Assembly: GCA_016791445.1 (NCBI GenBank)
Contig: JAEUMP010000003.1
Span: 1-64,000, forward strand
Length of the DNA: 64,000 nt
Direction of reading: 5' to 3'
Origin: Hyphomonadaceae bacterium
GTDB taxonomy: Bacteria > Pseudomonadota > Alphaproteobacteria > Caulobacterales > Aquidulcibacteraceae
In this document: positions 1 to 64,000 of the stretch, piece after piece
How positions within the stretch are numbered: the stretch's first letter is position 1
Layout: the number at the start of each line of letters is the position of its first letter
Made by a program: the position numbers and the translations under genes
The notes under the pieces: generated by a model
Told to the model about the DNA's origin: nothing
The model's database searches: none
What the model saw: only the letters and a program-made list of their open reading frames with translations

Positions 1-707
1 AGGAAATCGATTTGGAGGCGATAGCATTCCACGTCAAAGCACGGGTCCGCTACCGCGCGCTGGAAGGATGCGAGGCGCGAATTGTCGGCAATGAGCGCGA
101 GGCGATCATTACTGTAAACTCTGCCAGTTCGGCGCGGCGCCAAAGATTTTCCATTGCCCACGAATTGGGCCATTGGCACCATGACCGTGGGAAGTGCCTT
201 GCGTGCCGCTTGGAGGACTACCGTCCCAGTGAAACGCGCTCGCCGGAGCGGGTCGCTGACGGCTACGCCGCCGATTTGTTGATGCCGTACTATCTATTTC
301 GGCCGCTGGCCCGAGAGATCGGGAAGCCGAACTTCAAAACCGTAGCGGCGCTGGCCGAAATATTCAAAGCAAGCAAAGTCGCGACAGCCATTCGGCTGGT
401 GGAGAGCAATCAGGCGCCAACCATTCTTGTTTGTCATGGGTCGAATGGCCGTAAGTGGTTCACGCGGGCACAGAGCGTGCCGAAGAAATGGTTTCCGCAG
501 GATAGCTTGCACAGCGACAGCTATGCCTTCGGGATTCAGTTCGGAAACAGCTCGGATGATGCGACGCCGCACAAAATCGGCGCTGATGCTTGGTTTGATC
601 GCCGCGATGCAGATCGCTTTGAGGTGTTCGAGCAAACGATACGGATGAGCGCCCAGGAGACGCTTACCCTGTTGCAGATTAACAATGGAAAGATGCTCGA
701 AGACTGA
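1..707 (+). CDS. ImmA/IrrE-family metallo-endopeptidase (5' end outside window)
   Basis: The reading frame is open to the left edge, so the N-terminus is missing; the TTG at 12 is probably internal. The visible protein has the zinc-metallopeptidase motif HELGH at 159-173 inside SIAHELGHWHHD, and a downstream helix (ERVADGYAADLLMP) that matches the third-ligand helix of the ImmA/IrrE (DUF955) family. These proteins cleave a partner repressor, often an XRE-type regulator encoded just upstream. In ICEBs1-like elements ImmA relieves repression of the element. An XRE gene, if present, would lie left of the window. The role in ICE induction or toxin-antitoxin control is inference; the family assignment is firm. 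Confidence 0.85.
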   Translation, partial: EIDLEAIAFHVKARVRYRALEGCEARIVGNEREAIITVNSASSARRQRFSIAHELGHWHHDRGKCLACRLEDYRPSETRSPERVADGYAADLLMPYYLFRPLAREIGKPNFKTVAALAEIFKASKVATAIRLVESNQAPTILVCHGSNGRKWFTRAQSVPKKWFPQDSLHSDSYAFGIQFGNSSDDATPHKIGADAWFDRRDADRFEVFEQTIRMSAQETLTLLQINNGKMLED

Positions 708-732
708 AGAGTGGTCGAGCGCGGGGGCTTGC

Positions 733-1002
733 CTAGCGTCGATGTGGGCAAGCGCGCGGGCTCAGAAGCGATCCCTCTGCGACAAAAACATAGTCGCGTT
801 TGTTCGTGGCAAAAATTCTTCCGCTCGCCGTGTTCGGGTTGGAACGAAGAGTGCCGTAGATACGAACTCGTGATCGGCACGTCTGGCAATATGCCGTCTT
901 ATCGTCCAGCACGCCGTTCCAGCGACCGATGGTGTGCCCTTTGTCGGTCAGAAGGGATTCGTACCGCTTGCGCAGCGCTAGATGCTCGGGAAAGTCTGCC
1001 AT
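733..1002 (-). CDS. Small protein of unknown function with a CxxC pair
   Basis: Encodes 89 residues if it starts at the ATG at 1002. That start has an AAGG ribosome-binding site that overlaps the stop codon of the preceding minus-strand gene (1010-1198), so the two appear translationally coupled. The sequence is hydrophilic with a C-Q-T-C pair near the middle and a further Cys near the end, which could bind zinc or be redox-active. I do not recognise a family. A longer frame upstream (to 1071) is possible but has no better start. It lies in the accessory part of the ICE, convergent with the IrrE-like gene. Coding status rests on the start context and coupling only. Confidence 0.5.
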   Translation of the reverse strand: MADFPEHLALRKRYESLLTDKGHTIGRWNGVLDDKTAYCQTCRSRVRIYGTLRSNPNTASGRIFATNKRDYVFVAEGSLLSPRACPHRR

Positions 1003-1009
1003 CTGGGCC

Positions 1010-1198
1010 TTAGCAGACGCCGCTCTTGCGCAGTTCCCATCCGCGGTAGACGACAAATGCGTCGTCCGCACGGATCGCGCATGGTGTTGGCGTCAAGCCG
1101 GTCTCATTCAAGAAGGCGGACCACAAATCGCTTTCCAGAAAGGCACCATCAGCACCACCATCGTCGATCATTTGGTCTACAATGTTGCGCGCAGTCAT
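1010..1198 (-). CDS. Small acidic protein of unknown function
   Basis: Encodes 62 residues with an ATG start at 1198. On the coding strand the start is preceded by GGAGTTTGGG-type sequence, so GGAG gives a plausible ribosome-binding site. The first half is acidic (IVDQMIDDGGADGAFLESD). The stop codon overlaps the ribosome-binding site of the next gene (733-1002), suggesting one transcript. No family is recognised. Small genes of this kind are common ICE accessory genes between the maintenance and regulatory loci. Confidence is limited by the short length. Confidence 0.5.
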   Translation of the reverse strand: MTARNIVDQMIDDGGADGAFLESDLWSAFLNETGLTPTPCAIRADDAFVVYRGWELRKSGVC

Positions 1199-1301
1199 CC
1201 CAAACTCCTCCGACTCGATGGAGGACGCTATCGGTTAATAAAGAGTGGATGTTACCGGGTATGATCGCTGGCGGCGCCGAAGCGACGCCAGCGATCGGCC
1301 C

Positions 1302-1643
1302 TCATGCCGCCTCAGCGGTGTCGGCCATGCCCTTCGAGCGCACATGGCCTTCGCCGGGATCGATTGCGACGAAGACCTTGCCGGTCCATTTGCCGGACGC
1401 CTTGTCCTTCCAGCGGTCGTGACGGAGCTGCCCGGAGATGTCGGCGATGACGCCGGCGCGCATCGCCTTGGCTGAGGCTGCCGCCTTTGGACAGTTGATC
1501 TCGACGGTGAAGCGATCGGCGCGTTCGCCGCTTGGCGCCTCGATCCAGAGTGAGACGATTTCGATGGTTCCGCCGCGCGCTTCGATGGTGCGGATCTTGG
1601 GGGCGTCGACGAGTTTGCCGATGAGAGTGACGCGGTTGGTCAT
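1302..1643 (-). CDS. Single-stranded DNA-binding protein-like (OB fold)
   Basis: Encodes 113 residues beginning MTNRVTLIGKLVDAPKIRT, the typical first strand of an SSB OB fold. It continues with alternating strands (TIEIVSLWIEA, DRFTVEINCP, VIADISGQLRHDRW) that fit the SSB core. It lacks the acidic C-terminal tip that recruits partners in chromosomal SSB, which is usual for element-encoded versions. It would coat single-stranded DNA during transfer or establishment. It follows ArdC on the same strand, and both gene types act on incoming single-stranded DNA. Family likely; exact role in this element inferred. Confidence 0.75.
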   Translation of the reverse strand: MTNRVTLIGKLVDAPKIRTIEARGGTIEIVSLWIEAPSGERADRFTVEINCPKAAASAKAMRAGVIADISGQLRHDRWKDKASGKWTGKVFVAIDPGEGHVRSKGMADTAEAA

Positions 1644-1849
1644 GAGAAGAGCTCCGTAAGCGTTTCCGGCTGATCCCGGAGCCGCGGGGCTCGCCCGCGA
1701 CGGCGCTTAAAGCGCCCGGCCATTGAGGCGGGACGCGCAAGGTGAAAATGGTGGGGCCCGCGTCCGCGCGGCACGCGCGGACCGAAGCCCGTGACCACGG
1801 GGCGGGGAGACGATTTTCTCCTTGCGCGTTCCGCCGGCCGGGCGGTCAT
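1640..1849 (-). CDS. Possible small basic protein between ardC and the SSB gene
   Basis: An open frame of 69 codons fills most of the gap between ardC (ends 1908) and the SSB-like gene. Its TGA overlaps the SSB ATG (ATGA), which argues for real translational coupling. The product is very rich in Arg and Pro (PRVPRGRGPHHFHLARP and an RRRGRAPR run) and has no recognised domain. In DNA this GC-rich, Arg/Pro frames arise easily by chance, so it may simply be a non-coding leader of the SSB gene. Listed because of the coupling; low confidence. Confidence 0.3.
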   Translation of the reverse strand: MTARPAERARRKSSPRPVVTGFGPRVPRGRGPHHFHLARPASMAGRFKRRRGRAPRLRDQPETLTELFS

Positions 1850-1907
1850 GGCGACGGCGTGGGCGAGCTTCGCGGCGCTGGCTGTCGGAGTGAGCGGAGA
1901 TAGCTGC

Positions 1908-2852
1908 TCAAGCCGAGCATGCCCGATTGTCGGCTTTGTTGTCCTGATGAGACGTGCTGCTCACAGGTGCGCCCGCTTTGTCCAAGAGCCAGTCCACTGC
2001 GGTCTGTGCCTGTGCGGCTGCTGACAGGAACGCGCGCTTGTCGTCCTTCAGCAGCTTCATCCAATGGCTGACGTAGGAGGCGTGATCGCTCAGATGATCT
2101 GGTGGCAGCCCGAGATGCGCACCGAGGATCGAAGCGCCAATCTCGGCGACAAGTTCTTCCGCCGCGAGCGCATGCGCGTTGAAGCGCTTGGACATATCGC
2201 GTCCGACGCGATGCTCTGCGCCGGTAGCATGCACGGCCTCATGATTCAAAGTGGCGGCGTAATGGTCCGCTGAATCGAACGCCGCCAGCGGCGGCATACC
2301 GATCACATCCTTGGACGGAATGTAACAGGCGATGTCCTGGGTCAGGATGCGTTTGATGTCGAGCTTTGCGAACCAGGCTTCATGCTCGGCGATTGGAAGA
2401 ATGTCAGCCGCGGAGGGCGCTGGGAAAAACCGCTCTGGCAATCCTTCAATTTGCTCGGCGTTGAACGCAGTGAAGAACTTCAAGAACCGGAAGCTATCCT
2501 CCACCTTCTCGCCGGCGCCGTTATCGCGCGTCTTCTTGGCCTGGCCGTAAAACACCACCATTTCGCCGCGCTCGCCCTTGCGAACATGAGCGCCGATCTG
2601 GTTCGCCTGGCGCAGCGTGATCCAATAGGGCGAGGCGTAACCCTGCGCGACGGCGGCGCTCCACAACATGATGACGTTCACGCCGCGATAATTTTCCCCG
2701 GTTGCGCGGCGCGGCAACGTCAAGCCCGTGCGCGCGCCATCCCAGGGCTTGCGCCATGGCATGACGCCGCGCTCGAGTTCGGCGAGGATCTTCGTGGTGA
2801 TTTCCAATGCGATGTCGCGGCGTTGGCCGGCGACGTTTGTATGAAGGGTCAT
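1908..2852 (-). CDS. ardC: ArdC-type antirestriction protein (ssDNA-binding domain plus zincin-like domain)
   Basis: About 314 residues. The N-terminal half (IALEITTKILAELERGVMPW, then YRGVNVIMLW and SPYWITLRQA) matches the ArdC/TraC single-stranded DNA-binding domain (DUF1738). The C-terminal half has a metallopeptidase-like HEAVH motif near residues 204-208 and a downstream EELVAEIGA helix supplying a third ligand. ArdC proteins protect incoming conjugative DNA from host restriction. I prefer the ATG at 2852 over the one at 2861 because GGAG sits ten bases upstream of the former but only one base from the latter. It sits between the ParB-like and SSB-like genes on the same strand, the usual early maintenance group of such ICEs. 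Confidence 0.85.
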   Translation of the reverse strand: MTLHTNVAGQRRDIALEITTKILAELERGVMPWRKPWDGARTGLTLPRRATGENYRGVNVIMLWSAAVAQGYASPYWITLRQANQIGAHVRKGERGEMVVFYGQAKKTRDNGAGEKVEDSFRFLKFFTAFNAEQIEGLPERFFPAPSAADILPIAEHEAWFAKLDIKRILTQDIACYIPSKDVIGMPPLAAFDSADHYAATLNHEAVHATGAEHRVGRDMSKRFNAHALAAEELVAEIGASILGAHLGLPPDHLSDHASYVSHWMKLLKDDKRAFLSAAAQAQTAVDWLLDKAGAPVSSTSHQDNKADNRACSA

Positions 2853-2926
2853 GAGTCGCATGCTCCGAAAACAAGAGCGCCGCCGGTGGTCCGGCGGCGC
2901 ATGAGGATTGAGAGAGGCGGTGAGAA

Positions 2927-4849
2927 TCAGGCGGCGTCGGCTTCGGCGAGCGCCTCTTGCCCGGCTGACGTGACGGCCAACGCGCCGGAGCGCGGCGGCG
3001 TAATCAAAACATCGGGTAGCCAGTCTTTGAGTTGGCGAAGCGCCACCCGGGCGAGGTCGGCGCGTTTCATCTTGGTGAACGCGGCGATCTTGGGCTTGCG
3101 CGCTCGCTCCGAGAGCTTGGCCATGGCCGGCGCGTTTGAAAGCGCTTCAAGTGTGTATGCTTTGGGCGCCTTCTCCCAAAACTCGCTGGACGCCTCCCAA
3201 TAGCGGCTCATGTCGAGATCGAGCACGGCCGCGAGGTCGTCCGCGGTCGTTTGCGTGCGGTCCGCCGCAGGTGAAGCGCCATCGTGCGTGACATCGACGG
3301 CCTCTGCGACGAAGAGGGCGAGCAGTTCGATCAGCTTTTCGGCTGGCTCGCTTGCAAGCTGGGCGAGGTCCGCGTCCGCATAAGCGGTGGATGCTTCCGT
3401 GCGCGCTTGTTCGAAGCGATCCTCGTCATCGAAGCCGACAGGCGAGATTGCGATCGCCAGTCCCGGCACGTCGGTGCGCGCTGTGCTGCGCCGGATGAGC
3501 GCCAGCACCGACAAGGCGAGCGCGATATGCGGACGGGCGGAGAGTTCAGCGCGCAGTGCGCGCGTACGGGCCGTGGTCAATTTTTCTACCAGCGATTTGG
3601 GCAGGGCCGGCGATTTCGTCTCTGTTTCAACCGAGGCATCGTTTGCGTCGGCCGCAACGTCGGGGCCGACGGAGCGCAGCTTGCGGATTGCCTTGAGATC
3701 GCCGCGCCTGATGAGGCCGCGGGTGATGATGGGTTCGCCATTGCGGTCGATGGTGACGACAGCGCCGGCGTGCGCCATCTCGGCCTTGTCCCAGCTCTGG
3801 TGCGATGCTCGCAACGCATCGAGCCGCGTCTCCGCCGCGTCGCGCGTCGTCCACAGCACCTCATTATCGGAATCGGACTCAAGCTCATTGTCGAGCGTTT
3901 CGATTTCGGCTTCGAGGCCCGCGATCGCCTCGCTCTCTTCTTGCGTCAGCGGACGCGTGCGCGGGCGCACGCGCTCGCTCGCGCAGCCCTCGATTTGCCC
4001 GTGATGCAATTGCGCCTCGACCCACGCCCAGCCTTCGGCGGCTAGAGTTTCGCGCATCCCTTCGATGCGCTCGGCCGCCAGACGCTGCAGGAGTTCGCCA
4101 TCTTCAAGGAAGGCGACCTCATCCTCAAACAGGTCGCGGACGATGCGGCCACCGGCTGCTTCATAAGCCTCCGACCCAACAAACCGGGCCAGCCGGTCTG
4201 TGGCAGGCGCGCGCCCGCCTGAAAGCGCGTTGCGGATGCTGGCCGCGTGGGTGATGGGTTTGGGGACTTGCTTGAACAGACGCTCCTGGGCGCCGTGATC
4301 GTCGGTGAGGCAGAAAGCCCGCGCGACATCGAGCGTGAGATCGCCCTTGCGATAAGCGGCGCGGATCTTTGGCGAAAGGCGTCCCAGAGCAAGGCGCTGT
4401 TCGACGTGTCGCACGCTGGCGCCAAACCGCTCGGCGACCGTCTCCGCGCTCATGCCGTCATCGACAAGGCGCGCGAAGGCTTCCATCTCGTCCATAGCGT
4501 TCATCGCCACGCGTTGGACATTTTCGGCGAGCGAGGCCTCCGCGCTGAGTTCGGGCTCGACGATCGTGCACGGCGCCGCGAAGTCACGGGCAAGGCGCCC
4601 CTGTTTGATTAGCAGCCGTAACGCCGCCAGCCGGCGGGCGCCGGCGACAACGGCGTAGCGGCCGTCTTCCACGCGCACGACGGAAAGGTTCTGCAGCAGG
4701 CCATGAGCGCCGATTGACGCCGCAAGCGTCTCGATGTCAGCGCGCTTGTCGGTGCGCCGGACATTATCTTCATGCACGACGAGCTTGCTCACCGGGACGA
4801 AGCAGGTGCGTTGCTCCTCGGCGCCGGTGTCGAGAATTTCAGTGGTCAT
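2927..4849 (-). CDS. Large ParB/RepB/Spo0J-family protein
   Basis: 640 residues from the ATG at 4849, which has a GGAGGT site just upstream; the open frame extends further but has no comparable start. The N-terminus is a ParB/Srx-type domain (FVPVSKLVVHEDNVRR; ASIGAHGLLQNLSVV; VVAGARRLAALRLL, the GxRR-like nucleotide motif). Next comes a helix-turn-helix region (ETVAERFGASVRHVEQRL). The remaining ~430 residues are helical and specific to ICE/plasmid ParB-like proteins, much longer than chromosomal ParB (~300). Likely DNA-binding for maintenance or for expression control of the element. No ParA partner lies next to it in the window. Whether it hydrolyses CTP cannot be told from the sequence by eye. 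Confidence 0.85.
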   Translation of the reverse strand: MTTEILDTGAEEQRTCFVPVSKLVVHEDNVRRTDKRADIETLAASIGAHGLLQNLSVVRVEDGRYAVVAGARRLAALRLLIKQGRLARDFAAPCTIVEPELSAEASLAENVQRVAMNAMDEMEAFARLVDDGMSAETVAERFGASVRHVEQRLALGRLSPKIRAAYRKGDLTLDVARAFCLTDDHGAQERLFKQVPKPITHAASIRNALSGGRAPATDRLARFVGSEAYEAAGGRIVRDLFEDEVAFLEDGELLQRLAAERIEGMRETLAAEGWAWVEAQLHHGQIEGCASERVRPRTRPLTQEESEAIAGLEAEIETLDNELESDSDNEVLWTTRDAAETRLDALRASHQSWDKAEMAHAGAVVTIDRNGEPIITRGLIRRGDLKAIRKLRSVGPDVAADANDASVETETKSPALPKSLVEKLTTARTRALRAELSARPHIALALSVLALIRRSTARTDVPGLAIAISPVGFDDEDRFEQARTEASTAYADADLAQLASEPAEKLIELLALFVAEAVDVTHDGASPAADRTQTTADDLAAVLDLDMSRYWEASSEFWEKAPKAYTLEALSNAPAMAKLSERARKPKIAAFTKMKRADLARVALRQLKDWLPDVLITPPRSGALAVTSAGQEALAEADAA

Positions 4850-5141
4850 GGGATACCTCCAGAGGTGAGCGGCGGTAGGTCCGCCGGGGTCGCGCGTCGC
4901 GACCACTTCCTCCGGGCCCGCGCCTGAAGCTGGCCGGGTCGAGGGCTTTAGAGCGCAGCGTCCCTCGACGCGGCCGGCTGCGCGGGCACAACACGCGGGT
5001 CGCGGCGCGCTTCCCCGGCTGATTCGCGCGGGCGTCACTGCGGGGCGCGGTGGCCGTCCGCGCAGACTCAACCGAAAGTGGGCGTGTTGGGGGACTGGCG
5101 ATGGCGCGCACGCTGTTGGGACAAGCGGGCAGGGTAGAAGC
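4850..5141. promoter_or_regulatory. Divergent intergenic region between the ParB-like and Lrp-like genes
   Basis: A 292-base GC-rich stretch with no convincing gene; an upstream frame fused to the ParB-like gene is Arg/Pro-rich and looks non-coding. It must hold the promoters of two divergent transcripts. A GGAGGT site lies at its left end for the ParB-like gene. I see no clear -35/-10 pair and no obvious parS-like palindrome. Confidence 0.4.
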
Positions 5142-5669
5142 GTGACGGGACGGCGGGCTCACACACCGCCGCTGTACGCCCCGAATGGGGCGCGCCTTGA
5201 TCCAACCGATCTGGAGCTGCTCCGCCGCTTGCAGACGAACGCACGCATCCAGAATCAGACACTCGCGCGTGAGGTGGGGCTATCGCCCAGCGGGTGCCTG
5301 CAGCGCGTGCGTCGGCTGGAAGAGGGCGGCGTTATTCGCGGTTACATCGCCATCGCTGAAGAGAGCGTGTTCGCATCCTGGTCGGTGCTCTGGATCAAAG
5401 TGAAGTTGCGTGGACGCGCGCAGAAGCGGCGGGCGGAATTTGAAGCCGCTCTTCGGGATGCGCCCGAGGTGATGGAAGCGCACGAAGTCGCGGGCCGCTT
5501 CGATTATTTTCTGAAGGCCGCTTTGCCCTCTGTCGCCGCCTGGAGCGCGTTGCGCGCACGGCTTGATCCGGACGATGTGTTCATCAAGTCGGTCGATGTC
5601 ATGGCGGGCGTGCGTACCGCGAAGCGAAAGAGTCCGCACCCGTTGCTCGCGTCAGGCGAACTCAAGTAG
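5142..5669 (+). CDS. Lrp/AsnC-family transcriptional regulator
   Basis: 175 residues from a GTG start. The N-terminal winged helix is diagnostic: LDPTDLELLRRLQTNARI, TLAREVGLSPSGCLQRVRRL, EEGGVIRGYIA. The C-terminal part fits the RAM ligand-binding/oligomerisation domain (WIKVKLRG, VMEAHEVAGRFDYFLKA). These regulators are usually octameric and respond to amino acids. Finding one inside an ICE, transcribed toward the conjugation operon and 347 bases from traG, makes it a candidate regulator of transfer, but it could equally be cargo controlling a gene elsewhere. No cognate transporter is adjacent. Confidence 0.85.
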   Translation: MTGRRAHTPPLYAPNGARLDPTDLELLRRLQTNARIQNQTLAREVGLSPSGCLQRVRRLEEGGVIRGYIAIAEESVFASWSVLWIKVKLRGRAQKRRAEFEAALRDAPEVMEAHEVAGRFDYFLKAALPSVAAWSALRARLDPDDVFIKSVDVMAGVRTAKRKSPHPLLASGELK

Positions 5670-6016
5670 CGACTTCGCGCACTCGGGCAAGCGTAGCGTC
5701 TCGCTTCAATGTTAACTTGAGCGCCCCGCGCGATTGTGCAATTCACCGCACGCGCTAATTCCACCTTACAAGCGGGGTGCATGCAGCATCTGCGCGCAGG
5801 CGCCGCGGATGCGAAAGCCAGTGCGCGTGACGCTCATGTACTGAGAATCGAGTGCGCGCGATCAGACGCATTGTCGAATCCGCTGCGCAATTGTTCGTTT
5901 ATGCATCGCCGATCCGATGCACGCGCTACGCGCATCGTGTTCAGAGGAGCGCGATTTCCGCGTGAGCCTTCGTGGAGGCGCAGGAACGAGCCTGCGGGAG
6001 CCACGGGGGCATTTAG
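5670..6016. other. Non-coding region upstream of traG; candidate oriT/promoter region
   Basis: No gene is seen in these 347 bases. The stretch is less GC-rich than its neighbours and contains inverted repeats: a perfect 7-base pair TGCATCG/CGATGCA at 5902-5921 with a 6-base loop, and CGCAGG/CCTGCG around 5979-5996. Known: oriT sites are often non-coding, palindrome-bearing and next to transfer genes. The oriT assignment is inference, since no relaxase is in the window to predict a nic sequence. A promoter for the traG-trbI operon must also lie here; GGGGG lies about seven bases before the traG GTG. Confidence 0.35.
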
Positions 6017-7990
6017 GTGCGGCAGTACGCGGTCGCATTGCTATGTTCGGCGCTGATCGCGCTGTCGGGGCTCTGGTTCGCCACCGCCTTCATAGCGGAC
6101 GTATTCGCCCATCAAGCAGGCCTTGGCGCCCCGCTCGTGGTCGCTGGTGGCGCGCCGATCTATGCGCCTTGGGCCATCTTCGCCTGGACCAGTGTGCATG
6201 CAGAGGCTTTCCCAAGGCCGTTTGCCGTCGCGCGTCTCATCGTGTTTGGCGCCTTCGTTGTTGCTTCGCTCCCAATCTTCGTCGCAGGGCGCGGAAAGCT
6301 GGGCGTCAAACCATTCGGCGCGAAGGCGTGGGGCGTCGCCGCCGATGCAAAGGCGGCTGGCCTCTTCGCAGATACCGGGGCAGTGCTCGGCAAACTTGAT
6401 CGCGAGATTCTATGTTTCTCCGGTCCCGAACATCAATTGCTCATCGGCGCCTCGCGATCCGGCAAAGGGCGTGGGCATGTCGTCCCGACTCTCCTCGCCT
6501 GGCCGCACTCGGCGCTGGTTCTCGACGTAAAGGGCGAACTTGCCGACGGCGATCCAGGGCACGGGTTTCCCGGCACCTCCGGCTTTCGAGAGACATTGGG
6601 GCCTGTGCTGCGGTTTGCACCGACGCGGCTCGATTCTGCGGCATTCAATCCGCTCTTCGAAGTGCGCAAAGGCGCCAACGAAATTCGCGACGTGCAGAAC
6701 CTCGTCGAGATTCTGGTCGATCCCCATGGCGACGGCCGCAATCAGGATTTCTGGGACCGCTCGGCAAAGGCGATCCTGATCGGCGTCATCCTGCATGTGC
6801 TCTACGCAGAGGCGGAAGAGCGCAAGACGCTCGCGGTCGTTCGGGAGAAGCTGCGCGACCTCGATGCAACCGCCTTGGCCATGAAGGCGACGCTGCACCG
6901 GCTAAGCCCGTTGACGGGAAAGCCCGAGGTGCATCCCGAAGTCTTCCATGCAGCAGAGTCATTTCTGGCGGGCGAGGATCGTCTCAAGGCTGGCGTGAAA
7001 GCAACGGCCGAGAGCTTTTTCGGTCTCTTTGCCGACGAGATCGTCGCGCGCAACACGGCCACGTCGGATTTCCGTATCGGCGATCTCATGTGCGCCGACC
7101 GGCCGGTTACGCTCTATCTGCAGCCGCCGCCATCTGACGCGATACGGTTGACGCCGCTGCTGCGACTGCTCGTGAACCAGATCGCGCGCGCTCTGATGGA
7201 AGACCAGAGCGCGGATGCGCTTGGGCGCCCGAAGCGGCATCGCCTCATCCTCGTGCTGGATGAATTCCCGATGCTCGGGCGCATGCCCTTCTTCGAGACC
7301 ATGATGGGCGCGATGGCGGGGTACGGCCTCAAGGCGTTCCTTGTGACGCAGAGCCTCAATCACCTGACCAAGGCCTACGGCCGAGACAATGTCATTCTCG
7401 ACAATTGCCACATCGTCACCTCCTTCGCTGCCGCTGATACGGAAACCGCGAAGCGTATCGCCGAAATGGCAGGCGAGGTGTGGGAGCTGCGCGAAAGCGA
7501 AACGCTGAAGCGACCGCGACCCCTGCTGTGGGCGCATGGCTCGACAACCATACGCGAGGAACGCCGCGCACTCCTCCTGCCGGGCGACGTGCGCGCGTTG
7601 CCGCGCGATGAGCAGCTCATCTTCGTGGCCGGCGCCAAGCCGCTCAAGACCAAGAAGCTGAAGTTCGATCGGGAGCCGGTCTTCATGGAGCGTCTCGCGG
7701 CGCCGGCGCGAAACAGCAGAAAGCTGACGACAACGCACGATTGGTCGAATGTACGCGCCATCGCCGTCATGCCGCAGCCGTCAAAGCGAGCGCGCTCAAA
7801 GCCCGTGCTGGCTGCCGCGTCGGCGGCACAACCGGATCTCTTCTCCAAGGGCGCCGCATCGATCTCGCAGCGCGCGCTTGCGGGCTTCATCGACGAGAGC
7901 GGCGCACCGCTTCCGCATCCTTCTCAGGGCGCCGTGGTCAGCCAGGCGCAGGCTGGCGACGAACACGTCGCCAAAACGACAAGGCTCTGA
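6017..7990 (+). CDS. traG: Type IV coupling protein TraG/VirD4
   Basis: 657 residues from a GTG start. Two N-terminal membrane segments (about residues 5-28 and 75-92) anchor it in the inner membrane. Walker A is GASRSGKG at 144-151 and Walker B is LILVLDEF at 410-417, the spacing typical of VirD4/TraG ATPases. A motif near 438-448 (LVTQSLNHLTK) also fits the family. It would connect the relaxase-DNA complex to the Trb channel. It heads an operon in which the next gene begins one base after its stop. The C-terminal ~100 residues are low-complexity and variable, as in other members. Confidence 0.95.
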   Translation: MRQYAVALLCSALIALSGLWFATAFIADVFAHQAGLGAPLVVAGGAPIYAPWAIFAWTSVHAEAFPRPFAVARLIVFGAFVVASLPIFVAGRGKLGVKPFGAKAWGVAADAKAAGLFADTGAVLGKLDREILCFSGPEHQLLIGASRSGKGRGHVVPTLLAWPHSALVLDVKGELADGDPGHGFPGTSGFRETLGPVLRFAPTRLDSAAFNPLFEVRKGANEIRDVQNLVEILVDPHGDGRNQDFWDRSAKAILIGVILHVLYAEAEERKTLAVVREKLRDLDATALAMKATLHRLSPLTGKPEVHPEVFHAAESFLAGEDRLKAGVKATAESFFGLFADEIVARNTATSDFRIGDLMCADRPVTLYLQPPPSDAIRLTPLLRLLVNQIARALMEDQSADALGRPKRHRLILVLDEFPMLGRMPFFETMMGAMAGYGLKAFLVTQSLNHLTKAYGRDNVILDNCHIVTSFAAADTETAKRIAEMAGEVWELRESETLKRPRPLLWAHGSTTIREERRALLLPGDVRALPRDEQLIFVAGAKPLKTKKLKFDREPVFMERLAAPARNSRKLTTTHDWSNVRAIAVMPQPSKRARSKPVLAAASAAQPDLFSKGAASISQRALAGFIDESGAPLPHPSQGAVVSQAQAGDEHVAKTTRL

Positions 7991-7991
7991 C

Positions 7992-8435
7992 ATGGCGCGC
8001 GGGGGCATCACCGTTTATCTGCCGCGCGATCTTGAAACGCGCATTCGCAGGATTGCGCGCGATCAGCATCGCTCGGAATCCAGCGTGGTGGCGGAGGCGG
8101 TCAAAGCCCGTTTCGAGCGCGGCGATGGCGGTGCCAAGGAAGAGAGTGCGGATCGCCGCCTTAACAGAGTGGATATCCGTCTCGACAAGGCGATCGGCGA
8201 AAGCCTGATCATCAAGGAGATATTGCTGCTCTTCGTGCGGGTGTGGCTCGAACACAATCCGCCGATCGACGAAGAGATGGAGGAAAGCGCGGCGGCGAGC
8301 GCGGAAGCGCGCTTTGAGCGGTTTCTCGATTTCGTCACCCAGGCGCTCGGACCAGGCAAGTCCTTGGGTGTTGCGTCCGCGCTAGCCGGCAACGACCGGA
8401 ACGTGGACCTGACCGCCGGCGAGGTGAGCGCATGA
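7992..8435 (+). CDS. CopG-type ribbon-helix-helix protein
   Basis: 147 residues from the ATG at 7992, one base after traG; a longer upstream frame overlaps traG and is rejected. The first 45 residues (ITVYLPRDLETRIRRIARDQ, then RSESSVVAEAVKARF) are a ribbon-helix-helix DNA-binding motif. The rest is helical with an acidic stretch (EEMEESAAAS). A gene of this type between traG and trbB is common in Trb-type ICEs and is thought to regulate transfer genes or act at oriT. Its stop overlaps the trbB ATG by four bases. The actual DNA target is unknown. Confidence 0.85.
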   Translation: MARGGITVYLPRDLETRIRRIARDQHRSESSVVAEAVKARFERGDGGAKEESADRRLNRVDIRLDKAIGESLIIKEILLLFVRVWLEHNPPIDEEMEESAAASAEARFERFLDFVTQALGPGKSLGVASALAGNDRNVDLTAGEVSA

Positions 8436-9388
8436 ACGCTTCTCTCGTTCCCCTTGGCGTCTCCGTTGGCGCGGCGCGCCGCCGCTCGGCATTGGCGCGT
8501 GCGCTGGGACCGGCGATTGCGGCGGCGTTGGAAGCGCCAGATGTGGTCGAAGCGCTGGTCAACGCCGATGGCAGATTATGGCTGGACCGAATTGGCGCCG
8601 GGCTGGTCGAAACGGAATATCGATTGTCGCCGCAGGACCGTGAAGCGGCGATCCGGCTCATCGCACACGAGGCGGGCGAGACCGTTGGCGAGCATCGCCC
8701 CTCGCTGCAGACCATTCTGCCCGACAGCGCTGCACGGGTGCAGGCGCTGCTGCCTCCACTCGTGGAGGCGCCTATTCTTGCCATCCGCAAGCGGCCTGCT
8801 GCGATCTTCACGCTGGCCGACTATGTGCGCGACGGAATCGCCACGGCCGAACAGGCAAGGCGGCTCAGCGAGGCGCTGCGTGAAAAGCGCAATATCGTCG
8901 TCGCCGGCGGCACGGGCTCGGGCAAGACGACGCTGCTCAACGCGCTTCTGGCTGAACCTGTCTTTCGAGACGCGCGCGTGGTGATTCTTGAAGACACCGC
9001 GGAACTGCAATGCGCCAGCGCGAACGCCGTGCAGCTTCTTGCCAAGCGCACGGAGCCGCCGGTCACGATGCGCGATCTCGTGCAGATGACGCTGCGCCTC
9101 CGGCCCGATCGCATCGTAGTCGGCGAGGTGCGCGATGGCGCGGCCCTCGAAGTCCTTAAGGCGTGGAACACAGGCCATCCCGGCGGACTGCTGACAGTGC
9201 ATGCGAACGCCGCCGCCGATGCGCTGTCGCGTCTGGAAGACCTCTGCATGGAGGCGCGCGCGACGCCGCCAAAGCGCCTGATCGCGCAGGCCGTCGACAT
9301 GGTCGTCTTCATCGCAAGACGCGAAGGCGGCCGGATCATAACCGAAATTCTTGAACCCGCAGCAAGCGAAGGGGCGGCGCATGAGTAG
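8432..9388 (+). CDS. trbB: TrbB, VirB11-like conjugation ATPase
   Basis: 318 residues. Walker A is GGTGSGKTT at 159-167, followed by the Asp box VVILEDTAEL near 183-192, a MTLRLRPDRIVVGEVRD Walker B region and a His box (GHPGGLLTVHAN). The hexameric traffic ATPase powers channel assembly and substrate transfer on the cytoplasmic face. It begins inside the stop of the RHH gene (ATGA) and its last eight bases overlap trbC, so these genes are tightly coupled. Confidence 0.95.
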   Translation: MNASLVPLGVSVGAARRRSALARALGPAIAAALEAPDVVEALVNADGRLWLDRIGAGLVETEYRLSPQDREAAIRLIAHEAGETVGEHRPSLQTILPDSAARVQALLPPLVEAPILAIRKRPAAIFTLADYVRDGIATAEQARRLSEALREKRNIVVAGGTGSGKTTLLNALLAEPVFRDARVVILEDTAELQCASANAVQLLAKRTEPPVTMRDLVQMTLRLRPDRIVVGEVRDGAALEVLKAWNTGHPGGLLTVHANAAADALSRLEDLCMEARATPPKRLIAQAVDMVVFIARREGGRIITEILEPAASEGAAHE

Positions 9389-9695
9389 GAAACAGGTTGT
9401 CAGGATCGGCGCGACGGCGCTGGCGATATTGGCGTTGGCGGGGCCGGCCTATGCGGCGGGGTCGGGTATGCCATGGGAAGGACCGCTGGAACAGATTGTG
9501 GATTCGATCACCGGGCCCGTCGCTCGCGCCGCAGCGGTCATCGCAATCGTGATTGCGGGTGTCACCATCATTTTCTCGGAAGGCGGCGGCGGCGTTCGCA
9601 AATTGGCGTTCGTCGGTCTTGGCATCGCCATCATGTTCGCCGCGGTCTCGTTCTTTCTCGACTTCTTCGGATTTGCCGGCGGCGCGGTGATTTGA
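9381..9695 (+). CDS. trbC: TrbC, conjugative pilin (VirB2-like)
   Basis: 104 residues from the ATG at 9381, overlapping the end of trbB. A signal peptide (LAILALAGPAYAA) is followed by a short exposed segment (GSGMPWEGPLEQI) and two hydrophobic helices (AAVIAIVIAGVTIIF; FVGLGIAIMFAAVSFFL), the layout of VirB2/TrbC prepilins. It would be processed and polymerised into the conjugative pilus. Assignment rests on this architecture and its place between trbB and trbD. Confidence 0.9.
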   Translation: MSRKQVVRIGATALAILALAGPAYAAGSGMPWEGPLEQIVDSITGPVARAAAVIAIVIAGVTIIFSEGGGGVRKLAFVGLGIAIMFAAVSFFLDFFGFAGGAVI

Positions 9696-9964
9696 TGAGC
9701 GCCGACCTCGAACCCGAAGGCTATCGCATTCCGCTACGCGCATCGCTGACGCGCCCGATCCTGATGGGCGGCGTGCCGCGCGCATTCGCTATTCTCAACG
9801 CGACCGTGGGCGCCGCGATCGGGTTTGGTCTGCAACAGCCGTTCATAGCGTTTCCCTTGTGGGCATTGCTGCAGGGCGCTGCCGCGTGGGCCGCTGCGCG
9901 CGACCCGTGGTTCCTCGATACCTGGCCGCGTCATCTGGCCAAGCCCGTCTATCTGGGAGCCTGA
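9695..9964 (+). CDS. trbD: TrbD, VirB3-like inner-membrane protein
   Basis: 89 residues starting at the ATG that overlaps the trbC stop (TGATG). It has the YRIPLRASLTRPILMGGVPR start typical of VirB3/TrbD, then two adjacent hydrophobic stretches (about residues 30-70). VirB3-family proteins associate with the VirB4 ATPase; here trbE follows three bases later, consistent with that partnership. Confidence 0.9.
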   Translation: MSADLEPEGYRIPLRASLTRPILMGGVPRAFAILNATVGAAIGFGLQQPFIAFPLWALLQGAAAWAAARDPWFLDTWPRHLAKPVYLGA

Positions 9965-9967
9965 GCG

Positions 9968-12436
9968 ATGATGGATCTCCGTCCTTATCGCGACAGGGGC
10001 GCGAAGCTGGCAGATTATCTGCCGTGGGCGGCGCTGGTGGCGCCAGGCGTGGTGCTGAACAAGGATGGCGCCTTCCAGCGAACCGCGATGTTTCGCGGAC
10101 CCGATCTTGATTCCTCGACACCCTCTGAGCTGATGGGCGTGAGCGCGCGTCTCAACAATGCGCTCAGGCGCTTCGGTTCTGGATGGTGTCTGCATGTAGA
10201 GGCGCGCCGCTCGCCGGCGCCGGGCTATCCCGATGGCGCGTGGCCGAATGCGCTGTCCTGGCTGATTGACGAAGAGCGGCGCGCCGTCTTCGAGGCGGCG
10301 GGCGCCCGATTTGAAAGCCGCTATTTCTTCACGCTCACCTGGCTGCCGCCTGCCGAGCGGCAGACGAAGATGGAAGGCTTTCTGTTCGAGGGCGGCGCCG
10401 AAGCCAGCGCGAGCATCGACTATCGGCATCACCTTGAGCGCTATTGTCAGGAAACGGATTCTTTGCTGGCTCTGCTGGAGACCTTCTGTCCCGAAGCGCG
10501 TTGGCTGAGCGATGAAGAGGCGCTGACCTATCTGCACGATTGCATTTCGGATCGGCCCCACCGTGTCGCCAAGCCGCAAACGCCTTTTCACCTCGACGCG
10601 CTGCTCGGCGATGCGCCTCTGCTTGGCGGCCTGTCGCCGAAGCTCGGCGCGCATCACCTCAAGGTCATCTCTGTTAGAAGCTTCGTCACAGAGACCGAAC
10701 CAGGCCTTCTGGATGCGCTGAACCGACTGCCGCTCTCCTATCGGTGGGTGAGCCGCTTCATTCCGCTTGATCGCGAAGATGCGCGCCGCGAATTGGAGCG
10801 CATCCGCAAACGCTGGTTCTCGAAGCGCAAAGGATTGCTGACGCTGCTCCGTGAAGCGCTCTTCCGCGAAGAGGCGCTGCTCGTTGACAACGACGCCTCC
10901 AATCAGGCCGAAGACGCCGATCTGGCTTTGCAAGAATTGGGGGCCGATGCTGTCAGCGCAGGATTCGCCACGCTCACCATCATCGTCGCTGATGCCGATG
11001 AAGAGTTGGCCAATGAATCGGTTCGTCAAATTCAGCAAGTCACCGACAGCCTTGGTTTCGTCACCCAGGTCGAGAGCGTCAATGCGGTTGAGGCTTGGCT
11101 GGGATCGCTCCCCGGACAAGCTTACGCCGACGCGCGCCGGCCGGTTCTGCTTAGCCCAAGTCTCGCGCATCTGCTGCCGTTGAGCGCAATCTGGGCAGGC
11201 CCCGAACGCAACGCCCATCTCAATGCTCCGCCGCTCATGCTGACCGCGACGGATGGCGCGACTCCCTTCCGGCTTGATCTACATGTTGGGGATGTCGGTC
11301 ACACCATGATCGTCGGCCCGACCGGCAGCGGCAAATCGGTGTTGCTGGCGACGCTGGCCGCCCAATGGCTGCGTTATCCCGGCGCGCAACTCTATCTGTT
11401 CGACAAGGGCCGTTCGGCTCGGGCGACAGTGCTGGGTCTCAAGGGCGATTTCTTCGACCTTGGCGAGGAAGACGCTCTAGGGCTCCAGCCGCTCGAATAT
11501 CTCGAAAGCGTGGACGACAAAGCGTGGGCGCTCGACTGGCTGACGGGTGTCATCGCGTCGGCCAATGTGAGCGTCACGCCTGAATTGCGCGCCGAAGTCT
11601 GGCGCGTTGTCGAACTCCTGAGTGAGCGCCCGCGCGAGGATCGCACCATCACACTGGTCGCGGCGCTGGTGCAGGATGCGAGCGCGCGCGCCGCGCTCCA
11701 GCCCTATACGCAGGCGGGACCGTTTGGACGGCTTGTTGATCACGATGCATCCTCGCTGACGCACGGCGCCGTGCAAGCGTTCGAGATGGACGAGTTGCTG
11801 CGCCAGCGTCATGCGGCAGGCGCTGTCTTGGGCGTGCTGTTCCACGCGCTGGAGCGGCGTTTCGACGGACGCCCGACTATGCTCATCCTCGATGAAGCAT
11901 GGCTCTTCCTAAAAGATGCTTTCTTCGCCAACCAGATCCAGGATTGGTTGAAGACGCTGCGCAAACGCAATGTGGCCGTGGTGTTCGCGAGCCAGGAATT
12001 GGCCGATGTCGAGCAATCGCCAATTGCATCCACGATCATCGAGGCCTGCGCCACACGCATCTTTCTGCCAAACGACCGCGCGCGCGAACCGCACTCGCAG
12101 GATTTCTACCGCGCGCTTGGGCTGAATGCGCGCCAGATAGAGCTGATCGCGAGCGCGACGCCGAAGCGTGATTATTACCTGGTGAGCCGCGACGGTCGGC
12201 GTCTGTTCGAACTGGGCCTTGGCCCTGCAGCGCTGGCGTTTGTCGGCGCTTCTCGGCCCGAAGACCATGCCCTGATTGACCGTGTGCTCGCTGAGCATGG
12301 CCGGGATGGCTTTGCAGCGGCGTGGCTCGATCTGCGCGGTCAGCGCGACGCCGCCGACGCGGTTCGGCGCTTCGAGACCCATGCGTCCACCGGCAAGACC
12401 AACGCACTCAGGCAAGTTGCCGTCGCAGCGGAATAG
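9968..12436 (+). CDS. trbE: TrbE, VirB4-like conjugation ATPase
   Basis: 822 residues. The N-terminal CagE/TrbE/VirB region is followed by the ATPase core: Walker A GPTGSGKSVLLA near residue 450 and Walker B MLILDEAWLF near 637. A later FASQELADVEQSPI stretch and IFLPND motif are also characteristic. It energises pilus biogenesis and protein movement in the Trb channel. It lies in the expected position between trbD and trbJ, and its length is normal for the family, with no sign of damage. Confidence 0.95.
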   Translation: MMDLRPYRDRGAKLADYLPWAALVAPGVVLNKDGAFQRTAMFRGPDLDSSTPSELMGVSARLNNALRRFGSGWCLHVEARRSPAPGYPDGAWPNALSWLIDEERRAVFEAAGARFESRYFFTLTWLPPAERQTKMEGFLFEGGAEASASIDYRHHLERYCQETDSLLALLETFCPEARWLSDEEALTYLHDCISDRPHRVAKPQTPFHLDALLGDAPLLGGLSPKLGAHHLKVISVRSFVTETEPGLLDALNRLPLSYRWVSRFIPLDREDARRELERIRKRWFSKRKGLLTLLREALFREEALLVDNDASNQAEDADLALQELGADAVSAGFATLTIIVADADEELANESVRQIQQVTDSLGFVTQVESVNAVEAWLGSLPGQAYADARRPVLLSPSLAHLLPLSAIWAGPERNAHLNAPPLMLTATDGATPFRLDLHVGDVGHTMIVGPTGSGKSVLLATLAAQWLRYPGAQLYLFDKGRSARATVLGLKGDFFDLGEEDALGLQPLEYLESVDDKAWALDWLTGVIASANVSVTPELRAEVWRVVELLSERPREDRTITLVAALVQDASARAALQPYTQAGPFGRLVDHDASSLTHGAVQAFEMDELLRQRHAAGAVLGVLFHALERRFDGRPTMLILDEAWLFLKDAFFANQIQDWLKTLRKRNVAVVFASQELADVEQSPIASTIIEACATRIFLPNDRAREPHSQDFYRALGLNARQIELIASATPKRDYYLVSRDGRRLFELGLGPAALAFVGASRPEDHALIDRVLAEHGRDGFAAAWLDLRGQRDAADAVRRFETHASTGKTNALRQVAVAAE

Positions 12437-12445
12437 GAGGCGAGC

Positions 12446-13165
12446 ATGAAACAGAAATGGATCGCAAGGATAGCAGCTTTGGCTCTCGCTCTGAGCCTTG
12501 CCGTGCAGCCGGCGCCGCCTGCGTCGGCGCAAATTCCGGTGATTGACCCGTCCAACCTGGCGCAGTCGATCATGCAGGTCACGCACATGGTCGAGCAGAT
12601 ACGCAACCAGGTGCGCCAGATCGAACAGGCGACCGCCATGCTGCGGCAAAATCCGCTTCAGCTTTCGCCGGAGATTTCACAATCCATTGGTGAAGCGCGG
12701 TCGTTGTTCGAAAGCGTGCAAGGCATTGCTTTCGAAGCGAACCAACTGGGGGAGGAGATTCGGACTCTCTATCCCGATACCTGGGAAGACTACGATCTTG
12801 AGCGCGTCCTCGGTCAGTCAGACCTTTGGATGCGCGAGAGCAGGGCGAGCTTGCAGCGCGCGATGGAGGCCGAAGCCCGCGCCGCTGAGCGTATCCAGCA
12901 GACGCGGGGACGCATTGACCGCGCGATGCAATCGTCCAGCAACGCTGAAGGTCAAACCGGCGCCATTCAGGCGTCGAACCAGCTCCTCGGCATTCAGGCC
13001 GGTCAATTAGCGGAGATACACGCACTCCTCATTGCCCAGGGCCGTGCGCTTGAGACCGAACGTATGGAGCGTCTCGCGCGCGAGCAACGCGCTACCGAGA
13101 TCCAACGGCGCGCATTTCCCACAGAGCGCGGCGGCGACCTGACGCCAGCACGCACAGCGTTCTGA
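12446..13165 (+). CDS. trbJ: TrbJ, VirB5-like periplasmic protein
   Basis: 239 residues with a signal peptide (ALALALSLAVQPAPPASA) and a long, mainly helical mature part rich in Gln and Glu (HMVEQIRNQVRQIEQATAML), typical of TrbJ/VirB5, a minor pilus-tip component. GGAGG lies just upstream of the ATG. A trbK gene, usual after trbJ in RP4-like systems, is absent: only 13 bases separate trbJ from trbL. Confidence 0.9.
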   Translation: MKQKWIARIAALALALSLAVQPAPPASAQIPVIDPSNLAQSIMQVTHMVEQIRNQVRQIEQATAMLRQNPLQLSPEISQSIGEARSLFESVQGIAFEANQLGEEIRTLYPDTWEDYDLERVLGQSDLWMRESRASLQRAMEAEARAAERIQQTRGRIDRAMQSSSNAEGQTGAIQASNQLLGIQAGQLAEIHALLIAQGRALETERMERLAREQRATEIQRRAFPTERGGDLTPARTAF

Positions 13166-13178
13166 GGGAGCGCGCTTC

Positions 13179-14237
13179 ATGGACCCCACACAGGTCAATT
13201 CCTTTCTGGATCAGTTCCTGGCGATGGCCTCGAACGGCTTTGGACTGATCCAGGGCGACGTGACCTATGTGCTGAACGCGCTCATCGCCATCTCGATCGT
13301 ACTGGCGGGCGTGCAATGGGTGCTGATGCAGGAAGCGCCGCTCGCGCCCTTCTTTCGGAAGGTGCTGTTCATCGGTTTCTTCGCGTTCCTCATCAATAAT
13401 TGGAACGCGATCGCCACCGCCATCAATCATTCCGGCGCCTTGCTCGGGCTGCGCGCCGGCGGCTCCTCCTTGACACTCGCTGATCTGCACAATCCGGGGC
13501 GCATCGCCGGTATCGGCACGGAATTGTTCGGACGCACGGTCGCGCTCAGCGAGGGCATGAACATCATCACCGATTTCGTGCCGCTCATTACGACCTACGT
13601 CGCGGCGTTCTTCGTCATGATCGGTTTCTTCCTGTTGGCGCTGCAGCTCTTTGTGATGCTCATCGCTTTCAAGCTCGGCAGCCTCGCGGCCTTCGTGGCG
13701 TTGCCGTGGGGCGTGTTCAGCGGCACGGCCTGGATTGCCGAACGGCCGCTGGGGTGGGTGGTCGGGTCCGCCGTTCGGCTCTTCGTGCTGGGCTTCGTCG
13801 CCTCCATTTCGATCAGCTTTGTCGACTCGTTGCCGGCGACGCTGACGCTTGATGCGGGCGGCGCGCTCAATGTGCTGCTGTTCGGCCTGACCGTGATGGC
13901 GCTCGCATGGTTCGGGCCGGTGCTCGCCAGCGAAGTGGTGCAGGGCCAGCCGCACCTGTCCGGCGCCGACGCCTTTCGTGCTGGCCTTGGCGCGACCGTC
14001 ATCGGTGGCGGCGCTGCGCTTGCCGGCGGCGTGGTGGCGACGCGCATGGCGATCGGCGGCGCCCGTCTCATGGGCCGCGCTGGCGGGGCCACCAAAACCG
14101 CAATGTCCAATCGCGGCGGCGGCAAGGGCGGCGGCGGTAGCGGCGCGCGTCCCGCCATCAATTATGCCGACATGCAGCCAAAACCTGCACCACCACCACC
14201 GCCGTCATCGCCATCGTCTGGGGGAAGCAATCCATGA
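13179..14237 (+). CDS. trbL: TrbL, VirB6-like polytopic membrane protein
   Basis: 352 residues with several hydrophobic segments between about residues 30 and 260 (for example LIAISIVLAGVQWVLM, VAAFFVMIGFFLLALQLFV, ASEVVQGQPHLSGADAF between later segments), matching the TrbL/VirB6 family. The C-terminal 60 residues are Gly-, Ala- and Pro-rich and likely disordered. It forms part of the inner-membrane channel. The stop overlaps the trbF ATG by four bases. Confidence 0.9.
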   Translation: MDPTQVNSFLDQFLAMASNGFGLIQGDVTYVLNALIAISIVLAGVQWVLMQEAPLAPFFRKVLFIGFFAFLINNWNAIATAINHSGALLGLRAGGSSLTLADLHNPGRIAGIGTELFGRTVALSEGMNIITDFVPLITTYVAAFFVMIGFFLLALQLFVMLIAFKLGSLAAFVALPWGVFSGTAWIAERPLGWVVGSAVRLFVLGFVASISISFVDSLPATLTLDAGGALNVLLFGLTVMALAWFGPVLASEVVQGQPHLSGADAFRAGLGATVIGGGAALAGGVVATRMAIGGARLMGRAGGATKTAMSNRGGGKGGGGSGARPAINYADMQPKPAPPPPPSSPSSGGSNP

Positions 14238-14917
14238 AGACGCCATTCACGGCGCCCGCGCAGTCCTATGCGGGAGAAGAAGGCGACACGCCCTATAAGC
14301 GGGCGCGCCAGGAGTGGGACCGGCGCATGGGCGCCGCAGTCATTTCGGCGCGCGCCTGGCGCATGATGGCGATCGCGGGCTTGGCGCTCTCGGCGGGGCT
14401 CGCACTGGCGCTGACTATCGTCGCTCTGCAGCAGCGTACCTTCGTTCACGTCGTCGAAGTCAGCCCGGAAGGGCAGGTCATGAATGTGCGCGCCGCGAGC
14501 GGCGAGTGGCGCGCCAACGATGCGCAGATCGCCTACCATTTAGGTCGCTTCGTGCGCCTTGTTCGTGGACTGCCGACAGACGGCGTGGTGCTGCGCGAGA
14601 ATTGGCTTGAGGCGTACAAGTTTCTGACGCCGCAGGCGGCGGCGCAATTGACCGAAATCGCTCGCGAAGATGACCCGTTCCTGAGCCTCGGCCGCGTCGG
14701 ACGCACAATACACATTCGTTCGATCATTCAGCGCTCGGATCATTCCTGGGAAGTGTCTTGGATCGAACGCGAGACCAACGCGACCGGCTCGCCGGACGGG
14801 CAGGCGTATTCGGGCGTCTTCACTGTCACGACCCGCCGGCCAAGAACCGCAGACGAGATCGCGACTAACCCCCTCGGTCTTTTGATTTCCGAATTCTCCT
14901 GGAGCCGCGTGCGATGA
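14234..14917 (+). CDS. trbF: TrbF, VirB8-like protein
   Basis: 227 residues. A cytoplasmic N-terminus with YKRARQEWDRRMGAAVISAR precedes one membrane helix (about residues 46-65) and a periplasmic NTF2-like VirB8 domain (FVHVVEVSPEGQV, AYHLGRFVRLVRGLP, YKFLTPQAAAQL, WEVSWIERE). It is a scaffold of the translocation channel. Overlaps of four bases on both sides (trbL, trbG) show tight operon structure. Confidence 0.92.
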   Translation: MKTPFTAPAQSYAGEEGDTPYKRARQEWDRRMGAAVISARAWRMMAIAGLALSAGLALALTIVALQQRTFVHVVEVSPEGQVMNVRAASGEWRANDAQIAYHLGRFVRLVRGLPTDGVVLRENWLEAYKFLTPQAAAQLTEIAREDDPFLSLGRVGRTIHIRSIIQRSDHSWEVSWIERETNATGSPDGQAYSGVFTVTTRRPRTADEIATNPLGLLISEFSWSRVR

Positions 14918-15795
14918 AAGCCGCCTTACTGCTCGCTGCGGCGACTGTCGCCGCTACGCTCAGCGTTGCGCCGCCGGCCCGGGCGCAAGAAACCCAACGC
15001 CAGTGTCCGGCACTCAGCGTGGCCGCGCCGCAAGCCGCCGTGTCACGTCGCGGGCGCGCCCAGACCTCGGTCGAGATGCTTGCGGCGGCCAATGGCGCAG
15101 CGCGCCAGAGGCCCGACGCGCGGAGTTTTGCGCAAGCGCGTCAAATCTACACTTATGCGCCGGGCGCAATCTACGAACTCTACGCCAATCCAAACTTCAT
15201 CTCCGCGATCCTGCTTGAGCCGGGTGAGACGCTGAACGATGTCGCGGCGGGCGATACGGCGCGTTGGATGGTGACGGAGGCGCAGGCGGAAGCCGAAGTC
15301 GATGGGCGCACCATCGTCTTGGTGAAGCCGCAAACCGCGAACCTGCGGACGAACATCGTGCTCGTCACCAGCCGCCGCACCTATACGATCGAAGCGATCG
15401 CGCAATTAGGTCAGGCCTATTCGACCGAAATCGCATGGTGTTACCCGGAGCGGGCGGCGCCGAGCGCGAATGTAGGCGATCTCAGTTTCAGCTACCGCGT
15501 TCGTACGACGCGCGGTCGACAACCAGCCTGGCTTCCGACGCGCGTCTTCGACGACGGACGGCGCACCTGGATCGAGATGCCGCCCCAGGCCGCCTCAACC
15601 GACCTGCCGCCGCTCTTCGTCATCACCGGCGAAGGCGTTGAGTTGGTGAATTACCGGCTGCAGGGCGATCGCTACATGGTCGATCGCGTCTTCGATGTTG
15701 CGGAGTTGCGCCTCGGTACGCGTTCGCCGGTGACTGTGCGGATCGAGCGCGAGACGGATGAAGCATCAAGACCGCGCCGTATCGGGAGGCCCTGA
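14914..15795 (+). CDS. trbG: TrbG, VirB9-like outer-complex protein
   Basis: 293 residues with a signal peptide (LLAAATVAATLSVAPPARA). The mature part has the VirB9/TrbG features: YTYAPGAIYELYANPNFI with EPGE following, a RTNIVLVTSRRTYTIE strand pair, and a C-terminal domain with FVITGEGVELVNYRLQG. It would form the periplasmic/outer-membrane ring with TrbI. It overlaps trbF by four bases and trbI by one base. Confidence 0.92.
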   Translation: MKAALLLAAATVAATLSVAPPARAQETQRQCPALSVAAPQAAVSRRGRAQTSVEMLAAANGAARQRPDARSFAQARQIYTYAPGAIYELYANPNFISAILLEPGETLNDVAAGDTARWMVTEAQAEAEVDGRTIVLVKPQTANLRTNIVLVTSRRTYTIEAIAQLGQAYSTEIAWCYPERAAPSANVGDLSFSYRVRTTRGRQPAWLPTRVFDDGRRTWIEMPPQAASTDLPPLFVITGEGVELVNYRLQGDRYMVDRVFDVAELRLGTRSPVTVRIERETDEASRPRRIGRP

Positions 15796-16868
15796 TGAGC
15801 ACACTCGCATCAGCGCCGCAGACGCCAGGGCCGGACCTCTCTATTCGCGCGCGTGCGCCAAGTCCGCGCCGTCTCTCGCGCAAAGTGTTGCTTGCCGGCG
15901 CGATTGCAGCCGCGTCCGTTGTGACGCTGGCGCTGTTCTATGGGTTGAGCGAGCGGCCGCGCCGCAACGCGGCAGAGGCGGAGGCTGTCGCGGCTGCTGG
16001 CGGTCCGCCGGAATCCATTCGCAACGCAGCAAGTCAGTACGAAGCAGGCGATCTGCCGGAAGGACGGCTCGATCCGCCGCAAGACATGCTCTGGGGCGAT
16101 CATCCGCCGCCAGCGGCTGAACTCGCACCGCCGCAAGACGCAAGCTGGCGCGGCGGCGGCGCGGGCGCTGGTGCCGGTCCCGCCGCGCCCGATGCGCAAA
16201 CACTGGCGCGTGGGTCGCCGATCATTTTCGCAAGCCGCGATGAGGCGCGCGACGCCGCGCGGGAAGACGAAGCGCGCTTGGACGCGCGGCTCGTGCCGCC
16301 GCGCTCTCGCTATGAACTCATTTCTGGCTCTGTGATCCCGGCCGCTTTGGTGACGGCGCTCAATTCCGATCTGCCGGGCGCCGTCATCGCGCAGGTCACG
16401 TCGAATGTGTATGACAGCGTCAGCGGCGACTATCTGCTCATTCCGCAAGGATCGCGGCTGATCGGCGAGTATCGCGCGGCGCCGTCCTATGGTGATCGGC
16501 GCCTGCTGCTCGTCTGGAACAGGCTCATTTTTCCCAATGGCTGGTCGATCAGCCTGCGCGGCATGCAAGGCGCCGATCCGTCCGGCGCCTCAGGCGTGCG
16601 CGACCGCACGGACAATCATCTGGGGCGGCTAGCGGGTGCTGTTGCACTCTCGGCCATCGTCAGTGTTGTCGCCGACAACGCTGAGGATGACGATGAAAAT
16701 AACTTCAGCCAAAGCGTCGGCGACGCCGCAGCCGCGGAAGCCGCGCGCACCGGGGGGCGCATCATCGATCGCGAACTACAGGTGCGTCCGACCCTTCGTG
16801 TACGCGCCGGCGCTTCGGTGCGGGTGCTGGTCACGCGCGATATTCAGTTGAGGCCGTATCGAATGTAG
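15795..16868 (+). CDS. trbI: TrbI, VirB10-like channel protein
   Basis: 357 residues. A cytoplasmic tail, one membrane helix near residues 33-52 (VLLAGAIAAASVVTLALFYG), a Pro-rich periplasmic linker, then the TrbI/VirB10 domain (YELISGSVIPAALVTALNS, YLLIPQGSRLIGEY, and RVLVTRDIQLRPY at the end). VirB10-type proteins span both membranes and gate the channel. It is the last structural gene of the operon; no trbH is seen. Confidence 0.93.
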   Translation: MSTLASAPQTPGPDLSIRARAPSPRRLSRKVLLAGAIAAASVVTLALFYGLSERPRRNAAEAEAVAAAGGPPESIRNAASQYEAGDLPEGRLDPPQDMLWGDHPPPAAELAPPQDASWRGGGAGAGAGPAAPDAQTLARGSPIIFASRDEARDAAREDEARLDARLVPPRSRYELISGSVIPAALVTALNSDLPGAVIAQVTSNVYDSVSGDYLLIPQGSRLIGEYRAAPSYGDRRLLLVWNRLIFPNGWSISLRGMQGADPSGASGVRDRTDNHLGRLAGAVALSAIVSVVADNAEDDDENNFSQSVGDAAAAEAARTGGRIIDRELQVRPTLRVRAGASVRVLVTRDIQLRPYRM

Positions 16869-16882
16869 TGAAGGAGCAGGAC

Positions 16883-17101
16883 GTGAGCTTGGAGAACCAG
16901 GAGCCGCATCAAGTCATGACGCCAATGAAGCGGGCAAATTTGAGAGAACGCGAGGCGGCGCTTCATATCGGCGTTGCGCCGAAAACGCTGGCCAATTGGC
17001 GCTCCGCGGGCAGGGGGCCGCGCTTCAGCCGGCTCGGCCGCGCGATCGTCTATCGCGTTGAAGATCTCGATCGGTTCGTGGAAGAGCGCCTCCAGGCCTA
17101 G
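16883..17101 (+). CDS. Small helix-turn-helix protein, excisionase/AlpA-like
   Basis: 72 residues from the GTG at 16883, which has AAGGAG six bases upstream; an earlier in-frame GTG at 16868 overlaps the trbI stop but is less well placed. The core (REREAALHIGVAPKTLANWR, then GRAIVYRVEDLDRFVEER) is a MerR/AlpA-type winged helix-turn-helix, as in excisionases and phage regulators. It is convergent with the integrase and overlaps its end by four bases. Position beside the integrase suggests a recombination directionality factor, but being at the end of the trb operon it would then be made together with the transfer genes. The role is inference. Confidence 0.8.
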   Translation: MSLENQEPHQVMTPMKRANLREREAALHIGVAPKTLANWRSAGRGPRFSRLGRAIVYRVEDLDRFVEERLQA

Positions 17102-18375
17102 CGGTCGCTCTTCCTTCGCTTCGCCGGTTTCGACTGATCCTCACGGCCTTCGATTGCTGCGCTGCGTGCGCGCTCCCGCAACTTGGCGCTACGCCCCACG
17201 CGCAAGCTGTCTCTATCCTCGCTCTCGTCAACTTCCTCCATCAGCACGTCAGTGCGTCGGCGCGGGCGAGACTGACCCGCGCGACGCTTGGCGTTTTCTT
17301 CAGCGCGTTCACGCAATTCGCGCGCGGTCTCGTGCAGCTTTTCCGGTCGCAGATTGGTGTAACGCCGCAGCATCTTCCAATCTTTGTGGCCCGTGACCAG
17401 TGCGACCTGTTCGATGGTGAAGCCCGCCTCGAACAAGCGGCTGGTGCCTTCGTGGCGCAAATCGTGAAACCGCAAATCCTCAATCTCAAGTTCACGGCAG
17501 GCGCGTCGAAAGGCGGCGCTGATCGAACGCGGATCGTACGGAAAGATGCGGTCAAGGTGGCCAGTGATGGCGCCTTGATCCTTGAGGATAGCCCAAGCGT
17601 CGAAGCCGGTGGCCGCGAGCAGCGGCACAGGCTGGTGGTTGCCGTCCTTATGGCGCGGGTCTTTGCGGTCACGCACGATCACCGTGCGCTTTCGTTCATC
17701 GATGTCGTTCCAGCGAATGCGCGTGATCTCTTCAATCCGCATGGCAGTGGCGACTGCGAAACGCACGATGCGCCCGACAGGAAGTTGTTGCTTTGGATTG
17801 CCGTCGAGAAACGCTGTGAGATGGTCGAGTTCATCCTCTGTTGGCCTGCGGTCACGCTCGTCGGCCTTGCCGATCAGCCCAAGTCGCACCAGCGCCGCTC
17901 GCGCAAGCTTCACTTGTTCGACCGATACGAGAACGCCATGCACGGCCGCTGCGTGGGTGATGATGGTGTTGAGATAGGCGAAATCGATCGCGAGCGTAGG
18001 AGGTCCGGCGCCTTCACGCGCGCGTTCACGGCCATACTCGACGAGCCGTTCGCGCGTCAGCGCCTCGAAAGAGAGTCGCCCAAGCCGATCTTTGAGCGTC
18101 GCGAGCACGAACTTCTTGGAGCGGGCGAGCTCGCGCCCGACATCGTTCATGTCGGCGATGTGGAGGTCGATCAGGTGTCCGAGCGTAGTCTGGCCCTTCT
18201 TGGGCGTGGTCTGACCACGGCGAGGCGGCTTGAGGCCCCGGTCGATGGCGATCTCGGCTTCGCGCGCCCAATCCTGAGCCTCTGTCTTGCGCAGGAAGGT
18301 CTCGGCGACATACGCACCCTTGCGGCGAACCTGAACGCGCCAGGCGCCGGACCTCAATAATGTGAAACTCGCCAT
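17098..18375 (-). CDS. Tyrosine-type site-specific integrase (dusA-associated)
   Basis: 425 residues from the ATG at 18375, which has an AAGGA site upstream; the open frame runs on to dusA but without a good start. Catalytic residues are all visible: Arg213 (TAMRIEEITRIRW), likely Lys243, His304 and Arg307 (FHDLRHEG), His330 (VTGHKDWKML) and Tyr339 (LRRYTN). The N-terminal part (residues 1-160) fits arm-binding and core-binding domains. A basic, Arg-rich tail of about 60 residues follows the catalytic domain. It would integrate and excise the ICE at dusA. Its upstream region carries three copies of a 10-base motif. Confidence 0.95.
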   Translation of the reverse strand: MASFTLLRSGAWRVQVRRKGAYVAETFLRKTEAQDWAREAEIAIDRGLKPPRRGQTTPKKGQTTLGHLIDLHIADMNDVGRELARSKKFVLATLKDRLGRLSFEALTRERLVEYGRERAREGAGPPTLAIDFAYLNTIITHAAAVHGVLVSVEQVKLARAALVRLGLIGKADERDRRPTEDELDHLTAFLDGNPKQQLPVGRIVRFAVATAMRIEEITRIRWNDIDERKRTVIVRDRKDPRHKDGNHQPVPLLAATGFDAWAILKDQGAITGHLDRIFPYDPRSISAAFRRACRELEIEDLRFHDLRHEGTSRLFEAGFTIEQVALVTGHKDWKMLRRYTNLRPEKLHETARELRERAEENAKRRAGQSRPRRRTDVLMEEVDESEDRDSLRVGRSAKLRERARSAAIEGREDQSKPAKRRKSDR

Positions 18376-18494
18376 GACCCGTCCTTCCCGAAACCCCGTT
18401 TTCAGTCGCGCCAATGCCAGTCGGTCCAATCCGGAAAAGTCGGATTCAGTGCTGGCAATGCCGGTCACTGAGATGACCGCTTCGTGTGCGATCC

Positions 18495-18558
18495 GTGTGC
18501 ACTCAGCCCGGGAAGACGCGGGACGTTCCGGGAACATGAGTGCACACAGAGTGCACAC
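18495..18558. repeat. Three copies of GAGTGCACAC between int and dusA (possible integrase arm sites or operator)
   Basis: Seen: the 11-mer GTGTGCACTCA at 18495-18505 is the exact reverse complement of TGAGTGCACAC at 18537-18547. A third copy of the 10-mer core GAGTGCACAC lies at 18549-18558, in direct orientation to the second and spaced 12 bases from it. The copies lie 16-80 bases before the dusA start and about 120-180 bases upstream of the integrase start. Known: tyrosine integrases of the lambda type bind short repeated arm sites near attachment cores. The same motif could instead be an operator for the integrase or dusA promoter. Confidence 0.6.
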
Positions 18559-18574
18559 GTTCGTGCTTTGACCC

Positions 18575-19621
18575 ATGACTCATAACGAAAAAACGTCCAA
18601 TTATCAAATGCATAGATTCTGTATTGCACCTATGATGGACTGGACCGATCGGCATTGCCGGTCGTTTCATCGCGTCATGACGCGGCGTGCGTTGCTTTAC
18701 ACGGAGATGGTCACGGCGGATGCGGTGATCCATGGGAAGCGCGAGGCGTTGATCGGGTTTTCGCCGGGCGAGCATCCGGTCGCGCTGCAGCTCGGCGGGA
18801 GCGAGCCGGACAAGCTGGCGGCGGCGGCGCGGATCGGCGCGGTGTTCGGATACGACGAGATCAATCTCAACGTGGGGTGTCCTTCGGACCGGGTGCAGAG
18901 CGGACGCTTCGGCGCGTGCCTGATGCGCGAGCCTGCGCTCGTCGCCGATCTCTATGCGGCCATGCGGGACGCGGCGCCGGACATTCCCGTGACGATCAAG
19001 TGCCGCATCGGCGTCGACGAGCAGGAGCCGCAAGACGCGCTCTTCGATCTCGTCGACCGCGTCGCGGCGCGGGGCTGCACGACGTTCATCATACATGCGC
19101 GCAAGGCGTGGCTCGAAGGATTGTCGCCGAAGGAAAACCGCGAGATTCCGCCGCTTGATTACGCGCTCGTGCGCCGGCTGAAGGCGGAGCGGCCGGCGCT
19201 CACCATCGTGCTGAACGGCGGCCTTGAGAGTCTCGAGCACGCGCGCGCGGAAATGGCGGGCGCGGACGGCGTGATGCTTGGTCGCGCGGCGTACAAGACG
19301 CCGGCTGAATTGCTGCGCGTGGACTCCGTGTTCTTCGGGCAAGCCGATCCGCTCGCGACGGCGGCGGACGCGGTGATCGCCTATCTGCCGTATATCGAAG
19401 CGCGGCTGGCGGAGGGCGTGCACCTGCATGCGATGACGCGGCACATGCTCGGGCTCTTCCACGGCAAGCCGGGCGGCAGGCTCTGGCGGCGCGTGCTGTC
19501 GGAAGAGGGCGTGCGCGCGGGGGCGGGGATCGCGGTCGTCGAAAAGGCGCTCGCGCAGGTCACGGCGCCGGATACAGGGCCGGATCCAGGGCAAGTGACG
19601 CGGGAAGCCACGCCGGTGTAA
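18575..19621 (+). CDS. dusA: tRNA-dihydrouridine synthase A
   Basis: 348 residues. The FMN-binding TIM-barrel is complete: APMMDWTDRH at the start, INLNVGCPSDRVQSGRFGAC with the active-site Cys at residue 102, IKCRIGVDE, FIIHARKAWLEG, VLNGG and ADGVMLGRAAY. It reduces uridines in the tRNA D-loop (U20/U20a by family). The first ~12 codons (THNEKTSNYQ) are AT-rich and look supplied by the ICE, so the present promoter and N-terminal tail are probably element-derived. The gene nevertheless looks intact. The ATG at 18575 is followed by another at 18608 that would give a more standard length; the choice is uncertain. Confidence 0.95.
   Translation: MTHNEKTSNYQMHRFCIAPMMDWTDRHCRSFHRVMTRRALLYTEMVTADAVIHGKREALIGFSPGEHPVALQLGGSEPDKLAAAARIGAVFGYDEINLNVGCPSDRVQSGRFGACLMREPALVADLYAAMRDAAPDIPVTIKCRIGVDEQEPQDALFDLVDRVAARGCTTFIIHARKAWLEGLSPKENREIPPLDYALVRRLKAERPALTIVLNGGLESLEHARAEMAGADGVMLGRAAYKTPAELLRVDSVFFGQADPLATAADAVIAYLPYIEARLAEGVHLHAMTRHMLGLFHGKPGGRLWRRVLSEEGVRAGAGIAVVEKALAQVTAPDTGPDPGQVTREATPV
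18606..18660. other. Probable ICE attachment site (right end) within the dusA 5' region
   Basis: The bases encode the conserved DusA start HRFCIAPMMDWTDRHCR. The first 40 bases of the 18601-18660 line are only about 35% GC, whereas dusA from ~18.7 kb on exceeds 70%. Known: dusA-associated islands recombine in the 5' part of the gene and restore it with their own sequence. The exact crossover cannot be fixed without the left end; the conserved block around 18630-18660 is the best candidate for the core. Confidence 0.55.
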
Positions 19622-19648
19622 GCTCCCGAAAACGGGAGAGCGCGGACG

Positions 19649-20677
19649 ATGGCGAAAGTTCTGGTCACGGGCGGTTCGGGCTTCATCGCCGCGCACTGCA
19701 TCCTGCAATTGCTGGCGGCGGGGCACGACGTGCGCACGACGGTGCGCAACCTGAAGCGCGAAGCGGATGTGCGCGCCATGCTGAAAGAGGGCGGCGCGGC
19801 GGGCGACGTACCGCTGCAGTTCTTCGCGGCCGATCTCGAAGGCGATGCGGGCTGGGCTGAAGCGGTCGCGGGCTGTGACTATGTCCTGCATGTCGCCTCG
19901 CCGTTCCCGCCGGGCGTGCCCAAACACGAGGATGAACTGATCGTGCCCGCGCGGGAGGGCGCCTTGCGCGTGCTGCGGGCGTCGCGCGATGCGGGCGTGA
20001 AGCGCGTGGTGCTGACGTCTTCCTTCGCGGCCTGCGGCTACGGGCAGAAACCGCAAAAGGCGCCGTTCGACGAAACCAACTGGACCAACCCCGACGGCGA
20101 TGACGTGCGCGCCTATGTGAAGTCCAAGACGCTCGCCGAACGCGCGGCATGGGACTTCATTGCGAAAGAGGGCGGCGCGCTTGAGCTTTCGACGGTGCTG
20201 CCCGTCGGCGTGTTCGGCCCCGTGCTCGGTCCGGATTATTCGACGTCCATTTTGCTCGTGCAGCGGCTGATGGACGGCGCCATGCCCGGCGCGCCTCGCT
20301 TGTCGTTCGGCATCGTCGACGTGCGCGACGTCGCCGATCTCCACATCCGCGCGATGACCGACCCCGCCGCCAAGGGCGAACGCTTCCTCGCCGTCGCCGG
20401 CGATTTCCTCACCATCAAGCAGATCGCACTCATCCTGAAAGCGCGCATGGGCGCGGCAGCGAAACGCGTGCCGACGACGGAGCTGCCCAACTGGCTCGTG
20501 CGGATCGCGGCGATGAACGACGAAGCGGTGAAACAGATCCTGCCCGAACTCGGCAAGATGAAGAATGCGTCGAACGCCAAGGCGAAACGCGTGCTCGGCT
20601 GGGCCCCGCGCTCGAACGAAGACGCGGTGGTCGCGACAGCGGAGAGCATGGTGAAGCTGGGGCTGTTGAAGGGGTGA
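19649..20677 (+). CDS. Extended SDR (NAD(P)-dependent epimerase / dihydroflavonol-reductase-like aldehyde reductase)
   Basis: 342 residues. Nucleotide-binding motif TGGSGFIAAH at 7-16 and the active-site pair Tyr156/Lys160 (AYVKSKTLAE) place it in the extended short-chain dehydrogenases, closest to dihydroflavonol-4-reductase/aldehyde reductase types (FAADLEGDAGW, YVLHVASPFP). Substrate cannot be read from the sequence. It begins 27 bases after dusA with GGGAGAG upstream and may share its transcript. It is convergent with the low-GC block that starts 17 bases after its stop. Confidence 0.85.
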   Translation: MAKVLVTGGSGFIAAHCILQLLAAGHDVRTTVRNLKREADVRAMLKEGGAAGDVPLQFFAADLEGDAGWAEAVAGCDYVLHVASPFPPGVPKHEDELIVPAREGALRVLRASRDAGVKRVVLTSSFAACGYGQKPQKAPFDETNWTNPDGDDVRAYVKSKTLAERAAWDFIAKEGGALELSTVLPVGVFGPVLGPDYSTSILLVQRLMDGAMPGAPRLSFGIVDVRDVADLHIRAMTDPAAKGERFLAVAGDFLTIKQIALILKARMGAAAKRVPTTELPNWLVRIAAMNDEAVKQILPELGKMKNASNAKAKRVLGWAPRSNEDAVVATAESMVKLGLLKG

Positions 20678-20694
20678 GGCTTCTGGGAGGATTG

Positions 20695-21252
20695 CTAGCT
20701 CTGCAGAGCAAATCGCTTCCGGCGAGACATCTTTTCCAAATATTTGGTAGCTTCTAATGATTGTGAGTCCGGTAAAAGTGGAAGAATTTTGCGCGCGAAC
20801 TCAAACACAATGTGTCCCTCCATCGTGCCCAAGGCGCGCCCGAGCCAAGTCTTGAACTGATGAATATCTTCGACCGAAACTCCGTCCAGAAGCACTAGAC
20901 CTCGCGCGATCTCGGCGCGGCTGGAATTCGTCCCGGTCGCGAGAACTTCGGAAATATGGGCTCGCTCTTCTGGCGATGCTGACATCAGCGACGCATCGAG
21001 CGCCGCCAGAATGTTGTCGGTGAGAATGAGCTGGTGTTCCATTGTTTCACCAATTGCGCGGATCGCTTCCTGCATTCCACGGAGTTCTTCGGAGCCGCCG
21101 CCGACTTTTCTGTGAAGCGCCTCGATTGCCATCCGTTGGTCTCTAAGTTGGCCGTTGTAGTTGCTGGCAACCATCGTGAGATACAGCGTGACAGCTAGCG
21201 CCACTGCTCCGATGACCGTGGCGATCCAATTGGAAAAATCGGCGTATTCCAT
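20695..21252 (-). CDS. Unknown membrane-anchored helical protein (third gene of HK/receiver block)
   Basis: 185 residues. One N-terminal membrane helix (WIATVIGAVALAVTLYLTMV, about residues 9-29) is followed by a predicted coiled-coil (YNGQLRDQRMAIEALHRKV onward) and a helical C-terminal domain (VEDIHQFKTWLGRALGTM). No known domain is recognised. It starts three bases after the receiver-like gene ends, so the two are almost certainly co-translated. Base composition is low for this genome. In context it could be the output/effector or a membrane tether for the kinase-receiver pair; this is inference. Confidence 0.75.
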   Translation of the reverse strand: MEYADFSNWIATVIGAVALAVTLYLTMVASNYNGQLRDQRMAIEALHRKVGGGSEELRGMQEAIRAIGETMEHQLILTDNILAALDASLMSASPEERAHISEVLATGTNSSRAEIARGLVLLDGVSVEDIHQFKTWLGRALGTMEGHIVFEFARKILPLLPDSQSLEATKYLEKMSRRKRFALQS

Positions 21253-21255
21253 TGA

Positions 21256-21714
21256 TCACTCCTCCGGCTCAAGGTCGAGTGCGGTGATAAACTTGCGCGC
21301 GTTTATTCCGTCCTGCTTCCTGACTATTTTTACTGAATGCATTCGGGCAAATTTTTCGGCAGCGTCGAGGCGAGCAGGAGCAACAAGCTTGGTATAAAAA
21401 ACCGATTTCGGACGTATCACTTTGGTAAACAAGTCAGGAATTGTGCGTGCCAAAAGATCAAAGAAGGCGGGGCCGATGAGGTCCTTTTCGGGTGATGTGG
21501 GCCGGTCAAATATCGCGAGGTCTTCGGAGTCGAAAATTTGCAGATTTACGTCAAATACGAAACGACGGATTGAGGTCACATAGCTAATATTGCTCAAAGC
21601 GGAATGGGCTTTTCGAAGCGAATCGTACTGCGCAACTTGTATGCGTTTGATATTGCAATGCGCGAGTTCGGCGGTGCAATTATGCCAGTCGTCTTCTAGC
21701 CAGAATACTGTCAT
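21256..21714 (-). CDS. Stand-alone degenerate receiver-like protein
   Basis: 152 residues. The pattern of a response-regulator receiver can be followed: an N-terminal strand with acidic pair (TVFWLEDDW), a third strand ending in Asp (RRFVFDVNLQI), a fourth strand with Thr (KSVFYTKL) and a fifth with Lys (SVKIVRKQDG). Spacing is atypical and there is no DNA-binding domain. Line 21301-21360 is about 42% GC against ~67% around. It follows the kinase gene after 42 bases. Likely accepts phosphate from that kinase, or acts as a phosphate sink or adaptor. Receiver assignment is by eye and moderate. Confidence 0.65.
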   Translation of the reverse strand: MTVFWLEDDWHNCTAELAHCNIKRIQVAQYDSLRKAHSALSNISYVTSIRRFVFDVNLQIFDSEDLAIFDRPTSPEKDLIGPAFFDLLARTIPDLFTKVIRPKSVFYTKLVAPARLDAAEKFARMHSVKIVRKQDGINARKFITALDLEPEE

Positions 21715-21756
21715 ATGCGCTCCATGTTCGCGATGTTGAGTAGAGGGCGAGGGTGA

Positions 21757-23418
21757 TTAGCGTGGCCGAGAGGTGAAGGACGGAGTAGCGCGCGGTAGTT
21801 TCACTTTGAACGCGGCCCCGTCAGAAAGACTTTCAACGGCGATTTGGGCAGACATGCCCTTCAGCAGTTCGCGCACGGTAGTAAGGCCGAGTCCGGACCC
21901 CGGAATGGCGTATTGTTTGGCGTTTGTGCCACGATAGTAAGGGTGAAAAATGGAGGCTTCTTCGCCTGGGCGAATTCCGAGGCCGCGGTCCCGAAAGATG
22001 AATTCAACGAATTTCTCGGAGTTGATCCAGCTGATCTCGATCTCCGCGGTTGCTCCCCGTTTTCGATATTTGATGGCGTTCTCGACGAGGTTCGAGAATA
22101 CGATCTGAAGCGCCCTGCGGTCAGCTAATATCGGCTCGGGAAACTCTCTAGCGCTTGTCACTCGATTAACACGCGTACTTCTGCCGCTAGAGTGCACCAA
22201 GTCCATTTGCGGCAGGTTTCGCAGAACCGGACTCAAGCATTCCTTGATTGGCTTTTCGACAACCTCGACCGAGAAGCGGTACATGCGAGGGTTACTTAGT
22301 TCGAAGCGATGGATCTGGTTGGCAAGCGTTAGTGCGTTGGCGTAGTTGGCGACTATGACGCGTTCCAGAAACTTTGGATCTGCGCCTTCATGGGTGGCCG
22401 CTACCGAGAACACAGGCGGCGCATTCGTTTCCTGCTCGGGATCGAAGCCGTACAGCGCCTCCATCAAATAGGCAAAACCGCCGGTGATGCTGTCGACGGT
22501 GCGGCCCGTCCCATGAAAAGCCATTTCATAGTTGTAAGATAGGTCCTGCTGCATCCGGAAGTCGGTCATTACAGTTTGGACTAAACCTCTCAGTTCTTGG
22601 ATCATCGCGTAGTCAAGAAAGCTGAGATTCCGATGACCTTTGGAGGTGGTGTCAGCAGGAAATGCAACTGGGCTGGAAAGAACGAGTAGATACTTGTCTT
22701 GCGCGTCCGACGCTGGAGCATTGCGCGTGGATATTGGTGTTGCAATGAACGGGGCGCCGCCGTCCGAAGCTGATGTTCGAACTCCTGATGGTAGTAGTCC
22801 GGCAGCGTGCTGTTGTTGTGACAGCGCTGCGTTCAGCGGTCCATCAAGTCGAATGACCTGCGGTTTTTCAAAAGAGACGTCGGGCTTATCTGAGTGAAAT
22901 AGCAGCTCTGCTTGGCCACTGTCGTTCAACGAATGAATCAGTTGACACTGAGCAAAGGCGAGGGTCAGGCGTAGTCGATCGGACAGAACTCTCGACAGCA
23001 AAGTCGCGCGTCGCACGTCTTCCTGAAGACGGGACCTAATCTCGTTCGCCAATTCCGTGCGAAAGGTTCGAACGGCGTTCGCGGCGCCACCCTCAACTAA
23101 GGATTGGATCAGGGCCTGCTCTGTTTTGGAAAGTTTTCTGGGCGTCGTAAGTTTTAAAGCAGGGTTGATGTTGAAAGGGTTGATCAAGCTGCGGCAAGGC
23201 AGGCTCAGTTCGGTAGCGTGTTCCCATTCGGGCTGGGTCACTCCGTTACGCGGGGCTTCTTCCTTTGGTCGGGCCAACGAGCCTGAACGCATCGCGCTCG
23301 CGGGACGGCCCTCATCGACCAGTCGGCAGAAAACCGGCGCGTCGATAGCGGTCGCTATCGCGCAAAGTTGCGGTTTAAAGTGATGCCAAGGATGCATCTG
23401 TCGCCCCACCAAAGGCAT
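21757..23418 (-). CDS. Cytosolic histidine kinase with N-terminal GAF-like region
   Basis: 553 residues without evident membrane helices. The C-terminus is a clear HATPase_c domain: N box IVFSNLVENAIKYRKRG, G1 RDRGLGI, F/G2 box (IFHPYYRGTN; GSGLGLTTVRELL). Upstream, YEMAFHGTGRTVDSI resembles a dimerisation/phosphoacceptor helix with a His. The N-terminal half has a GAF-like pattern ending in LDYAMIQELRGLVQTVM. It heads a three-gene minus-strand block with the receiver-like and membrane proteins. Low GC (about 52% in line 22261-22320) and isolation between backbone genes indicate acquisition. Signal sensed is unknown. No strong ribosome-binding site precedes the ATG at 23418; the ATG at 23397 is an alternative. 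Confidence 0.8.
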   Translation of the reverse strand: MPLVGRQMHPWHHFKPQLCAIATAIDAPVFCRLVDEGRPASAMRSGSLARPKEEAPRNGVTQPEWEHATELSLPCRSLINPFNINPALKLTTPRKLSKTEQALIQSLVEGGAANAVRTFRTELANEIRSRLQEDVRRATLLSRVLSDRLRLTLAFAQCQLIHSLNDSGQAELLFHSDKPDVSFEKPQVIRLDGPLNAALSQQQHAAGLLPSGVRTSASDGGAPFIATPISTRNAPASDAQDKYLLVLSSPVAFPADTTSKGHRNLSFLDYAMIQELRGLVQTVMTDFRMQQDLSYNYEMAFHGTGRTVDSITGGFAYLMEALYGFDPEQETNAPPVFSVAATHEGADPKFLERVIVANYANALTLANQIHRFELSNPRMYRFSVEVVEKPIKECLSPVLRNLPQMDLVHSSGRSTRVNRVTSAREFPEPILADRRALQIVFSNLVENAIKYRKRGATAEIEISWINSEKFVEFIFRDRGLGIRPGEEASIFHPYYRGTNAKQYAIPGSGLGLTTVRELLKGMSAQIAVESLSDGAAFKVKLPRATPSFTSRPR

Positions 23419-23486
23419 TGTGAGCTAAAATCAATAGAGACGCGATGTCCAGATATAGTTTTGGGGCAGGGATTTGACCTACCCAC

Positions 23487-23924
23487 TCACACCCGCGCCA
23501 TCACCGTCCGCGTCATCAGCGTCATCACCAGCTCGCCCGACTGGTTCAGCACATCGTGCTGCGTGATCAGGATGCCGCGACTTTCGTTCACGGGCTGCTT
23601 CGACAGGAAGGTGATCTTCATGCTCAGGACGTCGCCGGCATGGGCGGTGCGGTACCAGCGCACGGCGTCCTGTCCGAGGCGGGCGAGGACCGGCCAGTCC
23701 TTCGTTTCCTCCCACAGCATCCGCGACCACAGCGCAAAGACATGCGCCTGCGCGGCGGGGGGCGTGGTCGTGGGATCGCCGTCGGCCTTCAGCGGCAAAT
23801 AGGGCGCAAAGCGCTCCTTGAAGAGCGCGAGATCGTCAGCGTCGACCTTCGCCGCCCCGAACTGGTGAACGTACCCCACCGGGATATCGTCGAAATACCA
23901 GCTTTGCCCCCGCAAGCGATTCAT
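23487..23924 (-). CDS. MaoC-like hot-dog-fold protein
   Basis: 145 residues from the ATG at 23924, preceded by a GAGGGG site; the frame extends upstream into the previous gene. Start WYFDDIPVGYVHQFGAAKVD and the DLALFKERFAPYLPL segment match MaoC/(R)-hydratase-type hot-dog proteins, and the end (RGILITQHDVLNQSGELVMT) gives the last strands of the fold. Lipid or CoA-thioester metabolism is likely. It begins ten bases after the MDR-family gene stops, so both are probably one operon. The catalytic Asp-His pair is not obvious, so hydratase activity is uncertain. Confidence 0.75.
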   Translation of the reverse strand: MNRLRGQSWYFDDIPVGYVHQFGAAKVDADDLALFKERFAPYLPLKADGDPTTTPPAAQAHVFALWSRMLWEETKDWPVLARLGQDAVRWYRTAHAGDVLSMKITFLSKQPVNESRGILITQHDVLNQSGELVMTLMTRTVMARV

Positions 23925-23934
23925 CGTCCGCCCC

Positions 23935-24960
23935 TCAAGCCTTCGGTTCCGGCGAGACCTGCACCAGCAGCTTGCCGTCATGGCGCCCGTTGAACAGGAG
24001 CTTCACCGCCTCGGCGGCGTTCTCCAGTCCCTGTTCGACATGGACCTTGTACTTGATCTTGCCCTCGAGCACCCACTGCGCGAGCTCCATCGACGCCTTC
24101 TCGAACTCCACCATGTAGTCGATGACAATGAAGCCCTTCACGAGGATGCGCTTCATCAGGATCTGCTGGAAGTTCGACGGCCCCTTGCGTTCGCCGGTGT
24201 CGTTGTAGGTCGAGATCAAGCCGCAGAGCGGCATGCGCGAGAAGTTGTTCATCCGCGCGAGCACCGCGTCCATGATCTCGCCGCCGACATTCTCGAAGTT
24301 CACGTCGATGCCGTTCGGGCAATGCCGATCGAGCGCGGCGCCGACATCCTCGTTCTTGTAGTCGATGGCCGCATCGAAACCGAGGTCCTCGCGTATCCAC
24401 CGGCACTTCTCCGCGCCGCCCGCAATGCCGACCACGCGCGCGCCTTTCAGCTTGGCGATCTGGCCGACGATGGAGCCCACCGCGCCCGCCGCCGCGGAGA
24501 CCACGACGGTTTCGCCGGGCTTGGGCTTGCCGATGTCGAGCAGGCCGAAATAGGCGGTCCAGCCCGTGAGGCCGACGACCGACATGAACGCCGTCACCGG
24601 CAGGCCGGGGACCGTGGGGATCGGCCGCACCATGCCGCCGGGCGTGAGGTGCCAGTCCTGCCAGCCGCCCATCATGGGGGCGACGATCGCGCCGACCTTG
24701 ATGTTGGGATCCTTCGACTCCTCGACCACACCCACCGCGCCGCCGCGCATCACGTCGCCGATCTCCACCGGCGGCATGTACTGGTCCATGTCGCTCATCC
24801 AGATGCGGTTCGTCGGATCGAGCGAGAGGTAGAGCGTGCGCACCAGGACGTGGCCGTCCGGCGTCTCGGGCAGGGGCGTCTCCACGAAGGCAAGGTCGCC
24901 CTGGCGGATGTCGCCCTCGGGGCGTCGTTGGAGCAGCCACTGCCGGTTCATGCGCGCCAT
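23935..24960 (-). CDS. Zinc-independent MDR-family NADP-dependent oxidoreductase
   Basis: 341 residues. LSLDPTNRIWMSD, the nucleotide-binding VVVSAAAGAVGSIVGQIAKL and later FENVGGEIMDAVL and GLISTYND motifs identify the NADP-dependent leukotriene/prostaglandin-reductase (CurA-like) branch of the medium-chain dehydrogenases. No zinc-ligand Cys cluster is present, as expected. These enzymes reduce alpha,beta-unsaturated ketones or aldehydes. Paired with the MaoC-like gene downstream. It is divergent from the DsbD-type gene across a 107-base gap that must hold both promoters. Confidence 0.9.
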   Translation of the reverse strand: MARMNRQWLLQRRPEGDIRQGDLAFVETPLPETPDGHVLVRTLYLSLDPTNRIWMSDMDQYMPPVEIGDVMRGGAVGVVEESKDPNIKVGAIVAPMMGGWQDWHLTPGGMVRPIPTVPGLPVTAFMSVVGLTGWTAYFGLLDIGKPKPGETVVVSAAAGAVGSIVGQIAKLKGARVVGIAGGAEKCRWIREDLGFDAAIDYKNEDVGAALDRHCPNGIDVNFENVGGEIMDAVLARMNNFSRMPLCGLISTYNDTGERKGPSNFQQILMKRILVKGFIVIDYMVEFEKASMELAQWVLEGKIKYKVHVEQGLENAAEAVKLLFNGRHDGKLLVQVSPEPKA

Positions 24961-25067
24961 CGTGCGTCGTCTCCCTGTTTTGAGGGAACCTTCGCAAAGC
25001 GGCCGCTCACGCGCAACTGACCAGCCTCTTCCAGCGTAAGGGTTGGCGGGGGCGGCTGCGACCGCCT

Positions 25068-27251
25068 ATGTCGGCTGCGATGATCCTGCGCGCTTTCCTG
25101 TTCCTTCTTCTCGCGGCGTTCGCGGTCCCCGCCCACGCCCAGACCGTGCGCACCCCGAACGCGGAGACGGAACTCCTCTCCGCCCGCGCCGCCGCCGCGC
25201 CGGGAGAAACCGTCACGCTCGTCCTGCGCCAGAAGAAGCGCGCGGGCTGGCACACCTACTGGATCAATCCCGGCGACAGCGGCGAGCCGCCGCGCCTGAC
25301 ATGGACGCTGCCGGACGGCTTCGAAGCGGGCCAGCCGCTCTTTCCTGCGCCGCGCATCGAACGCCTCGGGCCGATCACGACCTACGTCCACGACGACGAG
25401 ACGCTCTATCCCATCGCGCTCAAGATCCCTGACGATGCACGCGCCGGCGCCGATGCGCGCATCGCGCTCAATGCGACGTGGCTGATCTGCGCCGACATCT
25501 GCGTGCCGGAGGAGGGCGCATTCTCGCTGTCGCTGCCGATCCGCGCGGAGGGCCGCGACGATGCGCGCGGCATGCGGCTTGCCGAACAGGCGATCGCTGC
25601 GCTACCGCAATCGGCGACCACGCTCGGTTTTGATTTCAAGGCAGGTGACGGCATCTCCGTCGGCTTTCCGCGCGCGGACGCGCCGGACAATCCGCTCTCG
25701 GCGGCGATCGCCGCCAACGGCCTGCGCAATGCGCAGTATTTTCCCTACTCGCAGGCGCTTATCGACCATGCGGGGGAACAGAAGGTCGTGCTGCGCGACG
25801 GCCAGATCCTTATCGATAGTCCGCTGTCGCTCTCCTTCATCAAGGAAGACGCGCGAGGCGATGGGCTTCTCGTCGTCGAGATCAACGAGGGCGGGCGCTG
25901 GACAAAACGCGCCTTCATGTTCGGCAATCCGCCAGAGACGACGCTGCTGCCGACGCCCGTCGCCGCTGCATGGGCAGGCGAGGCGCCCCTTGCCAGCGCG
26001 CCGCCGCAGCTCGTCGCGAGCGCCGGTGCGCTTGAGGTGCTTGGTTACATCCTCGCGGCCTTCGTCGGCGGGCTCATCCTCAACATCATGCCCTGCGTGT
26101 TTCCGGTGTTGTCGATCAAGGCGCTGTCGCTGGCGGGCGGGGCGCAGGCCGGAACGGCGCGCCGACACGGACTCCTGTTTTTCGCTGGCGTCATGACGAC
26201 GTTCATGGCGCTCGCGGTCGTGCTGCTCGCGCTGCGCGCGGCGGGATCGGCGGCGGGATGGGGCTTTCAGCTGCAGGAGCCGGCGCTTATCGGCGCGCTC
26301 GCGCTCCTGTTCTTCGCCATCGGTCTCAACCTGATCGGCGCGTTCGAGATCGGCGGGTCATTGCAGAATGTGGGCGGGAACGTCGCCGGAAAAGGCGGCG
26401 ACGTCGGCGCCTTCGCGACGGGCGCGCTCGCTGTCGTCGCCGCGACGCCGTGTACGGCGCCCTTCATGGCCGGCGCGCTCGGATGGGCCGCCACAGCGCC
26501 GCCGGCCGCATCGCTTGCGGTGTTCGCCGGACTCGGACTCGGTTTCGCAGCCCCGTTCACGCTCATCGCCTTCGCGCCGGGCCTGCAGAGGCTGCTGCCG
26601 AAACCTGGCCCGTGGATGGAGCGGACAAAACAGTTTCTGGCTTTTCCGATGTTCGCGGCTGCCGTTTGGCTGGTGTGGGTGCTCTCGGTGCAGACCGGTG
26701 CCATGGGCACGCTCGCCTTGCTCGCCGTGTTCGTCGCCTTCGCCTTCGCGGTGTGGGCATGGCGGCAGGGCGTGGCGTGGCGCGTGATCGCGGGACTGGC
26801 GCTGATCGGCGTCCTCGCCGGCGCATGGTCGCCGATGACCACCGTGGCGACTGCCGCTGACGCCGGCGCTCCCGCAAAGAGCGTCTCGGTCGATGGCGAG
26901 ACCTGGAGCCCCGAACGCGTGGCGGAACTGCGCGCGGCGGGTACGCCCGTCTTCGTCAATTTCACCGCCGCATGGTGCGTGAGCTGCAAGTTCAACGAAG
27001 GCGCCGCGCTCTCGCGCCCCGGCGTGCGCAAGTTTTTCGCCGAACGCGGCGTCGTCTACCTCAAGGGCGACTGGACCGCGCGCGATGATGTGATCGCCCG
27101 TGAACTCGCCGCGCATGGACGTTCCGGCGTCCCGCTCTATCTCTATTACCCGCCCGGGGCCGACGCGCCCGTCATTCTGCCGCAGATCCTCACCGAGGAC
27201 ATCGTCCGCAACGCCGTCGAGGCGGCGCCGCAAAAAGGGGAGACCACATGA
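25068..27251 (+). CDS. dsbD: DsbD-type thiol:disulfide reductase (ScsB-like)
   Basis: 727 residues. Signal peptide ending AVPAHA, then a periplasmic N-terminal domain with an ADICVPEEG Cys region, a membrane domain with several helices (about residues 325-590) carrying Cys in NIMPCVFPVLS and AATPCTAPFMAG, and a C-terminal thioredoxin domain with Cys637 and Cys640 (AWCVSCK). It carries electrons from cytoplasmic thioredoxin to the periplasm. The long N-terminal domain resembles ScsB-type members more than E. coli DsbD. Its stop overlaps the ATG of a redoxin gene, a plausible periplasmic client. An ATG at 25080 is an alternative start. Confidence 0.9.
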   Translation: MSAAMILRAFLFLLLAAFAVPAHAQTVRTPNAETELLSARAAAAPGETVTLVLRQKKRAGWHTYWINPGDSGEPPRLTWTLPDGFEAGQPLFPAPRIERLGPITTYVHDDETLYPIALKIPDDARAGADARIALNATWLICADICVPEEGAFSLSLPIRAEGRDDARGMRLAEQAIAALPQSATTLGFDFKAGDGISVGFPRADAPDNPLSAAIAANGLRNAQYFPYSQALIDHAGEQKVVLRDGQILIDSPLSLSFIKEDARGDGLLVVEINEGGRWTKRAFMFGNPPETTLLPTPVAAAWAGEAPLASAPPQLVASAGALEVLGYILAAFVGGLILNIMPCVFPVLSIKALSLAGGAQAGTARRHGLLFFAGVMTTFMALAVVLLALRAAGSAAGWGFQLQEPALIGALALLFFAIGLNLIGAFEIGGSLQNVGGNVAGKGGDVGAFATGALAVVAATPCTAPFMAGALGWAATAPPAASLAVFAGLGLGFAAPFTLIAFAPGLQRLLPKPGPWMERTKQFLAFPMFAAAVWLVWVLSVQTGAMGTLALLAVFVAFAFAVWAWRQGVAWRVIAGLALIGVLAGAWSPMTTVATAADAGAPAKSVSVDGETWSPERVAELRAAGTPVFVNFTAAWCVSCKFNEGAALSRPGVRKFFAERGVVYLKGDWTARDDVIARELAAHGRSGVPLYLYYPPGADAPVILPQILTEDIVRNAVEAAPQKGETT

Positions 27252-27889
27252 AGAACCGTCGTACGCTGGTCATCGCGCTCGCCGCCGCCGCCGTCGCCAT
27301 CGGCGGGGCCGCCATCGCGCTTCGTGCGCCGAACGCCGAAGCCGCCGTGCAGAACGGCGCGACCGCACCGGGATTCAGCGTCGTCGACTCCAACGGTCGC
27401 ACGCGCACGCTCGACGAGTTCGCCGGCAAGACGGTCGTGCTCGAATGGACCAACCACGACTGCCCCTATGTGAAGAAGCACTATAACGCCGGGAACATGC
27501 AGGCGCTGCAGCGCGAAGCGACGTCGGGCGGCGCGGTATGGCTGACGGTGATTTCCTCCGCGCCCGGCAAGCAGGGCCATGTGACCGGCGCCGCCGCCAA
27601 CCAGCTCACCACCAGCCGCAGCGCCGCGCCGACGGCGGTGCTCCTCGATGAATCCGGGGCCGTGGGTCGTCTCTACGCCGCGCGCACCACCCCGCACATG
27701 TACGTCATCGGTCCGGACCGGAAGCTCGTCTTCCAGGGCGGCATCGATGATCGCAACTCCGCCAGCGCCGCGTCGCTGGAGGGCGCGCGCAATTATGTCC
27801 GCGAGGCGCTGACCGCCGTCCGCGCCGGCCGGGCCCCCGAAGTCGCCGCCGCGCCGCCCTACGGCTGCAGCATCAAGTACGCGGGCTAG
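27248..27889 (+). CDS. Periplasmic redoxin/AhpC-TSA-family protein
   Basis: 213 residues. A signal peptide (VIALAAAAVAIGGAAIALRAP) precedes a thioredoxin-like fold: GATAPGFSVVDSNGRTRTL, VLEWTNHDCPYVKKHY with a single Cys at the active position, a PTAVLLDESG strand and TTPHMYVIGPDRKLVFQGG. A second Cys lies near the C-terminus (YGCSIKY). Overlap of four bases with the dsbD-type gene implies coupled expression, so it is probably kept reduced by that protein. Peroxidase versus thiol-transfer role is not decided by the sequence. Confidence 0.85.
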   Translation: MKNRRTLVIALAAAAVAIGGAAIALRAPNAEAAVQNGATAPGFSVVDSNGRTRTLDEFAGKTVVLEWTNHDCPYVKKHYNAGNMQALQREATSGGAVWLTVISSAPGKQGHVTGAAANQLTTSRSAAPTAVLLDESGAVGRLYAARTTPHMYVIGPDRKLVFQGGIDDRNSASAASLEGARNYVREALTAVRAGRAPEVAAAPPYGCSIKYAG

Positions 27890-27960
27890 GTGCGGCGGCG
27901 GCAACGGAACTTCCGCAGACCTCATCCGTTGACCCGGCGGCCAAGCTCCGGACCCCCGCC

Positions 27961-28347
27961 ATGACCTTCAACGCCGCCGACCATCAAGATCTCGACGACG
28001 CCGGGCGCCTGCCGGCGGCGGCCGGCTATGGCTTCTATCTGTTGTCGATCCCGAGCCTTGCGATCTTCGCCCCGGTGGGGGCGGCGGTCGCATGGTTCGC
28101 GCGGGCGAACGCCGGCCCGCTCGCCCGGGCGCACCTCGACGAGCAATTGCGGCTGTTCCTCATCGCCGCCATCTGGGCGGTTGCGCTCTTCGCGCTCTCC
28201 ATACCGGCCTGGCTGCTGACCATCGTGCTGATCGGCATACCGCTCCTGTGGGCAATCGCCATGGCGGGCTTCGTGGTCATGGTCTGGTTCACCGTGCGCA
28301 GCGCGCTCGGCCTCCTGCGCCTCCTGGGCGGTCATCCGCCGCGCTGA
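27961..28347 (+). CDS. DUF4870-like small membrane protein
   Basis: 128 residues with three hydrophobic segments (GYGFYLLSIPSLAIFAPVGA; LFLIAAIWAVALFALSIPAW; WAIAMAGFVVMVWFTVRSA) and a conserved-looking loop ARAHLDEQLRLFL. This fits the DUF4870 (Tic20-like) family. Function unknown. It sits alone between the thiol-redox pair and the his genes, with no strong ribosome-binding site near its ATG. Confidence 0.7.
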   Translation: MTFNAADHQDLDDAGRLPAAAGYGFYLLSIPSLAIFAPVGAAVAWFARANAGPLARAHLDEQLRLFLIAAIWAVALFALSIPAWLLTIVLIGIPLLWAIAMAGFVVMVWFTVRSALGLLRLLGGHPPR

Positions 28348-28408
28348 CGGCGCGCCGCAAAGCCGTCGCATTGCCGCACGGGGCCGCGTCGGCTACCGAG
28401 GCGACTTC

Positions 28409-29893
28409 ATGACCGAATTCAGACCCAAAGCCCGCCGCCCCCGCGGATTCGCCGACCGTCGCGGCGCAACGCTCGCCCGCGAACGCGCGATCGTGGAGAA
28501 AGTGCTCGGCGTCTATGAGGCGTGGGGTTTCGAGCGCTTGGAGACCTCCGCGTTCGAATACGCCGACGCGCTCGGCAAATTCCTGCCGGACCAGGACCGC
28601 CCGAACGAAGGCGTCTTCGCGCTCACCGACGACGACGACCAGTGGATGGCGCTGCGCTACGATCTCACCGCGCCGCTAGCGCGCTTCGTGGCCGAAAACT
28701 ACGACGCGCTGCCGAAGCCCTATCGCCGCTGCGCGGCGGGCCCCGTCTGGCGCAACGAAAAGCCGGGGCCGGGCCGCTTCCGCGAATTCTGGCAGTGCGA
28801 CGCGGATAGCGTCGGCGCGCCGAGCCCGGCAGCGGACGCGGAAATGATCGCGATGGCTTGCGCGGCGCTGGAGGCGGCGGGCGCGTCCAACACGGTTATC
28901 AAGATCAGCAGCCGTGGATTGCTGGATGGCATACTGACTCAAGCCGGTGTGACAGACGCGAGCCAGCGAATGGCCGCATTGCGAGCCGTAGATAAAGTCG
29001 ACCGGTTGAGTTGGGCAGGTGTGGAGCAACTGCTTGGCGCCGGACGAATGGATGAGTCCGGCGACTACACAGTCGGAGCGAAGCTTTCTGATGAAGCCAT
29101 TCGCGCAGTCATGGGATTGCTTATCTTTGCGACGAGCACCGATGTCGTGGCTGGTTCGAGAAAGAAGTTCTTGGAGACAGTGTGGGAGAGCGGCGGAGCG
29201 GAGAACCTTTCTTCGGTCCACGCCGAGTTGAGCACGATTTCCGAAACACTCGACGCACTCGGTGTGGACGACAGAAAAGCCAGGTTTGATATTTCGGTCG
29301 TGCGCGGCCTCGAATACTACACCGGCGCGGTGTTCGAAGCCGAACTGCTCGGTGAGACGAAGGACGAAAACGGAAACCTCGTGCGCTTCGGCTCCGTCGG
29401 CGGCGGCGGGCGGTACGACGATCTCGTCTCGCGCTTCAAGGGGCAGCCCATTCCGGCGACGGGCTTCTCCGTCGGCGTGTCGCGTCTCGCGGCGGCTTTG
29501 ACGGCGCAGGAAGAAGCGCGCGCCGCCGATGGCCCTGTGGTCGTTCTGCCGTTCGACGCCTCGGCGATGGGCGCGTGCATGGCGCTGGCGGCGGAACTTC
29601 GCGGCGCGTTCGCGAGAGCGAGCGTCAGGCGCGCGGCGGAAGTCTATCTCGGCGGCTCCGGCCCGAAGGCGCAGCTGAAATACGCCGACAAGCGCGGATC
29701 GCCCGTCGCGGTGATCGTCGGCGGCGACGAGGTGCGCGACAACACCGTCTCGATCAAGAATCTTCGTCTCGGCGCGGAGATCGCTGCGAACGCGGAAGAC
29801 CGCGAAGCGTGGAACAAGGCGCGCGAGAACGTGCAGGTCACCGTGCCGCGCGCCGAGATGGCCGCCACCGTCCTCAAAATGCTCGCGCCATGA
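28409..29893 (+). CDS. hisS: Histidyl-tRNA synthetase
   Basis: 494 residues. Class II motifs are present: motif 2 region (RRCAAGPVWRNEKPGPGRF), the histidine-specific RGLEYYTGAVFE, and motif 3 (TGFSVGVSRLAA). The C-terminal anticodon-binding domain follows (VVVLPFDAS to the end). The part from about 28,890 to 29,310 is 55-60% GC by counting, while lines on both sides are 73%, and its codons are less biased. This covers the insertion domain between motif 2 and RGLEYYTG, suggesting recombination of an internal segment. The frame is uninterrupted. hisZ begins inside its stop codon. Confidence 0.95.
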   Translation: MTEFRPKARRPRGFADRRGATLARERAIVEKVLGVYEAWGFERLETSAFEYADALGKFLPDQDRPNEGVFALTDDDDQWMALRYDLTAPLARFVAENYDALPKPYRRCAAGPVWRNEKPGPGRFREFWQCDADSVGAPSPAADAEMIAMACAALEAAGASNTVIKISSRGLLDGILTQAGVTDASQRMAALRAVDKVDRLSWAGVEQLLGAGRMDESGDYTVGAKLSDEAIRAVMGLLIFATSTDVVAGSRKKFLETVWESGGAENLSSVHAELSTISETLDALGVDDRKARFDISVVRGLEYYTGAVFEAELLGETKDENGNLVRFGSVGGGGRYDDLVSRFKGQPIPATGFSVGVSRLAAALTAQEEARAADGPVVVLPFDASAMGACMALAAELRGAFARASVRRAAEVYLGGSGPKAQLKYADKRGSPVAVIVGGDEVRDNTVSIKNLRLGAEIAANAEDREAWNKARENVQVTVPRAEMAATVLKMLAP

Positions 29894-31029
29894 CCGACGC
29901 CGCGACGCGCCTGCGCGAGGCCGCAGGCGCTCTTGCCTCCGTGTGGATAGAGCCGCCCGTGCTGCAGCCGGCGAACCTCTATCTCGAACTCACCGGCGAG
30001 GACATCCGCGCCCGCGCCTACATGCTCGCCGGCGACGACGACGCCGCGCTGTGCCTGCGCCCCGACATGACGGCGCCCGCCGTGCGCGAGGCGCTGAAGC
30101 GCAATGACTGGAGCGCGGCGTTCGGCCTCGCTTACGATGGCCTCGTCTTCCGGCGGCAGACAGACAGCGCCAAGGAAAGCGAATTCCGCCAGATCGGCGC
30201 GGAAGTGTTCGCGCCGGTCGCAGAGATCGCCGCGCGCGAGGCCGACATCACCATCGCCGCGCTCGATGCGTGCCGCACGCTCGGTGTGGAGCCGCGCATG
30301 CGCCTCGGCGATGTCGCGGTGTTTGAAGCGATCGTCGATGCCTGCGCGCTGCCGGAAAGCTGGGCGCGCCGCGTGAAGCGCGCCTTTGCGCGGCCCGGGG
30401 GGCTCGCGACCGTCCTGCGCGAAGCCGCAGCGCCGCCGGCGCCAGAAGAGAGCATCCTCGGCGAAGCGCTCGCCGCGCTGCCGGATGATCGCGCGGAAGC
30501 GGTGGTCGAAGAACTTCTCGCCGATGCGCGGATCGTGCTGGTGGGCGGGCGCACGGTCGCGGACATCGCATCGCGTCTGCGTGAGAAGGGGCGCGCCATG
30601 CATGCGCCACGCGCGGACGCCGCGGCGCTCGATCTCATCGCCGAAGCCACCGCCATCGAAGCCGCGCCGGATGACGCCTTCGCACAATTGCGCGCCGTCG
30701 CAGCGCGGCCCGCTGCGAAGAACACCGCGGCGCTCATCGCCGCCGTCGAAGGTGCGAGCGCCCGCTGGGATGCGGTGAAACGCGACAGCGCGCCGGACGC
30801 GACCTTCTCCGCCGGCTTCGGTCGCGGGCTCGCCTATTACGACGGGTTCGTCTTCGAACTCGAAGCGCCGCAACTCGGCGTGCGCGCCAGCCTCGGCGGC
30901 GGCGGCCGCTACGACGGCCTGCTGCAACGCATCGCGTCTTCGCAAGGCGGCGGATTTGCGCAAGCGGCGTCGTGGGGCGCGGCAGGCTTCGCGATGCGGC
31001 CCGCGCGTCTCGCGGAGGCCGCACGATGA
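29890..31029 (+). CDS. hisZ: ATP phosphoribosyltransferase regulatory subunit
   Basis: 379 residues from the ATG that overlaps the hisS stop (ATGA). It is a class II synthetase-like fold (LQPANLYLELTGEDIRARAY, LCLRPDMTAPAVREAL, LVFRRQTDSAKESEFRQIGAE, GGGGRYDGLLQRIA) without tRNA-synthetase activity, as in HisZ. It binds HisG and mediates histidine feedback. The gene order hisS-hisZ-hisG with ATGA overlaps indicates one transcript. Earlier in-frame starts run antisense-like through hisS and are rejected. Confidence 0.92.
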   Translation: MTDAATRLREAAGALASVWIEPPVLQPANLYLELTGEDIRARAYMLAGDDDAALCLRPDMTAPAVREALKRNDWSAAFGLAYDGLVFRRQTDSAKESEFRQIGAEVFAPVAEIAAREADITIAALDACRTLGVEPRMRLGDVAVFEAIVDACALPESWARRVKRAFARPGGLATVLREAAAPPAPEESILGEALAALPDDRAEAVVEELLADARIVLVGGRTVADIASRLREKGRAMHAPRADAAALDLIAEATAIEAAPDDAFAQLRAVAARPAAKNTAALIAAVEGASARWDAVKRDSAPDATFSAGFGRGLAYYDGFVFELEAPQLGVRASLGGGGRYDGLLQRIASSQGGGFAQAASWGAAGFAMRPARLAEAAR

Positions 31030-31994
31030 GCGCGCTCACCATCGCCGTGCCCTCCAAGGGGCGCCTGCAGGAGCAGACGCTCGCCTTCTTCGCCGACTGC
31101 GGCCTCGCGATCTCGCAGGACGGCGGCAAGCGCGGCTATGTCGCGCGCATGGCCGGGCAGGCGGACGTCGAAGTGCGCTTGCTGTCGGCGGGCGACATCA
31201 CGGCGGCGCTGCGCGATGGCGACGTGCATGTGGGCGTCACAGGAGAAGATCTGCTGCGCGAACTCGGCACGGCGTTCGAGCGCATCGTCATGGTGAAGCC
31301 GCTCGGCTTCGGGCGCGCCGACCTCGTGGTGGCGGCGCCAGCGGCATGGCTCGACGTGACGACCATGGCCGATCTCGATGAAGTCAGCGCCGCCATGCGC
31401 GCGCGCACCGGCAAGCGTCTGCGCGTGGCCACCAAGTATCTGAAGCAGACGCACGCCTTCCTCGATGGCCGCGGCGTCGACGACTACCGCATCGTGGAAA
31501 GCCTCGGCGCGACCGAAGGCGCGCCCGCGGCAGGGGTGGCGGACGTGATCGTCGACATCACCACCACGGGCCAGACGCTCGCCGCCAACCACCTCAAGAC
31601 GCTCACCGACGGCCTCATCCTCAGGAGCCAGGCGCAGCTTGCCGCGAGCCGGGCCGCGTCGTGGACGCCCGCCGCGCGCGCGACCTTCGCCGCCATCCTC
31701 GACCAGATCGAAGCCCGCGAGCAGGGCAGGTCCCTGAAGCTCGTCCGCGCCGCCATTGGCGGGGCCAGCCCGGATGCCCTCAACGCCCTCGTCGCCCGAA
31801 TGGGAGGCAGGTTGGCGTCGGAATCGGAGCCGGGCCTCATCGCCTTCTATTGCCCTGCCGAGCGGGCCCCCGAGGCCTCCGCCGCCGCTGCAGCCCTTGG
31901 GGCGGGCCCGGTCGGGGTGTTCGGCTCGGACTATGTTTTCGAGAGGGTGGGGACACTCAGCGCCCGCTTTGCCGAGGCGATCGGGTCACACTGA
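31026..31994 (+). CDS. hisG: ATP phosphoribosyltransferase
   Basis: 322 residues from the ATG overlapping the hisZ stop. It has the substrate-binding start IAVPSKGRLQEQTLAFF, the GVTGEDLLREL loop and the PRPP-binding VIVDITTTGQTLAANHL. It catalyses the first step of histidine synthesis. At 322 residues it is longer than the ~200-230 residue short form that usually needs HisZ, yet hisZ is present. The extra C-terminal ~90 residues (SLKLVRAAIGGASPDALNAL onward) could be an ACT-like regulatory domain. The gene ends 441 bases before the next gene. Confidence 0.92.
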   Translation: MSALTIAVPSKGRLQEQTLAFFADCGLAISQDGGKRGYVARMAGQADVEVRLLSAGDITAALRDGDVHVGVTGEDLLRELGTAFERIVMVKPLGFGRADLVVAAPAAWLDVTTMADLDEVSAAMRARTGKRLRVATKYLKQTHAFLDGRGVDDYRIVESLGATEGAPAAGVADVIVDITTTGQTLAANHLKTLTDGLILRSQAQLAASRAASWTPAARATFAAILDQIEAREQGRSLKLVRAAIGGASPDALNALVARMGGRLASESEPGLIAFYCPAERAPEASAAAAALGAGPVGVFGSDYVFERVGTLSARFAEAIGSH

Positions 31995-32435
31995 CCCGTT
32001 TGAAGGCGCCCAAGCTCACAAAACAGTCACATGGGGATTGACGCCACGGCGCAATCCCGGCACTCCTTGTGCGCGTTTCGGGGAGGAGACGCCTCCAGCC
32101 GCATCAGACGGCCGGACGCACTCAACACACAAAAAACTGGGCCGTAGCGTGAAAGCGCTGCGGCCTTCGTCCTTTCCGGGGCCCCATCTCTTCCCCGCCT
32201 GCGGGGAAGTACCCGGCGAAGCCGGGGGATGGGGGCGGGCTCGATCGTTCCGCACGCGCCCCCTCCGTCACGCGCTTCGCGCGCGCCACCTCCCCCGTTT
32301 CGCTTCGCTCACGGAGGAGGAAAGTGATTTCCTCCTTGCCCCATCGGCAGGCCTTCCGGTCGGCGCGCCTCACGCTATGGTGAGCGCAACAAAGCGTCGC
32401 GTGAGAAGCGACCGGCACATCTGGGAGAAAACGGC
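31995..32435. repeat. Intergenic region with palindromic repeat cluster
   Basis: No gene is seen in these 441 bases. Palindromes cluster in the middle: CTTCCCCGC/GCGGGGAAG at 32190-32209, CCCGGC/GCCGGG at 32212-32226, and GGAGGAAA/TTTCCTCC at 32316-32335. Such GC-rich mosaic repeats (related in style to REP/BIME elements) are common between genes of alphaproteobacteria. It separates the his operon from the PQQ dehydrogenase. The right end must hold that gene's promoter. Confidence 0.6.
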
Positions 32436-34586
32436 ATGAAGCGCGTGGGCGCACTGGCGGCGTTGATCGCCGCGACATTGCTGGTCGGCTGCAATCAGCA
32501 GAAGGGCGTCGACGCGACGCGCATCGAACGCGGCGCGGCGGAAGAGTGGCTCAACTACGGGCGCACCTATGACGAGCAGCGCTTCAGCCCGCTCGACAAG
32601 ATCAATCGCGGCAACGTCGCGCAACTTGGTCTCGCCTGGTACGCCGAGTTCGACACCGATCGCGGCCAGGAAGCGACGCCGCTGATGGTGGACGGCGTGC
32701 TCTACACGACGACCGCGTGGAGCAAGGTCTATGCATTCGACGCGCGCACCGGCGCGCAGAAATGGTCCTACGACCCGAAGGTGCCCGGCGAGCGCGGCTT
32801 CAGCGCGTGCTGCGACGTGGTCAATCGCGGCGTCGCGGTCTGGGGCGGCAAGGTCTATGTCGGCACGCTCGACGGCCGGCTGGTCGCGCTCGATGCGGCG
32901 ACGGGCGAGGAGAAGTGGTCTGTCGTCACGGTCGACCAGTCCAAGCCCTACACGATCACCATGGCGCCGCGCGTGGTTCAGGGACGCGTGCTGATCGGCA
33001 ACAGCGGCGCCGAGTACGGCGTGCGCGGCTATCTCACCGCCTATGACGCCGAAACCGGCGACAAGGTCTGGCGCTTCTACACGACGCCGAACCCGCAAGG
33101 CCTGCCCGACAACGAAGTCTCCGACGCCATCTTCGCCGAAAAGGCCAATGCGACGTGGAGCGACGGCGCCTGGAAGCATTCCGGCGGCGGCGGCACGGTG
33201 TGGGATGCGCTCGCGTACGACCCGGCGCTGAACACGGTCTATGTCGGCGTCGGCAACGGCGCGCCGTGGAACCACCGCGTGCGCTCCGGCGGGCAGGGCG
33301 ACAACCTCTTCCTGTCCTCGATCCTCGCGCTCGACGCGACGACGGGCGCCTACAAGTGGCACTACCAGACGACGCCCGGAGAGACGTGGGACTACACCGC
33401 CACGCAGCACATCATGCTCGCGGACATGAATATCGGCGGCTCGGTGCGGAAGGTGCTGCTGCAGGCGCCGAAAAACGGCTTCTTCTACGTCCTCGATCGC
33501 ACCACGGGCGAACTCCTCAGCGCCGACGCCTACATTCCCATGGCGCCGGAATCGGCGACGCCGGCCGGCATGCCGGTGTCGTGGTCCACGGGCGAGGTGA
33601 AGGACGGGCGTCCGGTCGAAAATCCGAGTGCGCGCTACGCCAAGAGCGCCGCGCTCGTCAGTCCCGCGCCGTTCGGCGCGCACAACTGGCAGCCGATGGC
33701 GTTCAATCCGAACGAAGGCCTCGTCTTCATTCCGGTGACGACCGCGGGCGCGCTCGCGCAGGTCTATGCCGACGATCCGGCGTTCAAGTATCGCGACGGC
33801 GGCTGGAACACCGGCATCAATTTCAACCTCGGCGACCTGCCGAGCGATGAAGCCCAGCGCGTCGCGCTGAAGGCGATGCTGCGCGGACGGCTCGTGGCGT
33901 GGGATCCGGCGGCGCGCAAGCCGCGCTGGTCGGTGGAGCTGCCGTCCTTCTGGAATGCGGGCGTGCTCGCGACCGCCGGCGGTCTCGTGTTCCAGGGCGC
34001 GGCCGAAGGCGCGCTGCACGCCTACGACGCCACCGACGGCAAGAAGCTCTGGTCCTATGAGACAACGAACGGGATCATCGCCGCGCCGATGACCTACGCG
34101 CTCGACGGCGAACAGTATGTGGCGGTGATGGTCGGCTATGGCGGCGCAGGCGCGCTGTCGGCGGCGCCGTTGTTGCCGGATCGTCCGCGCCTGCCAGGCC
34201 GCATCATGGTGTTCAAGCTCGGCGCCACGGCGCAGGCCACGCCCTATGACATTCCGCCGAAGCCCGTGATCGATCTCGCCGGCGTGTCGAGCCGCGGCAA
34301 TGTCGCGGCGGGGCGCAGCGCGTTCAACGCGAACTGCCTCGTCTGCCACAGCCCCAACGCCAGCGGCGGCTACCTGCCGGACCTGCGGCGTTCGGCGAAC
34401 CTGCGCGATGCGACGGCGTTCCGCTCGATCGTGATCGACGGCGCGCTCGCGGCGAACGGCATGGTCGGTTTCGACCGCTATCTGAATGCCGCCCAGGCTG
34501 AGGACATTCGCGCCTTCCTCATCACGGAGGCCCGCCGTCAGCAGGGCCTGGATGCGGCTGCGGCCCGCGCGGCGCCGAAAAAGTGA
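32436..34586 (+). CDS. PQQ-dependent alcohol dehydrogenase with C-terminal cytochrome c domain (quinohemoprotein)
   Basis: 716 residues. A lipoprotein-like signal (ALIAATLLVGC) is followed by the eight-bladed PQQ propeller: WLNYGRTYDEQRFSPLDKI, the vicinal Cys pair in FSACCDVVNRG, and the WDYTATQHIML stretch with the catalytic Asp. A C-terminal heme c domain has CLVCH. This is type II quinohemoprotein ADH architecture; substrates are primary or secondary alcohols by family. The lipobox Cys suggests membrane attachment on the periplasmic side, which is unusual for soluble type II enzymes. No cytochrome or PQQ-synthesis genes are adjacent. Confidence 0.9.
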   Translation: MKRVGALAALIAATLLVGCNQQKGVDATRIERGAAEEWLNYGRTYDEQRFSPLDKINRGNVAQLGLAWYAEFDTDRGQEATPLMVDGVLYTTTAWSKVYAFDARTGAQKWSYDPKVPGERGFSACCDVVNRGVAVWGGKVYVGTLDGRLVALDAATGEEKWSVVTVDQSKPYTITMAPRVVQGRVLIGNSGAEYGVRGYLTAYDAETGDKVWRFYTTPNPQGLPDNEVSDAIFAEKANATWSDGAWKHSGGGGTVWDALAYDPALNTVYVGVGNGAPWNHRVRSGGQGDNLFLSSILALDATTGAYKWHYQTTPGETWDYTATQHIMLADMNIGGSVRKVLLQAPKNGFFYVLDRTTGELLSADAYIPMAPESATPAGMPVSWSTGEVKDGRPVENPSARYAKSAALVSPAPFGAHNWQPMAFNPNEGLVFIPVTTAGALAQVYADDPAFKYRDGGWNTGINFNLGDLPSDEAQRVALKAMLRGRLVAWDPAARKPRWSVELPSFWNAGVLATAGGLVFQGAAEGALHAYDATDGKKLWSYETTNGIIAAPMTYALDGEQYVAVMVGYGGAGALSAAPLLPDRPRLPGRIMVFKLGATAQATPYDIPPKPVIDLAGVSSRGNVAAGRSAFNANCLVCHSPNASGGYLPDLRRSANLRDATAFRSIVIDGALAANGMVGFDRYLNAAQAEDIRAFLITEARRQQGLDAAAARAAPKK

Positions 34587-34801
34587 TCGTCGTCCCGGTT
34601 CCTGCGCCTCGGCGGGAACCGGGAACTTTCGCGTCTCCAACACGTTAGTCGCACCCCGCAACAATCCGACATGCGGGCGAAACGCTCGCGCGTGACGATC
34701 ATCGCGTCGCATTCCCTTCGTGCGGGCGATAGCTCTCGCGCGGGACGTCGACGGAGCGCCGGTTGAGCGGCGTTCATCGCGCGTGTGCGAGATTGAGGCC
34801 C

Positions 34802-36343
34802 ATGACTGACTCCGAAGACGCCATCACCAAGCCGCGCCGCCCGATTCCGTGGCTCTGGGTCGCCATCGGCGGAGCCGTGCTCGTGGGTCTGTTTCTCCTG
34901 TTCGGACGCGGCAAGTCCGACGCAAACCCTTATCGCACCACAGCGGTCGATCGCGGCGAGATCGTGCGCGCGGTGAGCGCCACCGGACAGTTGCAGCCGC
35001 TGATTTCCGTCGATGTGGGTTCCACCGTGTCGGGGCCGATCAAGTCCGTCGAAGTGGATTTCAACGACATCGTAAAAAAGGGGCAGGTGCTCGCGCGTAT
35101 CGATCCCGAGACTTTCCTCCAGCGCGTGCGGCAGGCGGAAGCGAGCGTCGCGCAGGCGCGCGCGGAAGCAAACGCCGCGCGCGCGGATTTCGGTCGTTAT
35201 GAACGCCTTGCGAAGGAGGGTTTCGCGTCCGACCAGATGCTGCTGCAGAACCGCACCGCCGCAGAGCGCGCGAACGCCTCCGTCAGCAACGCCAGCGCGC
35301 AGCTCGCCAGCGCGCGCATCGACCTCGACCGCACGGTGATCCGTTCGCCGGTGGACGGCGTCGTCGTCGATCGCCAGGTCGATCCGGGTCAGACGGTCGC
35401 GGCGAGTTTCCAGGCCGCTACGCTTTTCGTCATCGCACAGGATCTCGCGCAGCTCGAAGCGGCGATCATCGTCGACGAGGCCGACATCGGCGAAGTGCAG
35501 GAAGGCATGGCCGTTCGCTTCACCGTCGACGCGTTCCCCGACGAGACGTTCGAGGGGCGCGTCACGCAGGTGCGCAAGCAGGGCGTGCAGACGTCGGGCG
35601 TCGTCTCCTACACGGTCATCGTGCGCGCGGAAAATCGCGGCGGACGTCTGCTGCCCGGCATGACGGCCAATGCGGAAATCGTGGTTGAGGAAAAGCGTGA
35701 CGTATTGCGAGTCGCCAACAGCGCGCTGCGTTTCGCGCCGGCCGATCCCGCGCTCGCCGCGAAGGGACGCGCGCTGACATCGCCGAGCGGCGCCGCCAAC
35801 GCAGCGACTCCGGCGCGGCGCGGTGAGCACGGCGGCGGCCGGCGCGGCGGCGACGGGGCCGGAAACCAAGGCGGCGGCGCCATGCAACTGGACCGCCTCG
35901 CCGAGGAATTGTCACTGACGCCGGCGCAAAGAGAGCAGGCGCGCGTCGCGATGCAGAACGCGCGCGCCAGCGCCGGATCGCCGCCGCGCGGTGAAGCCAC
36001 GCCGCAGGAACGGCGTGCCTATATGCGCAAGACGCGCGAGGCGTCGATGCGGGCGCTCGAACCGATCCTCACCGCCGAACAGAAGGCGAAACTCGCCAGC
36101 CTGCGCGAGACCGGCGCGGGCCGTGAGACGCGCGTGCGCAACGCCGTCGTCTGGGTGCTCCGCGACAACAAGCCCGCGCCGGTGCAGGTGCAACTCGGCG
36201 TCGCCGCCGATGCCTACACAGAAGTCGTCGCCGGACTTCAGCCGGGCGATCTCATCATCACCGGCGGCGGCCCCGCGTCGAAGGAAAAGCGCCAGCAGGG
36301 CGGACCGATGGGGCCGGGCGGCGGCGTCCGCATCCGGGGCTGA
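34802..36343 (+). CDS. macA: MacA-like periplasmic adaptor with an inserted Spy-like LTxxQ segment
   Basis: 513 residues from the ATG at 34802. An N-terminal membrane anchor (WLWVAIGGAVLVGLFLLF) precedes membrane-fusion domains: VSATGQLQPLISVDVGSTVS, an alpha-hairpin (residues ~100-170), and VIRSPVDGVVVDRQVDPGQT. An additional ~110 residues interrupt the last domain: a Gly/Arg-rich linker, then helices with LTPAQ (372-376) and LTAEQ (423-427), the signature of Spy/CpxP proteins. The adaptor domain then resumes (AVVWVLRDNKPAPVQVQLGV). Typical MacA is ~370-400 residues. Three bases separate it from the ATPase gene, starting a MacAB-TolC-type operon. Confidence 0.9.
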   Translation: MTDSEDAITKPRRPIPWLWVAIGGAVLVGLFLLFGRGKSDANPYRTTAVDRGEIVRAVSATGQLQPLISVDVGSTVSGPIKSVEVDFNDIVKKGQVLARIDPETFLQRVRQAEASVAQARAEANAARADFGRYERLAKEGFASDQMLLQNRTAAERANASVSNASAQLASARIDLDRTVIRSPVDGVVVDRQVDPGQTVAASFQAATLFVIAQDLAQLEAAIIVDEADIGEVQEGMAVRFTVDAFPDETFEGRVTQVRKQGVQTSGVVSYTVIVRAENRGGRLLPGMTANAEIVVEEKRDVLRVANSALRFAPADPALAAKGRALTSPSGAANAATPARRGEHGGGRRGGDGAGNQGGGAMQLDRLAEELSLTPAQREQARVAMQNARASAGSPPRGEATPQERRAYMRKTREASMRALEPILTAEQKAKLASLRETGAGRETRVRNAVVWVLRDNKPAPVQVQLGVAADAYTEVVAGLQPGDLIITGGGPASKEKRQQGGPMGPGGGVRIRG

Positions 36344-36345
36344 CC

Positions 36346-37029
36346 ATGGCGCTCATCGAAGCCAGAAGTCTCGAAAAGACCTACCGCATGGGCGATGAAG
36401 TCGTGCACGCGCTCGACAAGGTCTCCTTCGCGGTGCCGCGCGGCGACTATTGCGCCGTGATCGGTCCGTCGGGTTCGGGCAAATCGACATTGATGAATGT
36501 CATCGGCGGTCTCGATACGCCGAGCGCGGGGACGCTGATCATCAATGGCGCAGATCTCGGTACGCTCGACGACGAGGGCCTGGCGGGGTTCCGCAATCGC
36601 ACGATCGGCTTCGTGTTCCAGTCCTTCAACCTGCTGCCGCGCCTCACCGCACTGCAGAATGTCGAACTGCCCATGCTCTATGCGGGTACGCCGCCCTCGG
36701 AGCGGCAGGATCGCGCAGCGGCGCTGCTCGATCGCGTCGGACTCGGCCAGCGCAAGACGCATCGTCCCACGCAACTTTCCGGCGGCCAGCAGCAGCGCGT
36801 CGCGATCGCGCGCGCGCTCGCGTGCCAGCCGGCGGTGATCCTCGCCGACGAGCCGACCGGCGCGCTCGACACCAGCACGACCAATGAAATTCTCGCCCTG
36901 TTCAGGGAGCTGAACCGCGAAGGCGCGACGATCATCATCGTCACCCACGAGCACGAAGTCGCGCAGGCGACGAAGCGCATCATCGAAATGCGCGACGGGC
37001 GCATCGTTTCTGACAGGCCCGTCTCATGA
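36346..37029 (+). CDS. MacB/LolD-type ABC transporter ATPase
   Basis: 227 residues. Walker A GPSGSGKSTLMN, Q loop FVFQSFNLLPRLTA, signature LSGGQQQRVAIARAL, Walker B PAVILADEPTGALD and the switch His in IIIVTHEHEVA are all present. It belongs to the mechanotransmission (MacB/LolD) ABC family. Unlike E. coli MacB, ATPase and permease are separate proteins here. Its stop overlaps the permease ATG by four bases. Confidence 0.95.
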   Translation: MALIEARSLEKTYRMGDEVVHALDKVSFAVPRGDYCAVIGPSGSGKSTLMNVIGGLDTPSAGTLIINGADLGTLDDEGLAGFRNRTIGFVFQSFNLLPRLTALQNVELPMLYAGTPPSERQDRAAALLDRVGLGQRKTHRPTQLSGGQQQRVAIARALACQPAVILADEPTGALDTSTTNEILALFRELNREGATIIIVTHEHEVAQATKRIIEMRDGRIVSDRPVS

Positions 37030-38258
37030 TGACGCCCCGCGATCTCGTCGCCACATCGGCGCGTGCGCTGCGTGTGAACCCGCTGCGGAGCGCGCTGACG
37101 GCGCTCGGCGTCATCATCGGCGTTGCGTCGGTGGTGGCGATGGTGGCGCTCGGCGAAGGCGCGCAGCAGCGCGTGCAGTCGAGCATATCGAGCCTCGGAT
37201 CGAACCTTCTGATCATCGTTCCCGGCGCGCAGCGTCAGGGCGGGGTGGCGATGGCGCCGGGATCGTTCAACTCCCTCACCGTCTCCGACGCGGAGGCGAT
37301 CGAGCGCGACGTGCCGGGTGCTGTCGCCGTCGCGCCGTCGCAGCGCGGCAATGCGCAGATCGTCGCCGACGGCGCCAACTGGAACACGCGCATCGAAGGC
37401 GTTACCCCGCCCTACCTCGAAGCCCGCGACTGGGCCGTGGCCAGCGGGCGCTTCTTCGAGGACAGCGAGACACGGCAGGCGCGCAAGGTCGCCGTGCTCG
37501 GCGCCACTGTCGCGCGCGAACTCTTCCCCAACAGCGATCCGGTCAACCAGCGCATCCGCATTTCCGGCGGCCAGTACGAAGTCATCGGCGTGCTGGAGCC
37601 GAAGGGGCAATCGGGCTTCGGACAGGATCAGGACGACATCGTGCTCGCACCGCTGCAGACGGTGAAGCGCCGCGTTTCCGGGCGGCAGGGGCGCGCTGAC
37701 ACCGTCAGCCAGATTTCCGTGAAAGCAGAGAGCGAAGCCGCGCTCACGCAATTGCAGGAAGATGTCGAAGCGCTCCTGCGCCAGCGCCATCGCATCGCGC
37801 CCGGCGCGAGCGACGATTTCACCGTGCAGAATCTCTCTTCCATCGCCGACACGATGAAGCAGACGACAGCGGCCTTTACCGCACTGCTCGCGGCAATTTC
37901 GGCGGTATCGCTCGTTGTCGGCGGCATCGGCATCATGAACATCATGCTCGTCTCGGTGACCGAGCGCACGCGCGAAATCGGGCTGCGCAAGGCGCTCGGT
38001 GCGCGGCGGCAGGACATCTTGTGGCAGTTCGGGCTCGAGGCCGTTGTGCTCTCCATCGCCGGCGGCGCGGTCGGCCTTCTGCTGGGTTCGCTTGTGGCCT
38101 GGGGCGTGACGACGCTGATGCAGGTGCCGCTCGTGCTCGGCGTGACGACGGCGGCGACGGCGCTCGGATTTTCCGCACTCGTGGGCGTCGCCTTCGGCGC
38201 CTATCCTGCCTGGCGCGCCGCGCGCCTTGATCCCATCGAAGCGCTGCGGCGCGAATGA
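37026..38258 (+). CDS. MacB-type permease (FtsX family)
   Basis: 410 residues. An N-terminal helix (SALTALGVIIGVASVVAMVA) is followed by the MacB periplasmic core domain and three C-terminal helices (ALLAAISAVSLVVGGIGIMN; VLSIAGGAVGLLLGSLVAWG; TAATALGFSALVGVAFGAYP). MTERTREIGLRKALGARR-like sequence (VTERTREIGLRKALGARRQ) is diagnostic for FtsX/MacB. With the adaptor, ATPase and TolC-like genes it forms a tripartite exporter for peptides, macrolides or lipid-linked substrates; the substrate is not predictable here. Confidence 0.93.
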   Translation: MMTPRDLVATSARALRVNPLRSALTALGVIIGVASVVAMVALGEGAQQRVQSSISSLGSNLLIIVPGAQRQGGVAMAPGSFNSLTVSDAEAIERDVPGAVAVAPSQRGNAQIVADGANWNTRIEGVTPPYLEARDWAVASGRFFEDSETRQARKVAVLGATVARELFPNSDPVNQRIRISGGQYEVIGVLEPKGQSGFGQDQDDIVLAPLQTVKRRVSGRQGRADTVSQISVKAESEAALTQLQEDVEALLRQRHRIAPGASDDFTVQNLSSIADTMKQTTAAFTALLAAISAVSLVVGGIGIMNIMLVSVTERTREIGLRKALGARRQDILWQFGLEAVVLSIAGGAVGLLLGSLVAWGVTTLMQVPLVLGVTTAATALGFSALVGVAFGAYPAWRAARLDPIEALRRE

Positions 38259-38270
38259 CCGAGTAAAGCC

Positions 38271-39527
38271 ATGCGCAAACTTCTCCTTGCTGCGGCCGCG
38301 TGGGCCGCCTTCGCCGGCCCCGTCGCCGCGGACACGCTCACCGAAGCGATGACGGCGGCGCTGGAGTCCAATCCGTCCATCGAGGCGCGGCGCTCCCGGC
38401 TCGAGGCCACGCGCGAGACGCTGCCGCAGGCGCGCGCGGCGGCGTTGCCGTCGCTGTCGGTTTCCGCCGGCGCGAGCGCGTCGCAGCGCGACGGCGGCGG
38501 CGCGCCCGGATCGAGCAACGAGAGCTGGTCAGGTTCGGCGTCGGCGTCGCAGCTCCTCTTCGGCAGCGGGGCGGTGGCGGCGTCGACGCGGCAGGCGCGT
38601 GCGGGGATCGCCGGCGCGGAGGCGGACTACAACGGCGCGGTGCAGACGCTGCTGCTCGACGTGACGACGGCTTATGCCGGGCTGCGCGAGGCGCAGGCGA
38701 TCGTGGCGGCGCGTCAGCGCACGCTCGAGAATCTCGAAACGCAGCGACGCTTCGCGGAAGCGCGCTTCAACGCCGGCGTCGCTACGCGCACCGATCTCGC
38801 ACAGGCGCAGGCGCGGCTTGCGCAGGCGCGCACGCAACTCATCCAGTCGCAAGGCGCGCTCGCCGGCGCCAACGAAACCTATATGCGTCTTGTGGGGCGT
38901 CCTGCGGCGACGCTCGAACCCGTGCCGGCGGCGGCGGGTCTGCCGGCGTCGCTCGACGAAGCGCTGCGCGCCGGCGCGGAACAGAGTCCGACGCTGGTGA
39001 GCGCGCGCGCGGCGGCACTGTCTGCAGATGCGGCGGTGGCGGCGAGCTTCGCAGCGCGCGGGCCGCGGGTATCGCTGGAGGCGGGTTCATCGCTCGGCAA
39101 CGACTTTGGGTCGAGCCTCAGCAATTCGACTTCCGACAGTGTCGGCGTGCGCGTATCGATACCGCTGTTCAGCGGCGGCGCGGCGTCCTCGCGGACGCGT
39201 CAGGCGCGGGCGCTGCGCGATGCGGCGGGGCTCGAGGTCGCTGCGGCCGAGCGCCAGATCCGCGAAACGGTGACGACGGCATGGACGTCCGTGGACACCG
39301 CGCGCGCCGCCTACGCGTCAGCGCGCGAGCAGCTCGAAGCCGCAGAGCTTGCCTATCGCGGCGTGACGCTGGAGCAGGAAGTGGGACTGCGCGCCACGGT
39401 GGAAGTGCTCGATCAGGAAGCAGATCTGCTCGCCGCGCGTCTCGCGCTCGCGGCGGCGGAGCGGGAGCTGGCGATCGCCGAGCGTCGGCTCCTCGCCGCG
39501 ACGGGCGCGCTTACACAGCCGCGCTAA
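38271..39527 (+). CDS. TolC-family outer-membrane channel
   Basis: 418 residues with a signal peptide (LLLAAAAWAAFAGPVAADT). Two long helical repeats typical of TolC/OEP proteins are visible, with Ala/Gln-rich coiled regions (RFAEARFNAGVATRTDLAQA and its second-repeat counterpart LAYRGVTLEQEVGLRATVEV). It starts 12 bases after the permease and completes the export operon. The 3' end overlaps the convergent UbiA-family gene by 17 bases. Confidence 0.93.
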   Translation: MRKLLLAAAAWAAFAGPVAADTLTEAMTAALESNPSIEARRSRLEATRETLPQARAAALPSLSVSAGASASQRDGGGAPGSSNESWSGSASASQLLFGSGAVAASTRQARAGIAGAEADYNGAVQTLLLDVTTAYAGLREAQAIVAARQRTLENLETQRRFAEARFNAGVATRTDLAQAQARLAQARTQLIQSQGALAGANETYMRLVGRPAATLEPVPAAAGLPASLDEALRAGAEQSPTLVSARAAALSADAAVAASFAARGPRVSLEAGSSLGNDFGSSLSNSTSDSVGVRVSIPLFSGGAASSRTRQARALRDAAGLEVAAAERQIRETVTTAWTSVDTARAAYASAREQLEAAELAYRGVTLEQEVGLRATVEVLDQEADLLAARLALAAAERELAIAERRLLAATGALTQPR

Positions 39528-40473
39528 AGAACTCGCGCACGAGATAGGGCAGCACGCCGACGCTGAAATACGTCAGCGCCGTCGCGCCCGCGACCCAGCC
39601 GAGCAGCGCGTTGGCGCGCGCGGGCGTCGGTTTGTCTGCGTAGCCTGCGGCGCCGAGAAAGGCGCCGAACCCCGCAAGCGTCGCCGGCAGATACCACCAC
39701 CCCGCAACGCCGGTGGCGACAAAGGAAAGCGCGCCGAAGACGACGATGGCGGCGACGGCGCTTGCCGTCGCCATGCCCGCACGCACAGTTCCCCAGAGGC
39801 CCGAATACGTGACGACGCCCTCACGCTCGTCGCCCTTCGCACGGCACTTGCGCGCAAACTCCATCGCCATTGCAGCGGCGGCGGAGAGTCCGAGAAACAC
39901 CGGCAGCGCTGGGCTCAGCAAGCCGGTCTCGGGGAGTTGCCCCGCCGCCGCCGCATAGAGCGCCACGAGCGGGAAGAAGACGAGATGCAGCGCCAGCGAG
40001 AGCAGCGGGCGGCGTTTCAGAAGTGCGCGGTCGAAGAAGTCGTTGCGAACAAGAAAGATCCAGAGCCACGGCAGCACGAGCAGCGCGAGAAGCGGGGGAT
40101 GCAGCGCCGCCGTCAACACCACCTGGATCGCCAGCGCCCCGGTGAAGAAGATGTCGAGCTCCGGCAGCGTGATCACGCCGCTCGGCACCGGCAGTTCAGG
40201 GCGCGCGGCGAGGTCCTCGTCATAGTCGCGGTGTTCGTCGGCGACGCGCAGCTGGAAGAAGAGCAGGAAAACGACCACGAGCACGACGAAGAGCGTCGGC
40301 GTCGGCGGCGCGCCGGGCGCGGCCCGCGTCAGTGCGCCGAAGCACACGCACGCCAGCGCGAAAAGCACGATCAGCGCCCCTTGCGAGGCCACCGGGAAGC
40401 GCGCCGCCTGATAGGTCCACAATCGCGCGGAAAGCGATCTGGGATCGAGCGCGACTGGTTTCTGCTCCGCCAA
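39511..40473 (-). CDS. UbiA-family membrane prenyltransferase-like protein
   Basis: 320 residues with eight or nine hydrophobic segments. A polar motif FFQLRVADEHRDYDED after the second segment matches the Asp-rich prenyl-diphosphate motif of UbiA proteins (NDxxDxxxD) in modified form, and VRNDFFDRALLKRRPLLSL may serve as the second. It is divergent from ubiX across 135 bases. Pairing with UbiX suggests a link to quinone or prenyl chemistry, but it is not a standard UbiA (4-hydroxybenzoate transferase) and the acceptor is unknown. Confidence 0.7.
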   Translation of the reverse strand: MAEQKPVALDPRSLSARLWTYQAARFPVASQGALIVLFALACVCFGALTRAAPGAPPTPTLFVVLVVVFLLFFQLRVADEHRDYDEDLAARPELPVPSGVITLPELDIFFTGALAIQVVLTAALHPPLLALLVLPWLWIFLVRNDFFDRALLKRRPLLSLALHLVFFPLVALYAAAAGQLPETGLLSPALPVFLGLSAAAAMAMEFARKCRAKGDEREGVVTYSGLWGTVRAGMATASAVAAIVVFGALSFVATGVAGWWYLPATLAGFGAFLGAAGYADKPTPARANALLGWVAGATALTYFSVGVLPYLVREFFSAAV

Positions 40474-40608
40474 GACGTGAACCCTTGCGTCGCGCCGACG
40501 CGGCGGCGCTTCTCCCGGGATGTGTTACGCAGACGCGCCCGAAAGCGCAAAGGTTGCGCCGCAGAGGCGAGTGACGGACAACAGCACCCCAATGACGCGA
40601 CGGGCCTC

Positions 40609-41172
40609 ATGACAAAACGGTTGGTGATCGCGATCTCCGGCGCCTCGGGGATCGTCTACGGGGTGCGCCTGCTCGATCTCTGCGCCGAAGCGGGCGTGGA
40701 GACGCATCTCGTGGCGTCGAAGTCGGCGCTGGTGACGCTCGCCTACGAGACGCCGCTCAAGTGGGCCGACGTGAAGAAGCGCGCCGCGAAGGTCTATGCG
40801 AACGAGGACGTCACCGCGTCGATCGCGTCGGGCTCGTTCCGCACGGACGGCATGATCATCGCGCCGTGTTCGATGAAGACGCTGGGCGAGATCGCAAGCG
40901 GGGCGGCGCAGGCGCTCATTTCGCGTGCGGCGGACGTGACCCTCAAGGAGCGACGCCGGCTCGTGCTCGTGCCGCGCGAAACACCGCTGCATCTGGGACA
41001 TCTGCGCAACATGGTGGCGGTGACGGAAATGGGCGCCATCGTCGCGCCGCCGATGCCGGCCTTCTATATAAATCCGCAAAGCCTCGACGAAGTCGTCGAC
41101 CACGGCGTGGGGCGGCTGCTCGATCTCTTCGACATCGATGTCGGCGTCGTGAAACGCTGGGGCGAGGCCTGA
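40609..41172 (+). CDS. ubiX: Flavin prenyltransferase UbiX
   Basis: 187 residues from the ATG at 40609. The flavodoxin-like start RLVIAISGASGIVYGVRLL, the APCSMKTLGEIASG segment, and VLVPRETPLHLGHLRNM with the later PAFYINP motif are diagnostic for UbiX/Pad1. It makes prenylated FMN, the cofactor of UbiD decarboxylases, in ubiquinone synthesis. No ubiD lies in the window. A much longer in-frame upstream extension has no support. A hairpin terminator follows 22 bases after the stop. Confidence 0.95.
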   Translation: MTKRLVIAISGASGIVYGVRLLDLCAEAGVETHLVASKSALVTLAYETPLKWADVKKRAAKVYANEDVTASIASGSFRTDGMIIAPCSMKTLGEIASGAAQALISRAADVTLKERRRLVLVPRETPLHLGHLRNMVAVTEMGAIVAPPMPAFYINPQSLDEVVDHGVGRLLDLFDIDVGVVKRWGEA

Positions 41173-41194
41173 ACTACTTGGGCCTGACAGCAAA

Positions 41195-41220
41195 ACGGCC
41201 CCGATCTGCATCGGGGCCGT
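41195..41220 (-). terminator. Hairpin terminator between ubiX and the beta-barrel gene
   Basis: A perfect 11-base-pair stem (ACGGCCCCGAT/ATCGGGGCCGT) with a four-base loop. On the minus strand it is followed by TTTTG, so it best fits the end of the beta-barrel gene, but it can also stop ubiX transcripts from the other side, where the downstream T tract is poor. Confidence 0.8.
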
Positions 41221-41248
41221 CTCGCACTCTGGAGCAGATGGCGTTCGT

Positions 41249-42562
41249 CTAGCGCCGCAGCGTGGCGCGGACAGTGAAGACGTTGCCGGTGAAGTCCCGG
41301 TCGGCGTTGAGGCCGGAGGAGTCCTGTTCGAACCGCTCGTAGCGCGCGCCGATCGTCAGCATGCGGTTGGTGTACCAGTCCACGCCCGCGTCGAAGACCG
41401 TGCGGTCGTCATTGCGGTTCAGCGAGACATAGTCGTCCTGCGCGTAGGTGAGGCCGCCGGTGAGGATGAGGTCGCGGCGCAGTTCGTGATCGACGCGCGC
41501 GCCGAAGGACGTGCGTTCCACGCCCGCCGCGCCGGTGACGCCTGATTCAACGGTTTCGCGGGCCGCGTTGAACGTCGCCGTCGTGAGCTGCGTCACGAAC
41601 CAGTCCACCTGGCCGTAGGCGGAGAAGCCATCGACGTCGGAGAAGGCCGGGCTGTCGTACTCGGTCGTCTGGTAGCCGACCGCCACTTCGCCGCGCACCA
41701 CGGAGGTGAGGTCGAAGTTCGCGCCGACGAGATAGCGCCAGCCCTTCGCGTCGCGATCTAGGATCGGCACGCCGTTTACGGGATCGTTGTTGGTGAAGCC
41801 GCCGTCGAGATCGTAGTCGCGCGTGTGGTGCGTGACCTGGCCGAAAACGGCGGTGTCCGGGCTGATGCCGAAGTCGAGGCGGCCCGTGATGTCGAGGGAT
41901 TCGCTGTCACGGTCGTCCTGTTCGAACACCGGGTTCGGCGTGATGATCGTCGGGTTGAGACGACCGTCCTTGAAGTCGTACTTGCCGTAGTTGAAGCCGA
42001 TGCTGGCGCGGATGCGGTTCACGTCGCGCACGAGCTGGGCGTTGGCTTGCGTGTAGTCGTAGTCGATCGGACCAGTCAGCGCCGCCGGGCCGTTGCCGGA
42101 GAAGCGGGACTCGGAAGCCTGGCCGAACTCCGCGCCGCCGGTGATGTAGAGATCGCGGATGATGTCGAAACGGCCGTCCGCGCCGAGACGCCAGTCGAAC
42201 GTCGTGTCGTCGCTGTTGTCGATGTAGGTGCGCGTCGTGATGCCGCCGAAGAAGTTCAGCGCGTGGCGCGACCATTGCGAGGCAAGGCGCACCGAGGAGT
42301 CGGCGTGGCCGATCCAGTCCGACGTCTCGCCCGTCGTGGCGGCGTAGATGTTGTCGTTGTACTGCATGCCCAGCGTGAGCTCGGGGAACAGCATGAAGCC
42401 GCCGAGACCGATGCCGAGCGGGGCGTGTTCGCCGCTCGCACGCTCCTGGACCGAAACATTGTGGTCACGGTCGTAGGCGATCTGCGCCTCGGCCGTTCCC
42501 GCGACCGCGCCGACGGCGAGACAGGCGCTCGCAGTGGTCAACAAAATACGGTGTACGGCCAT
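41249..42562 (-). CDS. Outer-membrane beta-barrel protein (BBP2-like)
   Basis: 437 residues. A signal peptide (TTASACLAVGAVAGTAEA) precedes LGIGLGGFMLFPELTLGM and YNDNIYAATTGETSDWIGH, typical of the putative beta-barrel porin family 2 (BBP2). The rest alternates hydrophobic/polar residues as in antiparallel barrel strands, and the last residues (FTGNVFTVRATLRR) give a C-terminal strand, though ending in Arg rather than Phe. Homologues often accompany exopolysaccharide export genes, but none are adjacent. Function unknown. Confidence 0.85.
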   Translation of the reverse strand: MAVHRILLTTASACLAVGAVAGTAEAQIAYDRDHNVSVQERASGEHAPLGIGLGGFMLFPELTLGMQYNDNIYAATTGETSDWIGHADSSVRLASQWSRHALNFFGGITTRTYIDNSDDTTFDWRLGADGRFDIIRDLYITGGAEFGQASESRFSGNGPAALTGPIDYDYTQANAQLVRDVNRIRASIGFNYGKYDFKDGRLNPTIITPNPVFEQDDRDSESLDITGRLDFGISPDTAVFGQVTHHTRDYDLDGGFTNNDPVNGVPILDRDAKGWRYLVGANFDLTSVVRGEVAVGYQTTEYDSPAFSDVDGFSAYGQVDWFVTQLTTATFNAARETVESGVTGAAGVERTSFGARVDHELRRDLILTGGLTYAQDDYVSLNRNDDRTVFDAGVDWYTNRMLTIGARYERFEQDSSGLNADRDFTGNVFTVRATLRR

Positions 42563-42765
42563 GGGGATCCCTCAATATGGTTCGGCCCCTGCGCGCACGG
42601 GCGCCGGAAGCGTGACCCCACGGGTATCCGCTTAACCATTTAAAACGGCCTTAACGCGCGGCGGCGCGGCGGACGTAGGGGCAGCCAAATCCGCTCGCCA
42701 GCGAAACGAACTTGTCCCATGGTGGCCCCAACTTGCCCCGGCAGAGGGCGGCCGGGAGGCGATAC

Positions 42766-44202
42766 ATGGCGGATGTGACGGCGCCGGGGGCTGCGGGCGC
42801 AGCCGGGCAGGCGCACGAGAAAATGAGCCTCGGCGCGATCAGCTGGGCGCTCTACGAATGGGGCCGCAATCCCTACGTCATCATCTGCACCATCTATGTC
42901 TTCGCGCCGTATCTCGCCGCGCAGGTGATCGGCGATCCCGTCGAAGGGCAGGCGCAGATCGCCAGTCTGAACAAGTGGGCCGGTCTCGCTATCGCATGCT
43001 TCGCGCCGTTCGTCGGCGCAGCGGCCGACCGCGCCGGTCGACGCAAGATTCCGCTCGGCGTGCTCACCGGCTTCATGGCGCTGTGCATCGCCATGCTCTG
43101 GTTCGTGCAGCCGGGCGGCAGCGCGCTGTTTCCGGAGTGGATCTGGTTTCCGCTGCTGCTCATCATCGGGATGTCGTTCCCGCTGACCGAGGCGCTGCAC
43201 AACGCCATGCTTTCGGGCGCGACCACGCCGCGCCTCGTGCCGCATGTGTCAGGACTGGGTCTCGCGCTCGGCAATGCGGCGAGCGTGCTCATCCTTGCGT
43301 TCACGCTCGTCTTTCTCGCCTTCCCCGGCAATATCGACTGGTCGTGGATACCTGCGGCGCCCGCCTTCGGCCTCGATCCCGCGACGTTCGAACCGCAGCG
43401 CTTCGTCGCCATCATGTGCGCGGCGTGGCTGTTGATCTTCACCGTGCCCATGTTGCTGTGGACCGCCGATACCGAGCGCGGCATGGGCTGGGTGCAGGCG
43501 GCGCGCGAGGGCGTCGGCGGGGTGGTCGCGACCTTGCGCTCGATCTGGAAGGACCGCCCCGACATCGTGCGCTTCCTCATCGCGCGGATGCTCTATGCCG
43601 ACGGCAAGACCGCGATCCTCATCTCCGGCGGCGTCTATGCGGCGGGCATGATGGGCTGGGGCTTCATCGAGATGGTCATCTACGGCATCACGCTGTCGGT
43701 GATCGCGGTGTTCGGCGGCTTCGTGGGCGCGTGGCTCGATGACAAGGTCGGCGCGAAGCGTGCGATCCAGATCGAGATCGCGATGACCGCGCTGTCGCTC
43801 ATCTGCATGGCGTCGTTCCGGAAGGACACGATCTTCTGGGTCATCAAGCCCGACATGACGCCGGTGTGGTCGTTCCCGTACTTCAGCACCATTCCCGAAC
43901 TCGCCTATCTCGCGGTCGTTTCCGTCATCGCCATCTTCATAACCGCCGCCTACGCCTCAAGCCGCACCTTCCTCACGCAGATCTCGCCGAAGGCGATGAT
44001 CGGGGAGCTGTTCGGCATCTATGCGCTCGCCGGCACAGCGACCGTGTGGATGGGGCCGCTGCTCGTCGACACGCTCACCCGCTGGGGACAGCGCAACATG
44101 CCCGACTGGGCGTTGCAGCTTGGCTTCGGCTCCATCGTCGTGCTGCTGATCGCGGGCTTTGCGATCCTGTGGGGCGTGAAGCCGCAGCCGGCGGAGAAAT
44201 AG
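42766..44202 (+). CDS. MFS transporter of the UMF1/Atg22-like group
   Basis: 478 residues from the ATG at 42766, which has GGGAGG upstream. Start ISWALYEWGRNPYVIICTI and the CFAPFVGAAADRAGRRKIPLG loop match the UMF1 family of the major facilitator superfamily; about twelve membrane segments can be traced. Family members include vacuolar amino-acid effluxers in yeast and uncharacterised bacterial permeases. The substrate is unknown. It is divergent from the beta-barrel gene across about 200 bases. Confidence 0.88.
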   Translation: MADVTAPGAAGAAGQAHEKMSLGAISWALYEWGRNPYVIICTIYVFAPYLAAQVIGDPVEGQAQIASLNKWAGLAIACFAPFVGAAADRAGRRKIPLGVLTGFMALCIAMLWFVQPGGSALFPEWIWFPLLLIIGMSFPLTEALHNAMLSGATTPRLVPHVSGLGLALGNAASVLILAFTLVFLAFPGNIDWSWIPAAPAFGLDPATFEPQRFVAIMCAAWLLIFTVPMLLWTADTERGMGWVQAAREGVGGVVATLRSIWKDRPDIVRFLIARMLYADGKTAILISGGVYAAGMMGWGFIEMVIYGITLSVIAVFGGFVGAWLDDKVGAKRAIQIEIAMTALSLICMASFRKDTIFWVIKPDMTPVWSFPYFSTIPELAYLAVVSVIAIFITAAYASSRTFLTQISPKAMIGELFGIYALAGTATVWMGPLLVDTLTRWGQRNMPDWALQLGFGSIVVLLIAGFAILWGVKPQPAEK

Positions 44203-44215
44203 GCGGCGCGTCGTA

Positions 44216-45118
44216 TTACTCGGACGACGCTGCGCCCTTGAACACGAGCAGGACGCCGCCATTGTTGGTCTTGCCGATCTCGAACTGCTGCGGGCGGGCG
44301 CGCACGACTTCGTCGAGAAATTTCTCGTAGGAGTGTCCCGCCCACGGCCAGCCGCGTCCGTCCTTGAAACCCGCCAGCTTGTTGACGATCCCGCGCACGC
44401 GCTCCTTGCCGATATAGACCAGCCCGCCGTGTGCGGCGGCGGAAGCGATCTTGCCGGCGGCCGCCACGAAGTCGAACGCCTGCGCGACCGCAGATGGCTT
44501 TTGCCTGATCGGCGCCGGCTTGACGGGCGCGGGGGGCGGCGCCGCAGGACGCAGCGGCGCCTCGCCGAATGTCGCGCCGAACACCGCGCCGAATTCACGC
44601 TTGCCGATCGAGAGATCGAGAATGCGCATGTATTTCGCGGTCGGCGTATCCCGCATGAGATCGAGCGTGTCGCCGTCGATCATCGCCACGCCCGTGCGGC
44701 CGTCGAGTTGCAGGTGCAGCAGCACGCTGGAAAAATCGGTGTCGAAGGAAAGGATGATCACCTCGTCCAGCCGCCCGCGCTGATGGCTGAGTTCGATGGC
44801 GTCGATCGTGATGTCGAAGTCGGCGCTGCTAGCCTTTTCCTTGCGGATGGCGCGGCACAGCTTCACCTCGAAGCCGTGGCGCAGGAATGTCTGGCGGTGC
44901 GCGTCGTTCTCGGTGTTCCAGTAGACGCGCCGGGCGACGAATTTCCGCCGCAGGCGTTTGGGGTCGAACTGCCCGGTTTCGAGCCAGCGCAGCCAGGCGT
45001 CGATATTGTCGAGGAACGGACGCTTGTAGACGCCGATGAGGTTGTCGAAATCGACGAGCAAGGCGCTGCGGCGTCGCTTCCCCAGTGACCACAAAGCGGT
45101 TCTCCCATCCTCCGGCAT
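44216..45118 (-). CDS. NYN-domain (LabA-like, PIN fold) protein
   Basis: 300 residues. The N-terminal ~170 residues form a NYN domain: ALLVDFDNLIGVYK, KASSADFDITIDAIELSH and VIILSFDTDFSSVLLHL supply the acidic residues expected of a PIN-like RNase site. A Pro-rich linker (about 185-200) leads to a C-terminal region (LVYIGKERVRGIVNKLAGF; SYEKFLDEVVRARPQQFEI) that could be an OST-HTH/LOTUS-like RNA-binding domain. Likely RNA metabolism; target unknown. It stands alone between the MFS gene (convergent) and a YciI-type lipoprotein gene (divergent). Confidence 0.85.
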   Translation of the reverse strand: MPEDGRTALWSLGKRRRSALLVDFDNLIGVYKRPFLDNIDAWLRWLETGQFDPKRLRRKFVARRVYWNTENDAHRQTFLRHGFEVKLCRAIRKEKASSADFDITIDAIELSHQRGRLDEVIILSFDTDFSSVLLHLQLDGRTGVAMIDGDTLDLMRDTPTAKYMRILDLSIGKREFGAVFGATFGEAPLRPAAPPPAPVKPAPIRQKPSAVAQAFDFVAAAGKIASAAAHGGLVYIGKERVRGIVNKLAGFKDGRGWPWAGHSYEKFLDEVVRARPQQFEIGKTNNGGVLLVFKGAASSE

Positions 45119-45173
45119 TTGCTACGTCCATGGCAGGACGGCGTCCAGTAGGGGCGCTGACGGGGAGGTCGTC

Positions 45174-45632
45174 ATGAAGCTGTGGATCGCCGCGCTCTCG
45201 CTCGCGCTTGCCGCCTGCGCCACCGCGCCTGCGCCGCCCGCAACCGGTTACGATCCCGCGCTCGCGCAGCGCCTCGGCGCCGATGAGCGCGGCATGAAGA
45301 TGTATGTGCTCGTCATCCTGAAGACTGGCCCCAACACGACGCTCACCGACGCCGAGAAACGGCCGCTCTTCGAAGGGCACTTCTCGAACATGGCGCGCCT
45401 CGCCGAGGCGGGAAAGCTGGTCGCCGCCGGCCCGTTCGGGACGAACGATCGCCAGTGGCGCGGCCTCTTCCTGTTCGATGTGAAGACCGTCGCCGAAGCC
45501 GAAGAACTGACCCGTACCGACCCGGCGGTCGCGGCGGGCATTTTCAGCATCGAAGCGACGCCCTGGTACGGCTCCGCCGCGCTGATGGAAACGCCCGCGA
45601 TCCACAAGCGGCTGGAAAAGCCCGCAGGCTGA
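45174..45632 (+). CDS. YciI-like lipoprotein
   Basis: 152 residues from the ATG at 45174 with GGGGAGG upstream; the frame reaches further back without a better start. A lipobox signal (AALSLALAACAT) precedes a YciI/DUF1330-type ferredoxin-like domain (MYVLVILKTGPNT, FEGHFSNMARLAEAGKLVAAGPF, LFLFDVKTVAEAEELTRTDP). YciI domains are usually cytoplasmic, so a lipidated form is less common. Function unknown. It is followed nine bases later by the RpiB-like gene and may be co-transcribed. Confidence 0.8.
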   Translation: MKLWIAALSLALAACATAPAPPATGYDPALAQRLGADERGMKMYVLVILKTGPNTTLTDAEKRPLFEGHFSNMARLAEAGKLVAAGPFGTNDRQWRGLFLFDVKTVAEAEELTRTDPAVAAGIFSIEATPWYGSAALMETPAIHKRLEKPAG

Positions 45633-45641
45633 GTTTGCGTC

Positions 45642-46112
45642 ATGAGTCGGAAGCTCACCGAGAAGCCTGTCGCGATCGCGTCCGATCATCGCGGCGTCGC
45701 CCTGAAGAGGCGGTTGAGCGGGTGGCTGGGCGCCCATGGGTACGCGTCGACGGATTGTGGCGTCGATGACGAGGCCGCGCGCGTCGATGCAATGGATTAT
45801 GCGCTGCGGATCGTGACAGAAATCAAAGAGGGTCGTTCCGATTTCGCCATCGGCATTTGCGGCAGCGGTCAGATGATGGCGATCACAGCAAACCGCTTTC
45901 CATTCATTCGCGCCGCCTTGCTTCACACCGAAGCGGAGAGCGCACCCGCGCGCGAACATGGCGACGCCAACATTCTGGTGCTGGGCGCCGACACCATCGA
46001 CGGCGCCGCCGCCGAGGACATTCTCAAGACATTCCTCGAGACGGCAGCGCTCGGCGAGCGTTATGCGGCGCGGCGCGCGCGGCTCGCCCGACTCGATATT
46101 TCGACAACCTAG
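45642..46112 (+). CDS. rpiB: RpiB/LacA/LacB-family sugar-phosphate isomerase
   Basis: 156 residues. VAIASDHRGVALKRRLSGWL at the N-terminus and FAIGICGSGQMMAITANRFPFIRAAL with the active-site Cys identify the RpiB family; DANILVLGADTI completes the fold. It interconverts ribose- and ribulose-5-phosphate, or a related aldose/ketose phosphate. The loop GSGQMM differs from the more common GTGIGM, so substrate preference is uncertain. Confidence 0.88.
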   Translation: MSRKLTEKPVAIASDHRGVALKRRLSGWLGAHGYASTDCGVDDEAARVDAMDYALRIVTEIKEGRSDFAIGICGSGQMMAITANRFPFIRAALLHTEAESAPAREHGDANILVLGADTIDGAAAEDILKTFLETAALGERYAARRARLARLDISTT

Positions 46113-46251
46113 GGTCGGGATAAGGAATTGGCTGTACCGTTTCCCGGAGCCGCCGCAGGCGAAATCCCGGAACAGTTTCATGTCAGATGTGTCGAAGTGT
46201 GGTGAACGGCGTCATGTGCCGTGCGCCGGATTGCGCGTCGCGAATTCCGCC

Positions 46252-46458
46252 CTACGCGTTCATCCACCTGAACAGCCCGCGCAGCGGGAGCACCCACGCC
46301 ACGCCGGCCACCGCGTAGTACAGCAGCGGCAGGATGTCCGGCAGGCCGTGCAGCCGCTCGCCGATCATCACCGCCACGACGATGTAGACGGTCAGCCAGG
46401 TCAGGATCGCCAGCGATCCGAGGGCCTTGCGGGCGCCGGAGGGCAGGGGCTTGGACAT
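46252..46458 (-). CDS. DUF2842 small membrane protein
   Basis: 68 residues with two hydrophobic helices (LAILTWLTVYIVVAVMIGER and ILPLLYYAVAGVAWVLPL) ending LRGLFRWMNA, the hallmark layout of the DUF2842 family found in alphaproteobacteria. Function unknown. It is divergent from heme A synthase, only 32 bases away. The 139 bases after its stop contain no recognised gene. Confidence 0.8.
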   Translation of the reverse strand: MSKPLPSGARKALGSLAILTWLTVYIVVAVMIGERLHGLPDILPLLYYAVAGVAWVLPLRGLFRWMNA

Positions 46459-46490
46459 GATCGTTCGGTTTCTCCGGCGGAGGTGCGTCC

Positions 46491-47552
46491 ATGCGGCGCT
46501 TTCCTCGGACCCCCGCGCCTTCTATCTCGCGCCTTGTGACCGCCGATCAACCCGCCCGCGCTGCTGCGCCGCATGACCGTCTCGTCGGCCTCTGGCTCGC
46601 GGCGATCTGCGTGCTGGTCATCGCCATGATCGTGATCGGGGGCGCCACGCGTCTGACCGACAGCGGGTTGTCCATCACCGAGTGGGATTTCGCCAAGCAC
46701 TTCGTCCCGCCGCTGACCGAAGAGGGCTGGGCGACCGAGTTCGATCTCTACCGCCGCACCACCGAGTATCAGGAGCAGAACCGGGGCATGGGCCTCGACG
46801 AGTTCCAGTTCATCTATCTCTGGGAGTGGGGGCACCGCTTCCTCGGACAGTGCGTAGGCGTCGTGTTCGCGTTGCCGTACTTCGCCTTCCTCGCGTTCGG
46901 GCGGCTCAAGGGCCGCCTCCTGCCGGTGACGATCCTCGGTCTGATGGGCGGCCTCCAGGGGGCCATCGGCTGGTGGATGGTCACGAGCGGGCTTTACGGC
47001 GCGCTCGATGTGAGCGCGGTGCGGCTGGCGGTCCATCTGTGCATGGCGTTCGCGATCCTCGCGCTCGGCTGGCGGCTGATGCTCGGGGCGTTCGGCTGGC
47101 CCGGCCAAGCGGGCGGCGGGGCGCTGGCCCCCACATGGCGGTGGGCGTTCCTCGGTCTCGTCTTCCTGCAGATCGCGGTCGGCGCGCTGGTCGCCGGCAC
47201 CGATGCGGGCCGCGCCTTCGGCGACTGGCCGACCATCGGCGGCAGCTGGATTCCGGTCGGCTACAACCCCTTCACGCTGGAAGACCTCGCCTCCGTCCAG
47301 TTCACGCACCGGGTGCTGGGCTATCTGGTGATCGTTGCGGCGCTGGCGCTGCTTTGGGCCCTGCGCGGCGCGAACGGCGCGACCCGGAAGCTCACCCTCG
47401 CCATCGCCGCGCTCTGCGTCGGGCAGGCCGTATTGGGCATCGCCACCATCCTGATCGGCGCGCCGCTCTGGATCAGCCTCGCCCACCAGTTCGGCGCGGT
47501 GGCCATCTGGCTGGCGACCGGGGCGTGGATGCGGGCGCAGACGGTCCGCTGA
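46491..47552 (+). CDS. ctaA: Heme A synthase (COX15/CtaA)
   Basis: 353 residues with eight membrane helices. IGGATRLTDSGLSITEWDF, EFQFIYLWEWGHRFLGQ (first His pair region), VRLAVHLCMAF, FTHRVLGYLVIVAAL and SLAHQFGAVAIW carry the heme-ligand histidines. It oxidises heme O to heme A for cytochrome oxidase. GGAGG precedes the ATG. It lies just before the rplM-rpsI operon and after divergent DUF2842. Confidence 0.95.
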   Translation: MRRFPRTPAPSISRLVTADQPARAAAPHDRLVGLWLAAICVLVIAMIVIGGATRLTDSGLSITEWDFAKHFVPPLTEEGWATEFDLYRRTTEYQEQNRGMGLDEFQFIYLWEWGHRFLGQCVGVVFALPYFAFLAFGRLKGRLLPVTILGLMGGLQGAIGWWMVTSGLYGALDVSAVRLAVHLCMAFAILALGWRLMLGAFGWPGQAGGGALAPTWRWAFLGLVFLQIAVGALVAGTDAGRAFGDWPTIGGSWIPVGYNPFTLEDLASVQFTHRVLGYLVIVAALALLWALRGANGATRKLTLAIAALCVGQAVLGIATILIGAPLWISLAHQFGAVAIWLATGAWMRAQTVR

Positions 47553-47615
47553 AGCCTGCGTAATATATTACCGCACGCCGCAACCGCATGGCCGCCAAGC
47601 GTTTGCCGTTTCCGT

Positions 47616-47644
47616 TTGACACCGGAATGACGCCCCGCTAGCAA
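47616..47644 (+). promoter_or_regulatory. Sigma-70-type promoter for rplM-rpsI
   Basis: TTGACA at 47616-47621 and TAGCAA at 47639-47644 are separated by 17 bases and lie 52 bases before the rplM ATG. The -35 is a perfect consensus. A 12-base AT-rich palindrome (GTAATATATTAC, 47560-47571) lies upstream, just after ctaA. Confidence 0.65.
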
Positions 47645-47695
47645 CCCGCCTCTCCCGTGCGCCGGCTCCTCGGCGCCACGGCAAAAGGTCAAACC

Positions 47696-48172
47696 ATGCT
47701 CACCACCGTGACCCGTCCGGCGAAGGCCGCCGAGACGACGAACAAATGGATCGTGGTGGACGCGGAAGGGGTCGTCGTCGGCCGCCTCGCCACGTTCATC
47801 GCCATGCGCCTGCGCGGCAAGCACCGCCCGGACTTCACGCCCCACGCGGACGTCGGCGACTATGTCGTCGTCATCAACGCCGAGAAGGTGGCGCTGACGG
47901 GCCGCAAGCTGACCGACAAGGTCTATTACCGCCACACCGGCCACCCGGGCGGCATCAAGGAGCGCGTCGCGGGCCAGGTCCTCGCCGGCAAGTTCCCGGA
48001 GCGCGTCCTCGAGAAGGCCGTGGAGCGCATGCTCCCGAAAGAGTCGCCGCTCGCGCGCAGCCAGTTCGCGAAGCTGCGCGTCTATGCCGGCCCGGCGCAC
48101 CCGCACGAAGCGCAAAGCCCCGAAGTCGTCGACTTCAAATCCCGCAACCGCAAGAATTCACGGAACGGCTGA
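47696..48172 (+). CDS. rplM: 50S ribosomal protein L13
   Basis: 158 residues from the ATG at 47696 (AAAAGG upstream). [60 protein letters not shown] and the end [13 protein letters not shown] identify L13. It is followed five bases later by rpsI, the universal pair. Confidence 0.98.
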
Positions 48173-48177
48173 TCACA

Positions 48178-48678
48178 ATGTCGATGCAAGGATTTGAAGG
48201 TCTCCGCGATCTCGAAGTGGGCGGCGGCGTCCCCGGTCAGGAAGGGTCGCGCAACGAGCCCGCGCCGCTGCGCGAGCGCAAGGTCGACGCGCAAGGCCGC
48301 GCCTACGCCACCGGCAAGCGCAAGAACGCCATCGCCCGCGTCTGGGTGAAGCCCGGCAAGGGCGTGATTACGATCAATGGTCGCGACCAGTCGGTGTATT
48401 TCGCGCGCCCCGTGCTGCGCATGATGCTCGCCCAGCCGTTCCAGCTGTCGGATCGCGAAGGCCAGTTCGACGTGATCTGCACGGTGACGGGTTCGGGCCT
48501 GTCGGGGCAGGCGGGCGCGGTGCGTCACGGCATCTCGAAGGCGCTCTCGGACTTCGAACCGGCGCTGCGCCCGATCATGCGTCGCGCCGGCTTCCTCACG
48601 CGCGACCCGCGCGTGGTCGAACGCAAGAAGTACGGCAAGGCGAAGGCCCGCCGCAGCTTCCAGTTCTCGAAGCGCTAG
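48178..48678 (+). CDS. rpsI: 30S ribosomal protein S9
   Basis: 166 residues. [20 protein letters not shown], the [17 protein letters not shown] loop, and the C-terminus [15 protein letters not shown] are diagnostic of S9. A ~35-residue N-terminal extension beyond the E. coli length (130 residues) is normal in alphaproteobacteria. A rho-independent terminator follows. Confidence 0.98.
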
Positions 48679-48704
48679 ATCGAACCAGAGTCTGCATGCA
48701 GACG

Positions 48705-48736
48705 CGGGCGCTTCGGGAGACCGGAGCGCCCGTTTT
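48705..48736 (+). terminator. Rho-independent terminator after rpsI
   Basis: The stem CGGGCGCT/AGCGCCCG with a TTCGG/CCGG-type inner part is followed by TTTT. It ends the rplM-rpsI transcript 18 bases before the argC start. Confidence 0.85.
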
Positions 48737-48753
48737 GCGTAATGAGGGCCGAC

Positions 48754-49701
48754 ATGACCCACACTGTCTTCATCGACGGCGAAGCCGGCACCACAGGCCT
48801 GCAAATCCGCGAGCGGCTCGAAAAGCGCGCCGACATCACGCTGCTGCAGATCGATCCCGCGCGCCGCAAGGATCCCGCCGCGCGCGCGGAGGCGCTCAAC
48901 AGCGCGGACGCCGCGATCCTGTGCCTGCCGGACGACGCCGCGCGCGAAGCCGCATCGCTCGTCGCCAATCCCAGGACGGTGCTCATCGACGCCTCCACCG
49001 CGCATCGCGTGGCGCCGGGATGGGCGTATGGGTTTCCGGAGCTGTCGAAGACGCAGCGCGGTTTGATCGCTTCATCGAAGCGCATCTCCAATCCAGGCTG
49101 CTACCCGACAGGCTTTCTCGCACTCGTGCGGCCGCTCGTCGATGCGGGGCTCGTCCCGGCGGACTGGCCGCTCACGCTCAACGCCGTCAGCGGCTACAGC
49201 GGCGGCGGCAAGGCGATGATCGCGGAGTTCGAGGACGAGGCGTCGCCGTCCTTCACGCGCGCGCCGTTTCGTATTTATGCGATGAACCTCGCGCACAAGC
49301 ACGTTCCGGAAATGCAGAAGCACGCGGGCCTCACCCACCCGCCGCTCTTTGCGCCGGCGGTGGGCCGCTACGCGCAAGGCATGATCGTGGAGGTTCCCCT
49401 GCAACTCTTCGCGCTGCCGCAGAAGCCGACGCCCGCCGCCCTCCACGCCGCGCTGGCCGCGGCCTACGCAGACGAGCGCTTCATCACGGTCGCCGGCCTC
49501 GCCGATGCCGCCAATGTGAAGACGCTCGACCCTGAAGGCTTGAACGGCACGAACCGGATGACGCTATATGTCTTCGCCAATGCGGAGACCGGTCAGGCGC
49601 GGCTCGTCGCGCTGCTCGACAATCTCGGCAAGGGCGCGTCCGGCGCGGCGGTGCAGAACATGAACCTCGCCCTCGGCATCGACGAAGGCGCGGGTCTTTA
49701 A
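48754..49701 (+). CDS. argC: N-acetyl-gamma-glutamyl-phosphate reductase
   Basis: 315 residues from the ATG at 48754, which has GAGGG upstream; an ATG four codons earlier is less well placed. VFIDGEAGTTGLQIRERL is the NADP-binding start of the short (type 2) ArgC subgroup, and SNPGCYPTGFLALVRPL holds the catalytic Cys. HVPEMQKHAG and AVQNMNLALGI also fit. It makes N-acetylglutamate semialdehyde in arginine synthesis. Confidence 0.95.
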   Translation: MTHTVFIDGEAGTTGLQIRERLEKRADITLLQIDPARRKDPAARAEALNSADAAILCLPDDAAREAASLVANPRTVLIDASTAHRVAPGWAYGFPELSKTQRGLIASSKRISNPGCYPTGFLALVRPLVDAGLVPADWPLTLNAVSGYSGGGKAMIAEFEDEASPSFTRAPFRIYAMNLAHKHVPEMQKHAGLTHPPLFAPAVGRYAQGMIVEVPLQLFALPQKPTPAALHAALAAAYADERFITVAGLADAANVKTLDPEGLNGTNRMTLYVFANAETGQARLVALLDNLGKGASGAAVQNMNLALGIDEGAGL

Positions 49702-49776
49702 AGTCTGCGCGCGTTGAACCGCCGGCGCCGGTCGCGCGTTACATCCTGGGTCCGTTTCTTTCGCCGAAGGTCCTTC

Positions 49777-51006
49777 ATGCTGCTGCGTCACCTGCCGCTC
49801 CTCGTGCTGGCGCTCGCTCTGCCCGCCTGCAGCGCGCGCTCGACTGCCGAGAACAACGAGGCCGCCCGCGGCCCGGTGGAGACACGCGCGCCGAACGGCG
49901 AGGGCCAGCGGCCTGCATTCGCGGGCCAGACGCGCGCGCCGCAACCCGATGTGCTGACCGCCGTGACCGCCGCCGTCTTCGCCGATGGTCTCACCCAGCC
50001 GTGGGGGCTTGAGGCGCTGCCGGACGGGCGATTCCTCGTCACCGAGAAGGCGGGGCGTCTGCGCGTCGTGACGGCGGACGGTCGCGTCCTTGGGCCCATC
50101 GACGGCATGCCGGAGGTGGATGCGCGCGGGCAGGGCGGGCTGCTCGATGTCGCGGCGCGTCCGAACCCGGACGGCTCCTTCACCGTATGTCTCACCTTCG
50201 CCGAACCGCGCGGCGACGGCGAGAACGGCACGGCGCTCGCGTGCGCGCGCGCCAGCGGCGCCGACAATATCCGCCTCGAACCTTTGCGCGTGGTGTTCCG
50301 CCAGCAGCCATCGTGGCGCTCGATGGGCCATTTCGGCGCGCGCATCGTCTTCACGCCGGACGGCAATCTCTTCGTCACGCTCGGCGATCGCCAGCGCGCG
50401 GAGGCGCGCGGCAATGCGCAATCGCCGGAAAACACGATCGGCAAGATCGTGCGGCTTGCGCCGGACGGCTCGGCCCCGCGCGACAATCCGTTCGCGTCGC
50501 GGGGCGGGGAGGCGCAGTACGTCTGGTCCCTCGGTCACCGCAACGTGCAGGCCGCCGCGTGGCGCAGCGAGACCGGCGCGCTCTGGGCCGTCGAGCACGG
50601 GCCGAAGGGCGGCGATGAACTGAACCGTCCCGAGGCCGGAAAGAATTACGGCTGGCCCGTCACGACTTACGGCGTCGACTACAATGGCCGCCCCATCGGC
50701 GACGGTCTCACCGCGCAGACGGGGCTCGAGCAGCCGGTCTATTACTGGGATCCGGTGATCGCGCCGTCGGGCATGATCTTCCATTCCGGCAAGCTCTTCA
50801 CGGCATGGCGCGGCGATGCGCTGATCGGCGGCCTCGCCAGCCGGTCGGTGACGCGTCTCGTCTTCCGCGGCGACCGTGTGGTGAACGAGGAGCGCATCGA
50901 CATCGACGGCCGCGTGCGCGATGTGGCGGAAGGCATCGACGGCGCGCTCTACGTGGCGGTGGACGACGGGCGCATCCTGAAGCTCACGCCGAAGGCGCCG
51001 TCGTGA
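49777..51006 (+). CDS. Soluble PQQ-dependent aldose sugar dehydrogenase (YliI-like lipoprotein)
   Basis: 409 residues from the ATG at 49777. A lipobox signal (LLVLALALPAC) leads to a six-bladed sGDH-type propeller: LTQPWGLEALPDGRFLVTEK, GLLDVAARPN, SMGHFGARIVFTPDG with the catalytic His, LGHRNVQ, and EHGPKGGDELN. It oxidises aldoses with PQQ in the periplasm. The gene overlaps the next one by GTGA. Confidence 0.9.
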   Translation: MLLRHLPLLVLALALPACSARSTAENNEAARGPVETRAPNGEGQRPAFAGQTRAPQPDVLTAVTAAVFADGLTQPWGLEALPDGRFLVTEKAGRLRVVTADGRVLGPIDGMPEVDARGQGGLLDVAARPNPDGSFTVCLTFAEPRGDGENGTALACARASGADNIRLEPLRVVFRQQPSWRSMGHFGARIVFTPDGNLFVTLGDRQRAEARGNAQSPENTIGKIVRLAPDGSAPRDNPFASRGGEAQYVWSLGHRNVQAAAWRSETGALWAVEHGPKGGDELNRPEAGKNYGWPVTTYGVDYNGRPIGDGLTAQTGLEQPVYYWDPVIAPSGMIFHSGKLFTAWRGDALIGGLASRSVTRLVFRGDRVVNEERIDIDGRVRDVAEGIDGALYVAVDDGRILKLTPKAPS

Positions 51007-51410
51007 CGTCGAAACCGTCGCTTCTTTCCGGCGACAATCCGCAAATTCCGAAAGGCTATGGCGACGCGCCGGTGCAGGCCTACATCGACGCGGTCCCCGG
51101 GTGGAAGCAGGACGTGTGCCGCACGGTGGACGCGCTCATAACCGAGGCCGTGCCTGAGGTGCAGAAGGCGGTGAAGTGGAACACGCCGCTCTACGGTCTG
51201 GAGAAGGACGTCTTCTTCATCGGCTATCACTGCTTCAAGAATTACGTGAAAGTCTCGTTCTTCCAGGGCGCGGCGCTTGATCCCATGCCGCCGGGGACAT
51301 CGAAGCAGAAGAACGTGCGCTATCTCGACATCCACGAAGGCGTGCTCGACGAAAAGCAGTTCGTGAAGTGGGTGAAGGCGGCGAGCAAGCTGCCCGGCGA
51401 GAAGATGTGA
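51003..51410 (+). CDS. DUF1801-family protein
   Basis: 135 residues from a GTG start overlapping the preceding stop (GTGA). The sequence YIDAVPGWKQDVCRTVDALI, EVQKAVKWNTPLYGLE and FFIGYHCFKNYVKVSFF matches the DUF1801/YdhG-like fold. Function unknown. Overlap implies co-expression with the sugar dehydrogenase, with no obvious functional connection. Confidence 0.85.
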   Translation: MTSKPSLLSGDNPQIPKGYGDAPVQAYIDAVPGWKQDVCRTVDALITEAVPEVQKAVKWNTPLYGLEKDVFFIGYHCFKNYVKVSFFQGAALDPMPPGTSKQKNVRYLDIHEGVLDEKQFVKWVKAASKLPGEKM

Positions 51411-51478
51411 GGGTCGCGACGTACGCGAACATGACTTTGCAGTAGGGGGAAACGCGAAGGCTATTCCCCTCGCCGCAA

Positions 51479-51551
51479 GGACCGCCGGCGCCCCGCCGGC
51501 AAACCGCATCCCCTTGGCGCACAAGGAGGCCGGCGAGGGCGCCGGCGGTCC
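51479..51551. repeat. Long imperfect hairpin (palindromic repeat element)
   Basis: Perfect 15-base arms, GGACCGCCGGCGCCC at 51479-51493 and its reverse complement at 51537-51551, with further inner complementarity (CGCCGGC/GCCGGCG). There is no T tract. It lies in the 246-base gap after the DUF1801 gene and could be a REP-type element. Nothing else is seen in this gap except a ribosome-binding site for the next gene. Confidence 0.65.
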
Positions 51552-51656
51552 GCTGCAGAAAAATCGCCTCCGCAATCCGACCGGGTCGCAAGCCATGAAA
51601 CACTCCTCCCACGTCGCGTCGGCATGGTTCCTGCGCCGCGAAGAGGAGAGCCACAG

Positions 51657-52151
51657 ATGCAGATCGCAAAGCCGCTACGCCACCGCCGCGCCGCCTACGC
51701 CGCCGCTGCAAGCGAGATCCATCTGTGGCTGCTGCAAGTCCTCGCCTGGGTCGCGGCGCGCGTGCGCCTGCCGCGCGTGTTGCGTCTCGATTTCCAGGAC
51801 GAAGTGAGAAAGGCGCGACGCGACATTCGCCGGCTGATCTTCCTCAGCATGTGCTCGCGCCTGACCTTTCGGCGCGATCACCCGACCTTCACGCACCATC
51901 CGCACGGAATCCTTGGCTACAAGCGCCGCAACATCCGCATCATTCACGCCTTCACGCGCGGGATTCCGCTACGCACGCTCGCTGACATGCGCGATGCGCT
52001 GACGAATTTCGACAAAGTGGTGAAGTGCGCCACATTGCGGTTGCCGAAAAACGGCGCAACGCCCGGCGCCATCGTCACGGTCCTCGCCGTGACGATCGCT
52101 CTCGGCGTGCAGATCATCGCACCCGCGACCGACGCCGCAGACACATCATGA
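51657..52151 (+). CDS. Unknown basic protein with a C-terminal membrane helix
   Basis: 164 residues from the ATG at 51657, preceded by AGGAGAG. The N-terminal part is rich in Arg and hydrophobic residues (HLWLLQVLAWVAARVRLPRV). A middle segment (DPTFTHHPHGI region: RRDHPTFTHHPHGILGYKRR) has several His, and the C-terminus ends in a hydrophobic helix (GAIVTVLAVTIALGVQIIAP). No family is recognised. It is flanked on both sides by palindromic repeat elements. Confidence 0.6.
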   Translation: MQIAKPLRHRRAAYAAAASEIHLWLLQVLAWVAARVRLPRVLRLDFQDEVRKARRDIRRLIFLSMCSRLTFRRDHPTFTHHPHGILGYKRRNIRIIHAFTRGIPLRTLADMRDALTNFDKVVKCATLRLPKNGATPGAIVTVLAVTIALGVQIIAPATDAADTS

Positions 52152-52157
52152 CCAGTC

Positions 52158-52267
52158 ATGCCGGACCGCGCAGCGCCTGCTGCGCATACCCATGTTCGGT
52201 ACACGCGAGATTCCACGGAGTCTGGCGGCGCCCGCGCATGCGCAGCGGGCGCTGCGTGGTCCGGCAT
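52158..52267. repeat. 29-base near-perfect inverted repeat (possible MITE/REP-like element)
   Basis: Bases 52158-52186 match the reverse complement of 52239-52267 at 27 of 29 positions, with a 52-base spacer. The element spans about 110 bases, begins seven bases after the unknown gene at 51657-52151 and lies 137 bases before tRNA-Leu. No coding frame is convincing. Arms begin ATGCCGGACC. The remainder up to the tRNA shows nothing recognisable. Confidence 0.7.
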
Positions 52268-52404
52268 GGGTATTGGCGCTCCCTTTATGCGACTGCGCGT
52301 GTTCCGGCCCCGTCGCCCCCCAGTCGCCCAGCTGTCGCCGCGCCGGCAAGCGGCACTTGCCCCCGGGCCCGTCCTCCGCTAACACCCCCGCCTTCCTCCC
52401 GGAT

Positions 52405-52489
52405 GCGCTCGTGGCGGAATTGGTAGACGCACTACCTTGAGGTGGTAGCGGGGAGACCCGTGGAGGTTCGAGTCCTCTCGAGCGCACCA
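52405..52489 (+). tRNA. tRNA-Leu (anticodon GAG)
   Basis: 85 bases with an encoded CCA. Acceptor stem GCGCTCG/CGAGCGC, D arm with TTGGTAGACG, anticodon stem CTACC/GGTAG around loop TTGAGGT giving anticodon GAG, a variable arm (CGGGGAGACCCGT) typical of Leu, and T arm GGTTCGAGTCC. All stems pair. No integrase is next to it. Confidence 0.97.
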
Positions 52490-52561
52490 AATTTCCGTTC
52501 CGACGGTTGACCTGAAGCCCGACGCGGCGTTTTCCGGGTCGAACCTCCCGCGGAGACGGCC

Positions 52562-53953
52562 ATGGCGGACAATCAGGAGCGCGACGCCGCCGCCGCGGAC
52601 GAACAGCGCCGGTTCGAAGTCGATCCGCATTTCGTCACCCTGGTCACCGGCGCCGCCTATGACCGTGACGCCCCGGAACTTCGCCGCCTGCTGCGCGATC
52701 TGCACCCGGCCGACCTCGCCGACGTCGTCGAACAGCTGCCCGAAGAAGCGCTGAAACGGCTCTTCCGCCTCGTCGGCCCCGAACTGCCCTCGGCCTTCCT
52801 CGCCGACGTCGAATGGGAAATCCGGGAAAAGGTCCTCGAGCTCTTGCCCGCCGACTATGTGGGCCGGGCGCTTGGCGAACTGGATACCGACGACGCCGCC
52901 GCCGTCGCCGCCGACCTCGACGAGGACAAACTCGAACAGGCCCTCGCCGCCGCCGACGACGAGACGCGCCTCGCCGTCGAGCAGGGCCTCGCCGCCGAAG
53001 AGGACACCGCCGGTCGCCTCATGCAGCGCGAGCTGGTGGCCGCGCCGGAGTTCTGGAGCGTGGGCGACGCCATCGACTACATGCGCGCCGGAGAGACCGA
53101 GCTGCCGGAGACCTTCTTCGAACTCTATGTGGTGGACCCGGGCTTTCGCCCCATCGGCGCGGTTCCGCTCTCGACGCTGCTGCGGGCGGGTCGGGAAACG
53201 AAACTCACCGAGATCATGCGCGCCCCGCAGGCGCTGATCGAACCGGCGATGGACCAGGAAGAGGTCGCGTTCGTCTTCCAGAAATATCACCTCGCTTCGG
53301 CGCCCGTCGTCGACGAGGCTGGGAGGCTCACCGGCGTCGTGACCATCGACGACATCGTCCACGTCATCGCCGACGAGAACGAGGAAGACCTTCTGAAACT
53401 CTCCGGCGTCAGCGACGCCAACCAGTCCGACACGGTCGCCAAATCAATCCGCGCGCGCGCGCCGTGGCTCGGGCTCAACCTCTTCACCGGCATCGCGTCG
53501 GCGAGCGTCATCGCGTTCTACGGGGCGTCGATCGAGAAGGTGGTCGCGCTCGCGGTGCTCATGCCGATCGTCGCCTCGGTCGGCGGCAATGCCGGGACGC
53601 AGGCGCTCGCGGTCGCCGTCCGCGCCATCGCCTCGCGGGACCTGACATCGACAAACGCCCTGCGCCATGTCTGGCGCGAGCTGTTCACGGGCTTCAGCAA
53701 CGGACTGATGATGGCCGCGATCCTCGCTGGCGCGGCGGGCGTCTGGTTCCACTCGGCGGGCATCAGTCTCGCCGTGGGACTGGCGGTGATCATCAACCTT
53801 ACCGCCGCCGGTCTCGCCGGAATCCTTGTGCCGCTCACGCTGCGCCGCTTCGGGGCGGATCCGGCCGTGTCGTCCTCGGTGTTCGTGACCTTCATCACCG
53901 ATTTCACCGGGTTTCTGGCCTTTCTCGGCCTCGCGACGGTGATCCTGCTCTAG
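52562..53953 (+). CDS. mgtE: Magnesium transporter MgtE
   Basis: 463 residues. The N-terminal superhelical domain (LHPADLADVVEQLPEEAL), two CBS domains (GRLMQRELVAAPEFWSVGDA; LTGVVTIDDIVHVIADEN) and a C-terminal five-helix pore domain (PIVASVGGNAGTQALAVAVR; SSSVFVTFITDFTGFL) are complete. It is a magnesium-gated channel in the inner membrane. GGAGA lies before the ATG. No M-box-like leader was recognised. Confidence 0.95.
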   Translation: MADNQERDAAAADEQRRFEVDPHFVTLVTGAAYDRDAPELRRLLRDLHPADLADVVEQLPEEALKRLFRLVGPELPSAFLADVEWEIREKVLELLPADYVGRALGELDTDDAAAVAADLDEDKLEQALAAADDETRLAVEQGLAAEEDTAGRLMQRELVAAPEFWSVGDAIDYMRAGETELPETFFELYVVDPGFRPIGAVPLSTLLRAGRETKLTEIMRAPQALIEPAMDQEEVAFVFQKYHLASAPVVDEAGRLTGVVTIDDIVHVIADENEEDLLKLSGVSDANQSDTVAKSIRARAPWLGLNLFTGIASASVIAFYGASIEKVVALAVLMPIVASVGGNAGTQALAVAVRAIASRDLTSTNALRHVWRELFTGFSNGLMMAAILAGAAGVWFHSAGISLAVGLAVIINLTAAGLAGILVPLTLRRFGADPAVSSSVFVTFITDFTGFLAFLGLATVILL

Positions 53954-54070
53954 TCGGACAGCGCCGAATTCCCTTCAGAAGGGCGCCCACGGCCCCGGAC
54001 TTGCGTGGCGGGATGCGTCCCATGGGCAAGAGCTCGCGGGACTGTCCCGTTTTGAGCGAAAGTCCGGACC

Positions 54071-54982
54071 ATGCCGACCAAACTCTCCGCCGATGGCCTC
54101 GCGCTGATCAAGCGTCACGAAGGTTTCCGCGCCGAACCGCTCATGCTCGCCGACGGCCGCGTCGTTGTCGGTCACGGCCACGTTCAGGCGGTCGCGCCCC
54201 CGGCGCCGATCACCGAAGCCGAGGCCGAAGCACTCTTGAAGCAGGACATCGCCGCCGTAGAAACCGCCATCGGCGCGCGCGTGCTCGCGCCGCTGACGCA
54301 GGCCCAGTTCGATGCGCTCGTCTCCTTCGCCTTTTCGATCGGAATCGACGCGTTTGTGAAGAGTGACGTGCTCCGTCGTCTCAATGCTGGCGAGCCGATC
54401 GCGGCGGCTTTCGCGATGGACGCCTGGCGAAAGAGCCGCGTGAACGGCGAACCGCAAGTGCTCGACGCGCTGGTGCGCCGCCGGTCGGATGAGCGCGCCA
54501 TGTTCCTCAGCCTCGAGGCGCCCGTCGCCGCCGCGTCGGCGTATGTGCGTCCCGAACTCGATCACGCGGCGAACCTGCTCGGCGCCTCGAAGGTTGCGGC
54601 CCTGCCGCAGCCTGTTTCCGCGCCGCAGACCGCCGACGAAGAAACCCGCAAGCTCGCCGAAATCCTCGCGCGCGATCCGTCCACGGCGCATGCATTGAAA
54701 GCGCCGCCTGCACCGGAGCCGGATGACGAGGAGGAGCCGCTCATGCTGACGCGTGTCGTTCCCGCCGCCGTCAACACGCCGCACGACATCACGGGCCTCG
54801 CGCTCTTTGGCATTGCCGGGGCAGGACTTTTCGCGGCAGGCCTCGTGGGGCTCAATCAGGGCAAGAACGGCCTCTTTCTGTTGCTCACGGCGCCAGGCGC
54901 GGTGATGATGGTCGGCGCCGGCTGGCAACTGCTGCGCGACCGTCTCGGTCAGTTCTGGCCAAAGGACGCGTTGCGCGGCTGA
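54071..54982 (+). CDS. spmX: SpmX-like membrane-anchored muramidase-domain protein
   Basis: 303 residues. The N-terminal ~140 residues are a GH24-type lysozyme domain (LIKRHEGFR with Glu17; LTQAQFDALVSFAFSIGIDA; RRLNAGEPIAAAF). A variable Pro/Glu-rich linker follows, then two C-terminal membrane helices (about 240-258 and 264-283). This is the architecture of SpmX, the muramidase-like polarity factor of Caulobacter-type bacteria. The usual TIGYGHT active-site strand reads VVVGHGHV, so the catalytic Thr is replaced and activity may be reduced, as in SpmX. A weak hairpin (CGGGACTGTCCCG then TTTT, 54037-54053) precedes the gene. Confidence 0.75.
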   Translation: MPTKLSADGLALIKRHEGFRAEPLMLADGRVVVGHGHVQAVAPPAPITEAEAEALLKQDIAAVETAIGARVLAPLTQAQFDALVSFAFSIGIDAFVKSDVLRRLNAGEPIAAAFAMDAWRKSRVNGEPQVLDALVRRRSDERAMFLSLEAPVAAASAYVRPELDHAANLLGASKVAALPQPVSAPQTADEETRKLAEILARDPSTAHALKAPPAPEPDDEEEPLMLTRVVPAAVNTPHDITGLALFGIAGAGLFAAGLVGLNQGKNGLFLLLTAPGAVMMVGAGWQLLRDRLGQFWPKDALRG

Positions 54983-55018
54983 CTTGTTCGCCCCAAGGGG
55001 CGACGCTAAGCCTTGCGC

Positions 55019-56182
55019 ATGCTGCGCAACGCTCCCCAACTCGATTTCGACCTCGGCGACAACGCCGAGATGATCCGCGATCTCACGGCCCGCTTCGCCG
55101 ACAACGAGATCGCGCCCATCGCCGACCAGATCGACAAGACCAACGAATTTCCGCGCCATCTCTGGCCGAAGATCGGCGAGCTTGGCCTGCACGGCATCAC
55201 CGTCGAAGAGGAGTGGGGCGGCGCGGGTCTCGGCTATCTCGAACACGTCGTGGCGATGGAAGAAATCAGCCGCGCCTCGGCGAGCGTGGGCCTGAGTTAC
55301 GGCGCGCACTCCAATCTCTGCATCAATCAATTGCGGCGCTGGGGAAATGACGCGCAGAAGTCGAAGTATCTGCCGAAGCTCATCAGCGGCGAACATGTCG
55401 GCTCGCTGGCGATGAGCGAAGCGGGCGCGGGCAGCGACGTCGTCTCAATGCGCCTGCGCGCGGAGAAGAAGGGCGATCGTTACGTGCTGAACGGCACGAA
55501 GTTCTGGATCACCAATTCCCCGCATGCCGACACGCTCGTCGTCTATGCGAAGACCGATCCCGACGCGGGCGCGCGCGGCATCACGGCGTTCCTCGTCGAG
55601 AAGGGCATGAAGGGTTTCTCCGTCGCGCCGAAGCTCGACAAGATCGGCATGCGCGGCAGCGACACGGCGGAGCTCGTGTTCGAGGACTGCGAAGTGCCCG
55701 CCGAGAACATCATGGGCCCGCTCAATGAAGGCGTGCGCGTGCTGATGAGCGGCCTCGATTACGAACGCGCGGTGCTGGCGGCGGGCCCGCTCGGCATCAT
55801 GCAGGCCGCGCTCGACGTGGTCGTGCCCTATGTGAAGGAGAGGAAGCAGTTCGGCCGTCCGATCGGCGACTTCCAGCTGATGCAGGGCAAGCTCGCGGAC
55901 ATGTATGTCGCGCTGAGCACGTCACGCGCCTACGTCTATGCGGTGGCGAAGGCGTGCGACGCCGGCAAGACCACGCGCAAGGATGCGGCAGGCGCCATTC
56001 TCTACGCGGCGGAGCAGGCGACGAAGGTCGCGCTCGAAGCCATCCAGGCGCTCGGCGGCAATGGCTACATCAACGATTATCCGACGGGCCGTCTGCTGCG
56101 CGATGCCAAGCTCTACGAGATCGGCGCGGGGACGAGCGAAATCCGCCGCTTCCTGATCGGGCGGGAGATGATGGGGGAGTGA
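55019..56182 (+). CDS. ivd: Isovaleryl-CoA dehydrogenase
   Basis: 387 residues from the ATG at 55019. Acyl-CoA dehydrogenase signatures are [14 protein letters not shown] and [18 protein letters not shown], plus [20 protein letters not shown] and [26 protein letters not shown]-type [19 protein letters not shown] is present. The catalytic Glu lies in [14 protein letters not shown], as in isovaleryl-CoA dehydrogenases. It acts in leucine breakdown. The other liu/mcc genes are not in the window. The next gene ends two bases after its stop, convergent. Confidence 0.92.
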
Positions 56183-56184
56183 TG

Positions 56185-56709
56185 CTAGTCGAACTGCCCA
56201 TGGCTAGCTTTGTCGAACAACTCCCTTTCGATCTCGGCTAGTTTTAGCAGGTATTCACTTTCCGGCATTCCGCGTTGCGTCGCGCGCGACGCCGCGAGCT
56301 TGGCTAAGTCCGCATCAATGCTCTCGTATGAAGCCGCGACTGTCTCAAGCATTGAGATCAATTCCGTGCAGCCGCCAACTGTCGTCAGTCGGAGCGAATG
56401 CTTTCGGAAGAAGCGATGTGAGAGTTCATCTCTCTCAAGCTTGAATGCGTGCAGCCGCGCAAGCAGGTGGCCATCTGGTGAGAAGAGCTTCTCAAACTTT
56501 CGTAGGAGATTTCCGAAGGTAAGTTTCTCGTTCTTCAGATAAAACTCGTCGAACTTGGCTTGCGATGGCTGCGCGCAGGACGCGGTCTCTATGTCAGCGA
56601 GAAGTCCAATGAGACTCGTTTCGCAGCATTGGGCGAAGTAAACTGCTAAGCCGAAGCGCGCGTAGACCTCTTTGACGATTTCGCCGTCGGGATCCCTATC
56701 TGGCTCCAT
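56185..56709 (-). CDS. Unknown HEPN-like protein in low-GC insert
   Basis: 174 residues from the ATG at 56709 (AAGAGA ten bases upstream); a TTG at 56748 is also in frame but lies in the terminator tail. Helical throughout. The segment LHAFKLERDELSHRFFRKH contains R-D-x-x-x-H, matching the Rx4-6H motif of HEPN-domain RNases. The upstream helix (FGLAVYFAQCCETSLIGLL) resembles the first HEPN helix. About 50% GC in the line counted, against ~67% around, and no partner nucleotidyltransferase gene. It may be a toxin/defence RNase or an inactive relative. It follows a leader-like unit with its own terminator. Confidence 0.6.
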   Translation of the reverse strand: MEPDRDPDGEIVKEVYARFGLAVYFAQCCETSLIGLLADIETASCAQPSQAKFDEFYLKNEKLTFGNLLRKFEKLFSPDGHLLARLHAFKLERDELSHRFFRKHSLRLTTVGGCTELISMLETVAASYESIDADLAKLAASRATQRGMPESEYLLKLAEIERELFDKASHGQFD

Positions 56710-56740
56710 ACCGATCCATCTCTTGGTGGTAGCTAGTCTT

Positions 56741-56779
56741 GAAAACAAAACGCCGCCCCGGGTTTCCCCGGAGCGGCGC
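56741..56779 (-). terminator. Strong terminator between leader ORF and HEPN-like gene
   Basis: On the minus strand a GC-rich stem (CGCCGCTCCGG/CCGGGGCGGCG with one bulge and an AAA loop) is followed by TTTTGTTTTC. It lies 32 bases upstream of the HEPN-like ATG and about 40 bases after the small ORF, so it would end the leader transcript or act as an attenuator. Confidence 0.8.
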
Positions 56780-56817
56780 CATTGTCGGACCGCTGAGCGA
56801 TCCCTGACCAGATGCGC

Positions 56818-56886
56818 TTAGGCGCGAACCCCGTTCATGGAGGTCCAGGTCAGGCGGGCCGCTAACGGCGAACGACGATGAGACAC
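56818..56886 (-). CDS. 22-codon leader-type ORF with perfect Shine-Dalgarno
   Basis: Read on the minus strand, AAAGGAGGTGATCC (56888-56901) is an exact complement of the 16S rRNA 3' end. Seven bases after its AGGAGG core a GTG opens a 22-codon frame ending TAA (product MSHRRSPLAARLTWTSMNGV plus two residues). A 7-base element inside the ORF (minus-strand CCTGACC, 56848-56854) can pair with GGTCAGG after it (56803-56809), and a strong terminator follows. The layout is that of a leader peptide/attenuator or a small mRNA. No known leader peptide is recognised. Confidence 0.5.
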   Translation of the reverse strand: MSHRRSPLAARLTWTSMNGVRA

Positions 56887-56921
56887 TGGATCACCTCCTT
56901 TCAAAAGTTGAAGCCAAGACG

Positions 56922-56949
56922 AAGGTAGGGTGCGCCGCGACGTTTGCAA
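56922..56949 (-). promoter_or_regulatory. Possible promoter of the leader unit
   Basis: On the minus strand TTGCAA (56949-56944) and TACCTT (56927-56922) are separated by 16 bases and would start transcription about 15 bases before the Shine-Dalgarno sequence. The -10 is weak, so this is tentative. Confidence 0.3.
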
Positions 56950-57032
56950 AGGGGGCGCTGCGTTTGGGCGATGGGCGAGGCGCCGATGCACGTCCGGACG
57001 CGAAAATCGACCTGTTGTGATGCAGCGTCAGC

Positions 57033-57187
57033 CCCTCTCCCGCGCCGGAGCGGGAGAGGGAAGATCGCGAAGCGATCAGGGTGAGGGCGCGGTGGCGCAG
57101 AACGTGTCTCATCCTGAGAAACCGGCCCTCACCCTGCTTCTCGCATGGCTCGAAGCGGTCCCTCTCCCGCTCAGGCGCGGGAGAGGG
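57033..57187. repeat. Composite palindromic repeat element
   Basis: Two copies of the palindrome CCCTCTCCCGC/GCGGGAGAGGG (57033-57060 and 57160-57187) flank a 12-base inverted repeat CAGGGTGAGGGC (57077-57088)/GCCCTCACCCTG (57125-57136), so the whole element is nearly symmetrical. This is a REP/BIME-like intergenic mosaic. It ends seven bases before the DUF885 stop codon, and the arms could act as a bidirectional transcription barrier. Confidence 0.75.
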
Positions 57188-57193
57188 AAAAGG

Positions 57194-59110
57194 TCACCGC
57201 TGCCTTGGCAACAGCGCCGGGGTCACCGGCGTCAGCGGCAGGGACTGCCACGCCTTCACGCGCTCGCCGAGAATGTCGAGCGGCACCGCGCCCGCGCCCA
57301 GCACCGTGTCGTGAAAGCCGCGGATGTCGAAGCGGTCGCCGCGCGCGAGCCGCGCTTCCTCCCGCAGCCGCAGGATTTCCATCTGTCCGATCATGTAGGC
57401 CGTCGCCTGGCCGGGCATGACGATGTAGCGGTCGATGTCCTTGCGCGCCTGCGCTTCGTCGCCGGGCTGGTTGGCGAGGATGTAGTCGATCGCCTGCTGG
57501 CGCGGCCAGCGCTTGTGGTGGAGCCCCGTGTCCACGACGAGACGGATCGCACGGCGCAGTTCAAGAACAAGCCTGCCGAAGTCCGAATACGGATCCTCGT
57601 AGGCGCCCATCTCCTTGGCGAGACGCTCGCAGTATAGACCCCAGCCTTCCGAGTACGCCGTGTAGCCGCCGAAGCGGCGGAAACGCGGCACGCCCTCAAG
57701 CTCCTGCGCAATGGCGATCTGCATGTGATGGCCGGGGACGCCTTCGTGGTAGGCGAGCGCCTCGAGCTGATAGAGCGGCAGCGCCTTCATGTTCACGGTG
57801 TTGGCGTAGTAGATGCCCGGGCGCGATCCATCGGCCGCAGGCCGATTGTAGAAGGCGAGCCCCGCCGATTGTTCGCGCCAGGTCTCGACGGCGCGCACCT
57901 CGAGCGCGGCTTTCGGCAGGCGTCCGAAATAGGCCGGCAGCTTCTCGCTCATTGCAGTGATTGCGGCGGCGGCCTTGGCGATGTAGCGCGCTTTTCCTTC
58001 CGGCGTGTCCGGCTCGTAGAAGCGCGGATCTGTTTCCATGAAAGTGAAGAAGGCGCGCAGGTCGCCGCGGAAGTTCACCCGCGTCATGATCGCCTGCATC
58101 TCGCCGTGGATGCGCGCCACCTGAGCGAGGCCGATGTCGTGGATTTCGTCGGCGCTGAGTTTCGTCGTCGTCTGACGTTCCAGAAGGCTCTTGTAATAGG
58201 CCGCGCCGTCAGGCAGGCGCCACACGCCGTCGTCTGTTCCCGCGCGCGCCTTGTGCTGTTCCAGCATCGCGATGACGGCGGCGTAGGCCGGCGCGACGCT
58301 GTTGCGCAACGCCGCGTGCCCCGCTTGCAAGAGTGCCGTTTTCTGTGTGGCGGGCGCGTCGAGCGCGGCGACCTTCTTAACGAAGTCGCCCCACAACGGA
58401 CTTTGCGCGCCTGACGGAACCGCGCCCGGCGCAACCAGCGCGGCGAACTGCGTGTCGGCGACGCCGGGGTCGCCGAACGGCGCGCCGGTGACAATGTTGC
58501 GCGCGCCGGGGATGGCGTAGTCGTACACGAACTGCGGCATCAGCACGCCTGCTGCGGCGGAGGCTTCGTTCTCGGCGACCTGCTGAAGCAGATAGGGGCC
58601 GAGCCCCTCCAGTCGCTTCACATAGGCTTCCGCGTCCGCGACGCTCTGCACCTTGTGCTGGTTCAGCAGGAACGTGACCGCGCCCTGGTGCACGCCGCCC
58701 ATCTGGTCGAAGCGGTAGCGCCACCGCCGCCATCTGAACACCTCCTCGGCGCGGGCGTGTTCGGCCTCGAAGAGACGAAAGGAGAGCTGGCCGTCCTCGG
58801 TGAGGAATGCGGGCGTGAAGCGACGGCGCATTTCGGCGAGCCGCGCCGCGCCGAGGGCGAGGTCCTCCGAGGCGCGCGTCTCCGAAACATCGTCCCAGAG
58901 ATCATATCCGCGTCGGTCGCCGAGGCTGGTGGCCAATTGCGGCGACCGGGCGATGCGTTCCTCGAACACTTCTTCGAAGAAGGCGTCGAGGCGGGCGGTG
59001 TGGGCGATCCGGTCCTCGCGGCGGGGCCGGGACCCGATGCTGGCGCAACCAGACGCAGAGCTCGCCATGAGTCCCGCGCCCGCCAGAAGCACATTCCGCC
59101 TCGTCGTCAT
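57194..59110 (-). CDS. DUF885-family metallopeptidase-like lipoprotein
   Basis: 638 residues. The N-terminus has a twin-arginine-like start (TTRRNVLLAGAGLMASS) and a lipobox ending SGC, suggesting a Tat-exported lipoprotein. The DUF885 family is recognised by EALAYHEGVPGHHMQIAIAQ (HEGxPGHH zinc site), GGYTAYSEGWGLYCERLAKE and the end region YMIGQMEILRLREEA. Likely a periplasmic zinc-dependent peptidase; substrate unknown. It is divergent from fliQ across 92 bases. Confidence 0.88.
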   Translation of the reverse strand: MTTRRNVLLAGAGLMASSASGCASIGSRPRREDRIAHTARLDAFFEEVFEERIARSPQLATSLGDRRGYDLWDDVSETRASEDLALGAARLAEMRRRFTPAFLTEDGQLSFRLFEAEHARAEEVFRWRRWRYRFDQMGGVHQGAVTFLLNQHKVQSVADAEAYVKRLEGLGPYLLQQVAENEASAAAGVLMPQFVYDYAIPGARNIVTGAPFGDPGVADTQFAALVAPGAVPSGAQSPLWGDFVKKVAALDAPATQKTALLQAGHAALRNSVAPAYAAVIAMLEQHKARAGTDDGVWRLPDGAAYYKSLLERQTTTKLSADEIHDIGLAQVARIHGEMQAIMTRVNFRGDLRAFFTFMETDPRFYEPDTPEGKARYIAKAAAAITAMSEKLPAYFGRLPKAALEVRAVETWREQSAGLAFYNRPAADGSRPGIYYANTVNMKALPLYQLEALAYHEGVPGHHMQIAIAQELEGVPRFRRFGGYTAYSEGWGLYCERLAKEMGAYEDPYSDFGRLVLELRRAIRLVVDTGLHHKRWPRQQAIDYILANQPGDEAQARKDIDRYIVMPGQATAYMIGQMEILRLREEARLARGDRFDIRGFHDTVLGAGAVPLDILGERVKAWQSLPLTPVTPALLPRQR

Positions 59111-59202
59111 CCCCGACTCCTGCCAGTGGTCCGTCTTGGCGTTTCATTAACCATGGCGCTGCGGTCCCGTCGACGGCGGCCCTTCATTGCGGAGACGGAA
59201 CG

Positions 59203-59466
59203 ATGAGTGGCGCGGAAGTGCTCGATATCGGGCGGGAGGCGATCTGGCTGACCGTCATCATCTCGGCGCCGTGCATGCTCGTCGGACTCGCGGTGGGCTT
59301 CGGCGTGTCGCTGCTCCAGACCCTGACGCAGATCCAGGAGCAAACGCTCGTCTTTGTGCCCAAGATTCTGTCGATCTTCGTGGCGCTGCTGCTCTTCCTG
59401 CCGATCATGGGCGGGCTGCTGGGACGTTTCACGCAGGAGATCTTCGTCAGGATCGCGGCGTACTAG
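59203..59466 (+). CDS. fliQ: Flagellar export protein FliQ
   Basis: 87 residues with two membrane helices (AIWLTVIISAPCMLVGLAVG; ILSIFVALLLFLPIMGGLLG) and the conserved QTLTQIQEQTLVFVPK loop between them. Part of the flagellar type III export gate. GGAGA precedes the ATG; fliR follows after nine bases. Confidence 0.96.
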   Translation: MSGAEVLDIGREAIWLTVIISAPCMLVGLAVGFGVSLLQTLTQIQEQTLVFVPKILSIFVALLLFLPIMGGLLGRFTQEIFVRIAAY

Positions 59467-59475
59467 CGCTCCGTC

Positions 59476-60216
59476 ATGGAACTCTGGGGCTTCAATCTCT
59501 GGGCCATGACACTGGCCTTCGCCCGTATCGGCTCGCTGGTGATGCTGATGCCGGGGCTGGGCGAGGCGGCGGTTCCGGCGCGGGCGAGGCTCGGGTTTGC
59601 ATTGCTGCTGTCGATCATGCTCGCGCCTGAAGTGGCGCCGGCCCCGGACGATGTGTGGGGCGCATCGGGCATCGTGATCGGCGAGATCGCCGTGGGCATC
59701 GTGCTTGGCGGGGTCGCGCGGATCCTGATGACGGGGCTGGCGACGGCGGGACAGATTTTCGGACTGGAGACGGGGCTTTCGTTCGCGCAGATCGCCGACC
59801 CGACGCAGACGGGGTCCGGTCAGGCGGTCGGCGTGTTTCTCGGACTCATGGGGCTCGCGCTCATATTTGCGACCAATCTGCACCACGTGTTCATCCGCGG
59901 CGTCGTCGACAGCTACGAAGTGTTTGCGGTGGGCAAGCCGTTTCCGATGGGCGATGCGGCGGACTTCGCGGTCGAGGCGTTCAGCGATGCCTTCCGCATC
60001 GGCCTGCAGATCGCTGCGCCTGTCGTGGTGGCCGGACTGGTGTTCAGGCTGGGGCTCGGCGTCCTCGCGCGTCTGGCCCCGTCGATCCAGGTCTATTTCG
60101 TCGCCATGCCGCTCAACATCATGGGCGGCTTCATCGTGCTCACGCTCGGGCTGTCGGCAGGCATGCTCGTCTGGCTCGACCGGCTGCAGGCCTTCGGCGC
60201 GGCGGGATGGCGCTAG
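59476..60216 (+). CDS. fliR: Flagellar export protein FliR
   Basis: 246 residues with about six membrane segments. ARIGSLVMLMPGLGEAAVPA, GQIFGLETGLSFAQIADPTQ and the end region VYFVAMPLNIMGGFIVLTLG are typical of FliR. It forms the export gate with FliP and FliQ; fliP is not adjacent. flhB begins three bases later. Confidence 0.95.
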   Translation: MELWGFNLWAMTLAFARIGSLVMLMPGLGEAAVPARARLGFALLLSIMLAPEVAPAPDDVWGASGIVIGEIAVGIVLGGVARILMTGLATAGQIFGLETGLSFAQIADPTQTGSGQAVGVFLGLMGLALIFATNLHHVFIRGVVDSYEVFAVGKPFPMGDAADFAVEAFSDAFRIGLQIAAPVVVAGLVFRLGLGVLARLAPSIQVYFVAMPLNIMGGFIVLTLGLSAGMLVWLDRLQAFGAAGWR

Positions 60217-60219
60217 ATC

Positions 60220-61293
60220 ATGGCAGAGGGCGCGGAAGAAGACGACAAGACAGAAGAGCCGACACAGAAGCGCATCGACGATGCGCGCAAGCGCGGTGAG
60301 ATCGTCTACAGTTCGGAGGTGGGTGCGGCGTTTTCGCTGCTGGCTGTCACTTTCATCGTCGCCTTCATGGCGGGGCCTGCCGCCGGCGCCATAGGTCATG
60401 CGCTGCGCGGCGCGCTTTCGAACGCCCACGAGCTGCCGACGGACGGTCGTGCTCTGATGTCGCTCTACATGGCGCTGGGCGGCAAGATTCTCGCGGCTGT
60501 GGGGCTGGTCGGACTCGCTCTCATTGCGGCGGGCGTCGCATCGCGCTTCGTGCAGGACCAGCCGGTGTGGTCCGCAAAGCGGCTGGAGCCGAAGCTCTCG
60601 CGTCTCAATCCGATCGAGGGCGCCAAGCGCATCTTCGGCAAGCAGGCGGCCGGAAACTTCGCCAAGACGGTGGCGAAGTTTGCGGTGGTCGGCGTCGCGG
60701 TCGGCTGGGCTCTGTGGCCCCGCGACGGAACGCTTTCCATCCTGCCGACCCTCGATATCGCTGCGCTCGGGCCGTTGATGCAGGAGCGGGCGCTGAGCCT
60801 GCTCATCGCCTGCACCTGCGCGGCGGCGGTGATCGCTGCGATCGACTACATCTTCGTGCGACAGGCCCACTTCAAACGCCTGCGCATGACGCGTCATGAA
60901 TTGAAAGAAGAGTTCCGCCAGAGTGAAGGCGATCCGCAGATCAAGGCGAAGCTCCGCCAGATCCGGCAGGAGCGCGCGAAGCGGCGCATGATGTCGGCGG
61001 TGCCGGACGCCACGGTCGTGATCACCAACCCGACGCACTACGCCGTCGCGCTCAAGTACGACCGGGAAGAGAGCCCCGCGCCGACCTGCGTCGCCAAGGG
61101 CGTGAACGAAGTCGCGCTCCGCATCCGCGAGACCGCCGAGCAAAACGGCGTCGCCATCGTCGAGGACCCGCCGCTCGCGCGCGCGCTCTACGCCACCGCC
61201 GACATCGATGAGCCGATACCCCGGGAGCACTACGAGGCGGTGGCCAAGGTCATAGGCTACGTCCTGAGGCTGGCGGACCGCCGCCGCAGGTAA
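60220..61293 (+). CDS. flhB: Flagellar export switch protein FlhB
   Basis: 357 residues. KTEEPTQKRIDDARKRGEIV at the N-terminus, four membrane segments, then the cytoplasmic domain with the self-cleavage site NPTH at residues 270-273 (VVITNPTHYAVAL). EEFRQSEGDPQIKAKLRQIR is also diagnostic. It switches export from rod/hook to filament substrates. cckA follows 65 bases downstream on the same strand. Confidence 0.96.
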   Translation: MAEGAEEDDKTEEPTQKRIDDARKRGEIVYSSEVGAAFSLLAVTFIVAFMAGPAAGAIGHALRGALSNAHELPTDGRALMSLYMALGGKILAAVGLVGLALIAAGVASRFVQDQPVWSAKRLEPKLSRLNPIEGAKRIFGKQAAGNFAKTVAKFAVVGVAVGWALWPRDGTLSILPTLDIAALGPLMQERALSLLIACTCAAAVIAAIDYIFVRQAHFKRLRMTRHELKEEFRQSEGDPQIKAKLRQIRQERAKRRMMSAVPDATVVITNPTHYAVALKYDREESPAPTCVAKGVNEVALRIRETAEQNGVAIVEDPPLARALYATADIDEPIPREHYEAVAKVIGYVLRLADRRRR

Positions 61294-61358
61294 GCCCTTG
61301 TTCATCATGCGTGGGACGAATCGGTCCAGACTGGCTTTGCGTTCGCACAGGTTCATCG

Positions 61359-63878
61359 ATGACAGAAATCACCAGCCCCGGCCCAGAAGCCGATGGCCGC
61401 GCAGGCGGGCACGGACGGCACGGTTTCGATGCGCCCAGGCTGCTCTTCTGGGCGGCGCTGATGTTGGGGGTCGCTTCGGTTGGCGTCGTGGTGGCGGCGG
61501 GCGAGTCGGTCGGCCGGGCCGGTGCGCTGCTGCTGATCTCCATGGCCGCCGCAGGCATGGTCTTCATCGTCTGGCTCCTGCGCGGCAACGGCAAGTCGGT
61601 GGGGCTCTTCCCCGGCAAGGGCGTCGCGGAAGCGGCGGCGCTGCAGGGCGCGCGTGGAGAGCACGCCCTTCTGGACGCACTTGAAGAACCCGCGCTCATC
61701 ACCGATCGCGCCGGCGCGCCGCTCGTCGCGAACGCAGCCTATAAGGCGCTCGCCGAAGCCACCGGCGCGCTCGGCGAGAGCGAACGTCCGCCGTTGATGG
61801 ATCGCGTGTTCGGTCACGATCCCGTGCTCAATCCGGCGATGTTCCGTCTGTCGCGCGCCGCATCGGGACGGCAGCCGCGCCGTGAGACATTGCCGCCGAC
61901 GCGCATCGGCGCGCGCGCCGATCTCGTGCGGTTTGAAGCGCAGGTGACGCCGGCGTCGAACGGCAGGGTGCTCTGGCGCCTGCGCGAGGTGGTCGAGGAG
62001 GCGACGGGAACGGACGTCGACGCGCGCGCGCTCTTCATCGAGGACAGCCCCATCGGTTTCTTCGCGGCCAAGCCCGATGGCGCGATCGTCTACATGAACC
62101 GCGCCTTGCGCGCCGCCCTCGGCGTCGAGGACGGCGAGATCCTCAAGGTGCGCGACATCCTCAAGGAAGATGCGGGCCGCGTGCTGCGTCGAGACCGCAA
62201 GTCCGACGAAGCGCAACGCGCGCCGGTGACCCTGAAGACCCGAGACGGTCGCGAAGTGCGTGCGAGCGCGATGTCGATCTGGCCGGCCGGCGATGCCGAC
62301 GGCGCAACGCGCACCTTCATTTTCTTCGACGCTACGGCGACCCAGGAAGTGCGCGCGCCTGCGGCCGCGGGCGCAGTCGACAGTTTCTTTGCCAACGCGC
62401 CGTTCGGCGCAGCGCTGCTCGATGGGTCGGACCCTGCGCTCTCTGCGGTGCTCGATTCCAATGCAGCGTTGATGGACATCGCGCAGGGCCGGGCGGCGCC
62501 GGGCGTTGCGTTCAAGGACCTGTTCGACGCCTCGGAAGGCCCGCTCGTTCTCGCGCAGCGACTGCGTCAGGCGTCGCGCGAGCCGGTCGAACTGCAACTC
62601 GCCACCACGCCGCCGACATCGGCGCACGTCTATCTCGCACCGGCCGACGACGGGCGCGGCCTCGCCTACGTCATCAACGTCACCGAGCAGCGCGAACTCG
62701 AGCAACGTCTGAGCCAGGCGGAGAAGATGCGCGAGATCGGCATGCTCGCCGGCGGCGTCGCGCACGACTTCAACAACCTGCTCATGGCGATGATGCAGAA
62801 CTGCGACTACCTCCTGTCGCGCCATCCTGTCGGGGATCCCGACTACATGGACCTCTGCGAGATCAACCACCACGCGCTGCGGGCCAAGGAACTCAGCGAG
62901 CGTCTGCGCGCCTATGCGCGGCAGCAGACGTTCAAGCGCGAAGTCATCGAGGTGTCGGGCTTCGTGGCGCACATGCACGATCTCGTGCGGCGGCTTCTGG
63001 GCGAGACGATCCAGTTCGAAGTCAAACATGGGCGCGACCTGCCGTTTATCAAGGCTGACAAGTCGCAGCTCGAACGCGTGCTCGTGAACCTCGCGACGAA
63101 TGCGCGCGACGCCATGTTCGACGGCGGCAAGCGCGGCAAGCTGACGATCACCACGTCCATGTCGACGGCGGAGGAGGCGCGCGCGCTCGGCCACAATCCG
63201 CTGAACGACGGCAATTATGTGCTGCTTGAGGTCAGCGACACGGGCCACGGCATCAAGCCGGAGGATCAGGCGCGCATTTTCCGGCCGTTCTTCTCCACCA
63301 AGGAAGCGGGGCTCGGCACCGGCCTCGGCCTTGCGACGAGCTACGGCATCATCAAGCAGTCGGAAGGCTTCATCTTTTTCGACAGCGTCGTCGGTCGCGG
63401 GACCACGTTCCGCATCTATCTGCCGGTGTATGAGCCGACGGCCGAAGAGCTGGAGGACATGGCGCGCCGTGAGCGGGACTCGGCGCGCCGGGCGCCGATG
63501 GATCTGTCCGGTCGCGGGCGCATCCTGCTGGTCGAGGACGAAGACAAGCTCCGCAGTTCGATCGCGCGCAATCTCGTGAAGTGCGGCTACGAGATCGACG
63601 AGGCGGAGGACGGCGAGGATGGTCTCGCGAAACTCGAAGCCAATCCCGGCGGCTACGACCTCGTGATCTCCGACGTCACGATGCCCTTCATGACGGGCCC
63701 CGAAATGCTGAAGGCCGCGACGAACGAGATGATCGGCGGGGCCAAGATCCTCTTCCTTTCGGGCTACGCGCCGGAGAGCTTCGGCAAGGTGCTCGACGAC
63801 TACGAGGTCAGCTACATGGCCAAGCCCGTCGGCGTGCAACAGCTGGCGCAGCGTGTGAAGGAGCTGATCGCGGCATGA
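61359..63878 (+). CDS. cckA: Hybrid sensor histidine kinase CckA
   Basis: 839 residues from the ATG at 61359. Two N-terminal membrane helices (about residues 28-45 and 55-73), PAS-like domains (residues ~105-450), then the DHp helix GGVAHDFNNLLMAMMQNCDY with phosphorylated His469, an HATPase domain (NLATNARDAMFDGGK, DTGHGI, GTGLGLATSYGIIKQ) and a C-terminal receiver with Asp772 (LVISDVTMPFMTGPEML). This is the CckA kinase/phosphatase of the CtrA cell-cycle phosphorelay, in its usual alphaproteobacterial neighbourhood after flhB. The next gene begins inside its stop codon. Confidence 0.93.
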   Translation: MTEITSPGPEADGRAGGHGRHGFDAPRLLFWAALMLGVASVGVVVAAGESVGRAGALLLISMAAAGMVFIVWLLRGNGKSVGLFPGKGVAEAAALQGARGEHALLDALEEPALITDRAGAPLVANAAYKALAEATGALGESERPPLMDRVFGHDPVLNPAMFRLSRAASGRQPRRETLPPTRIGARADLVRFEAQVTPASNGRVLWRLREVVEEATGTDVDARALFIEDSPIGFFAAKPDGAIVYMNRALRAALGVEDGEILKVRDILKEDAGRVLRRDRKSDEAQRAPVTLKTRDGREVRASAMSIWPAGDADGATRTFIFFDATATQEVRAPAAAGAVDSFFANAPFGAALLDGSDPALSAVLDSNAALMDIAQGRAAPGVAFKDLFDASEGPLVLAQRLRQASREPVELQLATTPPTSAHVYLAPADDGRGLAYVINVTEQRELEQRLSQAEKMREIGMLAGGVAHDFNNLLMAMMQNCDYLLSRHPVGDPDYMDLCEINHHALRAKELSERLRAYARQQTFKREVIEVSGFVAHMHDLVRRLLGETIQFEVKHGRDLPFIKADKSQLERVLVNLATNARDAMFDGGKRGKLTITTSMSTAEEARALGHNPLNDGNYVLLEVSDTGHGIKPEDQARIFRPFFSTKEAGLGTGLGLATSYGIIKQSEGFIFFDSVVGRGTTFRIYLPVYEPTAEELEDMARRERDSARRAPMDLSGRGRILLVEDEDKLRSSIARNLVKCGYEIDEAEDGEDGLAKLEANPGGYDLVISDVTMPFMTGPEMLKAATNEMIGGAKILFLSGYAPESFGKVLDDYEVSYMAKPVGVQQLAQRVKELIAA

Positions 63879-64000
63879 CGACGAAGATCCTCCTGGTGGA
63901 AGACGAAGACCCGCTGCGCGGCGCCATCGCGAAGACGCTGCGCGAACGCGGCTACGATGTGGACGAGGCGTGCGACGGCGAAGAGGGCCTCGAGCGGATA
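63875..64000 (+). CDS. Receiver-domain response regulator (3' end outside window)
   Basis: The ATG overlaps the cckA stop (ATGA). The 42 visible residues (TKILLVEDEDPLRGAIAKTL, then GYDVDEACDGEEGLERI) form the start of a receiver domain with the acidic pair E/D at the first strand. Direct coupling to cckA suggests a phosphorelay partner; whether it is a single-domain (CpdR/DivK-type) protein or has an output domain cannot be seen. Confidence 0.85.
   Translation, partial: MTTKILLVEDEDPLRGAIAKTLRERGYDVDEACDGEEGLERI

Follow-up and report, generated by a model that had tools for sequence, protein, structure and literature searches.

Substrate choice and loading by MacB-type pumps are, to our knowledge, poorly understood. 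According to one report, the membrane-proximal domains of MacA touch the periplasmic domain of MacB around a cavity that is open to the periplasm (PMC5985334). In a recent review MacA is still regarded chiefly as a passive scaffold (PMC13328181). An adaptor of another kind, SilB of an RND metal pump, is described as carrying a CusF-like metallochaperone domain at its C-terminus (PMC4446572). Spy is characterized as a dimer with a basic cradle which binds unfolded clients independently of ATP (PMC8144458), and five of its methionines (46, 64, 85, 93 and 97) are reported to be crucial for activity (PMC12503329). Spy and CpxP are stand-alone periplasmic proteins.

Here we describe a MacA-type adaptor in a window of 64,000 nucleotides (positions 1 to 64,000 of contig JAEUMP010000003.1, assembly GCA_016791445.1) from a Hyphomonadaceae bacterium. 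A module of the Spy/CpxP (LTXXQ) superfamily is embedded in this adaptor and is thereby membrane-tethered, unlike Spy and CpxP themselves. As in SilB, the adaptor bears a domain whose relatives elsewhere are separate periplasmic chaperones; in contrast to SilB, the module lies inside the membrane-proximal domain and the adaptor serves an ABC pump. No publication on a fusion of LTXXQ, Spy or CpxP with a MacA-type adaptor was found in open-licence full texts.

The adaptor and its operon

A comparison of the window adaptor with E. coli MacA shows the same domain order, an N-terminal membrane helix and an operon shared with MacB subunits (Table 1). The reading frame starts with ATG at 34802 and its translation has exactly the 513 residues, with LTPAQ at 372 and LTAEQ at 423, that had been read from the sequence beforehand. 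The membrane helix (residues 17-34) and the hairpin (103-176) are accompanied by lipoyl, beta-barrel and membrane-proximal domains. The Pfam families PF16576 (HlyD_D23) and PF13437 (HlyD_3) are matched above cut-off, and so is TIGR01730 with 184.6 bits. E. coli MacA is the best sequence match in the PDB (phmmer); with the full adaptor model, MacA takes Foldseek ranks 1-2 and all 50 among the matches listed are adaptors. The NCBIfam equivalog for MacA, NF008606, is not reached (146.1 bits, where 342 are required). Thus "MacA-type" is the right term for this adaptor, and "MacA" in the strict sense would be wrong.

Four genes follow each other on one strand in the order macA-macB(ATPase)-macB(permease)-tolC, with the adaptor directly 5' of the MacB-type ATPase. 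MacB is split over two genes here, unlike in E. coli MacAB-TolC. A scan of 34500-39700 for promoters and terminators gave nothing clearly exceeding shuffled sequence. Upstream of the operon lies a PQQ-type dehydrogenase whose C-terminal part is a cytochrome domain (32436-34586), found at the same place in the two nearest relatives (L001 and L002). No substrate gene was recognized near the operon: the neighbour clusters in the relatives' loci consist of kinases, regulators and EF-hand proteins, and a peptide substrate is named by no neighbouring gene.

Table 1. Features of the adaptor and its operon (window coordinates; residue numbers refer to the adaptor)
Feature	Coordinates	Strand	Basis
MacA-type periplasmic adaptor, 513 aa	34802..36343	+	Pfam HlyD_D23 + HlyD_3, TIGR01730, AlphaFold2 model
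Entire insert in membrane-proximal domain, residues 312-448	35735..36145	+	Relatives aligned; E. coli MacA lacks these residues
Gly/Arg-rich linker, residues 327-357, mostly disordered	35780..35872	+	pLDDT; no secondary structure 327-357
LTXXQ (Spy/CpxP/CnrX-superfamily) helical module, residues 358-438	35873..36115	+	Pfam, profile, model, VIA-align
First motif LTPAQ, residues 372-376	35915..35929	+	Sequence; conserved L, Q
Second motif LTAEQ, residues 423-427	36068..36082	+	Sequence; conserved L, Q
Return strands of membrane-proximal domain, residues 449-489	36146..36268	+	Alignment to E. coli MacA 325-364; model strands
Split MacB transporter, ATP-binding subunit	36346..37029	+	Pfam ABC_tran; top NCBIfam = MacB, under equivalog cut-off
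Split MacB transporter, permease subunit	37026..38258	+	Pfam MacB_PCD + FtsX above cut-off
TolC-family outer-membrane channel	38271..39527	+	Pfam OEP; TIGR01844 above cut-off

The insert in the membrane-proximal domain

Residues 14-311 and 450-489 of the adaptor align with residues 6-316 and 325-364 of E. coli MacA (phmmer, PDB). Between these blocks, where E. coli MacA has a loop of about 8 residues (317-324), the window adaptor carries about 137-138 residues including the LTXXQ module. An AlphaFold2 model of the adaptor, built with 72 adaptors (mean pLDDT 87.6, pTM 0.70), places the insert in the membrane-proximal domain, flanked by a strand on either side. Alignment and model thus agree with the earlier note, which had proposed that a Gly/Arg-rich linker and helices interrupt this domain. 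The module is formed by helices 358-369, 374-390, 401-422 and 425-438. Block-mean pLDDT is 89-97 over residues 361-430 and 79 over 431-440, while linker residues 337-355 stay below 50. A disordered segment or an ordinary hairpin extension, either of which had been named as counting against the proposal, is not what the model contains: the helices are confident and only the linker is disordered.

LTPAQ opens helix 2 and LTAEQ opens helix 4, and no further LTxxQ motif occurs in the adaptor. Their conservation, which goes beyond chance, was followed in an alignment of 70 inserts, which comprises the window adaptor and 69 of 80 fetched loci, the latter being the best 80 of 144 relatives. Two loci without a recovered adaptor reading frame (L047, L057), four that run off their contigs (L019, L050, L065, L075) and five with other or short inserts (L018, L040, L077, L079, L080) are absent from it; a second alignment, A2, omits L051, L052 and L079, which have long false N-terminal extensions. 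Leu372 is conserved in 67/70 inserts, Gln376 in 69/70, Leu423 in 66/70 and Gln427 in 62/70, and the pair L...Q is retained by 67/70 at the first site and 58/70 at the second. The strict letters LT..Q are rare (15/70 and 14/70, respectively), thus the threonine is not the conserved part of the motif. One insert with degenerate motifs (VDDAR and LTSDE, in L066) is still counted as a module in the tree described below.

Two Opitutae relatives carry another Gly-rich insert at the same loop (L079, 6958-7332; L080, 6838-7074), without an LTXXQ match. The membrane-proximal loop therefore seems to accept unrelated insertions.

Assignment to the Spy/CpxP superfamily

With PF07813 (Pfam LTXXQ; cut-off 24.3 bits), the isolated insert reaches 28.4 bits and passes, whereas the full-length adaptor stays below with 16.1 bits. 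PF07813 is matched by 64/70 inserts and PF13801 (Metal_resist) by 26/70 at E <= 1. When six chosen other module inserts were scanned singly, two passed the LTXXQ cut-off and four fell below; four inserts without the module, treated likewise, gave no LTXXQ match.

A profile of the 70 inserts was searched against 177,635 PDB sequences. Spy (3oeo) comes top with 5.4e-8 and is followed by three further Spy sequences and two CpxP sequences (3qzc with 0.0096, the other with 0.019). A VirG-like protein comes next (0.064), and from 0.074 on the entries are unrelated. Among 398 genomes of the phylum the same profile matched 72, and the matches are of two main kinds, adaptors of ~500 residues and stand-alone proteins of ~150-300 residues. 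The latter include frames which, from reading their sequences, we take to be similar to enterobacterial Spy (e.g. L109 and L110). All 16 of the chosen stand-alone LTXXQ-type proteins score 30.4-35.6 bits with the insert profile; since they had been found with that profile, it is the PDB search that counts as independent evidence. The NCBIfam equivalog for Spy itself is missed (16.0 bits against a cut-off of 174), so the module is of the same superfamily and is not Spy.

Some further frames stand out among the profile matches. Three long non-adaptor frames (L124, L126 and L130) match weakly, with two or three matches each in L124 and L126, which have 476 and 457 residues and come from genomes of ~7 million bases. 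A stand-alone protein of 331 residues (L129, G489:C1) contains three profile-matched stretches in a row and is perhaps a tandem LTXXQ protein.

The fold points in the same direction. The insert modelled alone has a mean pLDDT of 75.2 and gave no significant Foldseek match (best E 1.4). When Foldseek's 380 best chains were compared by VIA-align, ranks 1-13 were all STV, Spy or CnrX, with Z of 9.4 and 8.9 for STV, 7.7-6.5 for Spy and 6.4-6.2 for CnrX, and the next, unrelated row had 5.0. Helical bundles often give Z below ~13, and the ranking is therefore support for the fold and no proof of it. Taking sequence profile and fold comparison together, we regard the membership of the module in the Spy/CpxP (LTXXQ) superfamily as settled. 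The Spy-family assignment first made from the two motifs, for which the lack of any profile match would have been damaging, is therefore sustained by the Pfam score, by Spy as best PDB profile match and by the structural ranking.

Distribution and loss of the module

Related adaptors (E <= 1e-40) occur in 58 of 150 genomes of the window's order, taken as Caulobacterales from its named relatives, with 62 matches in total. By the insert profile, 44 of these 62 have a clear module (E <= 1e-3), 7 a weak one (E <= 0.1) and 11 none, and the module is also present in adaptors of Lysobacteraceae. This order-wide count is preferred to the 70/75 with a module among the fetched adaptors, which is biased because one of the six short peptides that found the first 80 loci lies inside the insert (another lies near the C-terminus). 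The insert had first appeared as a single odd fusion, and this view has to be given up: with the LTXXQ module, the MacA-type adaptor has a variant that runs through a whole adaptor clade, in which the module is a standing feature.

A quick likelihood tree was calculated from 75 adaptor cores with the insert columns omitted, and each adaptor was labelled as with or without module by reading its sequence. The label needs two changes on this tree. Four distantly related adaptors that lack the module (two Opitutae, Kryptonia and Zixiibacteriota) branch outside, while the module-less L018 is nested in a well-supported alphaproteobacterial clade. From this position, loss in L018 is the simplest reading; L018 keeps the whole operon, so the module is dispensable there. 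The module is old and was inherited in the adaptor clade of Caulobacterales and Lysobacteraceae.

Within the window's own genome, the insert is absent from L085 (447 aa), the best of four weaker adaptor matches. A separate LTXXQ protein of 146 residues is encoded in the same genome (L081, 1465-1905, minus strand; G000:C6 near 295141-295419) and scores 31.9 bits, above the cut-off. Its gene adjoins what we presume, from reading the sequences, to be an extracytoplasmic sigma factor-like gene, near a MerR-like regulator. Judged by its sequences, this gene set looks like a CnrX-type arrangement.

Comparison with Spy

Besides the profile and fold match, the window module shares with Spy and CpxP the two L...Q motifs that open helices 2 and 4. 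The motifs are closer together, with a spacing of 51 residues against 73 in Spy-type proteins; the range over the 70 inserts is 40 to 91. In the joint alignment, Met384 and Met408 of the window adaptor fall on Spy Met46 and Met93, whereas Spy Met64 and Met85 lie in a gap of the window module and Spy Met97 meets an arginine. The window module thus has Met at two of the five crucial Spy positions and does not possess the full set. Position 408 is Met in 54/70 inserts; at position 384, Leu, Phe or Ile account for 58/70 and Met for 5/70. From this alignment the module, at any rate in the short form seen in the window, appears to retain both motif-bearing ends of the Spy fold without its middle part. 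With the short spacing and the Met64/Met85 stretch in a gap, a full Spy cradle is not evident and cannot be assumed. The net charge of the window module is +4; over the 70 modules it is negative in 10 and zero in 7.

Possible functions of the module

As the most likely role, to which we give about an even chance, the module would tether a Spy-like client-binding surface beside the MacB intake and work there like a tethered Spy. This reading draws on Met384 and Met408 at the places of Spy Met46 and Met93, on the net charge of +4 set beside the basic Spy cradle, and on the precedent of the CusF-like domain of SilB. Because MacA and MacB are in contact at the periplasm-open cavity, a tethered module would sit at the substrate entry. 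The Spy/CpxP-type module is spliced into the membrane-proximal loop by a flexible Gly/Arg-rich linker, and about six copies might hang around the ring of adaptors, close to MacB's periplasmic domain. Each would bind unfolded or amphipathic clients weakly and without ATP, for which peptides, lipopeptides and damaged segments of periplasmic proteins are candidates. Such binding would enrich clients locally where the pump takes them in from the periplasm, and would keep them from aggregating until they are handed over to MacB and expelled. Several points speak against this role: the short motif spacing and the gap at Met64 and Met85, a net charge that is zero or negative in 17/70 modules, the PF07813 scores below cut-off and the lack of a significant Foldseek match, the loss in L018, and the lack of a neighbouring gene that names a peptide substrate.

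CpxP restrains CpxA, and the membrane-proximal domain is known to switch the ATPase activity of MacB. As the main rival reading, the module could be a CpxP-like sensor which reports envelope stress or pump occupancy to a histidine kinase or, through the membrane-proximal domain, to MacB, a role that we hold to be possible though rather unlikely. In 41 of the 78 loci whose adaptor was recovered, a histidine kinase and response regulator of one type stand directly upstream, in 40 of them on the same strand. Another kinase/regulator pair, divergent from the adaptor, is found in 13/78 with EF-hand proteins in between. The operon is hence flanked by one of two unrelated two-component systems in 54/78 relatives, and as the two kinase types are only ~27-30% identical, the association looks repeated (the thresholds for kinase type were chosen by us, and the kinase and regulator domains were confirmed for examples). 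Control of macAB by PhoPQ in enterics (PMC5985334) also fits a sensor. However, 23/78 loci, including L001 and L002, have neither pair (in 1/78 the upstream DNA is too short), and the window's lineage keeps the module without the kinase: there is no kinase pair beside the window operon, its upstream gene is the PQQ-type dehydrogenase, and the window's genome has no close counterpart of the divergent regulator, the best being 49% identical. Moreover, kinase adjacency may merely reflect regulation of the operon.

The two EF-hand proteins of the divergent-pair loci look secreted and lie between the operon and the pair in Hyphomonadaceae-type relatives (L010, 4156-4806 and 5001-5756). The first is present in 13/13 of these loci and the second in 12/13.

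It is improbable that the module is a structural part which stabilizes the adaptor hexamer or the MacB dock, for instance by Spy-like pairing, with no client binding. Six copies in the ring could pair as three dimers in the manner of dimeric Spy (PMC8144458), and the module is located in the domain that docks on MacB (PMC5985334). Against this, the AlphaFold2 model gives it a long and disordered linker, its loss in L018 leaves the operon and the partners intact, and E. coli MacA forms a pump without any such module.

ZraP is a metal-binding relative grouped with CnrX. A metal sensor or metal buffer of the CnrX or ZraP kind would agree with CnrX among the structural matches and with PF13801 in 26/70 inserts. 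We consider it very unlikely since His and Cys are not conserved: the window module, in spite of a fold similar to CnrX by VIA-align, has neither residue, nor have 60 others among the 70 modules (61/70 in all), while eight have one His and one has two.

Finally, that this is a low-complexity insertion with helices resembling LTXXQ proteins by composition alone is hardly credible: the helices are rich in Ala, Gln and Arg, the full-length PF07813 score is below cut-off and Foldseek alone found nothing significant, but none of 30 column permutations of the insert alignment exceeds 12.7 bits, where the real alignment scores 30-36, the reversed alignment matches none, the motif positions are conserved, and VIA-align ranks 1-13 are all family members.

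Implications

The tethered Spy-like surface can be extended to a built-in client-holding ring, in which up to six modules would catch misfolded or membrane-active peptides in the periplasm and feed MacB, and their occupancy would gate MacB by way of the membrane-proximal domain and signal to a neighbouring kinase. We regard this extension as speculative and doubtful; if true, chaperoning, export and stress sensing would be joined in one machine. A removable chaperone-related module together with a natural module-less relative offers a clean way to ask if substrates are presented by adaptors. The exporter may have a client-binding or stress-sensing part of its own, and this provides a testable case in many Caulobacterales and Lysobacter-type bacteria.

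Follow-up and report, generated by a model that had tools for sequence, protein, structure and literature searches.

On the minus strand near the end of the window (the whole 64,000-nucleotide stretch of DNA that was analysed), a strong complement of the 16S rRNA tail, a very short open reading frame (ORF) and a GC-rich hairpin follow one another just upstream of an ORF that had been described as HEPN-like. The locus raises the question of what such a unit is for. The original prediction had left three options: a translation-coupled attenuator of the HEPN-like gene, a free-standing small protein, or a small RNA that binds ribosomes. The Shine-Dalgarno (SD) sequence, the 22-codon ORF with its GTG start, the in-ORF pairing element and the terminator that it had described are all present in the sequence. 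The features of the unit, in window coordinates, are as follows.

56944-56949, minus strand: -35-like TTGCAA, a promoter element predicted from the sequence
56922-56927, minus strand: -10-like TACCTT, predicted promoter; the transcript start is predicted at about 56915
56886-56902, minus strand: near-perfect SD GAAAGGAGGTGATCCAG, complement of the 16S 3' tail
56818-56886, minus strand: ORF VSHRRSPLAARLTWTSMNGVRA, GTG start, 22 codons plus TAA; frame and stop position are kept in homologues
56873-56880, minus strand: 5' arm of helix P1, CATCGTCG, codons 3-5; pairs with 56787-56780, with covariation and a place in the Rfam consensus
56780-56787, minus strand: 3' arm of P1, CGACAATG, abutting the terminator; covaries with the 5' arm
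56848-56854, minus strand: CCTGACC, 5' strand of helix P3, inside the ORF; pairs with GGTCAGG in the MFE fold
56803-56809, minus strand: GGTCAGG, 3' strand of P3; partner of CCTGACC in the MFE fold
56839-56848, minus strand: in-ORF mimic of the 16S tail, CTGGACCTCC (tentative helix P2); complementary to parts of the SD, which it could mask
56741-56780, minus strand: predicted intrinsic terminator hairpin and T-tract; its helix covaries

A 16S-tail complement in an RNA of the CC2171 family

Read in the direction of transcription, TTCAAC is followed by GAAAGGAGGTGATCCAG, which runs into the GTG, then by the 22-codon ORF and by the GC-rich hairpin with TTTTGTTTT. The terminator hairpin proper occupies 56780-56749 and the T-tract comes after it. 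The RNA fold of the unit has a z of -3.96 relative to shuffles. It was found that GAAAGGAGGTGATCCAG (56902-56886) is the complement of CTGGATCACCTCCTTTC, the 3' tail of 16S rRNA, over 17 contiguous Watson-Crick pairs, and not only over the 14 bases that had been noticed originally. The pairing reaches the first base of the GTG, and GGAGG lies 7 nt before it. As this assembly contains no 16S gene, the tail sequence was taken from four relatives of the same order. The energy of the SD:16S duplex is -35 kcal/mol; for the 36 long ORFs of the window the median is -10 and the strongest value -19.9. The 3.6 Mb genome has only three occurrences of GGAGGTGATCC, and the two outside the unit lie in coding-like sequence where the arrangement is absent. 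The arrangement is not regarded as a chance one because it recurs across the Alphaproteobacteria.

In a cmscan search against Rfam the unit matched RF01867 ("CC2171") and scored 75.4 bits (E 7.5e-15), which is 0.4 bits above the cut-off of 75. The match is full length (1-159), and the SD, the start region, the P1 helix and the terminator are common to both; the consensus long-range helix of RF01867, which encloses the interior, is present in the unit with one C-A mismatch. Sequence and structure place the unit in RF01867, right at the family's cut-off. The Caulobacter sRNA CC2171 reportedly stems from the tiling-array survey of Landt et al. in 2008. RF01867 is entered as a Caulobacter sRNA of unknown function and the database entry mentions no ORF. 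Elsewhere the family name is listed in Mesorhizobium as MH_s33 (PMC5596092), and Rfam 15 notes one extra covarying pair for RF01867. As far as the main text of Schrader et al. 2014 (PMC4117421) goes, most Caulobacter ncRNAs are not translated, and two earlier ones, which it does not name, are. The literature searched contained no functional study of CC2171/RF01867; as far as these sources show, the class-wide extent of the family, its conserved frame with a neutrally drifting peptide and the hypothesis of ribosome gating developed below are new.

Occurrence in the class and neighbouring genes

A strict DNA pattern was run on a phylum-wide sample, with the split between groups counted from the kinship column of that sample. 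It matched 46 of 86 alphaproteobacterial genomes, one copy each, and none of the 213 genomes of other Pseudomonadota; a reversed control pattern gave 0 matches on the same sample. The RF01867 model, at E<=0.001, matched 100 of the 200 genomes searched in the order and 61 of the 289 searched class-wide; of 14 control genomes Caulobacter was the only one with a match. Named contigs with the unit belong to the Sphingomonadales, the Hyphomicrobiales/Rhizobiales, Acetobacteraceae/Azospirillum and the Caulobacterales. AAAGGAGGTG is invariant in alignment A1 and the full form of the SD is retained in most divergent homologues. The most constant element of the RNA family is the full complement of the 16S tail. 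Both the ORF and the stems, on whose conservation in relatives the original prediction had staked itself, are conserved.

The Sphingomonadales have a second RNA type (group B, loci within L050-L168) whose ORF has exactly 18 codons and begins MSHGSA.... At least one genome (G215, loci L188 and L189) carries this type and, at another place, a CC2171-like copy as well. The second type may be regulated differently, because it is without the -10 element of group A. Further divergent types include MSSDFVFQ... and MSSEKPG...; in the Sphingomonadales, Rhizobiaceae-like and other variants the Rfam matches, where there are any, fall below the RF01867 cut-off. In several divergent types (L226, L209, L236, L238, L213, L234) hairpins of the kind GGAG-CAGY-CTCC often stand at the end of the ORF and give an 'EQP/EQS' motif, with compensatory changes visible by eye. 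A congener (G001, L018 / L003 about 950-1000) has, about 1.6 kb from its full unit, a partial second copy consisting of the 3' end and terminator only, which is 84% identical.

The order of SD, short ORF, alternative pairing and terminator with a gene close downstream is leader-like and speaks for attenuation of the HEPN-like gene. The ORF itself is present downstream of the unit (56185-56748, minus strand), but no HEPN match was found for it in Pfam, PADLOC or PDB sequence searches, and its one weak match was to the uncharacterised PHROG phrog_12893 (E 4.6e-7). No homologue of this ORF stands beside the unit in the other loci compared, which include two congeners that carry the unit without the gene. 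Across the class the next gene, called by a simple GC3-based gene caller, is convergent in 80 of 128 called cases and co-directional in 48 of 128, and its identity differs between orders; a conserved same-strand gene directly downstream, as an attenuator would regulate, was not found. Synteny is limited to lineages, with a convergent acyl-CoA dehydrogenase gene in the Caulobacterales and a class-IV aminotransferase gene in some Sphingomonadales, and for this reason a conserved neighbour was also rejected as target. Attenuation of the HEPN-like gene was rejected because congeners keep the unit without the gene and the neighbours differ in identity and orientation; as an explanation it is very improbable. 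It is possible that the HEPN-like ORF was inserted here recently, with the unit on one side and the convergent gene for acyl-CoA dehydrogenase on the other.

A further point against a leader is the unit's own conserved promoter-like element. Of 103 group-A homologues, 44 have TAnnnT 26-28 nt 5' of AAAGGAGG (the SD), and CTTTGCA-type elements recur at the -35-like position in Caulobacterales homologues. A generic sigma-70 scan of the unit found no promoter. We infer that transcription of the unit is driven by a promoter of its own. Since the neighbours vary and the unit has its own -10-like element, it appears to be autonomous and not the leader of any particular gene.

A conserved frame, a drifting peptide and a covarying helix

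In group A (n=104) the first in-frame stop has an interquartile range of 22-24 codons with an sd of 2.4, as compared to an sd of about 24 in the other two frames. In group B (n=49) the stop falls at exactly 18 codons in 45 of 49 homologues. Frame and stop position are conserved across the 153 homologues (18 or about 23 codons), which argues for a translated RNA. The in-ORF CCTGG lies at nt 31, 34, 37 or 40 and is in one phase in 50 of 54 cases; the internal length changes of the ORF are therefore multiples of three. Such a pattern together with a conserved frame is hard to explain without translation, and the ORF is probably translated in this genome also.

The peptide behaves differently from the frame. 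Among 233 close pairs, single-base codon changes were synonymous in 206 cases and non-synonymous in 561, where 195 and 572 are expected without selection, and the second codon positions are the most variable positions in the ORF. As synonymous changes are at the neutral expectation, the peptide is not conserved. Apart from the first residues and the last codon the ratio is neutral, and purifying selection on amino acids was not detected in that part of the ORF. The exceptions are Ser2, which is kept with all four TCN codons in use, and the last sense codon: 49 of 95 non-redundant ORFs end with Ala, as compared to 13.7% at internal codons, and the third position of this codon is free. The homologue groups have almost no common residues past MS(H). 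The peptides are polar or basic and a conserved hydrophobic toxic peptide is not seen among them; a conserved run of codons for one amino acid was found in none of 142 ORFs. A general hairpin near the stop found almost no support (mean z -0.24, SE 0.12). The best explanation of this pattern is that the act of translation, and not the peptide, is under selection.

In the P1 helix, codons 3-5 (CATTGTC or a variant of it) pair with the bases that immediately precede the terminator; in the window the helix has one C-A mismatch, which is common to its congeners. In the pattern-selected loci the position of the 3' arm was derived from the terminator only, and in all 86 that could be scored the variable codon 4 residue matched its partner (T-A 53, T-G 2, G-C 29, C-G 2). 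In a swap test on 25 distinct arms, which include the fully changed AATGAGA, CATGAAT, AGTGATT, CACCAAA and CATTCTC, the own arms scored 13.5 and swapped arms 9.1 +/- 0.45, and 0 of 20,000 permutations reached the own score (p<=5e-5). It should be noted here that the loci of the swap test are not all free of bias, because the search that found some of them used RF01867, a model with P1 in its own consensus structure; the pattern-selected and DNA-selected loci in the P1 tests are free of it. As the homologues share ancestry, their counts are not independent events. In alignment A1 the P1 counts are higher than in any of 500 shuffles or any slide, and the terminator helix covaries as well.

Two further pairings are less general. 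The 7-base element in the ORF that had been noticed as able to pair just downstream is indeed so placed (CCTGACC, 56854-56848, with GGTCAGG, 56809-56803); by inspection the congeners keep CGACC/GGTCG versions of this P3 helix, which is limited to the lineage. In P2 the SD spacer would pair with CTGGAYC or CTGGACCTCC inside the ORF, a helix that is visible by eye. In a swap test across 25 spacer types the own pairing was slightly better than the swapped one, with mixed results, and masking of the SD by P2 is tentative.

The ribosome as a possible partner of the RNA

We propose that the unit encodes a ribosome-gated small RNA in which ribosome occupancy and not the peptide is selected, a reading for which we see about as much chance of being right as of being wrong. 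An autonomous gene would give an RNA of about 170 nt of the CC2171 (RF01867) family, whose uninterrupted complement of the 16S tail near the 5' end would capture 30S subunits. One arm of P1 lies directly after the start codon and the other abuts the terminator. A bound ribosome covers bases after the start codon, and a ribosome on the start codon would for that reason have to open P1. A translating ribosome would then clear the folded interior over 18-25 codons and be released at a stop in a conserved place. The RNA could thus have two states, a closed one with P1 formed and an open one occupied by a ribosome, with the peptide as a by-product. Selection on occupancy is the simplest reading because the length of the ORF and its stop are conserved and the peptide is not. 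The opening of P1 by the ribosome, and any effect in trans, are suggested by the geometry of the unit; candidate outputs in trans are the titration of 30S subunits, the exposure of a P1 arm to targets, and an RNA lifetime set by ribosome occupancy. Against this proposal stand the C-A mismatch in the P1 of the window, the statement of Schrader et al. that Caulobacter ncRNAs are for the most part untranslated, the mixed result for P2 and the near absence of support for a hairpin at the stop. Of the options raised originally, a ribosome-binding small RNA is the closest to this evidence, given the RF01867 family and its constant full complement of the 16S tail.

A wider form of this reading, possible though tentative, is that a class-wide RNA has the ribosome as its partner in trans, with the content-free ORF as moving part and P1 as switch; such an RNA could sense or buffer free 30S subunits through its full-length complement of the 16S tail. 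A rather unlikely explanation is that the unit is only a decoy or sponge, whose perfect SD binds free subunits or buffers initiation and whose ORF lets ribosomes leave. A sponge would have a complement like this one, which covers the entire single-stranded 16S tail with 17 pairs and -35 kcal/mol and varies least among the parts of the RNA, but titration would need a high copy number, and a sponge alone leaves the covariation of P1 and the tight stop position unexplained.

That the unit is an ordinary small-protein gene with the peptide of about 22 residues as functional product is unlikely. The start, frame, length and SD are conserved as such a gene requires, and the retention of Ser2 and of the final Ala with free third positions also fits. 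The peptide, however, drifts neutrally and is most variable at codon position 2, codons 3-5 change with their P1 partner and not with the amino acid, and the groups share almost nothing past MS(H). A conventional base-pairing sRNA, with SD and ORF secondary, is improbable: it would agree with the sRNA class given by Rfam, with the RNA's own terminator and with conserved 5' TTCAAC and TCTCAT stretches, but translation is required to explain a frame that is conserved with its indels in threes, and no conserved seed was found beyond the anti-16S stretch.

Known systems offer partial parallels to a ribosome-gated RNA. The nearest is CC2171 itself, catalogued by Rfam as an sRNA, with which the unit has the same SD, start region, P1 and terminator. 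Small RNAs with a short ORF that encodes a functional small protein, such as the dual-function sRNAs Spot 42 and SgrS, are similar in layout, but the peptide of the unit is unconserved. In full-length type I toxin mRNAs of the hok/tisB kind the 5' coding region is paired to the 3' end, a long-distance pairing like P1; unlike them, the unit has no hydrophobic toxin and no known antisense RNA, its peptide is unconserved and its SD lies outside the helix. The attenuator-derived sRNA rnTrpL of Sinorhizobium meliloti, with its leader ORF for peTrpL (PMC10117765, where Spot 42 is also cited), likewise has a short ORF on a small terminated RNA; that ORF is translated and the RNA can act in trans. The rnTrpL ORF is, however, leaderless and tied to trpE, whereas the unit has a very strong SD, no conserved downstream operon and no conserved codons for one amino acid. 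In behaviour the unit resembles translated attenuator-derived and dual-function sRNAs, without a conserved peptide or cis target. BbsR14 of Bartonella, an anti-SD sRNA in the Alphaproteobacteria (PMC7717549), shares SD/anti-SD pairing with it in the opposite polarity: RNAs of the BbsR14 type mimic the 16S tail and could mask the SDs of mRNAs, whereas the unit complements the tail.

RF01867, which Rfam files as an sRNA without an assigned function, bears the signature of a conserved translation unit whose peptide is free to vary. It is present as a single copy across much of one class that includes model organisms (Caulobacter, and members of the Rhizobiales and Sphingomonadales). If the ribosome is indeed its partner, it would be a regulatory RNA with initiation capacity as its direct input.

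At 57031-57191 of the window, immediately upstream of the unit, there are two inverted CCCTCTCCCGC...GCGGGAGAGGG repeats. They have sub-threshold matches to the Rfam whalefall-1 family (30.2 and 21.8 bits, cut-off 37) and are probably a REP-like pair.
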